Positions 1 to 30,864 of a stretch of DNA of 30,864 nt are shown in pieces. Position numbers and translations under genes: made by a program. The notes beneath the pieces were generated by a model that saw nothing but the letters and a program-made list of their open reading frames with translations, did not search any database and was not told the DNA's origin. Source of the stretch: a virus; the IMG/VR virus record IMGVR_UViG_3300032516_003734, positions 1-30,864 of that record, one strand, 5' to 3'. Each line of letters starts with the position of its first letter. The first letter of the stretch is position 1.

Positions 1-144
1 TGGTGCGTGCGTGTCACCGACAGCATCGCGATCACCGACATGAGTGGCGCCACGCAGATCATCGTGGACCAGGGCACGCGGACGGGCGCGGACGGGAAGA
101 TCGAGCTCGCCATCACGATCAGGGAATCGGAGGTTCTGCTGTGA
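1..144 (+). CDS. C-terminal end of an unrecognised protein (partial)
   Basis: The reading frame is open from the first base and ends at TGA 142-144, so the start lies outside the window. The visible 47 residues are rich in beta-branched residues (IAITDMSGATQIIVDQG) and look like a beta-strand-rich C-terminus. The stop overlaps the GTG start of the next gene in a GTGA junction, so the two are probably translated together. Function unknown. Confidence 0.6.
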   Translation, partial: WCVRVTDSIAITDMSGATQIIVDQGTRTGADGKIELAITIRESEVLL

Positions 145-536
145 GCTTCACACCAGTCAGGCGTCATCTCTCGTTCGTCGGCGACAACTACGAGAACGAT
201 CAGGCGTATGCGCCCCCGGCGCCGTACGCGACGTACCCGCTCTCGATGGGTCTCGGCCAGCTCGCGCCCCCGGCGCCGCTTCCGTCGGGCGGCTTCAGCC
301 TCGCGCGCATCAACCTGCGGCAGGTGATGCTCGGCGTCGTCATCGTCGTGATCGTCGCGCTCATCATGCGCCAGATGATGAAGCTCGCGAAGAACACCTC
401 GAAGGTCGAGCGCAACGCCGTCGTCTCGCGTCTGTCGACGAAGGAGCTGGCGACGCGTCTCTACGACCGGCTCGAATCCAAGGGCAGCAAGACGAACGCG
501 ACGACGATGCGGTCGCTGGAGCGGCTCGGCCGGTGA
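141..536 (+). CDS. Small single-pass membrane protein, unknown function
   Basis: 131 residues starting at GTG 141, which overlaps the upstream stop by 4 bp. The N-terminal third is Pro/Ala/Tyr-rich (YAPPAPYATYP). One strong hydrophobic segment lies at about residues 56-76 (VMLGVVIVVIVALIM), followed by a basic, helical C-terminal tail. No family was recognised. It sits in a run of small ORFs joined by 4-bp overlaps, and the next gene also encodes a membrane protein. It could be a virion, host-envelope or lysis-associated protein; the sequence does not decide. Confidence 0.7.
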   Translation: MSFTPVRRHLSFVGDNYENDQAYAPPAPYATYPLSMGLGQLAPPAPLPSGGFSLARINLRQVMLGVVIVVIVALIMRQMMKLAKNTSKVERNAVVSRLSTKELATRLYDRLESKGSKTNATTMRSLERLGR

Positions 537-751
537 CCCGGACGGCCAAGATGGTCGCGGGCGGCGTCGTCGCGCTCGCGGTCCTTGGGGCGTTCGTCGT
601 CCCGCTGCCCATCCCGGGCGGCGGCGCGATGGTCAGGGACAACAGGCGGTCGTTGCGGCGACTGCTCGGGCTTTCGACGGCTCAGGACACGGCCGATTAC
701 GCCGCGGCCGACGCAGCGCGCGCGGCGATCGCAGCGAGGGGTGGCCGATGA
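533..751 (+). CDS. Small membrane protein with N-terminal hydrophobic segment
   Basis: 72 residues from GTG 533, a GTGA overlap with the previous stop. Residues 8-25 form a hydrophobic segment (VAGGVVALAVLGAFVVPL) that could be a signal anchor. It is followed by a Gly/Pro turn, a basic stretch (RDNRRSLRRLLG) and an Ala-rich helix. No Cys or lipobox is seen. Function unknown; the pairing with the preceding membrane protein suggests a shared role. Confidence 0.65.
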   Translation: MTRTAKMVAGGVVALAVLGAFVVPLPIPGGGAMVRDNRRSLRRLLGLSTAQDTADYAAADAARAAIAARGGR

Positions 752-924
752 GCGAGTCGGCACCGAAGTACCGCGCGTACGCCTTCGACCCGAAGACGGG
801 GCGCGCAGCGCCGGTGCCGAACGTGATGTTCGACGTGAAGGCGAGCCGGCTAGCCCCGCTGCCACCTCCGCCCGCCGAGAGCTTCATCGAGTTTCTGGAG
901 CGCATCACATGTTCAAGCGCGTGA
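748..924 (+). CDS. Small hypothetical protein
   Basis: 58 residues from ATG 748, overlapping the previous stop by 4 bp (ATGA). A Pro-rich stretch (LAPLPPPPAES) lies near the C-terminus. The frame ends at TGA 922-924, 16 bp inside the next gene. It is supported by its position in an overlapping gene string and by the good start context; no family was recognised. Confidence 0.55.
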   Translation: MSESAPKYRAYAFDPKTGRAAPVPNVMFDVKASRLAPLPPPPAESFIEFLERITCSSA

Positions 925-1250
925 ACGGCAAGCTTGTGAAGGTGGAGAAGGCGCCCAAGGTCCTGGTGAAGGACGGTCGCCAGATGGCGGTGCTTCGTCC
1001 GATCTCGCCAGAAGCTGCGAAGCTCGCTCTCGACAAGGCCAAGCAGATGGTCACGGAGAAGAGCGACGACCAGGAACGCTTCAACGCCATTCTCTCTGAG
1101 CAGGGGACGATGATCTTCGCGGGTTTCGCAAGCACGAAGGGCAGGCTGCTCGATCCGAAGACGCTCGAAGACATCGGACCGATAGAGCCCGGTGACTCGT
1201 TCGTCGCGGTCGACGATCTGCACAACTTCAAGCCGGTCCCGCAGGGATGA
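909..1250 (+). CDS. Hypothetical protein, Lys-rich
   Basis: 113 residues, ATG 909 (MFKRVNGKLVKVEK). It overlaps the upstream gene by 16 bp in another frame. It is basic at the N-terminus and mixed alpha/beta downstream (GTMIFAGFASTKGRLLDP, PGDSFVAVDDLHNF). No catalytic motif or family is recognisable. Gene spacing to the next ORF is a single base. Confidence 0.65.
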   Translation: MFKRVNGKLVKVEKAPKVLVKDGRQMAVLRPISPEAAKLALDKAKQMVTEKSDDQERFNAILSEQGTMIFAGFASTKGRLLDPKTLEDIGPIEPGDSFVAVDDLHNFKPVPQG

Positions 1251-1251
1251 C

Positions 1252-1482
1252 ATGGCGCCCCGAGTCCAGCGCATCCGTGCGTATGCCGAGCGCTTCCACG
1301 AGTCGCTGACAGCCGGGCTCGACCTCGAAGACGTCGTACGGGCGCTCGCGGACGCGTGCAAGCGTGCGATCGAAGACGAGACGCCGCCGAGCACGAAGGC
1401 ACGCAAGCGGAAGATCGCGTTCTACGCCCGGTGCGCCGAAGTGTTCGACGAGGCCGCGGTGAAAATCAAGGAAGCGTCGTGA
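1252..1482 (+). CDS. Small helical hypothetical protein
   Basis: 76 residues from ATG 1252, one base after the previous stop. Composition and pattern suggest an all-helical protein (AYAERFHESLTAGLDLED, RKRKIAFYARCAEVFDEA). It is followed by a GTGA overlap with the next gene. Function unknown. Confidence 0.6.
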   Translation: MAPRVQRIRAYAERFHESLTAGLDLEDVVRALADACKRAIEDETPPSTKARKRKIAFYARCAEVFDEAAVKIKEAS

Positions 1483-2252
1483 CGCGCAACCCGCGAGCCT
1501 CAATCTCCGCCGCCGATGCGCGTCTCTTCGCCGAGGAACTGATCACCGGGCGCGGTCGCCTGGCGCAGTTCGCGGCAAAATACCCGCACCTGCGCACGGC
1601 TTCACAGAAAACGCTGGCTGCGATCTGCGGCGAGACGATCCCACTCTTCCGTCACGTCACGCTGAGGGAGGACGCAGCGACCGGACTCCGCGAGGAGACG
1701 GCGGCATCGACGACGCTGTCGCCGGCGTACGTGCTCACACTTGCGGCGGACGCACCGTCCGCCGTGACCACGCGCGACGCCTTCGTCCATCTCAAGCCGG
1801 TCCTCCTGCGGTACGACATCGACCCTAGCCGCGTACTCGTCTTCGTCCCAGTGGTGGCGGCGTACGTGGTCGAAGACCGCGGCCCGGCGCTGAAGCGCAT
1901 GCGTATCGAGTGCCGCGGCGAGAGCTACTCGGCGCTGGATGCCATCATGAGGGTCCGCGGCCTCGGAGAGCAGGAGGTGTTCGCCAACCTATCCGGCCTG
2001 AAGCCAGCCGTGTTCGAGTTCACGAAGCGTCTCGACCTGGCGCGAGCGCGAGAGTGGCTGCGCGGGGACATCCGCACCGGACGCGACGCGGTTCGCGAGA
2101 TGAAGCTCGACGGGCATTTCTTCGCTGAGTGGCACAACGGTCGCCTCGTCCCGGCCGGCGAGGAGGAGGAGGTTGCTCGGTTCGATGAGATGTTCGCGCA
2201 GCTCGAAGAGTTCTTCGGCGACCCGTGCGATATCGGGGATGATTTCCTGTGA
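1479..2252 (+). CDS. Hypothetical protein, 257 aa
   Basis: Start GTG 1479, forming a GTGA overlap with the upstream stop. This is the first larger ORF of the window. The middle portion contains hydrophobic strands (RVLVFVPVVAAYVVEDRG) and the C-terminus is strongly acidic (EEEEVARFDEMFAQLEEFF). No motif identifies an activity. Its stop overlaps the start of the cyclotransferase-like gene, so they are likely co-translated. Confidence 0.65.
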   Translation: MTRNPRASISAADARLFAEELITGRGRLAQFAAKYPHLRTASQKTLAAICGETIPLFRHVTLREDAATGLREETAASTTLSPAYVLTLAADAPSAVTTRDAFVHLKPVLLRYDIDPSRVLVFVPVVAAYVVEDRGPALKRMRIECRGESYSALDAIMRVRGLGEQEVFANLSGLKPAVFEFTKRLDLARAREWLRGDIRTGRDAVREMKLDGHFFAEWHNGRLVPAGEEEEVARFDEMFAQLEEFFGDPCDIGDDFL

Positions 2253-2692
2253 TCTTCCTCTTCAGCTACGGCTCGAACCACCCGGCGCAGATGGCGGAGC
2301 GCCTGGGGCGCAGCGTCGAGACGATGGGGGCATTCCTGCCGGGCTACGTCCGCGTCTTTCGCGGCTGGTCGCAGCGCTGGGAGGGCGGCGTCGCATCGCT
2401 GAAGAAGGAAAAGGGCGGCGTCGTCTTCGGGCTCGTCGTCGAGGTGGACTGGGCCGACCTGGAGAAGATGGACCGCTTCGAGGGCGTGGCCTCCGGCAAC
2501 TACAAGCGCCAAGGCGTCACCGTCGCTCTGGCCACCGGCGAGCGCGCGAAGGCTATTGCGTACGTCTCCACCAGCACCGGGTTCAATGCGCCGAGCCGCG
2601 GGTATCTTGAGGCGGTCGCGAAGACCGTGGGGACGCATTGGCGTAATGAGCGCGACGCAAAGATCACGTGGCAGGACATCACGGTTCGATGA
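2249..2692 (+). CDS. Gamma-glutamylcyclotransferase-like (AIG2/GGCT fold) protein
   Basis: 147 residues from GTG 2249 (GTGA overlap). The N-terminus carries the family signature YGSN at residues 7-10, the loop that binds the gamma-glutamyl substrate. A candidate catalytic Glu (E78) lies in the segment DLEKMDRFEGV, followed by a typical Y-x-R strand. Enzymes of this fold release 5-oxoproline from gamma-glutamyl amino acids or gamma-glutamylamines. Length fits the family. Phage genomes often carry such genes, but the substrate here cannot be told from sequence. Confidence 0.75.
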   Translation: MIFLFSYGSNHPAQMAERLGRSVETMGAFLPGYVRVFRGWSQRWEGGVASLKKEKGGVVFGLVVEVDWADLEKMDRFEGVASGNYKRQGVTVALATGERAKAIAYVSTSTGFNAPSRGYLEAVAKTVGTHWRNERDAKITWQDITVR

Positions 2693-3120
2693 GCTGGAAG
2701 CCGACACTCGCGCAGGTCGAAGCAGTCGGCGAGGGGCCCTTCATTGCGGGGCGCTCGTGGACGTATCGGCAGGTCTCCGTCGAAAACCTTTCACGCATAC
2801 CGTTCGAGGACGAGGAGTACGCCGCGGAAAACGACGAACTCGACCCGAAGGGTGGAATCAAATACGTGTGGAAGCTGGCCCAACTGATGAAGGACGGTAC
2901 CGCGCTTCCGCCCGCGATCGGCTTCCCCGACTCCAACGAGAAGGACGTAATCCATCTCGCCGACGGAAACCACCGCGTCGCCGCCGCGGTTCTCCTTGGA
3001 CGCAGGCGTGTTCCCGTCGTCGTTTTCGACGGTACGCAGCCACGCTGGCCGAAGGGAAGCCGACTGAACCCAAACAGGAAGCGCAGCAGCAAGCGCTCGT
3101 CTCGGGGATGGAAGTCATGA
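2689..3120 (+). CDS. ParB/sulfiredoxin-like nuclease-fold protein
   Basis: 143 residues, ATG 2689 overlapping the previous stop (ATGA). Residues 92-110 contain DGNHRVAAAVLLGRRRVPV, the ParB/Srx signature in which a His/Arg-containing loop follows the DG pair. The C-terminus is very basic (NPNRKRSSKRSSRGWK). In this superfamily the fold can hydrolyse CTP, cleave DNA or reduce sulfinic acid. No HTH follows the domain, so it is not a classical partition ParB. A phage DNA-binding or nuclease role is plausible but inferred. Confidence 0.6.
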   Translation: MSWKPTLAQVEAVGEGPFIAGRSWTYRQVSVENLSRIPFEDEEYAAENDELDPKGGIKYVWKLAQLMKDGTALPPAIGFPDSNEKDVIHLADGNHRVAAAVLLGRRRVPVVVFDGTQPRWPKGSRLNPNRKRSSKRSSRGWKS

Positions 3121-3968
3121 AGCGCAACCCGCTCCTCGCGAAGCCGCCCATCGCGGTGCACCGCCTCACCGACACGACCCGCTTCCGCAGGCTCTTCGGG
3201 CGCCTGCCGCGCGAGTCCGACTACGAGGGCGTGCACACGACGGGCAGCCGGCTGATCGCGGGCGCGTACGCGATGGGCACCTGGGACAACGGCGAGGGCT
3301 ACCCGGTCATCGTCACGCTCGACGTCAGCGGGCTCAAGCCGCTCCCGGACGTCGACGCGATGCTCCGCGGCGCCGAGGCCGTGGCTGACCTGCTCGGGCA
3401 GTACCGCTCCGAGGTGAAGACGGGGGCGACCTTCTACTCGCTGCTGAACGAGGACGACTTCGCGCAGAGCGAGACACAGGCGGGCGCAGACCCATCGGCC
3501 TTCATCTTCGAGGACATCGGGACACACGTGCTGACCGCCATCGAGGGCGAGGCCAAGTCGGAGGCGGTGTTCAAGGCGTTCCTCAAGAGCGGCAAGCTCC
3601 CGGACAGCGTGCTCACGCGCATGGTCAACCAGCAGCGGTACCTCAACGACTTCGACATCGACCGTGTCGTCCGCATCGAGGCGCTCCGACCCTGGTGGCG
3701 CCAGGTGCTGTTCGGAGAGGACGACGGCGAGGCCGACGCGGAGATCGAACGGGTGGAGGGGCTCGGCTACCAGGTCTTCACGATTGCCGACCTTCCGTTC
3801 CAGGACCACGACATCCAGACGAAGAAGCTATGGGAGGCGCCGGACGCCAAGAAGCGCAAGAAGGTCGAGTACCACGGGACGACGAGCCTCGTGATCGAGC
3901 TGGCGTTCCCCGGGCTCATCCCCGAGGAGACGCCGTTTCCGATCTCCGAGGCCGACGAGGAGGAGTGA
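3117..3968 (+). CDS. Possible ADP-ribosyltransferase-like protein
   Basis: 283 residues. I chose ATG 3117 because it makes an ATGA overlap and has a purine-rich GGGGATGGAAG upstream; ATG 3108 lacks an SD-like sequence at the right distance. The N-terminal half (VHRLTD, then GVHTTGSRLIAGAYAMG and VIVTLDVSGLKPLPD) resembles the strand-loop-strand layout of phage ART-like proteins. A second element, EYHGTTS, near the C-terminus recalls the H-Y/H-G-T motifs of ART and RNA 2'-phosphotransferase folds. No complete catalytic triad is assignable, so the call is tentative. It may be a structural or modifying protein instead. Confidence 0.35.
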   Translation: MKRNPLLAKPPIAVHRLTDTTRFRRLFGRLPRESDYEGVHTTGSRLIAGAYAMGTWDNGEGYPVIVTLDVSGLKPLPDVDAMLRGAEAVADLLGQYRSEVKTGATFYSLLNEDDFAQSETQAGADPSAFIFEDIGTHVLTAIEGEAKSEAVFKAFLKSGKLPDSVLTRMVNQQRYLNDFDIDRVVRIEALRPWWRQVLFGEDDGEADAEIERVEGLGYQVFTIADLPFQDHDIQTKKLWEAPDAKKRKKVEYHGTTSLVIELAFPGLIPEETPFPISEADEEE

Positions 3969-4162
3969 CGCGCTCGCTCTGGACGGCTGGCCCTTCGCGC
4001 GCCGAGTGGCTCGACCAGCTCACCGTTCGCCCGCTCGCCGGCGCCGAGGTTGCGGAGATCCGCTCCCGCGTCCAGGCGGAAGAGGACGTTGGCCCGTTCC
4101 GGTGCGAGTGCATGCAGTGCCGGTTGCGTAGGTTGCAAGAATCCGGTACATCGTCGCCATGA
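3965..4162 (+). CDS. Small Cys-containing hypothetical protein
   Basis: 65 residues from GTG 3965 (GTGA overlap). The C-terminal half has a C-x-C-x2-C cluster (FRCECMQCRLRRLQE), a possible metal site. Two more Cys-rich small proteins follow, so the three may share a metal-binding theme. Function unknown. Confidence 0.5.
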   Translation: MTRSLWTAGPSRAEWLDQLTVRPLAGAEVAEIRSRVQAEEDVGPFRCECMQCRLRRLQESGTSSP

Positions 4163-4431
4163 CCCTAATGTGGAAGTGCGATGTGTGTGAGAAGACGGGC
4201 GAGAGCCCGACGAGCGCGAGCCAGTTCCGGCTGATGCCGAAGGGCTGGCGCATGCGTGAGGGACGTGTTCCGAGCAGGAACGAGGTCGAGGTCCACGTGT
4301 GCTCGGACAAGTGCGCGAAACGCTACGACGCGGCGGAGGCCGATGAGGTCGGCTTCGCGTGGCGCAGGCCCGACGCCGAAACGCTCGACGCCGAAACGAA
4401 GCATTCGGTCCGCCCGCTCACGGTGAAGTGA
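4159..4431 (+). CDS. Zinc-ribbon-like small protein
   Basis: 90 residues from ATG 4159 (ATGA overlap). Two Cys pairs, CDVC at residues 7-10 and CSDKC about 40 residues later, have the spacing of a treble-clef or zinc-ribbon site. The C-terminal tail is acidic then polar. Likely a metal-binding protein; partner and role unknown. Confidence 0.6.
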   Translation: MTLMWKCDVCEKTGESPTSASQFRLMPKGWRMREGRVPSRNEVEVHVCSDKCAKRYDAAEADEVGFAWRRPDAETLDAETKHSVRPLTVK

Positions 4432-4793
4432 TGGAGCCAACGCCACAGCAGTTCATCGTCCACTGCGCGGCCTGCCGCAAGCAGCTCGGCTCGGTGAGCA
4501 ACCAGGGCTGGCTCTGGACGCGAGGTCCGGCGCGTCTCGTGAACCGCAAGCGGTTCATCACATCGCTGCCATGCGACGGCGACGTGTCCAATCTCCCTGA
4601 GCACGCGGCCCCCGCCGACGACTTCCGCATGCGGTCCGTCGAGCGCAGCAGAGGCGAGCCCGAGTACCGTATCTGGGAGTACCCGTACACGTGCGACGCC
4701 GACGCCTGTCTGGAGGCGCTCGGGCCGGAGTGGGGTCCCAAGGACGTCGGACCACCGTTCACGCTCATGCCGGCGGGACGAGTCCTCTCGTAG
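4431..4793 (+). CDS. Cys-rich hypothetical protein
   Basis: 120 residues, ATG 4431 overlapping the previous stop by one base (TGATG). It contains CAAC near the N-terminus and CDADAC near the C-terminus, another possible split metal site. This is the last gene of the left plus-strand string; a 55-bp intergenic segment with a promoter follows. Confidence 0.6.
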   Translation: MEPTPQQFIVHCAACRKQLGSVSNQGWLWTRGPARLVNRKRFITSLPCDGDVSNLPEHAAPADDFRMRSVERSRGEPEYRIWEYPYTCDADACLEALGPEWGPKDVGPPFTLMPAGRVLS

Positions 4794-4798
4794 CGAGA

Positions 4799-4859
4799 AC
4801 ATGTCCGACACAGTTGCGCCCAGCCCCCGCCAAGAGTAGGGTCGCGACATGTCCGACAC
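4799..4859 (+). repeat. 13-bp direct repeat duplicating the start of the GT4 gene
   Basis: ACATGTCCGACAC occurs at 4799-4811 and again at 4847-4859, where its ATG is the start codon of the glycosyltransferase. The upstream copy opens a 12-codon mini-ORF (4801-4839, MSDTVAPSPRQE) that stops before the real gene. The two peptides share MSDT. Confidence 0.8.
4814..4842 (+). promoter_or_regulatory. Promoter for the glycosyltransferase operon, probably leaderless
   Basis: TTGCGC (4814-4819), a 17-bp spacer, then TAGGGT (4837-4842). The -10 hexamer fits the TAnnnT form used by actinobacterial sigmaA-type factors. It ends 6 bp before ATG 4849, so transcription would begin at or next to the A of the start codon. 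No ribosome-binding site precedes the ATG, which agrees with a leaderless transcript. Confidence 0.6.
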
Positions 4860-6213
4860 CCCGGCAGCTCCCGTCACCGACGAGTACGTCGACCGCACCG
4901 CCGACGAGGTGCAGATCCTCGAACGCCAGTTCAAGGGTGGCGGCTACGGCGGCCAGCAGCCGTACATCGCACCGCCCGCGCCGGGTCACGACACGAAGGG
5001 GCTCTGGCACTACTTCCCGGCGCACGGGCGCTCCGGCTACTCGACGCATGCGATCGCGCTGCACCGGATGCTGCTCGACGAGATGAAGATCCCGACGTCG
5101 CTCGTTCCGCACCGCATGGCCGCGCTCGACATCGACCAGTTCCCGGAGGACCGGGCGGAGATGCTGACGAAGTGGATGGCCGATGCCGTCGGCATCCCCG
5201 AGGCGATCATCGTCTCGCTGCCGCCCGACGTCGGCATGTATGACATGACGCGGGCACTCGTGAACTATGTCGCCGGTCCGGAGTGCACCGAGACGAGCGA
5301 GCACACCGCCGCGCTCGTCAACAGCGACAAGATCACAGCGCTCTGGTGCGTGAGCCCGTTCACCGCTCGCGCGTACACGAACGCGGGCGTGGATCCCGCC
5401 AAGGTGTTCGTGGTCCGGCCGCCGATCTGCGACGGCGTCTGGCGCGATATGTTCACGCCGCTCGCCGAGCTGCGACGGTACCAGGAGGTTCACGGTGCTC
5501 GGCCGAAGAGCAGCGACACGTTCGTCTTCGGCACGCTCGGGGCATGGCACGAACGCAAGGGCTTCCACGACCTCGTTCGCGCCTATTTCTCGACGTTCAA
5601 GCGTACGGACGCCGTCGAGCTGCACATCCGAACGTCGTCCTTCGACAGCAAGCTGACCATCAAGAAGTTCGAGGAGAAGGTCATCGCGGAGATCGCAGAG
5701 ATCGCCAAGGAGTTCGGCGACAACGACTTCCCGGCGAGCAAGAAGCAGCCGCGCATCAAGCTCCTCACGGGCACCTCGCTCACCGAGCAGCAGGTCATCG
5801 CCTGGCTCGGGTCGTTCGACTGCTTCGTGAACCCGTCGTACGGCGAGGGTCTCGGCATCCCGCAGATGTGGGCGATGGCGCAGGGCGTGTCGCTGATCTC
5901 ATCGGACTTCGGCGCTGTCGGCGAGTTCGCGGCGGGCACCGACTACGTCTTCAGGTCGAAGTCGACGCCGGTTCCGGCGTCGATGCGCGGTCACGCGGCG
6001 ATCTGGGGCGAGAAGTCGCTGTGGGGCGGCTACGACGTCGCCGACCTGGCGACTCAGATGCGCTACGCCGAGGACACGCGTCCGGGCATCAACGCCGTGC
6101 TCGCCGCTGACGTGCGCGAGCATTTCTCGTACGCCAAGAGCCGTCAGGGGCTGGTGAACGCGCTCGCGCACGTCTGCCGTCCCGAGGTGCTCGATAGGTG
6201 GCTGACGCCGTGA
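4849..6213 (+). CDS. GT4-family (GT-B) glycosyltransferase
   Basis: 454 residues. The C-terminal Rossmann half has the GT4 hallmarks: FGTLGAWHERKGFHDLVRA at about 227-245 (strand plus 'K-G' loop) and YGEGLGIPQMWAMAQG at 331-346, where the E-x7-E-like segment binds the nucleotide-sugar donor. The N-terminus has the acceptor-side signature HGRSGYSTHA (59-68). It transfers a sugar from an activated donor, probably in the cytoplasm; donor and acceptor cannot be read from sequence. ATG 4849 is placed by the leaderless promoter. It is the first gene of a module with three more transferases and a methyltransferase. Confidence 0.88.
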   Translation: MSDTPAAPVTDEYVDRTADEVQILERQFKGGGYGGQQPYIAPPAPGHDTKGLWHYFPAHGRSGYSTHAIALHRMLLDEMKIPTSLVPHRMAALDIDQFPEDRAEMLTKWMADAVGIPEAIIVSLPPDVGMYDMTRALVNYVAGPECTETSEHTAALVNSDKITALWCVSPFTARAYTNAGVDPAKVFVVRPPICDGVWRDMFTPLAELRRYQEVHGARPKSSDTFVFGTLGAWHERKGFHDLVRAYFSTFKRTDAVELHIRTSSFDSKLTIKKFEEKVIAEIAEIAKEFGDNDFPASKKQPRIKLLTGTSLTEQQVIAWLGSFDCFVNPSYGEGLGIPQMWAMAQGVSLISSDFGAVGEFAAGTDYVFRSKSTPVPASMRGHAAIWGEKSLWGGYDVADLATQMRYAEDTRPGINAVLAADVREHFSYAKSRQGLVNALAHVCRPEVLDRWLTP

Positions 6214-7307
6214 TCGACATCGTCGGGCACTTCGGATCGCGGCTCTCGTACGCGACGGTCACGGACCAGGTCGTCCGCGGTCTGTTGGCATGCGACAAGC
6301 TCGGTCGCATCACGAACCTCGACGACAAGTTCATCGACGACGCACTCGCGGCGCGTTCGCATCCCGGGCGCGGCAAGAAGGTCCTCCTGCTCGCCGACGC
6401 CCGTGACTGGCTCGTTGAGGCAATGGCCGCTGAGTACGGCCGCGAGAACGTCGCGATCTTCCTGTGCCCGAACACGAACCAGCTCTCCGACGAGCGTCAG
6501 CGCGCGTGTCACCAGGTCGACCGCATCTACACGCCTTCGCGCTGGTGCTCGAATACGATCCTCGACACCGTGTTCCGTCAGGAACGATTCGGCATGGTCC
6601 ACGTGCAGCCGCTCGGCGTCGACTCGCCGTTCAGCACCAGCAACAGCCAAGGCAAAGCGCACAACGACCCGTCGCGCCTCTCGATGCTCCACGTCACGAC
6701 CGACACGTTCTGGCCGGGCCGCAAGGGTACCGAGGAGCTGCTCAAGGCTTGGAAGCTCGCGGAGATGGACCGCATCGCGCGCCTGACCATCCACTGCCTG
6801 CCTCAGCTCTACGGGACGCTGCACCAGGAACTCGGCGACCTCGACCTCATCGACAAGGTGAAGCTCATCTCTGCGCCGGCACGCGGCTGCACGCCCGAAG
6901 ATCTGTTCGAGCTGGTGGGCAAGCACGACTTGCTGGTCGCGCCGTCGCGCTCCGAGGGCTTCGGCATCATGCCGCTCTCGGCGCTCGTCAGCGGCACGCC
7001 GGTTCTGACCACCGCGGGCACCGGTCAGAACGAGTACCTCGCGGAGACGGACGGCGAGGGGGAGCCGGTGCTCGGCGGCTGGTTGCAGATCCCCACGTTC
7101 GGAGACGACAAGCTGGAGGGCGAGGACGGCTCCGCCCCGTGCATTCGTCCTGACCAGCTCGCGTTCTCGCTCGTCGCCGGGCGTCGTCTGTACGACGATC
7201 TGCTCCGCGGAGCGCAGAAGAACCAGAAGGTGCAGGCCAACTGGTCGTGGTTCGAGAGACGCAACGAGTGGGTGAAGTCATTGGTCGAGTGGGAGGAAGC
7301 AACATGA
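6210..7307 (+). CDS. GT4-family (GT-B) glycosyltransferase, second copy
   Basis: 365 residues from GTG 6210, a GTGA overlap with the first transferase and preceded by AGGTGG at 8 bp. An alternative GTG at 6198 lies 12 bp upstream in frame. The C-terminal half has DTFWPGRKGTEELLKAW (about 165-181) and SRSEGFGIMPLSALVSG (246-262), the donor-binding E-x7-E-like loop of GT4 enzymes. The N-terminal acceptor domain is shorter than in the neighbour and only weakly alike. The pair probably acts in sequence on one glycan. Confidence 0.87.
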   Translation: MIDIVGHFGSRLSYATVTDQVVRGLLACDKLGRITNLDDKFIDDALAARSHPGRGKKVLLLADARDWLVEAMAAEYGRENVAIFLCPNTNQLSDERQRACHQVDRIYTPSRWCSNTILDTVFRQERFGMVHVQPLGVDSPFSTSNSQGKAHNDPSRLSMLHVTTDTFWPGRKGTEELLKAWKLAEMDRIARLTIHCLPQLYGTLHQELGDLDLIDKVKLISAPARGCTPEDLFELVGKHDLLVAPSRSEGFGIMPLSALVSGTPVLTTAGTGQNEYLAETDGEGEPVLGGWLQIPTFGDDKLEGEDGSAPCIRPDQLAFSLVAGRRLYDDLLRGAQKNQKVQANWSWFERRNEWVKSLVEWEEAT

Positions 7308-7594
7308 GCGAGAAGAGCAAGTCGAAGGGTTCGGTTCTTCGTGAGCTGGGCGGCGGCTCGGTCCGCGTGGTGACCACGCGACAGGACTGGGAGACGCGGC
7401 AGATCGGCAAGGGCGACCAGACCGGCTACGCCGTCGGCCTGTCGCTCGTGTCGTTCCAGGCGGAGAGCTACCGCGAGTCCTCGCCCGACAGCGACATCTG
7501 GGACTTCGTGGTGCAGGAGGGGCCGGAACGGTTCCACGTGTACCTCGGGGGAGACGAGATCTTCCTCTTGTATGTGCCCAGCGCGGTGCTGTGA
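7304..7594 (+). CDS. Hypothetical protein, 96 aa
   Basis: ATG 7304 overlaps the upstream stop (ATGA) and follows GGGAGGAAG. The N-terminus is basic and low-complexity (MSEKSKSKGS); the rest alternates short strands (SVRVVTTRQDW, IFLLYVP) as in a small beta-rich domain. No family was recognised. It directly precedes the DUF2829/Tad2-like gene. Confidence 0.65.
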   Translation: MSEKSKSKGSVLRELGGGSVRVVTTRQDWETRQIGKGDQTGYAVGLSLVSFQAESYRESSPDSDIWDFVVQEGPERFHVYLGGDEIFLLYVPSAVL

Positions 7595-7974
7595 TGGACT
7601 TCGGAGACGCGATCCGGGCGCTCAAGGAAGGCAAGCGCGTAGCGCGTTCGGGCTGGAACGGCAGGGGCCTGTGGCTCGTGCTCGTGCATCCGATCAACGG
7701 CGCCCGCTTCGCGCTACCCGGCGGCGCCGATGCAGCCGGGCAGCAGGTCATCTCGCCGGAGCCGTGGGACAAAGAGCGCCCCGCGTACTGCGTTCGGTTT
7801 CCGATCCCCGTCGATGATGATGCGCGGGAGAAAGGCGTCGTCGGCGTGGCGTCATGGTCCGAGTATCGGCAGTTGCCGTGGATCGGCATGAAGACCGCTG
7901 ACGACTGCTTCGTCCCGTGGCTCGCAAGTCAGACGGACATGCTCAGCGGCGAGGACTGGGTCATCGTCGAATGA
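7594..7974 (+). CDS. DUF2829 protein, Thoeris anti-defence Tad2-like
   Basis: 126 residues. ATG 7594 is used (TGATG junction); GTG 7591 is an alternative one codon upstream. The N-terminus MDFGDAIRALKEGKRVARSG, followed by WNGRGLWLVLV, is the diagnostic start of DUF2829. The C-terminus W-x-GMKTADDCFVPW, ASQTDML-x2-EDW is the matching end block. The middle (about 35-92) is longer than in minimal members. Phage DUF2829 proteins include Tad2, which sequesters the cyclic ADP-ribose-type signal of Thoeris immunity; that is known for characterised members and inferred here. Many DUF2829 proteins remain untested, so an unrelated ligand is possible. Confidence 0.75.
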   Translation: MDFGDAIRALKEGKRVARSGWNGRGLWLVLVHPINGARFALPGGADAAGQQVISPEPWDKERPAYCVRFPIPVDDDAREKGVVGVASWSEYRQLPWIGMKTADDCFVPWLASQTDMLSGEDWVIVE

Positions 7975-8198
7975 GCGCGGACCCGACAGAACTGGGCGCC
8001 ACGAACGTGCGGATGACCTTCCGCACGTTCAAGGCGTACGTGCAGAAGCTGCGTCTGATCGCGCAGGCGCACGATCTGCGTCTCGGGCGCAGGCTCAGCC
8101 TCGGGGCCGCGCTCAACCTGATCATCGGGAGCTACGACGTTTCCCCCGAGCAACGAACGGTCGATTCCATGAAGAAGAAGAAGGGAGCGAAGCGATGA
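7971..8198 (+). CDS. Small basic protein, possibly ribbon-helix-helix
   Basis: 75 residues, ATG 7971 (ATGA overlap). A short strand (VRMTFRTFKAYVQKLRLIA) followed by two predicted helices (SLGAALNLIIGSYD) is compatible with a small DNA-binding fold. The C-terminal tail is MKKKKGAKR. No close family match can be claimed from reading alone. Confidence 0.55.
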   Translation: MSADPTELGATNVRMTFRTFKAYVQKLRLIAQAHDLRLGRRLSLGAALNLIIGSYDVSPEQRTVDSMKKKKGAKR

Positions 8199-8737
8199 GC
8201 GACGACAACAAGAGCGAGAAGCAGACGGTCAACGAGGTCGTGGCAGCCATGGGGGATCAGGTGAAGCCGGACGTGCCGACGGGGCTCGCGGTCATCCCGA
8301 AGGGCGCCGACGTGCACGCGCTCGCGCGTCGCATGGGCGGACAGATCGTTCAGAACGAGATGGAATACCATTGCCTCTCCTGCGGCTGGAGCAAGTCGCT
8401 CCAGTTCGACAAGGACGAGATGGAGGCGCTGGACAACAACATCCGCGACTACACCGGACCGTGTCCCGGCATCCTGCCCGACGGGTCGACGTGCGGCATG
8501 ATGACGTTGACGCCGAAGGACGTGCTCTGGGGCAACGACTTCCCGTCGATGTCCACGCTCGCGCAGAAGAACAAGCGCGCCGAGGCGCGCGTGAACGCCG
8601 AAGAGTTCGTCGACGTCGTGGCGGAGAAGGTCGGCGACATGATGGGCGGCGGCATCCCGAAGCCGACGATCCAAGATCCGGCCGACGAGAAGACCGAGAC
8701 CGACGAGATCGACACCAGCAAGCTGACCCCGCGCTGA
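8195..8737 (+). CDS. Zinc-ribbon protein (paralogue of the 15036-15542 gene)
   Basis: 180 residues from ATG 8195 (ATGA overlap). A four-Cys site is formed by C60, C63, C90 and C100 in HCLSCGWSKSLQFDKDE and YTGPCP...CGMMTL. The same block, CGWSK-x-L-x-FD-x-DE...NIR-x-Y-x-GPCP...CG-x-MTL, recurs in the minus-strand gene at 15036-15542, so the two are paralogues with different tails. The C-terminal third here is acidic and Asp/Thr-rich. Probably a nucleic-acid or protein interaction module; no activity is evident. Confidence 0.75.
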   Translation: MSDDNKSEKQTVNEVVAAMGDQVKPDVPTGLAVIPKGADVHALARRMGGQIVQNEMEYHCLSCGWSKSLQFDKDEMEALDNNIRDYTGPCPGILPDGSTCGMMTLTPKDVLWGNDFPSMSTLAQKNKRAEARVNAEEFVDVVAEKVGDMMGGGIPKPTIQDPADEKTETDEIDTSKLTPR

Positions 8738-8756
8738 GCGGCACAAGGAGAACTAC

Positions 8757-9053
8757 ATGGACGAGACGAAGAAGGTTCGGCCGCTGAGCGATCGCATCAT
8801 GGTGCAGCGGGAGAAGAGCGAGAAGCTCTCGCCCGGCGGTATCCACATCCCCGACATGGCGCAGGAGAAGACGACGATCGGCATCGTGCTCGCGACCGGC
8901 CCAGGCAAGTATCTCGACAGCGGACGCTTCGTCGAGGTCAGCGTGAAGAAGGGCGACCGTGTCATCTTCGGCCGCTACGCCGGCCAGGAAGACCGGAGCC
9001 AGCAGGATGTCATCATCCTGCGCGATGACGACATCCTCGGCGTCTTCGAGTGA
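8757..9053 (+). CDS. GroES/Cpn10-family co-chaperonin
   Basis: 98 residues, close to the usual ~97. It starts at ATG 8757 after a strong AAGGAG. Family features run the full length: VRPLSDRIMVQRE at the N-terminus, a mobile-loop region (about 18-35, EKLSPGGIHIPD), GIVLATGPGK, VKKGDRVIFGRYAG and DDILGVFE at the end. It should form a heptameric lid for the host GroEL (compare phage T4 gp31 and RB49 CocO). A phage copy suggests that a virion or large phage protein needs adapted folding; its position within the glycan module is unusual. Confidence 0.92.
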   Translation: MDETKKVRPLSDRIMVQREKSEKLSPGGIHIPDMAQEKTTIGIVLATGPGKYLDSGRFVEVSVKKGDRVIFGRYAGQEDRSQQDVIILRDDDILGVFE

Positions 9054-9057
9054 GCCG

Positions 9058-10506
9058 GTGCTCGTCCTCTGCATCCCGACGTTGAGTCCGGCGGGCGCAG
9101 CCCGCGCCGCCGCGCTCATCGACCGCGCCTCCCTCGGGACGTGCAAGCCAGACCAGGTCTTCGTCGTCGACAATGGCGGCCACTTCCTCGAAGTGACGTC
9201 GCCTCAGTGGCGCGACGCCATGGACGTCGGCACGTTCACGCCTGGCTTCAATCTCGGCGTTGGTCCGGCGTGGAACGAGGCGCTGCGCCGGTTCTCCCAT
9301 GCCACTGTCGTATTCGCGAACGATGACATCACGCTCGCGCCGGACAGCATCGAGAGGCTGATTGCGCCGCTCAAGGTGCACGCCTCCTCGATGGCTTGCA
9401 CGCTGGGGCACCACTTCTCGTTCTTCGCGATGACGCAGGAACACGTCCGCAGGGTCGGCTACTTCGACGAGGGCTTCGCGCCCGCGTACTATGAGGACAC
9501 GGACTACCTGCGACGAATGAAGCTCGCCGGCTTCATCTACGTCACCGTCGAGACCGGAGCGACGCACCAGGAGCAGAGCACGTCGAAGGACATGGGCTGG
9601 GACGCTCAGCTCCTCATCGACAAGCAGGCGGTGCGGTACGTCGCGAAGTGGGGTGGCTTCGAGGGGCAGGAGACGCTCGCGCACCCGTGGGGCATCGACA
9701 TGGAGGTCTGCGTGCCGTCGTGCAACACGACGAACCTCCAGCGCCTCATCGACAGCCTCGCGTGGCAGACGGTCCGCCCGAGCGCGGTGACGATCGCCTC
9801 GAACGCCGACATCGAGATCGACACGCGCGGGCTCCGCGTGCGGCAGGTGAAGTTCTGGTCGGGCACGTATGCGATCGGCGACGGCGATGTCTCGCTGCGC
9901 CGCAACGTCGCCACATGGGCGGCGCAAGCGCCGTATATCGTCTACTCGGACGACGATCAGGTCTGGCCGCAGAATGCGCTGGAGTGGTTCGCGCGCCGGT
10001 TCACGACCGATCACCTTGTCGTCGGCCACCACCGCTTCGTCGAGAACATCGAAGCGCGCTGGCGCTCGCTGCGCAACGCAAAGGCAGAGAGCGGTGTCTC
10101 GCGCGAGCGGCACCCGAACCAGGAGCACTGGTGGCAGAGCTGCTGGGGCGGCTGCATCGGCATCCACGCGATGATGATCAAGTACGGCGTCGGCGGCTGG
10201 GACATGGGCTATCCCGCCGCGGAAGATCAGCAGCTTGCGCGGCGTATCGTCGGCATGGGCGACGACAGTCACATCCGCGTGCACGAGCCCCCGTGGGCCT
10301 GGCACGAGAAGGATGCGATCCACAACGCGCCGTGGGTCGAGCCGCACCGAAACGCGTGCGCGAAGGGCGAGCACGTCATGGTCCCGGACGGGGAGGTCTC
10401 CCGCTGCTCGGAGTGCCCCGTCGTGCGCCGCTCCGACGACAAGACGTGGCCGACGGTCCGGCTCTACGATCCGTCGAACGTCCGCACCGAGACGCTCTGG
10501 CTGTGA
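9058..10506 (+). CDS. Tandem GT-A (GT2-like) glycosyltransferase
   Basis: 482 residues from GTG 9058; no clear SD, 4 bp after the GroES stop. Two GT-A-like halves are visible. The first (about 1-200) has VLVLCIPTLSPAG, VFANDDITL (NDD 88-90) and YYEDTDYLRRMKLAG. The second (from about 215) has MEVCVPSCNTTNLQRLIDSL and IVYSDDDQVWP (DDD 298-300), followed by WWQSCWGGCIGIH and a D/E acid in PAAEDQQLARR. The acidic clusters would bind a metal-nucleotide-sugar. Whether both halves are active or one is structural is not clear. A C-terminal Cys pair (CSEC) follows. Confidence 0.8.
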   Translation: MLVLCIPTLSPAGAARAAALIDRASLGTCKPDQVFVVDNGGHFLEVTSPQWRDAMDVGTFTPGFNLGVGPAWNEALRRFSHATVVFANDDITLAPDSIERLIAPLKVHASSMACTLGHHFSFFAMTQEHVRRVGYFDEGFAPAYYEDTDYLRRMKLAGFIYVTVETGATHQEQSTSKDMGWDAQLLIDKQAVRYVAKWGGFEGQETLAHPWGIDMEVCVPSCNTTNLQRLIDSLAWQTVRPSAVTIASNADIEIDTRGLRVRQVKFWSGTYAIGDGDVSLRRNVATWAAQAPYIVYSDDDQVWPQNALEWFARRFTTDHLVVGHHRFVENIEARWRSLRNAKAESGVSRERHPNQEHWWQSCWGGCIGIHAMMIKYGVGGWDMGYPAAEDQQLARRIVGMGDDSHIRVHEPPWAWHEKDAIHNAPWVEPHRNACAKGEHVMVPDGEVSRCSECPVVRRSDDKTWPTVRLYDPSNVRTETLWL

Positions 10507-11189
10507 GCACGTACCGCCACGCGGTCATCATCTCCAGCTACAACCGCCCGCGGATGGTGCGAGAGGCAATCGCTTCCGCGTGGCTCCAACGTGCGTCCGT
10601 GCAGATCATCGTCGCCGACGACGACTCGAACGACGAGACGCGCCGCGCCGTTGAGCGCGAGCTGCGTGGTCGCCCGAACTGCCAGGTGATCTACGCGAGC
10701 CGTCCGCGCGAGGGCGAGTTCAAGAACGTCACGCTCCGCGCCACGAGCTGCATCAACGACGCGCTCGCGCTCGTCGACGCCGAGTTCGTGCACTACCTGC
10801 CGGACGACGACTGGTACGCATCGGGCCGCTTCTACGCGTTCGAGCGGTTCTTCGATGCCAATCCCGACGCCGACGTGGCGTACGGACGCATGGGCATCAT
10901 CCGCAACGGCGTCCTGGAGCCGCACGCGCTGTTCATCAACTGCATCACGAACAACCCGGTGGACTGGGTGGACCACGGGCAGTTCAGCCATCGCGCTCGC
11001 GTGCTGGAGCGCGTGCCGAAGTGGCCAGCGACGCCGCACTACGCGTTCGACGCGAACTACTTTCTCGCGTTGGTCGCCGCCGGGTACTGGTTCTACCCGG
11101 TGAACGCCATGGTGAACTACAAGACGCACCACGACCGCAACCTCATGGGCGAGAGCGATCGCTCGAACATGCCAACGGAGAGAGAGTGA
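10503..11189 (+). CDS. GT2-family glycosyltransferase
   Basis: 228 residues, GTG 10503 overlapping the previous stop. The GT-A signature is complete at the N-terminus: HAVIISSYNRPRMVREAIAS, IIVADDDSND (38-44) and the metal-binding YLPDDDWY (about 99-105). The acceptor side ends in NYKTHHDRN. It is shorter than many GT2 enzymes but contains the whole nucleotide-binding half. It probably acts with the tandem enzyme just upstream. Confidence 0.87.
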   Translation: MSTYRHAVIISSYNRPRMVREAIASAWLQRASVQIIVADDDSNDETRRAVERELRGRPNCQVIYASRPREGEFKNVTLRATSCINDALALVDAEFVHYLPDDDWYASGRFYAFERFFDANPDADVAYGRMGIIRNGVLEPHALFINCITNNPVDWVDHGQFSHRARVLERVPKWPATPHYAFDANYFLALVAAGYWFYPVNAMVNYKTHHDRNLMGESDRSNMPTERE

Positions 11190-11192
11190 TCC

Positions 11193-11699
11193 ATGCACGC
11201 CGAAGTCTACGAAGCGGTCCACAGGTTCGTTGAGGGGCACCTCGTGCCGATCGGCAAGTCCCTGTGCGTCGCTGACATCGGCGCATACGACGTGAACGGG
11301 AACCTTCGCGGGCTGTTCCAGCGTCCCGAATGGGGCTACGTCGGATGCGACATGGCCGCGGGTCCCAACGTGGACCTCGTCCTGCCGTCGTCGCACGACT
11401 GGCCGAACCTCGCCTCGGCCAGCTTCGATGCGGTCGTCAGCGTGTCGACGCTGGAGCACACGTTGCGTCCGTGGCTCGTGGTGAAGGAGATCGCCCGCAT
11501 CGTGAAACCCGGTGGCCTGGTGTGTCTGACCGCTCCGTACGCGTGGCAGTTTCACGAGCATCCGATCGACTGCTGGCGCATCTATCCCGACGCCATGAGG
11601 ACGATCATGGGGGACGCTGGTCTGGACGTCATCGAGACCAGGATGGTCAGCGCCGGAACGTGGATCGGCGACACGATTGGCATCGGCCGTCGAAAGTAG
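11193..11699 (+). CDS. Class I SAM-dependent methyltransferase
   Basis: 168 residues; ATG 11193 follows GAGAGAG. Motif I is VADIGAYDVNG (26-36), the acidic SAM-ribose loop is YVGCDMAAG with D53, and motif IV/V resembles VVSVSTLEHTLRPW (81-94) and KPGGLVCLTAPY. This pattern fits Methyltransf_11-type enzymes that act on small molecules or sugars. The ending HEHPIDCWRIYPDAM is often seen in methyltransferases of glycan clusters. It closes the glycosyltransferase run, so sugar O-methylation is the best guess. Confidence 0.85.
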   Translation: MHAEVYEAVHRFVEGHLVPIGKSLCVADIGAYDVNGNLRGLFQRPEWGYVGCDMAAGPNVDLVLPSSHDWPNLASASFDAVVSVSTLEHTLRPWLVVKEIARIVKPGGLVCLTAPYAWQFHEHPIDCWRIYPDAMRTIMGDAGLDVIETRMVSAGTWIGDTIGIGRRK

Positions 11700-11727
11700 G
11701 CGACGGATCGTCGCGAGGAGTGATTTT

Positions 11728-12276
11728 ATGGGATGGTTCGGCCACTCGCCATGGGATGGAGATTCGCCGCAGGACATGCTGGCCACGCTCGACGAGCAGC
11801 GAGCGGCCTGTCTCGCGCGCCTGGTCGGCGTTCCGATCCGCTACGGCTTCGGATCGGGCAAGCACGCCGCCACGCTGAAGAAGGTCGCGGACGACTGGGC
11901 GCGGCGATGGCACATCGGCGGACGCTTCGAGCTGACCAAGAAGGGTCCGCTTATTCTCAAGGATCGCTTCGACCAGTGGTCGGTGGTCGGCGTGATCTGC
12001 AAGGTGCTGAACGAGGGCGTCGGGCTCGACCGCAAGGTCGTCACCTGGGCGTTCGATGCAGCCGAAGCTATCTGGGCGGATGACGCGTGGTGCAACACGT
12101 GGAGGCAGCCCGCGGCGTTCCGGTCGGCGGTTCGGCTCGTCGCCGATCAGCTCGCCGCGGCGCTCGACAAGAAGCCGTGGAAGCTGGCGCCGATGTTCGT
12201 CTGGGCGACGATCGAGCCGGCGCCGGAACCGAAGCGACCCAAGCGCCGCCCTATCGGACAGCGGCGCGGGCGCTAG
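11728..12276 (+). CDS. Hypothetical protein with DUF4259-like N-terminus
   Basis: 182 residues, ATG 11728 preceded by GAGGAGTG. The N-terminus MGWFGHSPWDGDSPQDML resembles the MGxxGxxPxDxDxxxD start of DUF4259-type proteins; the resemblance is short and the call weak. The middle is helical with many Trp (VVTWAFDAAEAIWADD) and the tail is basic (KRPKRRPIGQRRGR). Its TAG stop overlaps the TAG of the convergent HNH gene at a CTAG palindrome. Confidence 0.55.
   Translation: MGWFGHSPWDGDSPQDMLATLDEQRAACLARLVGVPIRYGFGSGKHAATLKKVADDWARRWHIGGRFELTKKGPLILKDRFDQWSVVGVICKVLNEGVGLDRKVVTWAFDAAEAIWADDAWCNTWRQPAAFRSAVRLVADQLAAALDKKPWKLAPMFVWATIEPAPEPKRPKRRPIGQRRGR
12273..12276. other. Convergent stop codons sharing CTAG
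   Basis: The plus-strand gene 11728-12276 and the minus-strand HNH gene end with TAG on opposite strands of one CTAG palindrome. The same arrangement occurs at 30114-30117. Confidence 0.9.
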
Positions 12277-12634
12277 GACTTGTTCTTGTGCTTCGCGAGG
12301 TAGGCGCGCCCTGCCTCCGCGTGCGGGTTCTCAAGATGCCCAACCATCAGGTTGCATCGGTTGCACAGAAGTTCCCGGACACGTCCTGTTGAATGATCGT
12401 GATCGACGCTCAGCGCCTTCCCTGGCTTCGGTGGGCTTGAGCAGATCGCGCACACACCGCCCTGCGCGGCGGACATCTTCGCAACGTCATCCGGTGTCAG
12501 GCCGTACTTATTGCGTAGAACATACGCGCGGTGCGTGTCGTTGGTGACGCTGGTCCGGCGTGCACGGCGCTGCGCGTTGATGCGGTCCTTGTTCTCGGCG
12601 CGCCGCTCCCTGTCGCGCCGCTTGTTTTCTGGAA

Positions 12635-12642
12635 CGGCAAAC
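12635..12642. repeat. Target-site duplication, left copy
   Basis: CGGCAAAC immediately outside the left terminal repeat. The identity to the right flank extends to 10 bp (CGGCAAACCA) because both sides happen to continue with CA. Confidence 0.85.
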
Positions 12643-12657
12643 CATGCTTATCCGGTT
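12643..12657. repeat. Left terminal inverted repeat of the element
   Basis: CATGCTTATCCGGTT, a perfect 15-bp inverted match to 12886-12900. The match ends at 12658. Confidence 0.88.
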
Positions 12658-12662
12658 GGCGC

Positions 12663-12860
12663 TCAATCGCGGTCGGCGAAGCGCCCCGACCAGCCGTCCC
12701 GAAGCGAGCGCACGTCGGCTAAGGTGCTCACCTCCGACTGCCAGGCGACCTCCGCCGTGCCGTCGGCGAAAAGAGCGACGATCCTCCCCTCGTCGTAGTC
12801 TTCCGTGTACGGACGACCGCCTTCGACCTTCTGTCCGATGAACGCATCACGCAACCTCAT
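12663..12860 (-). CDS. Cargo protein of the 258-bp element, unknown
   Basis: 65 residues, ATG 12860, preceded by AAGAAAGGA at 9 bp inside the element. The pattern GQKVEGG, DEGRIVALFADGTAEVAW and a polar tail (GWSGRFADRD) suggests a small SH3-like beta barrel. The start overlaps by ATGA the stop of the truncated HNH reading frame, so it can be translated by coupling as well as from its own SD. It fills 198 of the 258 bp. No family is assigned. Confidence 0.65.
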   Translation of the reverse strand: MRLRDAFIGQKVEGGRPYTEDYDEGRIVALFADGTAEVAWQSEVSTLADVRSLRDGWSGRFADRD

Positions 12861-12885
12861 GGCTCACGATCCTTTCTTGGGTGAA

Positions 12886-12900
12886 AACCGGATAAGCATG
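12886..12900. repeat. Right terminal inverted repeat of the element
   Basis: AACCGGATAAGCATG, the reverse complement of 12643-12657 over 15 of 15 bases. Confidence 0.88.
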
Positions 12901-12908
12901 CGGCAAAC
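12901..12908. repeat. Target-site duplication, right copy
   Basis: CGGCAAAC directly after the right terminal repeat, identical to 12635-12642. On the minus strand both copies encode part of W-F-A. Confidence 0.85.
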
Positions 12909-13122
12909 CACGCCCGAGTGCGCGCGTTGTCCTTGTCCCTTTGCGCTTGTCCACGCGTCAGTCGATGCTTCGCCTGATGCTTGGCGGCCTTGGCCTTGTA
13001 TTCGGGCGTCTGCCGCCGCGCGTTGAGAACATCTTTGTATTTGCTCGTCTGTCGATACTTCGCTTGATACTTGGCGGCCTTGTCTTTGTCGCGCGTTCGC
13101 CCGCGCGTTTTTTTTGCCGTCG

Positions 13123-13563
13123 TCACGTCACGACAAAAGGCGCAGTCCACGTGCGGTACATGGCGAAGGACAACGCGAGCCCTGCCGCCGCCCCGATCAA
13201 CGGCTTCTTCGAGACGGCGCCGACGACGCCCGCCGCGATGCCGCCGGCGATCGCGGCCTGCAATCCGGCATTCATCGCGGATCTCGTCCTCGCCGTCCAG
13301 GAAGCGTTCAGCGCGCTCCCCGAGCAGGCGAAGTCCGTGAGCGTCTGCCCGAGCCCGTGCAGTCCTGCGCCCTCCGGAAGGCTCCAGGACACGATATCGG
13401 GGGCGCCGGTGACCCAGCTCCCGTGCTCGATGTAGGGCGCGTACGGCAGCCCGCGGCGCAGGCTCCTGTTGAACTGGCGCTCGGGGTTCGAGCCCCACGG
13501 GTCCAACATGTTGACCTGACCCGGGATGTTCTTCGTCTGCCCGAGCGCGCCGTGGAAGCTCAT
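13123..13563 (-). CDS. Hypothetical protein with C-terminal hydrophobic region
   Basis: 146 residues from ATG 13563, placed by a TACCAT box 6 bp upstream. The first half is polar with an unusual DPWGSNPERQFNRSL stretch. The C-terminal third is Gly/Ala-rich and hydrophobic (AAIAGGIAAGVVGAV, then LIGAAAGLALSFAMY), enough for two short membrane passes. Function unknown; it could be a virion-membrane or holin-like protein. It is followed by the broken HNH gene in a GTGA overlap. Confidence 0.65.
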   Translation of the reverse strand: MSFHGALGQTKNIPGQVNMLDPWGSNPERQFNRSLRRGLPYAPYIEHGSWVTGAPDIVSWSLPEGAGLHGLGQTLTDFACSGSALNASWTARTRSAMNAGLQAAIAGGIAAGVVGAVSKKPLIGAAAGLALSFAMYRTWTAPFVVT

Positions 13564-13569
13564 GCGGGC

Positions 13570-13575
13570 ATGGTA
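13570..13575 (-). promoter_or_regulatory. -10 box (TACCAT), probable leaderless start for the 13563 gene
   Basis: On the minus strand TACCAT ends 6 bp before ATG 13563, the spacing expected for a leaderless transcript. There is no SD-like sequence before the ATG and no convincing -35 hexamer 17 bp upstream. Confidence 0.45.
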
Positions 13576-13596
13576 GCAGGGCGCCGGTGCCCGGTG

Positions 13597-13602
13597 TAGC
13601 AT
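13597..13602 (+). promoter_or_regulatory. -10 box (TAGCAT), probable leaderless start for the kinase gene
   Basis: TAGCAT ends 7 bp before ATG 13610 and no ribosome-binding site is present. With the opposing TACCAT box it forms a divergent pair within a 46-bp intergenic gap. No good -35 element is visible. Confidence 0.45.
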
Positions 13603-13609
13603 CAACCCC

Positions 13610-14377
13610 ATGTTCATGGGGCACGACGTAGGGATCAGCACGTCCGAGGAGGAGCGGGACTCCTGGGACTTGCAGACGCAGCAGGTTCACTGGCCGCTCG
13701 GAGGCGTCCTCAACAGCGAGTACGCGCCGGCGCTGCGCGCTCTCGGTCTGCTCGATCCGCCCGAGGCGAAGCTCGGCACCGGCGGCTTCGGGTGTGCGTT
13801 CAAGGCCAAGCTGTTCGGCCGCGACTGCGTCCTGAAGCTCACGCGCGACCCGCTGGAGGTCGTGGCGAGCTGGGCGCTGCGCGGCAAGGCGACCGAGCAC
13901 GTGGTGCCGATCTACGAGGTCTGGGCGCTGCCGAAGATGCAGCGGTACCCGCACTGGGCGTCGTGGTGGGTCATCCATCGCGACTACCTGCTCGACGTGT
14001 CGAAGAAGGACGGCGACCTGCTCCAGACCGTCTTCGACCTCTGGAAGGATGACGACCTCGACCTCAGCATCCCCAAGCCTGGTCCGGCTGGCCGCGGCAT
14101 GCGCGAGAAGTGGCGCATGTGCATGAAGCACAACACGGAGTGCACGGCGATCGAGGCGGGGCGATCGCTCGTGCTGCTCGATCAGATCTCGAAGGGCATC
14201 CGCGAGATGGGGCAGATCGGCATCGACTGGACCGACATCCTGCCCGACAACCTGCTACGCGATCGGGCCGGCGTGTTGCGCATCTCCGACGTCGGCTTCG
14301 GGCGTCCGAAGCGCGACATCGAGTGCGAGCCGCCCGAGCTGACGCTCGCCCTTGCGCGGCAGTACCAGGGCGCGTGA
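13610..14377 (+). CDS. Eukaryotic-like protein kinase-fold protein
   Basis: 255 residues. A Gly-rich loop LGTGGFGCAFKA (55-66) is followed by the ATP-anchoring Lys in CVLKLT (K76). The catalytic loop is WTDILPDN (D209, N214), with His-Arg of HRD replaced by Trp-Thr, and the metal-binding DFG is DVG (D227). The intervals D209-N214 (5) and N214-D227 (13) equal those of canonical kinases. The substrate-binding C-lobe after DVG is very short (about 28 residues), so activation segment and substrate site are reduced. Phage kinases such as T7 gp0.7 modify host proteins; the target here is unknown. ATG 13610 is favoured by the leaderless promoter; ATG 13616 is possible. Confidence 0.75.
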   Translation: MFMGHDVGISTSEEERDSWDLQTQQVHWPLGGVLNSEYAPALRALGLLDPPEAKLGTGGFGCAFKAKLFGRDCVLKLTRDPLEVVASWALRGKATEHVVPIYEVWALPKMQRYPHWASWWVIHRDYLLDVSKKDGDLLQTVFDLWKDDDLDLSIPKPGPAGRGMREKWRMCMKHNTECTAIEAGRSLVLLDQISKGIREMGQIGIDWTDILPDNLLRDRAGVLRISDVGFGRPKRDIECEPPELTLALARQYQGA

Positions 14378-14568
14378 TGGAACCGCTCGAAGCCACGAGC
14401 CCCGACGCGCTCACGTACGACGAGATCAACTTCGTCGACGGATCGACGCTCCGCATCGCGCGCATCAACTCGCTCGGCTACGCCGTCCACGAGCCGATGC
14501 TTCCGTCGTTCGCGGACAATCGAGCTGGACGTCGAGCAGGCCGCAGCAAGAAGCTCGGACGTCGATGA
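14377..14568 (+). CDS. Small hypothetical protein
   Basis: 63 residues, ATG 14377 overlapping the kinase stop by one base (TGATG). The N-terminal half is acidic (SPDALTYDEINFVDG) and the C-terminus strongly basic (RAGRRAGRSKKLGRR). Function unknown; it lies between the kinase and the NUDIX gene and is likely co-transcribed with both. Confidence 0.55.
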   Translation: MEPLEATSPDALTYDEINFVDGSTLRIARINSLGYAVHEPMLPSFADNRAGRRAGRSKKLGRR

Positions 14569-14990
14569 GGTGGGGCCGCGCCGGAGCTGGGGCGCTCGTG
14601 GTCGCCTGTACGACGGGGCGCGTTCTGCTCGTGCTGCGCAGCCAGGACGTCACGGAGCCTGGCACGTGGGGGCTCCCCGGCGGCAAGATCGAGCCGAGCG
14701 AGAAGCCGATGCCGGCAGCGATCCGTGAACTGCGCGAGGAGACCCGGTTCCGCGGCGAGCTGCTCTTCTTCCCGAGCTTCGTCTTCAGGGAAGAGGGCTT
14801 CGTCTTCTATAACTTCTTCGCGCTCGCGAAGGACGAGTTCAAGCCCAAGCTCGACTGGGAGAACGACGACGCGCAGTGGTTCGAGCTGGACCAGCTCCCG
14901 GAGCCGCTGCACTTCGGCGTCGAGCGCCTACTCGACGAGGCCGGTCACGAGATCCCCGGCCTCATCGAGCAGTGCGCTAGCTCTTTTTGA
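14565..14990 (+). CDS. NUDIX hydrolase
   Basis: 141 residues, ATG 14565 (ATGA overlap). The Nudix box reads GGKIEPSEKPMPAAIRELRE plus E-T-R-F, matching G-x5-E-x7-R-E-U-x-E-E; the usual Gly two positions after the last Glu is Arg. A preceding WGLPGG is typical of MutT-type members. Such enzymes hydrolyse nucleoside diphosphates linked to another moiety (oxidised dNTPs, nucleotide sugars, ADP-ribose); the specificity is not visible. Its end overlaps a minus-strand micro-ORF. Confidence 0.88.
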   Translation: MRWGRAGAGALVVACTTGRVLLVLRSQDVTEPGTWGLPGGKIEPSEKPMPAAIRELREETRFRGELLFFPSFVFREEGFVFYNFFALAKDEFKPKLDWENDDAQWFELDQLPEPLHFGVERLLDEAGHEIPGLIEQCASSF

Positions 14991-15036
14991 ACGCGTGTGC
15001 CCAGGCGGCGTAGGCGAGGCCCGTCCCGCTCGCCAT
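14977..15036 (-). CDS. Possible 19-residue peptide (MASGTGLAYAAWAHAFKKS)
   Basis: ATG 15036 overlaps the zinc-ribbon gene's stop in an ATGA junction and ends at TAG 14977-14979, 14 bp into the convergent NUDIX gene. The coupling geometry matches the neighbouring genes; the size is the only argument against it. The sequence is small-residue-rich with a basic end. Confidence 0.3.
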   Translation of the reverse strand: MASGTGLAYAAWAHAFKKS

Positions 15037-15542
15037 CAGAGCCCAAGTCGCCCAAAAGGGAGCGCTGGCGGCGCGTCCTCCTCGGTCGCTGCGACGAACG
15101 CCTCGCGCAGAGCCTTCGTGATGCGCCGCAGGCGACCGTTCTCACGGCGGTACGTATCGCGCTCGTCGCACACGGTCTTGTTGGTCGACTGAGCATCCGC
15201 AACCTGCTTGCGCAGACTCGCGATCTCTTCGCCGCCAGAGCGAAGCTGCGCGCCCAAGGACAGCATGTCGCGCTCCATGTTCCGGATTTGCTCCAGGTGC
15301 TTCTCTCGGTAGGGGGCCATCGCCGTCCACGAGGTCGTCGGTACCAACGTCATGCTCCCGCATTCGGGACACGGCCCCGAATAGCTGCGGATGTTGCCGT
15401 GCAGCAGATCGATCTCGTCGTCGTCGAACCGGAGCATCTTGGACCACCCGCACGTGACGCACTTGAACCCCATGTCGTTGTTCGACACCGGCACCGGACT
15501 CTTCGCCTGCTTCTTCTTCGTCACCCGCTTCTTCTTCGCCAT
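15036..15542 (-). CDS. Zinc-ribbon coiled-coil protein (paralogue of the 8195-8737 gene)
   Basis: 168 residues, ATG 15542. A basic leader (MAKKKRVTKKKQAK) is followed by a zinc site C28, C31, C58, C61 in CVTCGWSKMLRFDDDEID and GPCPECGSMTL, the same block as in the gene at 8195. Here the second Cys pair is a tight C-x2-C, while the paralogue has a 9-residue insertion. The C-terminal half (about 75-150) is heptad-like (EQIRNMERDMLSLGAQL, EEIASLRKQVADAQS), so a coiled coil is likely. Nucleic-acid binding is plausible but not shown. Confidence 0.75.
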   Translation of the reverse strand: MAKKKRVTKKKQAKSPVPVSNNDMGFKCVTCGWSKMLRFDDDEIDLLHGNIRSYSGPCPECGSMTLVPTTSWTAMAPYREKHLEQIRNMERDMLSLGAQLRSGGEEIASLRKQVADAQSTNKTVCDERDTYRRENGRLRRITKALREAFVAATEEDAPPALPFGRLGL

Positions 15543-15551
15543 CTCATTCTC

Positions 15552-17612
15552 CTAGTTGTTGTCCCCGAGCATCGACATCTGACCGCTCGCGATGACCGCA
15601 CGGCCGATGCGATCGGTCGGCGACAGCCCCAGCTCCTTGAGGTATGGAGACGGCTCAGCATCCTTCGCGCCGTCCTCGTCCTTGTACCGGTAGCCGTTGA
15701 ACCACAGCTCGTCGCGAGCACGCGTGACCGCGACGTAGAACACGCGCCGCTCGTCGACGGGGCTGTCGTCGCCCCATGCGACGGGCCACGTGCCCTTGAT
15801 CATGCCGGCGACGTAGACGACCTGGAACTCCAAACCCTTGCATGAATGCACTGTGGCGATCGACACGGCGTTGCGCGAGGACGCTGCGGAGCGCTGCGCA
15901 GTCTTCAGCTCGGCGATGAGCTGGAACAGCGACGGCAGGTCGTCGAAGTCCGAGAGGAAGTCGCGGACACGATCGAAGTTCATGGCGGCATCGTTGTCCG
16001 GCGAGGCTTCCTTGTCGCCCTCGGCTTCGAGCCAGCGCTCCCAGTTCATCTTCTGGCAGAGCTTCGTGAAGAGCTGGAGCGGCGTCGCGCCCTTGGCCAG
16101 CGACATGCGCAGCTCGCGGATCTTGCCCATGAAGTCCCGTGCGTTGGCGTTGTACTTCCGGTCGGCGACGACAGAGGAGCCGTCCATCACGTCGAGCCAG
16201 TCGAGCCCGGCCTTCCAGGCGAGCACGATCTTGTCGATGAAGACGCGCCCGAGGTACTTCGGCGGGTTCTGGATTGTCGTCTCGAAGTCATCCTCGTCGG
16301 CGACGTTCGCGATCAGCCGCAGGTACGAGAGCGCGGTCTTGGCCTCGCGGCTCGCGAAGAAGCTATTGCCGCGAACGACGCGGGCCGGGATCTTGGCTTT
16401 CAGTAGCTCCAGCTCCAGCCGACCGCTCTGGTCGTTACGACGCACGAGTATCGCCTGATCGCGCCACTCGACGCCGGCGTCGTGGTGCTTGCGAATGTTG
16501 AACGCGATGTCCTCTGCCTCGGTGCGTGGGGTGTCGGTCTCGCGGTAGCCCACGAACCCGTTGGCGTCCCGTGTGCGCTGGAGGCGCATCGGGAGCTTCT
16601 GCGAGGCGGGGATCGCATCGAGCACGACGTTCGCGACGCGGATGATGTCCGAGCCAGAGCGGAAGTTCGCGTCCATGTAGACGTTCTTCGTGCCCGGGTG
16701 CGCGGCGCCGAAGCCGAGCACGTGCTCCGGCTTTGCTCCGCGGAATGCGTAGATGCATTGCGCCACGTCTGCGCAGATCACGATGTTGCCGTGGCCTTCG
16801 GCGAGCGCGTTCACGATGCGCCACTGCGCTTCGCAGAGGTCTTGCGATTCGTCGACGATCACGTAGTCGAACCGCGCCTGCCACTGCGCTCGCGCCTGGT
16901 CGTCCTCGGTGAGCAGCCGCGACGCTTCGGCCAGGAGGTCATCGAACGTCACGAACTTCGACCACGTGCCGTCGGGAAGCTGCGTGCCGCTCGTGCGCGC
17001 GTCCTCCGCGGCGAAATACTGATCGAGCAACACCGCGGGCGTCGTCGCGCAGTTCTTCTTCCCGCGTACGATGCCGGCAGCGACGTCAACCAGCGCTCCG
17101 GGCGTCTGCCCGAGGGCGCGGAGGCCGATGACGAACGAGTTGACGAGACAGTCGTTCTTGACGCGTGAGGCAAACTTCTTGACGAGGTCGGCCTCGACGT
17201 TTTCGTAGCCGAGACCGCGAGCGCCCTGGCGGATCGCGCGACCGTACGTTGAGCCCGTCTTGTCCAGACCGAAGCCTTCGGAGGTTGGGCTGTTCTTCCA
17301 GATCGCATGCGCGAGCCCGTGCAGCGTGCGCGCGACCTCGACGTCCTGGCCCTTCATGTTCAGGCGCTTCTTGAGCTTGCGATTCAGGTCGGCGGCGGCA
17401 TCGACGTTGAATGCCGAGAGCATGATGCGGTTCAACGGCACGCCGGAAGCGACGAGCTTCGCAACGCGCTCCACGAGTGTCGTACTTTTGCCGGCACCGG
17501 CCACCGCTCCGGCGAGCATCGGACCGGACACGTGATCGATGACCTGCTGCTGCGCGTCCGTGAAGCGCGGCGCCTCGGCAACAGGCTTCGCCGCCTTCTT
17601 CTTCTTGGCCAT
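15552..17612 (-). CDS. UvrD/Rep-type superfamily 1 DNA helicase
   Basis: 686 residues, ATG 17612 directly after the previous TAG. Motifs in order: Q-motif-like FTDAQQQVIDH (17-27); Walker A AVAGAGKSTT (36-45); motif II VIVDESQD (251-258); motif III QCIYAFRGA (285-293); motif V ATVHSCKGLEF (about 586-596); motif VI VAVTRARDEL (about 627). All are present, so the enzyme should be an active ATP-dependent 3'-5' translocase in phage replication or repair. The N-terminus is a Lys-rich leader (MAKKKKAAK). It follows the small 17613-17870 gene in one transcription unit. Confidence 0.93.
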   Translation of the reverse strand: MAKKKKAAKPVAEAPRFTDAQQQVIDHVSGPMLAGAVAGAGKSTTLVERVAKLVASGVPLNRIMLSAFNVDAAADLNRKLKKRLNMKGQDVEVARTLHGLAHAIWKNSPTSEGFGLDKTGSTYGRAIRQGARGLGYENVEADLVKKFASRVKNDCLVNSFVIGLRALGQTPGALVDVAAGIVRGKKNCATTPAVLLDQYFAAEDARTSGTQLPDGTWSKFVTFDDLLAEASRLLTEDDQARAQWQARFDYVIVDESQDLCEAQWRIVNALAEGHGNIVICADVAQCIYAFRGAKPEHVLGFGAAHPGTKNVYMDANFRSGSDIIRVANVVLDAIPASQKLPMRLQRTRDANGFVGYRETDTPRTEAEDIAFNIRKHHDAGVEWRDQAILVRRNDQSGRLELELLKAKIPARVVRGNSFFASREAKTALSYLRLIANVADEDDFETTIQNPPKYLGRVFIDKIVLAWKAGLDWLDVMDGSSVVADRKYNANARDFMGKIRELRMSLAKGATPLQLFTKLCQKMNWERWLEAEGDKEASPDNDAAMNFDRVRDFLSDFDDLPSLFQLIAELKTAQRSAASSRNAVSIATVHSCKGLEFQVVYVAGMIKGTWPVAWGDDSPVDERRVFYVAVTRARDELWFNGYRYKDEDGAKDAEPSPYLKELGLSPTDRIGRAVIASGQMSMLGDNN

Positions 17613-17870
17613 CTACTCGTCCTCGGGCGACTTTGGCTTCGGCGGGTCAGGCGTGTACACGTAGTGCTGCACGAGCAGCTTCGTCACTTTCCGCGTGCGT
17701 ACCTCGCGATGGTTCGCTTCGTTGCCCGTCGACTCGGCAATCTCTTCCCATTCGAGCGGACCGCCGATGACGTTGAACGCTTCGGTACGGCCGTCCGGGG
17801 TGGAGCCGCCCTGCATCTTCAGGAACTCGGCCGGCGTCACCACCCGATACGTCGTCTTGGATGTGGCCAT
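17613..17870 (-). CDS. Small hypothetical protein
   Basis: 85 residues from ATG 17870. Beta-rich centre (RTRKVTKLLVQHYVYTPD) and a Pro/Glu-rich tail. The stop TAG abuts the helicase ATG with no gap. Unknown function; its position suggests an accessory role to the helicase. Confidence 0.65.
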   Translation of the reverse strand: MATSKTTYRVVTPAEFLKMQGGSTPDGRTEAFNVIGGPLEWEEIAESTGNEANHREVRTRKVTKLLVQHYVYTPDPPKPKSPEDE

Positions 17871-17873
17871 TTT

Positions 17874-18782
17874 CTAGCCGAAGAGGCGCTTCAGCATCGA
17901 ACCGAGCTGCTGCGTCTGCGTGGCTTCCGCGACGCCGTCGCCCGCATCCCCAAACGGGTTCTTGTACTTCACCGTCGTGACGCCGAACGTCGTTGCCTCG
18001 TTGCGCAGCCACGGCTCGCGGTGCTCCAGGATCAGCTTCGCGGCGAGCACCTCCTCCTCGGGAGGTACGCTGTTGTCGTGGAAGTGGATGGTGAAGTCGT
18101 CGTCGAGGTCGAAGCAGATGCGCCCCGCCTGGATTGCGTACGCGGAGTGCCGGTGCGCCAGCATGTAACGGTGGTGGCTCAGGCCGCCCTCGACCGTGAT
18201 GAAGTGCTCCTTGTCCCAGGTACGGCGCTCCTCGGGCGTCAGGAACGCGTGCAGGACCTCCGAAGCGCGGCTGATGGCGCCGGGCACGCACTGCGGGCAA
18301 CTCGGCGTGGGGCGCTTCACGGAGACGGCCTTCGCGGTCGCCTCGGGCTCCGAGGCGGGCTTCTCCTCCTTCGGGGGGATGACGGCATCGGGGGTCAGCG
18401 CCTGCTCGATCTTGTCGAGGTCGGCGGTCTCGAAGACCTGGATCTTGCCGCCCTCCGACTTGACCGCCGTGATGGTGCGGTCGGACGGGCGCACGAACGC
18501 GTAGAGAGCGCGGCCGGCGACGGCGACGGTGGTCGCGAGCAAGATCTCCTGCCGGAGCTTGCCCTCGACTTCGACGGGCGCGATCTTGGTGATCGGCGTC
18601 CACGAGTTCTTGCGCGCCTCGGCGAGGAACGCGTCGAGGATCGGCATCTCGTGGGGTGCCGGGTCGACGATCTCCAACACGCACGACGTCTTGTCGGCCT
18701 GCTCTCGGTACGAGCTGTTCTCGACGTCGAGCAGGCGAAAGTCACCCGAGAAAGAGGGTAGGTACCAAACGCCGATCTTCAT
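17874..18782 (-). CDS. Hypothetical protein, 302 aa
   Basis: ATG 18782 (MKIGVWYLPSFSGDFRLLDV). The N-terminal half is mixed alpha/beta. A linker rich in Pro, Glu and Lys (about 135-165) leads to a C-terminal part with a CPQC pair and a His-rich segment (LSHHRYMLAHRHSAY). No known family is recognised. It lies between the ParB-like and helicase genes, so a replication-linked role is plausible. Confidence 0.65.
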   Translation of the reverse strand: MKIGVWYLPSFSGDFRLLDVENSSYREQADKTSCVLEIVDPAPHEMPILDAFLAEARKNSWTPITKIAPVEVEGKLRQEILLATTVAVAGRALYAFVRPSDRTITAVKSEGGKIQVFETADLDKIEQALTPDAVIPPKEEKPASEPEATAKAVSVKRPTPSCPQCVPGAISRASEVLHAFLTPEERRTWDKEHFITVEGGLSHHRYMLAHRHSAYAIQAGRICFDLDDDFTIHFHDNSVPPEEEVLAAKLILEHREPWLRNEATTFGVTTVKYKNPFGDAGDGVAEATQTQQLGSMLKRLFG

Positions 18783-19390
18783 GTGCGCTTCCTATTCGGT
18801 GGGGGGACGGGGATCGCCTGGGGCAGCAGCGCGACCGACGTCGGCGCCGCGCTCGCGGCGGCGGCGTCGGAGATCTGCTTCTCCATGAGCTTCAACGTAG
18901 CCTTCGGCAACTTCGCGTTCTTGGCGACCGCGAAGGCGGTGATCATCTCGGTGATGGACGGCGCCCGAGCCGCTCGCTGTGCCTCGGCCTGGGCGGTGAC
19001 GAGGTCCTTGCCGATCTTGGCCGCCGACTCGATGAGCCCGCGCGACGTGTTCGCGCCGTACGTCTCGTTGGCGGGCGAAGGCGCGAGACTATCCTCGTCG
19101 CCGTAGTAGTCGCCCATGCCCATGCCGATCATGGGGTACGCGGCCTTCTGGAAGCGGTTGCGCACGAGCGCGTCCGGCCTCTCCAGGGTGACGAGCGCCT
19201 GGCCGACGGACGCGCAGAAGCGCTGGAGCTGGGACATGGTCTTGCTGTTGATCTCGCCCTTCACGATGGCGATGATCTGTGCCCGGACGGACTCCTGGAG
19301 ACCCGACAGCGCGGGGTCCTTCGGGGTGCCGTCGAGCGCGTTGTCGATGCGCTCGTGCTCGTGATCGACGTCGAGATGAGGCTGGTTCAT
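18779..19390 (-). CDS. Hypothetical helical protein, 203 aa
   Basis: ATG 19390, overlapping the ParB-like gene's stop by 4 bp. Mostly helical with Ala/Lys-rich segments (AEAQRAARAPSITEM, AKNAKLPKATLKLMEKQ) and a Pro-rich end. The frame stops in the ATGA junction with the next gene. Function unknown. Confidence 0.65.
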   Translation of the reverse strand: MNQPHLDVDHEHERIDNALDGTPKDPALSGLQESVRAQIIAIVKGEINSKTMSQLQRFCASVGQALVTLERPDALVRNRFQKAAYPMIGMGMGDYYGDEDSLAPSPANETYGANTSRGLIESAAKIGKDLVTAQAEAQRAARAPSITEMITAFAVAKNAKLPKATLKLMEKQISDAAAASAAPTSVALLPQAIPVPPPNRKRT

Positions 19391-20304
19391 TCCAGCTCCC
19401 CGACGCGCCGCAGTGCCTCACCGAGACCGGTAACGCTCCGGTGCGAGCCCTCGCCGGCCGTCCAACGAAGCAGCTTACGTCCTTCGTCGGAGAGCGACAG
19501 GACGAACTCCTCGTCGTCGAGGACCTTGCGGAGGACGCCGATCGTGACGCCCTTGCCGCGCGTCGAGACCTCCTTGGACGTCTTGCCCTTCTTGACCGCC
19601 GACCGCGCCTTCTTCTGGCGGCGCGCCTCGGGCACCGAGATGATGATGCCGGACGCCTCTGCCTCGGCGATCTTCGCGTCCTGGTCCTCGTGCGGCATGT
19701 CGGCGAACGCCGCCGCCGCGGTAGCCGTGATCACGCCGCGCTCGACCGCCGCCTGCATGTTCGGCGACAGCTCCAGCACGCGGAGATGGTTGTCGAGGAC
19801 CTCGACCGACTTCATGCCCATCTTCCGCGCGATGATCTCCTTCGTCTGTCCCATGTTGAGCAGACGCTGGGCGTTGCGCGCCTTCGTGAGCATGTCGTCG
19901 TCCTGCCGGACGCTGTTCTCGGCTTCGATCGCGCCCGTGAGCGCGCCGACGTCGTTGTTCTTGGTCTGCGTTGCGCGCAGGAAGAACTCGTCGCCGTGGA
20001 GCTTCTTGATCTCGCGACCGGCGAGCACTCGGTTGCGTCCGACGACGCACTCGATCGTCTCTTCGATCTTCTCGCCGACCTTGCGCATGACCTTGCGCAC
20101 CACGACGTTCTGCTGCTGGCCCTCGCCCATCAGCGAGGCGACCAGCTCGGGCCGGTCGAACCCCTCGCGACGCAGCTTGAGCACGCGCTCGTTGACGAGA
20201 GGATGCTCGATGCCGTCCTTGGTGTCGTAGCCGACGATGAGGATCTTGTCTGGGTCCAGCAGCCAGAGGTTCTCTCGCTGCGCGTCGAATGCCGTCTTCG
20301 CCAC
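19387..20304 (-). CDS. ParB-family DNA-binding protein
   Basis: 305 residues from GTG 20304, placed by GGAAGGGG about 9 bp upstream and two bases after the previous stop. The N-terminal ParB domain has the VVGRNRVLAGREI motif (88-99, cf. G-x-R-R of ParB). EN...RQDDDMLTKARNAQRLL and a helix-turn-helix follow (about 152-175, GQTKEIIARKMGMKS), then a helical ParB spacer ending in a basic stretch (ARRQKKARSAVKKGK). Such proteins bind a centromere-like parS and can bind CTP; in phages they serve partition or gene control. No ParA gene is present. Confidence 0.8.
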   Translation of the reverse strand: MAKTAFDAQRENLWLLDPDKILIVGYDTKDGIEHPLVNERVLKLRREGFDRPELVASLMGEGQQQNVVVRKVMRKVGEKIEETIECVVGRNRVLAGREIKKLHGDEFFLRATQTKNNDVGALTGAIEAENSVRQDDDMLTKARNAQRLLNMGQTKEIIARKMGMKSVEVLDNHLRVLELSPNMQAAVERGVITATAAAAFADMPHEDQDAKIAEAEASGIIISVPEARRQKKARSAVKKGKTSKEVSTRGKGVTIGVLRKVLDDEEFVLSLSDEGRKLLRWTAGEGSHRSVTGLGEALRRVGELE

Positions 20305-20306
20305 GG

Positions 20307-20621
20307 TCAGACCCCTTCCTCTTCCTCGTCGTCGCTGCTCGCGCCGAACTTGATGACGACCTGGGCCTTCATCTTGGTCTCGACGGGGGTCGCGTCGGCG
20401 CGGAACAGGAGGATGCCCTTGCTGTTCGTCTGGTCCAGCTCGCGCGCCTCCAGGTTCTTCCGCAGGTCGGTCACGCTGGAGAACTGCTCCACCGTGTAGA
20501 TCGTCTCGGTCTCCGGCACGCCGTCGTCGCGCTCGACCGTGCGTTGACCCACCGGAACCACCAGCCACAGCGGCTTGCGGCGCGGCGCCTTCTTCTTCGG
20601 CTTCTCGTTGTCTTCGCTCAT
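20307..20621 (-). CDS. Small hypothetical protein, first gene of the 20.6-kb unit
   Basis: 104 residues, ATG 20621 preceded by AAAGGA at 9 bp. A basic start (KKKAPRRKPLWLVVPVG), a beta-rich middle and a poly-acidic tail (SSDDEEEEGV). It begins a minus-strand transcription unit read from a promoter at 20667-20695. No family is recognised. Confidence 0.65.
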   Translation of the reverse strand: MSEDNEKPKKKAPRRKPLWLVVPVGQRTVERDDGVPETETIYTVEQFSSVTDLRKNLEARELDQTNSKGILLFRADATPVETKMKAQVVIKFGASSDDEEEEGV

Positions 20622-20666
20622 CTGAACCAGTCCTTTCGGTCGCGCCCCACAGCGCTCACGTCGGAA

Positions 20667-20695
20667 CTAGTAACGCACGAGCAGGTGTCTGACAA
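20667..20695 (-). promoter_or_regulatory. Candidate sigma70-type promoter for the ParB-helicase unit
   Basis: On the minus strand TTGTCA (20690-20695), a 17-bp spacer and TACTAG (20667-20672). The -35 is 5/6 to consensus; the -10 is weak. It lies in a 106-bp gap (20622-20727) ahead of a gene with its own SD. Confidence 0.4.
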
Positions 20696-20727
20696 GACCT
20701 TTCGACGCACGCAACACACTTTTCCGA

Positions 20728-21060
20728 TCAGCGCGCCAGGATGCCGTGGTTTCGGCAGACGTGGGCCAGGTACCCGAGCCAGTCGTCGTCGCGGAACGCC
20801 GGTTTGTTGTCGTGCCGCATGGCCCACCAGACACAGGCTTCGAGGGAGTTCTGATTGGCGTGGGCGGCGTACTTGTTCATGCAGTGGGTCGTCCACCGCT
20901 CGTCGTCATCGTCATCGTCCGGACCCGGTTCCCAGGTCAGGATGGCGAACAGATACATGATGAGCGCCGCGGTCTGCTGCTGCTCGGTGAGCCGCTTGCC
21001 CGGCGGCTCGACCTGCGGCCAGTCCTGACGTAGCTGGCGCCGGCGCTTGGCCTCACCCAC
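20728..21060 (-). CDS. Hypothetical protein, 110 aa
   Basis: Start GTG 21060 (VGEAKRRRQLRQDW), overlapping the previous gene by 8 bp. A hydrophobic segment (AALIMYLFAILTW) in the first half, then an Asp-run (DDDDDDE) and a Cys/Trp-rich C-terminus. This is the last gene of the integrase transcription unit; 106 bp without a gene follow. Function unknown. Confidence 0.6.
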   Translation of the reverse strand: MGEAKRRRQLRQDWPQVEPPGKRLTEQQQTAALIMYLFAILTWEPGPDDDDDDERWTTHCMNKYAAHANQNSLEACVWWAMRHDNKPAFRDDDWLGYLAHVCRNHGILAR

Positions 21061-21265
21061 GTGGGGCTCCAGAGAGGAAGCCCTTGAGGAACCCGTCGAG
21101 CCACACGTCGCAGGTCTCGCGCATGCCGGACCAGTCGGCCCATTCGCGGCCGTCGATGACGATCTGAACGTGGTCGAGGTGCATCTCGTCGCGCCACAGG
21201 ATGGCGGTGGCGTTCGGGATGGGCAGCTTGTTCGGGCCGTACTTCAGCTCGATCTGGACGCTCAC
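21053..21265 (-). CDS. Small hypothetical protein
   Basis: 70 residues from GTG 21265, a GTGA overlap with the exonuclease stop. Mixed alpha/beta with a Trp-rich middle (HVQIVIDGREWADWSGM). Unknown. Confidence 0.55.
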   Translation of the reverse strand: MSVQIELKYGPNKLPIPNATAILWRDEMHLDHVQIVIDGREWADWSGMRETCDVWLDGFLKGFLSGAPRG

Positions 21266-21864
21266 GGCGCGAACCTGGGACAGATCGTCTTCATCTGGCG
21301 GCGGAAGATGTCGGCCTGCTGCCGCGCGTCGAGCAGGGCGTGATGGATGGCGACCCGGTCCTCGGGCTGCACCCACTCCGCGGGCCACTTCTTCTTCGTC
21401 TGGCCGTCGTACGGCATGCCGTTGTGGCCCATGGCGAGCGAGCCCATGTCGAGCGCGACGAAGCCAAGCTTGGCGCTGCCCGTGAACCTCCACGCGTAGT
21501 AGCTGTAGAACGCGAAGTCGAAAGCGACCGGATAGGCCACGAAAATGGGCTTCGGACGGTTCTCGCGGTCGGCGCCGAAGCCGTTGACCATGTTCTGGAT
21601 CCAGTCCTCCAGCTCGCGCATGACGTCGAGCGGGTCGCGCGCGTCGCGCGTCGCCTCGGCGTACATCTCGGGGAAGCCGGTCCACCACTTCATCGTGTCA
21701 GGGTCCTGCCGCGCATCCGGCAGCGGCTTCAGCTTCTGGTAGAAGTGACCGCACTCTTCGAGTGTCTCGGGATGCAGCGCGGTGACGCCGACGGAGAGCA
21801 TCGAGAAGAGGCCGGGGACGGGCCCAGTCGATTCCACGTCCACGCTGAAGTACATCTCGCTCAT
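21262..21864 (-). CDS. DEDDh-type 3'-5' exonuclease (RNase T/DnaQ-like)
   Basis: 200 residues, ATG 21864 in an ATGA overlap. The four acids and His of the DEDDh family are visible: FSVDVESTG (D9, E11), FVAYPVAFDFAFY (D116), and HHALLDARQQADI (H174, D179; H-x4-D). It would use two metal ions to remove nucleotides from 3' ends of DNA or RNA. Its length fits a stand-alone exonuclease. It may support phage replication proofreading or degrade host nucleic acid. Confidence 0.85.
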   Translation of the reverse strand: MSEMYFSVDVESTGPVPGLFSMLSVGVTALHPETLEECGHFYQKLKPLPDARQDPDTMKWWTGFPEMYAEATRDARDPLDVMRELEDWIQNMVNGFGADRENRPKPIFVAYPVAFDFAFYSYYAWRFTGSAKLGFVALDMGSLAMGHNGMPYDGQTKKKWPAEWVQPEDRVAIHHALLDARQQADIFRRQMKTICPRFAP

Positions 21865-22481
21865 GGCCGCACGAACCTTTCGATCTGAAGGAGTCTGTCC
21901 CCGAGGATGCTGGTGGTGAGCCAGAGGATCGGCGCCCCGTGTACATGTCGCCCGAGCATCTCCATCAGGATGCACTCGTACTCGTGGTGGTACGTCAGCT
22001 CGGACACGCGAGCCGGGTCGTCCGCGAGATTGTGGAACGCGCGAACCGGGCAGAACACGATGTGCGTGTAGATCTGCATCGCCTGGATCACCACCTCGCG
22101 AAACATGGGCTCGGCAGCCGTCTCGCGAGAGTGCATCGCGGTGTACGCGAGGTTGTCGAGGTAGGTGCGGTCGGTGACGAAGCCTCCCACCGGCGGCGGC
22201 CTGTGCCCCGCACCGGCCAGCGTGCCGTGCACGTCGGTGAACGGAAGCTCGCTGTCGAGCGTGGTGTGCTCCCAGGCGGCCTTCGCAGCGAACAGGCGCT
22301 TCTGGAACTCGGCTCGCTTGCCGGCGCCGTCGACATCGTACGGGTTGTCGAAGCCCATGGCCTTGGCGACTTCGCGCGAACCGGTCGGGCAGATCGGCAG
22401 CGAGAGCTTCGTGGCGATGGCCGTGGCGAGCGTGGATTTCCCAGTGCCCGAGGCTCCGGTGAATGCGAGGCGGACCGTCAT
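21861..22481 (-). CDS. P-loop NTPase/kinase of the AAA_28 type
   Basis: 206 residues, ATG 22481 (ATGA overlap). The Walker A motif is GASGTGKST (9-17) at the extreme N-terminus, followed by GSREVAKAMGF and FVTDRTYLDNLAYTAMHS (D-R...D-x-x-A-Y), as in AAA_28 and the kinase domain of NadR. It therefore probably phosphorylates a small substrate such as a nucleoside, deoxynucleotide or riboside. The substrate is not visible. It sits beside an exonuclease and other nucleotide-type genes. Confidence 0.7.
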   Translation of the reverse strand: MTVRLAFTGASGTGKSTLATAIATKLSLPICPTGSREVAKAMGFDNPYDVDGAGKRAEFQKRLFAAKAAWEHTTLDSELPFTDVHGTLAGAGHRPPPVGGFVTDRTYLDNLAYTAMHSRETAAEPMFREVVIQAMQIYTHIVFCPVRAFHNLADDPARVSELTYHHEYECILMEMLGRHVHGAPILWLTTSILGDRLLQIERFVRP

Positions 22482-22726
22482 CGCGACACCATCTCGTTGA
22501 ACGCGGCGATGCCCTCGTCAGCGTCCTGGGCCGCCATGACCGCCACGGCGACTCGGTCACCTGGAACCACCTCGGTTCCACCGGTCTTGTGATGGATCTC
22601 GACGCCGCGCCGTGCGACCGGCCAGCGGTCCTGCCAGGCGACGGCGTAGAGCGCCCACCACTCGGGGCCGTATCGCACCGCGAGGGTCGGAGTCGTACTC
22701 ATGGCCTTGTCTTGCTTCGTCGTCAC
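22478..22726 (-). CDS. Small hypothetical protein
   Basis: 82 residues from GTG 22726 (GTGA overlap with the HTH gene's stop); ATG 22702 is an alternative. Beta-rich core (YAVAWQDRWPVARRGVEIHH). No family recognised. Confidence 0.5.
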   Translation of the reverse strand: MTTKQDKAMSTTPTLAVRYGPEWWALYAVAWQDRWPVARRGVEIHHKTGGTEVVPGDRVAVAVMAAQDADEGIAAFNEMVSR

Positions 22727-22908
22727 GCCGCTTCTCCCTTCATCTCCTCGACGACCGACCGCCGCACGCGCCACTGCTGGCCGACGCGCACGGCGACGAG
22801 CCGGCCGGACTTGATCCACCTGTGCAGCGTGTTGCGCGAGACGCTCAGCTCTTCTTCGACCTCGCGCAGCTTCAGCAGGGGGTCGTTCTCGTTCTCGATG
22901 TTCGTCAC
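22723..22908 (-). CDS. Excisionase-like helix-turn-helix protein (HTH_17/MerR-type)
   Basis: 61 residues from GTG 22908 (GTGA overlap). The core LLKLREVEEELSVSRNTLHR plus WIKSGRLVAVRVGQQWRVRR is the winged MerR-like fold of small excisionases: helix, turn, recognition helix, 'sG-L-a-v-R-v-G-x-x-w-R'. In the same transcription unit as the integrase, it is a good candidate for the recombination directionality factor. A transcription-factor role is equally compatible. Confidence 0.75.
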   Translation of the reverse strand: MTNIENENDPLLKLREVEEELSVSRNTLHRWIKSGRLVAVRVGQQWRVRRSVVEEMKGEAA

Positions 22909-23273
22909 GTCTTCTCTTCCGTCTTTCCGGGCGGCTCGTCGGCCAGCTCTTCGATCTCTTCGGCGCAGTCGAGGCGCCATGCGGTGCCTTCCTTGCCGGT
23001 CCAGGTGCCGCGGCGACAGACCTCGGCGGCCTCCTTGAGTGCCTCGCGTCGTACGCGGGCGTCGTGCTTGGCCGCGAGGGCGGCGGGGCGTCGTTCGATC
23101 ATGTCGGCCGCGTACTCCAGCGTGCGCCAGTCCGGCGGGTACTCGTGCGCCACCGAAGCAAGCAGCACATCACGGATGTGCGTTCGTTCGAGCGACGGCG
23201 GGCATCCGCCGAGCCATGCGATGTCTTCCTCGATGAGCCGCGCGTACGCCGAGCGGGTGAGCTTACCGGTCAT
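22905..23273 (-). CDS. Hypothetical helical protein, 122 aa
   Basis: ATG 23273, ATGA overlap. Helical and charged: MTGKLTRSAYARLIEEDIAW at the start, AAEVCRRGTW late in the sequence and an acidic end (EEIEELADEP). Function unknown; it resembles other phage proteins that count helices but no motif is distinct. Confidence 0.55.
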   Translation of the reverse strand: MTGKLTRSAYARLIEEDIAWLGGCPPSLERTHIRDVLLASVAHEYPPDWRTLEYAADMIERRPAALAAKHDARVRREALKEAAEVCRRGTWTGKEGTAWRLDCAEEIEELADEPPGKTEEKT

Positions 23274-23725
23274 CCCGATTTTCCCTGTGCCAGGTATCCG
23301 AGTGCCAGAACGTCGTCGTCGAACTCCTCTTCGGCGAACGAAGCGAAGATGCTCTTCATGCGGCCGGGGCCCGAGACGATGATGCGTGGCCACGGCTTCC
23401 AGTGCCTGTCGCGATTCTCGACGCTTCGATCTGCGAGCGCGAGCGCGTAGCCAAGCTCGACCCAGCAGCCGCTCGACGGGCTCTCGCGCGGTGCAAGCAG
23501 CCAAAACCAGTCGGCACGGCGCACGGCATCGAGATCAGCGCGGGAGTACCGGCGCCGCTTCTCGTCGTCGAGCGCCTCGTTCACGGCGCCCGCGACGCCG
23601 TCTTGCTCGATCTCCGCGAGCCAGTCGTGCGTGATCTCCAGGCCGAGCTTCTTCACCGCCGCCATCGCTGCGCGCACGCGCTCGCGCTCCTTCGATGTGC
23701 CCGTGACGTAGATCTTGCCGCTCAT
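23270..23725 (-). CDS. Nucleoside 2-deoxyribosyltransferase-like protein
   Basis: 151 residues, ATG 23725 (ATGA overlap). The Rossmann-like frame has KIYVTGTSKE (4-13), DLDAVRRADWFWLLAP (64-79) and GCWVELGYALAL (86-97). E90 is at the position of the catalytic Glu of the 2-deoxyribosyltransferase family, followed by IIVSGPG. These enzymes move a base between deoxyriboses. Related folds also hydrolyse nucleotides (DUF4406 and TIR-like groups). The length fits. It suggests nucleotide salvage or synthesis of unusual nucleosides for phage DNA. Confidence 0.7.
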   Translation of the reverse strand: MSGKIYVTGTSKERERVRAAMAAVKKLGLEITHDWLAEIEQDGVAGAVNEALDDEKRRRYSRADLDAVRRADWFWLLAPRESPSSGCWVELGYALALADRSVENRDRHWKPWPRIIVSGPGRMKSIFASFAEEEFDDDVLALGYLAQGKSG

Positions 23726-24504
23726 CGTGCTTTCTCCGCTTCCTTGGCGAGCTGCACGATCTCGTGGGCCGCCTCCTGCATCGCCAGCGTGCGCTTGTCG
23801 CTGACCGGGCCCATGAGCGCGAAGCACACATCCGCCGCCTCACGCAGCACCTCCCCCCGCACCTGGCCCGCGAGGTCGGCATCGGTGGCTGCGACCACCG
23901 CGGTCAGGTACGCGGCCCCGCCGCGGTATGGGTACTTGTCCGCCGCCTCGCGGAGCGTCGCGAGCGCCTTCGTTCGCTCAGCCAGCTCTGCCTCGACCCG
24001 GCGCAGGCGCTTGATGTCGGCGGAGGCGTACTCGGCGCGCTCCATCACGTTCGCCGCGTCACCGGTGCCATCGTCGAGCGTGTACTCGGGCATCCACTCG
24101 ATCAGCTCTTCGACGGCCGTGACGAGGTCGGGCTCGGGATCGGCAGCCAAGCCGAGCACGACGGCGATCTCACCGAGCATGATGAGCGCTTTGTCGAGGT
24201 CGCGGCCGAACTCGGCGACGGCGACGGCGGTCAGGCGATCGCGCTCGGCGAGCGTCATGCGGAGGTCGCTGGCCATGTCTTTCGCGCGCTTCAGCTCCGT
24301 CAACGCCTCCTCACGCTCGTCCCGAGCAGCTTGAAGCAGGAATGCAGCGCGCTGGGAGGCGCCCGTCTGGTGGGCGATCCTCTCGTCCATGGAGACGACC
24401 TGGGCCCGCAGGCGGTCGACCTCTTCCTCGGCCTCGTTGATGTTCATGACGGCGAGCTTGCTCACCGGCCGGGGCGCTGTCAACGGTTCTTGCAACTTAC
24501 GCAT
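23722..24504 (-). CDS. Coiled-coil protein, 260 aa
   Basis: The start is uncertain: ATG 24504 is 3 bp after the integrase stop, with no SD; ATG 24447 (MNINEAEEEVDRLRAQ) and GTG 24465 are internal options. The body is charged and Ala/Glu-rich with long heptad stretches (EEEVDRLRAQVVSMDERI, AARDEREEALTELKRAKD, IKRLRRVEAELAERTK), so it is mostly coiled coil. The end is repeat-like (LREAADKY, LREAADVCFAL). No enzymatic motif. Its role may be structural or regulatory. Confidence 0.6.
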   Translation of the reverse strand: MRKLQEPLTAPRPVSKLAVMNINEAEEEVDRLRAQVVSMDERIAHQTGASQRAAFLLQAARDEREEALTELKRAKDMASDLRMTLAERDRLTAVAVAEFGRDLDKALIMLGEIAVVLGLAADPEPDLVTAVEELIEWMPEYTLDDGTGDAANVMERAEYASADIKRLRRVEAELAERTKALATLREAADKYPYRGGAAYLTAVVAATDADLAGQVRGEVLREAADVCFALMGPVSDKRTLAMQEAAHEIVQLAKEAEKAR

Positions 24505-24507
24505 CCA

Positions 24508-25542
24508 TCAGAGGCCCAGCTTCGCGGAAGCCGGCTTTTCCCACTTGTTGTCACGCTGGTAGTAGCGGAGGAGCATCTGCACGCTGCGGTGGCCGGTCTG
24601 GTCCATGACCGACTTGTCGTCGGCGCCGTGCCTCTTCGCTTCGGTGACGAAGCCGGCGCGGAGCGAATGGCCGGACAGGTCGCCCGTCTCTTTGAAACCG
24701 GCGCGCGTCGCGGCGCATTTCACGATCACCGCAACGGCTCGCCCGGTCAGCGCTTCTTTCCCGACGTTACCGTGTCGATCGACTCGCCGGAACACGGGGC
24801 CCGTCTCGGTGCCGCTTGTCGCAAGCCACTGCTTGAGCAGTCGAACCGGACAGCACGCTTCGTCGCTTCCGAACGCGATGACCTTCGTCAGTCCTTTGCC
24901 GTACTGGTCGGTCTTCGATTTGCGGATCAAGATTTCAACGCCTTCTTTCACGAAGGTCAGATCCTCGACGTTCACTGCGACCAGCTCGCTGCGCCGGAAC
25001 CCGCCGGCGAATCCGGTCACCAGCAGCGCGCGGTCTCGGGCACCAAGGACGTTGTCGGGGGCCGTTTCTATCATCTCCCGCAACGCGTCGATCTTCAGCG
25101 CGGTCTTGTGCTCCTGCACGGTGCCGAGCTTTCGTTTGATGCCGCTCCAGACTTCCTGCACCTGTGGATGTGCACAGGGCGACGCGAGACCGTTCTCTTT
25201 GTGCCACGCGGCAATCGCGCTCATGGCCTGCGAGATCGAGGCAACCTTCAACGGCTCGTCGGCGCAGGCCGCGATGTAGATCGCGACGGCACCGGACGAC
25301 GCGGGGAACGCAGGGAGCTTGGACCCCTGCTCGTCCCACCACCCCCTGAAGCGCCGCTGCTGATACTCGTAGGCGCGATGGGTCGCCGGCCCGCGCGCCT
25401 GGGTCGCGTAATCCTTCGCACTCTTGATGAGCGGCTCAAGCAGCGGCGAGAGCTGGGAGCCCAGCTCGGGGGCGCGCACGAGCGCGACGCCGGGTTCCGC
25501 CGGCCGCGGCGACTTCTTCCTTGATCGTCCATAACCATCCAT
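24508..25542 (-). CDS. int: Tyrosine recombinase (phage integrase family)
   Basis: 344 residues, ATG 25542, placed by a leaderless promoter. Core-binding domain at about 45-135; catalytic domain from about 145. The active-site set is visible: R183 in GGFRRSEL, K208/K210 in RKSK, H292-x-L-R295 in GHSLRAGF, H318 in GHRS, and Y327/Y328 in LLRYYQRD. All should be functional, giving site-specific integration. It heads the minus-strand unit that includes the excisionase-like gene. No att site could be assigned. Confidence 0.93.
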   Translation of the reverse strand: MDGYGRSRKKSPRPAEPGVALVRAPELGSQLSPLLEPLIKSAKDYATQARGPATHRAYEYQQRRFRGWWDEQGSKLPAFPASSGAVAIYIAACADEPLKVASISQAMSAIAAWHKENGLASPCAHPQVQEVWSGIKRKLGTVQEHKTALKIDALREMIETAPDNVLGARDRALLVTGFAGGFRRSELVAVNVEDLTFVKEGVEILIRKSKTDQYGKGLTKVIAFGSDEACCPVRLLKQWLATSGTETGPVFRRVDRHGNVGKEALTGRAVAVIVKCAATRAGFKETGDLSGHSLRAGFVTEAKRHGADDKSVMDQTGHRSVQMLLRYYQRDNKWEKPASAKLGL

Positions 25543-25548
25543 TAGCGG

Positions 25549-25577
25549 AACATAGCATCTAGGGCTTTCTGGTGCAA
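25549..25577 (-). promoter_or_regulatory. Integrase promoter, probably leaderless
   Basis: On the minus strand TTGCAC (25572-25577), a 17-bp spacer and TATGTT (25549-25554), which ends 6 bp before ATG 25542. There is no ribosome-binding site before the ATG. It is a good match in -35, spacing and TAnnnT -10. Confidence 0.65.
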
Positions 25578-25587
25578 GGGCGATCTG

Positions 25588-25636
25588 GGCTCCCACGCGC
25601 TGGTTTCGCCGGCGCTCGGGGTCGTCGCCGGGAGCC
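25588..25636. repeat. Inverted repeat in the int/early intergenic region
   Basis: GGCTCCC (25588-25594) and GGGAGCC (25630-25636) are perfect 7-bp inverted arms separated by 35 bp, in the middle of the divergent 25543-25721 region. It could be an operator, an att arm or chance in GC-rich DNA. Confidence 0.35.
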
Positions 25637-25648
25637 GGCGTAGCCCCG

Positions 25649-25677
25649 TTGACAGCCGCGTTGGTTGTCACTACATA
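25649..25677 (+). promoter_or_regulatory. Sigma70-type promoter (first of a matched pair)
   Basis: TTGACA (25649-25654), 17 bp, TACATA (25672-25677). The -35 is a perfect consensus. The stretch 25663-25683 is the same as that of the second promoter at 26986-27006 in 20 of 21 positions. It serves the unit starting at ATG 25722, which has GGAGG upstream. Confidence 0.75.
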
Positions 25678-25683
25678 CGCAAC
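25663..25683 (+). repeat. 21-bp repeated segment covering the -10 region, copy 1
   Basis: From the last 9 bases of the spacer through TACATA and the following CGCAAC. Same as 26986-27006 except one base (A here, G there). The arms are GTTG...CAAC, as in a protein-binding palindrome. Confidence 0.7.
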
Positions 25684-25721
25684 TGTCCGGCGCGAGCTTG
25701 CGCGTGACATGGAGGTTCGAG

Positions 25722-25934
25722 ATGGCGACGAAGAAGGCGACGAAGAAGAAGGTGACGATCCAGCGGTCGAGCGAGGAGTGGCAGCGGTACGCCGCGGCTG
25801 CGTTGGGCGCACTGGTCGTCGACGCCGACAGCGACTGGACCGACGAAGGCCCCGACGACACGGTCGAGGCCGTGGCAGAGCTGGCGGCCCGGTACGCCGA
25901 CGCGCTCGTTGCGGAGGGGAAGCTGCGGCGATGA
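25722..25934 (+). CDS. Small Lys-rich-leader hypothetical protein
   Basis: 70 residues. ATG 25722 is chosen for the GGAGG at 25711-25715; an ATG at 25709 lies in another frame. It opens with a basic leader (MATKKATKKKVTIQRS) and continues as an acidic helical domain (AVAELAARYADALVAEG). First gene behind the early-type promoter. Unknown function. Confidence 0.6.
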   Translation: MATKKATKKKVTIQRSSEEWQRYAAAALGALVVDADSDWTDEGPDDTVEAVAELAARYADALVAEGKLRR

Positions 25935-26173
25935 CGGCAGCGGAGGCGATGCTCCTCCTAGACGTCGTGGTCGAGCTGAACCAGCGCGTCAGCGCGGAGG
26001 ACGCGGCACAGCTCGTCTGCGAGAAGTGGGAGCGCGATGGTGGGTTCGCGGGCGACCCGATTCCTGACCCCGTCGAGGTCGATGTGCGCGACGAGGAGGG
26101 GATGCTCTGGCATGTCGAGGTCACGCCGCAGTACGACGTGTCGTTCTGGGCGACGAAGGCTCGGCAGGCATGA
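25931..26173 (+). CDS. Small hypothetical protein
   Basis: 80 residues, ATG 25931 (ATGA overlap). Helical first half (EAMLLLDVVVELNQRVSAED), beta-rich acidic second half (VEVDVRDEEGMLWHVEVTPQ). Unknown. Confidence 0.55.
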   Translation: MTAAEAMLLLDVVVELNQRVSAEDAAQLVCEKWERDGGFAGDPIPDPVEVDVRDEEGMLWHVEVTPQYDVSFWATKARQA

Positions 26174-26658
26174 CCGGCAACGGCGCGGTGATCTCGGACT
26201 GTCAGACGTACCGCTACGTGCTCTGGCGTTCGCTCTCGGGCGCTGGCCTCGCTGGAAGCGTGCTCTGGGTCGCCGTCAATCCAAGCACAGCGACGGCGAC
26301 CGAGAACGACGCCACGATCCGCAAGGTGATGGGCTTCTCGCGACGCTGGGGCTTCGCCCAGGCGCGCGTCGTGAACCTCTACGCGCTGCGCTCGCGCGAC
26401 CCGAAGCTGCTGCTGACGCACCCGAACCCGATCGGCCCCGAGAACGACAAGTACATTCGCGTCGAAGCATCCGAGGCGGATGCGGTCGTGCTCGCCTGGG
26501 GCAACAACGCGAAGCCCGAGCGAGCGAAGTCCGTCCAGCAGGCCATCGAGGTCTGGGCCGAGCATAAGCCGATCTGGCATCTCGGGCTCACCGGCCGCGG
26601 ACAGCCGAGCCATCCGCTGATGCTCGGCTACAACACGATGCGCAAGGAGATCGACTGA
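26170..26658 (+). CDS. DUF1643 family protein
   Basis: 162 residues, ATG 26170 (ATGA overlap). The family blocks are in order: VLWVAVNPSTATATENDATI (31-50), RRWGFAQARVVNLYALRSRD (58-77), HPNPIGPENDKYI (84-96) and VVLAWGNN (106-113). DUF1643 is a widespread phage and bacterial family without a settled function; the conserved NPST and WG blocks suggest a ligand-binding or catalytic pocket. Its neighbours are small unknown proteins of the promoter-1 unit. Confidence 0.85.
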   Translation: MTGNGAVISDCQTYRYVLWRSLSGAGLAGSVLWVAVNPSTATATENDATIRKVMGFSRRWGFAQARVVNLYALRSRDPKLLLTHPNPIGPENDKYIRVEASEADAVVLAWGNNAKPERAKSVQQAIEVWAEHKPIWHLGLTGRGQPSHPLMLGYNTMRKEID

Positions 26659-26963
26659 TGGGAGACCGAGACGTGGAAACGGACGAGGAGGTCATCGCTG
26701 GCTTCCACCAGGCGATCGACAACACGGTGCGCGACGCGCAGGGGCCGCTGTATTTCGGTCTGGTGTGCATCACCGGCGACGACGGGTACGTCAGCCTGAT
26801 GCGCTCCATGAAGGCGTGCGAGGGACGACACCTCCGCGAGGCCGCCGGCCTGCTGCTCGGCTACGCGAACAAGCTCACGGACATGGCCGACAAGATGGAG
26901 GGCGAGCAGGTGTTCCTCGTCCCGCGCGAGCCCGAGCGCAAGCCCGACCCGAACGCATCCTGA
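26658..26963 (+). CDS. Hypothetical protein, 101 aa
   Basis: ATG 26658 overlapping the DUF1643 stop by one base (TGATG). Short strands (GPLYFGLVCITGDDGYVSL) then a helical stretch (REAAGLLLGYANKLTDMAD) and a polar end. Last gene of the first unit before the second promoter. Unknown. Confidence 0.6.
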   Translation: MGDRDVETDEEVIAGFHQAIDNTVRDAQGPLYFGLVCITGDDGYVSLMRSMKACEGRHLREAAGLLLGYANKLTDMADKMEGEQVFLVPREPERKPDPNAS

Positions 26964-26971
26964 AGAAGATC

Positions 26972-27000
26972 TTGACAGATCCAGAGGTTGTCGCTACATA
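26972..27000 (+). promoter_or_regulatory. Sigma70-type promoter (second of a matched pair)
   Basis: TTGACA (26972-26977), 17 bp, TACATA (26995-27000), with GGAGG at 27011-27015 and ATG 27021. Same -35, same -10 and same spacing as at 25649-25677. It probably gives a short-leader transcript of the thyX-fen unit. Confidence 0.75.
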
Positions 27001-27006
27001 CGCAAC
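26986..27006 (+). repeat. 21-bp repeated segment covering the -10 region, copy 2
   Basis: 20/21 identical to 25663-25683 at the same offset from the -10 box. Likely a shared control site for the two promoters. Confidence 0.7.
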
Positions 27007-27024
27007 CAGTGGAGGCACGCATGA
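27001..27024 (+). repeat. 24-bp translation-start repeat, copy 1
   Basis: CGCAACCAGTGGAGGC, then A, then CGCATGA: SD plus ATG of the 27021 gene. It recurs at 27375-27398 with one mismatch. Confidence 0.85.
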
Positions 27025-27398
27025 GTGGTGAAGGGCTACCTGGACCTGGCGACGTCGTGCGTTTGTACGCGCCGATGTCGAACACGGATCTGAACTCGGG
27101 CATGGGCGGCGAGAAGCTGCTCGGCTACTTCTGGGGCTACGACGAGGCGTTTCGCTTTGGCCGCGGCAAGGGCGTCATGGGCGGCGACTGCTACGTCGCC
27201 GAGAAGGTGGGCATGATCGACAAGGAGGGCGCCGTCCGCGTCGACGGCATGCACAGCGTCGCTGTCGGCGGCTCGCTCGACGATGCGGTAGATCGCGAGA
27301 AGGCTCGCGTGAAGCTGTCGGCGGCTGATCTCACGCCGCGCGAGTACCTCTTGCTCGGGATCCCGGTGCATGCGCGCAACCAGTGGAGGCGCGCATGA
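27021..27398 (+). CDS. Hypothetical protein bounded by start-region repeats
   Basis: 125 residues, ATG 27021 (SD GGAGG at 5 bp spacing). Sequence begins SGEGLPGPGDVVRLYAPMSN and has Gly-rich turns (GYDEAFRFGRGKGVMGGDCY), beta-type throughout, with a helical end (LTPREYLLLGIPVHARNQW). No family recognised. The gene lies exactly between two copies of a 24-bp sequence, and the second copy codes for its last residues while carrying the SD of thyX. Confidence 0.65.
   Translation: MSGEGLPGPGDVVRLYAPMSNTDLNSGMGGEKLLGYFWGYDEAFRFGRGKGVMGGDCYVAEKVGMIDKEGAVRVDGMHSVAVGGSLDDAVDREKARVKLSAADLTPREYLLLGIPVHARNQWRRA
27375..27398 (+). repeat. 24-bp translation-start repeat, copy 2
   Basis: 23/24 identical to 27001-27024. 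It contains the SD (GGAGG) and the ATG of the ThyX-like gene, and the TGA of the preceding gene. Confidence 0.85.
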
Positions 27399-28171
27399 CC
27401 ATTCGATTGATCACCGAGCCGACCGTCATCGTGCTCGCCGACATGCGACTCGACGTGGCTGGCATGAACGACCTGCTCGACTGGGTGCAGGACTACCGTC
27501 CGGAGTGCGTCCCAGACAGCCTGCCGTTGGGCGGACGCGATCGGGCGATGTCGCTGTTCCCGCACGAAGGGTTCCGGCCCGACGTGCGTGAAAAGCTACT
27601 CACCGACAACGAGCTGCTCGTCGAGCTGGCGGGGCGAGAGTACCACGCGAAGATGACGTTCTTCCTGGCGGGGATCTCGCGGCGCGTCTCGCACGAGCTG
27701 ATTCGCCACTACGTCGGTGCCGACAGGAGTGAGGAAGGCAGCCCGAGCCAGGAGAGCACGCGCTACACGTTCCACCCGGGGCACTTCGCGGTGCCGCCGT
27801 ACGTCCTGGAGCGCACGAGCGAGCCCACGTCGGCTGGCATCGAGGCGCTCACCAGCTTCGAGATCGCGATGCAGCAAGCGTACGACACCTACCTCGCGTT
27901 CATCGAGCAGGAGGAGAGCGCCTGGGAGAGTCGCCACGGCGAGAAGCCGAAGGCCATCGACCGCAAGCGCATATACGAATGCGCCGCCGGGTTCCTGCCG
28001 ATGCAGGCGTGCACGTCGATGGTCTGGACCACGAACCCGATGGCGCTCGCTAAGCTCTTCCGCGAGCGATGCGACGCGTCGGCCGATCGCGAGTTCCAGC
28101 GCTTCGCGACGAAGTGGAGGGGCATCGCGCAGGCTCGGTGGCCCAACCTGTTCCCGGGGTCAGCGGCGTGA
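27395..28171 (+). CDS. Divergent ThyX-like (FAD-dependent thymidylate synthase) protein
   Basis: 258 residues, ATG 27395 (ATGA overlap, SD GGAGG). HELIRHY (100-106) and ESTRY (120-124) match the ends of the ThyX motif RHR-x7-S...S-x-R-Y, but the third Arg is Tyr and about 7 residues are inserted between them (RSEEGSPSQ). The C-terminal part (LPMQACTSMVWTTNPMALAK, 201-220, then LFRERCDASADREFQ) fits the ThyX helical half. ThyX makes dTMP from dUMP with FAD and methylene-THF. The altered nucleotide-binding signature may mean another substrate, such as another pyrimidine, or loss of activity. Its neighbours include a FEN nuclease. Confidence 0.7.
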   Translation: MTIRLITEPTVIVLADMRLDVAGMNDLLDWVQDYRPECVPDSLPLGGRDRAMSLFPHEGFRPDVREKLLTDNELLVELAGREYHAKMTFFLAGISRRVSHELIRHYVGADRSEEGSPSQESTRYTFHPGHFAVPPYVLERTSEPTSAGIEALTSFEIAMQQAYDTYLAFIEQEESAWESRHGEKPKAIDRKRIYECAAGFLPMQACTSMVWTTNPMALAKLFRERCDASADREFQRFATKWRGIAQARWPNLFPGSAA

Positions 28172-28419
28172 TCGTGAAGTACGGAGAAGGGAGTACGGAG
28201 TACGGCGCCCAACCGACCAGCGCACAGCAGTCGCGCGCGAATCGTCTGCGATCTGTCGCGCGAGATCTGTCAGAGGCCGCGAAGTACGGGCGATCGGCCG
28301 GTGCGAACGCTCGCAGTCTTCTCCCCGGCGAGGTCATCGCGTACCGAAGCGCCGCCTACCTGCTCAGACGCGAAGCCCAGCGCGTCCTGCTCACGGAATC
28401 ACTGAGGGCACGAGCATGA
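28168..28419 (+). CDS. Small basic hypothetical protein
   Basis: 83 residues from GTG 28168 (GTGA overlap). Helical, Ala/Arg-rich (QQSRANRLRSVARDLSEAAK, YRSAAYLLRREAQRVLL). Unknown; maybe a small nucleic-acid-binding or accessory protein. Confidence 0.55.
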   Translation: MIVKYGEGSTEYGAQPTSAQQSRANRLRSVARDLSEAAKYGRSAGANARSLLPGEVIAYRSAAYLLRREAQRVLLTESLRARA

Positions 28420-28613
28420 CCACTCCCATCTGGCGCATGGGACCGCTCGATCAGACCTCATTCCGCGATGAGCGCGGTGTGGTGCAGATCCGCATCGGGT
28501 TCGCGCGCGTGGAGGGTGCGACCGACTGGCGAGGACAGCCGTCGGCATTCCTGGCCGCGTGGTTCCTGCGCGAGTCCATGTTGCGTGCCGTGTTCGACTG
28601 GAGAATCCTGTGA
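28416..28613 (+). CDS. Small hypothetical protein
   Basis: 65 residues, ATG 28416 (ATGA overlap). Begins MTTPIWRMGPLDQ and ends in a hydrophobic helix (AFLAAWFLRESMLRAVF). Its first bases are repeated at the start of the next gene (VTTPIYLFD). Unknown. Confidence 0.5.
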   Translation: MTTPIWRMGPLDQTSFRDERGVVQIRIGFARVEGATDWRGQPSAFLAAWFLRESMLRAVFDWRIL

Positions 28614-29434
28614 CCACCCCCATCTACCTCTTCGACATCTCGGCGTACCTGCACCGGGCGATGTACGTCTGCTACGGCGACCGCGTCGCGGAGATCGAGC
28701 CGTCGGACACCGCGTTCATCCGGCACGCTGCGGGAATGCTCGCCAACACGATGGACGCGCTCCGTGTCGAGCGGATGGTCGTGGTCTGCGACTCGACCGA
28801 GCCCTCGTTCCGGTGCGACGAGTACCCGGCGTACAAGGCCGAGCGCAAGGCGCACTACCCGGTCTTCGCGGCGCAGGCGCCGAAGTTCTACGACGCGATG
28901 CGCGACGTGAGCGTTGCCGTGGCGGCGGAGCCCCGGTACGAGGCGGACGACCTGATCGCGACGATCGTGCGCCGCGCCGGCGACCGCTACGTCGTCGTCT
29001 CGTCGGACAAGGACCTGCTCGCACTCGTTCGTGACGACCGCAGCGTCGACTTCTACGACCCGATGAAGGGCGCGTGGATCGGCGTGGGCGACGTCCGCAG
29101 CAAGTTCGGCGTCGACCCGAGCCAGCTCTACGACTACACCGGGCTCGTGGGCGACACGAGCGACGGCATTCCCGGCGTGCCCGGGTTCGGCCCGAAGACG
29201 GCGGCCAAGCTGCTGCGCGAGTTCGACAGCCTCGATGAGATCTACAGTCCCGAGCGCCGTGAAGCACTCGGCGAGTTCTCGACGCCGAAGCAGGTCAAGA
29301 CGCTGCTCGCGCACCAGGAGGACGCGTTCATGTCGCGCCGGCTCGCGAGCCCGTGGCTGTCGAAGAGGATGACGGCGGACGGCATCGGCCTCAACGCACC
29401 GGCACCAGGCATCGTTCGGAGGGCATGCGGATGA
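28610..29434 (+). CDS. 5'-3' exonuclease / flap endonuclease (FEN, Pol I N-domain type)
   Basis: 274 residues from GTG 28610 (GTGA overlap). Metal-site motifs are all visible: FDISAYLHRAMY (D9), DSTEPSFR-x4-YPAYKAERK (61-80), YEADDLIATIV (111-114), VVVSSDKDLLALV (132-135), and the helix-3-turn-helix YTGLVGDTSDGIPGVPGFGP, then KTAAKLL. This is the T5-D15/Pol I 5' nuclease family, which removes RNA primers and 5' flaps in replication. Length is normal. The usual Asn of the GD-x-S-D-N-I-P-G-V block is Gly here. Confidence 0.92.
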   Translation: MTTPIYLFDISAYLHRAMYVCYGDRVAEIEPSDTAFIRHAAGMLANTMDALRVERMVVVCDSTEPSFRCDEYPAYKAERKAHYPVFAAQAPKFYDAMRDVSVAVAAEPRYEADDLIATIVRRAGDRYVVVSSDKDLLALVRDDRSVDFYDPMKGAWIGVGDVRSKFGVDPSQLYDYTGLVGDTSDGIPGVPGFGPKTAAKLLREFDSLDEIYSPERREALGEFSTPKQVKTLLAHQEDAFMSRRLASPWLSKRMTADGIGLNAPAPGIVRRACG

Positions 29435-29613
29435 GCGCCGACGTCTCCGAGTACACCGTCATCGTCACGGTGACCCTCGACAACCGCGACGAGTTCAGCT
29501 CCGGCGCCGAGATGACTGACGCCTTGCGTAGTCAGCTCTCGTCTGGCCGTCGCTCCGCGATCGCCGAGGCCCTGCGAGAGCTGGCCGACGAACTGGAAGC
29601 ATACGTGGACTGA
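29431..29613 (+). CDS. Small hypothetical protein
   Basis: 60 residues. ATG 29431 chosen over ATG 29425 because GGAGGG (29418-29423) is 7 bp upstream of it and because of the ATGA overlap. N-terminal strands (EYTVIVTVTLDNRDEF) and an acidic C-terminal helix (EALRELADELEAYVD). Unknown. Confidence 0.6.
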   Translation: MSADVSEYTVIVTVTLDNRDEFSSGAEMTDALRSQLSSGRRSAIAEALRELADELEAYVD

Positions 29614-29831
29614 TGCCGACGTACGAATACGAGTGCGGCAAGTGCCGCGGGACGTTCGAGGTCGAGCAGAAGATCAGCGAGCCTCCGCTCACGAAGTGCG
29701 CGCGCGTCGGACGTCTCTACGTGGGCAACGGATTCGTGGACACGTCGTGCAACGGCGAGCTGCGTCGCCTGATCTCTTCCCCGGCGGCCTTCGTGCTCAA
29801 GGGCAAGGGCTGGTTCAAGGACGGGTACTGA
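29613..29831 (+). CDS. FmdB-type zinc-ribbon protein, with widened zinc knuckle
   Basis: 72 residues, ATG 29613 overlapping the previous stop by one base. It begins MPTYEYECGKCRGTFEVEQK and ends LRRLISSPAAFVLKGKGWFK plus DGY, the full FmdB-family frame. The first C-x2-C (C8, C11) is intact. The second pair, usually C-x2-C, is C29 and C46, with RVGRLYVGNGFVDTS between. Metal binding may be retained with changed geometry. FmdB-like proteins are called regulators, but the evidence is thin. Confidence 0.85.
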   Translation: MPTYEYECGKCRGTFEVEQKISEPPLTKCARVGRLYVGNGFVDTSCNGELRRLISSPAAFVLKGKGWFKDGY

Positions 29832-29833
29832 CG

Positions 29834-29884
29834 ATGGCCAAGAAGAAGACGTCAAGCCGATGGGGTGGTAGGAGATCGCCATGA
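29834..29884 (+). CDS. Possible 16-residue peptide (MAKKKTSSRWGGRRSP)
   Basis: ATG 29834, 2 bp after the FmdB stop, ending in an ATGA overlap with the next gene at 29881. It has the MAKKK start seen on three other genes. Too short to be sure of expression; it may only serve translational coupling. Confidence 0.3.
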   Translation: MAKKKTSSRWGGRRSP

Positions 29885-30117
29885 TGCTCGAACAGATCAA
29901 CCGTCGGCTCGCGCAGTTCGCGGCCGACCTTCCCAAGCGAAAGACGAGAGCCGTGCCCAGTACCGCCAAGGGTGAGACGCCGCTTCCCGGCACCACGAAG
30001 ACGATCGGCATCCAGGTCGACGCCGAGACCTACCAGAAGCTCCAGGCGCTCATGGAGCGCGACGGCATCAGGACGGTGAAGGCGGCGGCGCTCGTGGCGC
30101 TGAAGCGCGGGCTCTAG
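29881..30117 (+). CDS. Ribbon-helix-helix-like small protein
   Basis: 78 residues, ATG 29881 (ATG 29884 also possible), after GGTAGGAG. The first 40 residues are a basic linker (PKRKTRAVPSTAKGETPLPG). Residues 40-78, TIGIQVDAETYQKLQALMER plus DGIRTVKAAALVALKRGL, have the strand-helix-helix pattern of Arc/MetJ-type DNA-binding proteins. A repressor for the twin promoters is conceivable but only inferred. Its TAG overlaps the convergent TAG in CTAG. Confidence 0.6.
   Translation: MMLEQINRRLAQFAADLPKRKTRAVPSTAKGETPLPGTTKTIGIQVDAETYQKLQALMERDGIRTVKAAALVALKRGL
30114..30117. other. Convergent stop codons sharing CTAG
   Basis: The plus-strand RHH-like gene and the minus-strand membrane gene stop within one CTAG. 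There is no room for an intergenic terminator. Confidence 0.9.
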
Positions 30118-30428
30118 GCCGAGCGGTAGTAGTTGCCGATGCCGCTCGTGCCGCGTGTCAGAGCGGCGCCGATCGTTGGAGCGAGCTGATCGTAACGCGC
30201 GGCTGCCACCTCACGCGTGACGTGATCGTGCGCCATGATCCTCTGGATCATCGCCTCGCGCCCCTGTGCGATGGCCGACGTCACCTGCGACTGCGCGTAG
30301 CTCGGGACCTGCATCGAGACGGGGCCTGCGGCGGTCTGGATTGTGACTTGGCGCGTCGCAGATCCACGCAGCAGCACGAACACCGCCAGTGCACCCACGC
30401 CGAGCGCCACCATCGTTCCCGTCTTCAT
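30114..30428 (-). CDS. Small membrane-anchored protein
   Basis: 104 residues, ATG 30428 overlapping the upstream frame's stop (ATGA). It has an N-terminal anchor (MVALGVGALAVFVLL, 6-20), a strand-rich stretch (VTIQTAAGPVSMQVPSYAQS) and a helical end. It would sit in a membrane with its C-terminus outside or inside; topology is unclear. Phage virion or envelope protein is possible. Confidence 0.65.
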   Translation of the reverse strand: MKTGTMVALGVGALAVFVLLRGSATRQVTIQTAAGPVSMQVPSYAQSQVTSAIAQGREAMIQRIMAHDHVTREVAAARYDQLAPTIGAALTRGTSGIGNYYRSA

Positions 30429-30864
30429 GCTGCCATCCTCCGGCTCGTGCGCTTCTTCGAGCGACGCCTGTTTGCCCGCACCGGCTGCGGACGGCTCAGG
30501 AGCCACCAGGCGCCTCCCAGGACGAGCGCTGCGCCGAGCCAGTTCACCGGCTCCGAGACGATCTGGCCGAGGCCAGAGAGCGCCTGGCCGCTCGCAAGGC
30601 GCGTCTTGATGTTGCCGAGCGGGACGAATACGGCCGCGTGCTCGTTGTCGCCCTTCTGCTCGTTGGAAGGCTCGATGTCGTTGATGCCCTTGCCGCAGTT
30701 CGACGAGCGGTCGAGGTAGCAGTTCATTCGATCGATGGACGCCTGCCAGGCTGCATCGACGACTGGCTTCACGAGAGCCCGTCCGTCGGGAGTGGTAGGA
30801 GCGGTATCGCGGAGGCACTGGACCAGGTTCTGCGCGAACCGGTACATCTCGTCGCGGATGTTGT
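30425..30864 (-). CDS. Membrane protein, N-terminus beyond the window (partial)
   Basis: The frame is open to the window end (NIRDEMYRFAQNLV), so the true start is probably outside; an in-frame ATG at 30847 has no SD. About 140 residues are visible after it, with Cys residues in MNCYLDRSSNCG, one hydrophobic segment near the C-terminus (WLGAALVLGGAWWLL) and a strongly basic tail (RANRRRSKKRTSRRMAA), as in single-pass inner-membrane proteins. Unknown role. Confidence 0.6.
   Translation of the reverse strand, partial: NIRDEMYRFAQNLVQCLRDTAPTTPDGRALVKPVVDAAWQASIDRMNCYLDRSSNCGKGINDIEPSNEQKGDNEHAAVFVPLGNIKTRLASGQALSGLGQIVSEPVNWLGAALVLGGAWWLLSRPQPVRANRRRSKKRTSRRMAA

Follow-up and report, generated by a model that had tools for sequence, protein, structure and literature searches.

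The window analysed here, the whole of virus record IMGVR_UViG_3300032516_003734 (positions 1 to 30,864; 30,864 bases), contains a 258-bp unit that is very probably a non-autonomous mobile gene cassette, moved in trans by a transposase of the IS1595 family (ISAcr1-like). What is new is the virus-associated, highly diversified cassette family to which it belongs, which is large and apparently undescribed so far, and whose closest known kinds are mobile insertion cassettes (MICs) and IS1595 elements with passengers. The PHROGs genes of the window are portal, exonuclease, integrase, helicase, endonuclease VII, GroES and thymidylate synthase genes; the tyrosine integrase frame (24508-26613) codes for 701 aa and has a long N-terminal part, well above the usual length. 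All contigs studied are metagenomic assemblies.

A 258-bp element within an endonuclease VII gene

The element occupies positions 12643-12900 and is bounded by inverted ends that are perfect over 15 bp (12643-12657 and 12886-12900) and match at 83% when extended to 24 bp. A perfect 8-bp direct repeat, CGGCAAAC, lies on both sides (12635-12642 and 12901-12908). The direct repeat extends to 10 bp (CGGCAAACCA), and the 8-bp reading is fixed by the end conserved across the family, whose outermost base is a C lying three bases beyond the GCTTATCC core. Both the 15-bp inverted repeats and the 8-bp duplication had been proposed in the first-pass annotation, and sequence comparison bears them out. The features are as follows:

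12635..12642, no strand: target-site duplication, left copy CGGCAAAC (repeat match)
12643..12666, plus strand: left terminal inverted repeat CATGCTTATCCGGTTGGCGCTCAA, first 15 bp perfect (family end conservation)
12663..12860, minus strand: cargo ORF, 65 codons, ATG at 12860 (GC3 0.80; homologue search empty)
12877..12900, minus strand: right terminal inverted repeat CATGCTTATCCGGTTTTCACCCAA, first 15 bp perfect (family end conservation)
12901..12908, no strand: target-site duplication, right copy CGGCAAAC (repeat match)
12857..13126, minus strand: endonuclease VII N-terminal part, from GTG 13126 into the element, TGA at 12857-12859 (frame analysis)
12273..12642, minus strand: endonuclease VII C-terminal part, PF02945 domain (frame and domain search)

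Removal of 12643-12908, that is the element plus one duplication, leaves 588 bp (195 codons and a stop) open from the GTG at 13126 to 12273, which is the single frame that had been predicted. The C-terminal part of the interrupted gene matches Endonuclease_7 (PF02945; E = 3.6e-18), and phage homologues span the junction, at about residue 75, unbroken (46% identity, residues 60-191). Since the alignments with relatives from other phages run straight across the insertion point, the intact gene is most likely the original form. The broken frame now enters the element and ends at a TGA that overlaps the cargo ATG as ATGA, and the other end of the element gives a TAA in the C-terminal frame, in which the next start is the ATG at 12476. 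Endonuclease VII has most likely been inactivated by the insertion, with a presumed loss of nuclease function. As we read it, the cassette landed in the gene in the same direction and set its ATG on top of the stop of the interrupted frame. Within the N-terminal part there is also a 44-bp direct repeat (12956-12999 and 13046-13089, 86%) that codes for a protein repeat rich in K, A and Q.

A family of elements with shared ends in viruses

A paired-end pattern with a gap of 200-230 bases returned 7 virus stretches, several of them from one 117-kb contig. The shared end, C(A/G)TGCTTATCCGGTTGACACCCAA, occurs in at least 120 IMG/VR stretches, with differing interiors and 8-bp duplications. Conservation sets in abruptly at the C that lies three bases beyond the core and continues for about 24 bases, with the consensus C(A/G)TGCTTATCCGGTTG(A/T)(C/T)(A/G)C(A/C)CA. 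When elements were called from paired ends flanked by 8-bp duplications in which one mismatch was allowed, at least 81 (67 distinct, in 63 sequence clusters) of 207-2563 bp were recovered; in a chance control, 0.95% of randomly drawn flank pairs passed the same threshold. The family was sampled with exact patterns, and virus counts are given as lower bounds. The check set beforehand, which asked for related elements that differ in their flanks and in their 8-bp duplications, was therefore successful, and with so many same-ended elements in virus contigs the structure of the window element exceeds chance. This family also supports the first-pass reading of a MITE-like, gene-carrying unit in phage DNA that lacks a transposase.

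Across 68 distinct insertion events, the target is palindromic, AT-N-GWWYRWWC-N-AT, centred on the duplication, and the preference falls to background beyond three bases outside it; both orientations were pooled, which imposes the symmetry of the profile but accounts for neither how strong it is nor how far it reaches. The genes next to the elements are viral genes (terminase, helicase, DNA polymerase, head morphogenesis). Of 47 elements, 24 interrupt a frame of at least 150 codons that their removal would restore, as against 74% of random sites; selection against insertions in genes would produce such a deficit, and the window element is one of those within a gene. A preference for ribosome-binding sites was rejected (10.3% against 9.7% expected). 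Relative to their two neighbouring genes, 17 elements are on the same strand as both, 5 are opposite to both and 20 are mixed, which is only suggestive of a same-strand bias. In related phages, several cassettes (L012:5871, L046:181 and L097:220) lie behind copies of a repeated 150-bp leader, at nearly identical positions in the repeat.

Filled and empty sites, and multiple copies in one phage

Evidence of mobility came from a sister cassette. In two metagenomes (L020 and L031), a 506-bp cassette lies between ATCCAAAT and ATCCAAAC, and in a third metagenome (L111) the same site is empty, with 299 of 301 bases identical and a single ATCCAAAC. L111 and L031 have another cassette, of 675 bp, in common, and this near-isogenic phage pair represents the filled and the empty site of the sister cassette. 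The empty allele that had been anticipated was thus found for the sister cassette and not for the window's own site, and no near relative of the window phage was found in IMG/VR. Spanning patterns returned no empty alleles at two further sites. L012 was discarded as an empty allele of L097: similarity tails off immediately beyond the insertion point, and that phage has repeats of the leader.

The 117-kb contig IMGVR_UViG_3300050119_000104 (L006, L007, L005 and L002), which its polymerase, helicase, gp2.5 and endolysin families mark as a phage, carries 27 end cores, about 13 elements and one transposase, which is 84% identical to that of L089. Some 10 of its elements are near-identical units of 235-256 bp with different perfect duplications and no clear ORF, and constitute a recent burst inside a virus.

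Cargo diversity and the 65-aa ORF of the window element

About 47 elements shorter than 1 kb are cargo-only, nearly all with different genes, whose function is mostly unassigned. In these 47, the median distance from an element end to the start of the main ORF is 43 bp, that from its stop to the opposite end is 28 bp, and the ORF covers 85% of the element; in only about half of the cassettes is there an ORF longer than 95% of shuffles give. The DNA-modification gene Mom (L108:921-1616) is the sole cargo of a 767-bp cassette, an N6_N4 methyltransferase is carried by L022, and D12-like methyltransferases that are 66% identical to each other are found in L109 and L036 with differing duplications, which suggests that such cassettes are mobile anti-restriction genes. 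L101 carries RlaP (RNA repair), and family tallies add further methyltransferases, MazG-like proteins, PAPS reductase, HNH proteins and many PHROGs without a function. One cargo family was found with a transposase (L047), without one (L072, L075) and outside cassettes (L028, L066, L098), a pattern consistent with acquisition from the pool of phage genes.

As for the window element, the first-pass annotation had described one ORF with its own SD and no transposase; AAGGA does stand upstream of the ATG, the ORF is coding-like, and a transposase gene is absent from both the element and its contig. No homologue of the 65-aa product was found in IMG/VR or in 50,697 isolated-phage records, and its fold model is poor (pLDDT 56, some beta strands), so that the cargo may be a decayed gene; its expression is presumed. 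The alternative that survives best, although we judge it unlikely, is an ordinary MITE, that is, a decayed IS1595-type element with a non-coding interior in which 65 codons are open by chance. The size would fit a MITE in the strict sense (short and non-coding), the cargo is without a homologue, 65 codons are modest for GC-rich DNA, and the representative of the 235-256 bp units in IMGVR_UViG_3300050119_000104 has no ORF of 40 codons or more. The coding character of the ORF argues against it: its GC3 of 0.80 is like that of the phage's other genes (an antisense ORF starting at an ATG within the element end has 0.53), the AAGGA is in place, 77% of the element is coding, and the other cargo-only cassettes, including several with recognisable genes, are laid out in the same way. 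We read the ORF as a candidate passenger gene, coding-like by GC3 and lacking a homologue, in a unit whose sister cassettes carry recognised genes.

An IS1595-type transposase as the proposed mover

At least 11 long elements of the family (1653-2563 bp) encode a transposase of the IS1595 family, mostly together with a passenger. Siguier et al. 2009 are said to have included elements with passengers in this family. The three transposases tested match DDE_Tnp_IS1595 (E = 1e-28 to 4.5e-33) and Zn_ribbon_IS1595, and their nearest named IS is ISAcr1 (64.6% identity), a simple IS of 1080 bp with ends CTTGCCTATCCGGTTGACTCCCAT and the 8-bp duplication GAATCAGC; ISAcr1-like ends and an 8-bp target duplication are likewise present in the window element. 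An autonomous element with the same ends, which was to be looked for, therefore exists. Since the IS1595 transposase domains are found only in the longer same-ended elements, the window unit is a derivative and not an IS. A close transposase is present in 5 of 34 cassette-bearing virus records including the window (which has none), a lower bound given that the records are fragments, and movement in trans is thus the likely rule.

Both source and mover had been called unknown, questions that now have answers in large part: the mover is most likely an IS1595-family (ISAcr1-like) transposase from longer same-ended elements, as we infer from sequence comparison. In the mechanism we propose, a DDE transposase of the ISAcr1-like branch would recognise the 24-bp inverted ends of the 258-bp unit and shift the cassette, leaving an 8-bp target duplication. 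The enzyme would act in trans, encoded by longer same-ended elements in other phages or sometimes in the same phage, and cassettes would carry phage accessory genes beside or in place of the transposase, typically as one compact ORF.

Distribution among viruses and bacterial genomes

The next alternative, also improbable and in our judgment weaker than the MITE, is that these are bacterial elements with a host-encoded ISAcr1-like transposase that merely land in phages. Bacterial ISs of the same branch do have nearly identical ends, and viral and bacterial transposases of the ISAcr1 branch mix on the tree (3 changes, at least two of them forced); a single viral clade is unsupported on this intermixed tree, in which the viral part is the larger and more varied in our sample. 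Against a bacterial origin, the end pattern TGCTTATCCGGTTGACRCMC was found in 10 stretches of 84,980 bacterial and archaeal genomes (257 Gb) and in at least 79 virus loci. One of the 10, L131, agrees with virus record L041 both in length (17,306 bases) and in its matches. Among 385 alphaproteobacterial genomes, the phage-type end was present in the seed genome alone and the ISAcr1 type in two. Moreover, ISAcr1 and its nearest plasmid relatives measure 1.0-1.15 kb and are without cargo, whereas complete viral transposase elements measure 1.65-2.6 kb. There is one clear chromosomal copy (L124, a 763-kb contig, duplication CTTCATAC), and with so few genome matches otherwise, the cassette family is best described as virus-associated, not virus-exclusive. 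The ends were unmatched in plasmids, and the 50,697 isolated-phage records gave no match to the element, cargo, ends or near transposase apart from one 21-base chance match to the element.

Relation to known systems

MICs are defined by inverted repeats, the lack of a transposase gene, a passenger, a target duplication and movement in trans (PMC3913671, on the qnrD mic). The phage cassettes share with MIC231 of IS231 and the qnrD mic the inverted ends, the absence of a transposase, the target duplication and the passenger gene, which is recognised in sister cassettes; MICs depend for movement on the transposase of a same-ended IS acting in trans, as we predict for the window cassette. Unlike MICs, which reside in plasmids and chromosomes with few cargoes, the phage family is virus-associated, has nearly as many cargoes as cassettes, goes with a different transposase family and sometimes places several different cassettes in one phage. 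With the ISAcr1 branch of the IS1595 family it has in common the transposase domains (in the longer elements), the 8-bp duplication and the type of end sequence (GCCTATCC in ISAcr1, GCTTATCC in the phage family), but it differs in its phage-DNA habitat and in that most phage members keep a gene and have no transposase. According to what PMC12888890 cites as known, IS1595 stands on the border of IS and transposons and can carry passengers. A better name than MITE-like unit is mobile insertion cassette, within an IS1595-type family.

The mycobacteriophage elements MPME1 and MPME2 have one conserved ORF of 123 residues, a length of about 440 bp, a 6-bp left-end addition and two types (PMC3029335, PMC4351075). 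They resemble the window element in ultra-small size, phage habitat, inverted ends, a single ORF and near-isogenic filled and empty phages, but it is very improbable that the latter is of their kind, with the single ORF itself the mover: the window element has a 65-aa ORF, 258 bp and an 8-bp duplication, and in this family the ORF differs in nearly every cassette. The window contig is metagenomic, but an assembly artefact or chance repeats are hardly credible, given identical cassettes at identical sites in contigs from different samples and a sister cassette with filled and empty alleles.

No such phage family was found in the literature searched on phage MITEs, phage IS and ISAcr1, a coverage outside which most subscription papers and preprints fall, and the description of the type as seldom described fits. 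Integron gene cassettes are single-gene units that shuffle accessory genes by means of an attC site and the integron integrase. The phage cassettes are likewise single-gene units, but without attC or integrase, and with inverted ends, target duplications and many sites. Whether phages own a transposon-based gene-cassette system, a virus counterpart of integron cassettes that explains part of phage mosaicism, seems to us evenly balanced. If so, shared ends and a scattered IS1595-type transposase would let single accessory genes (Mom, methyltransferases) hop between unrelated phages. How unrelated phages gain such single genes ('morons') is an old question, usually answered by illegitimate recombination; single-gene units bounded by inverted repeats, with clean 8-bp duplications, dozens of cargoes and few occurrences in bacterial genomes, would offer a defined, testable mechanism, in which the ends would tell which genes can move and every cassette provides an exact before and after site. 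The ends are also a search handle for phage accessory genes, several of which are already recognisable as DNA-modifying or RNA-repair enzymes.

TnpB-like units and repeat variation

TnpB-like nucleases (OrfB_IS605/Cas12f1-like) occur in 1.1-kb units with family ends. Five of these, of 1136-1256 bp, are without an 8-bp duplication:

L005:4200-5335
L007:5316-6454
L054:654-1789
L059:9803-10938
L115:2525-3780

TnpB-driven homing or recombination between copies is a possible explanation for these five, and a further TnpB-like unit (L029:1253-2408) does have an 8-bp duplication, ATATCAGA. L055:6322-7072 and L015:5707-6226 are one cassette at one site that has no target duplication, and they differ in the number of KAKRATLYADYE-like repeats in the cargo protein.
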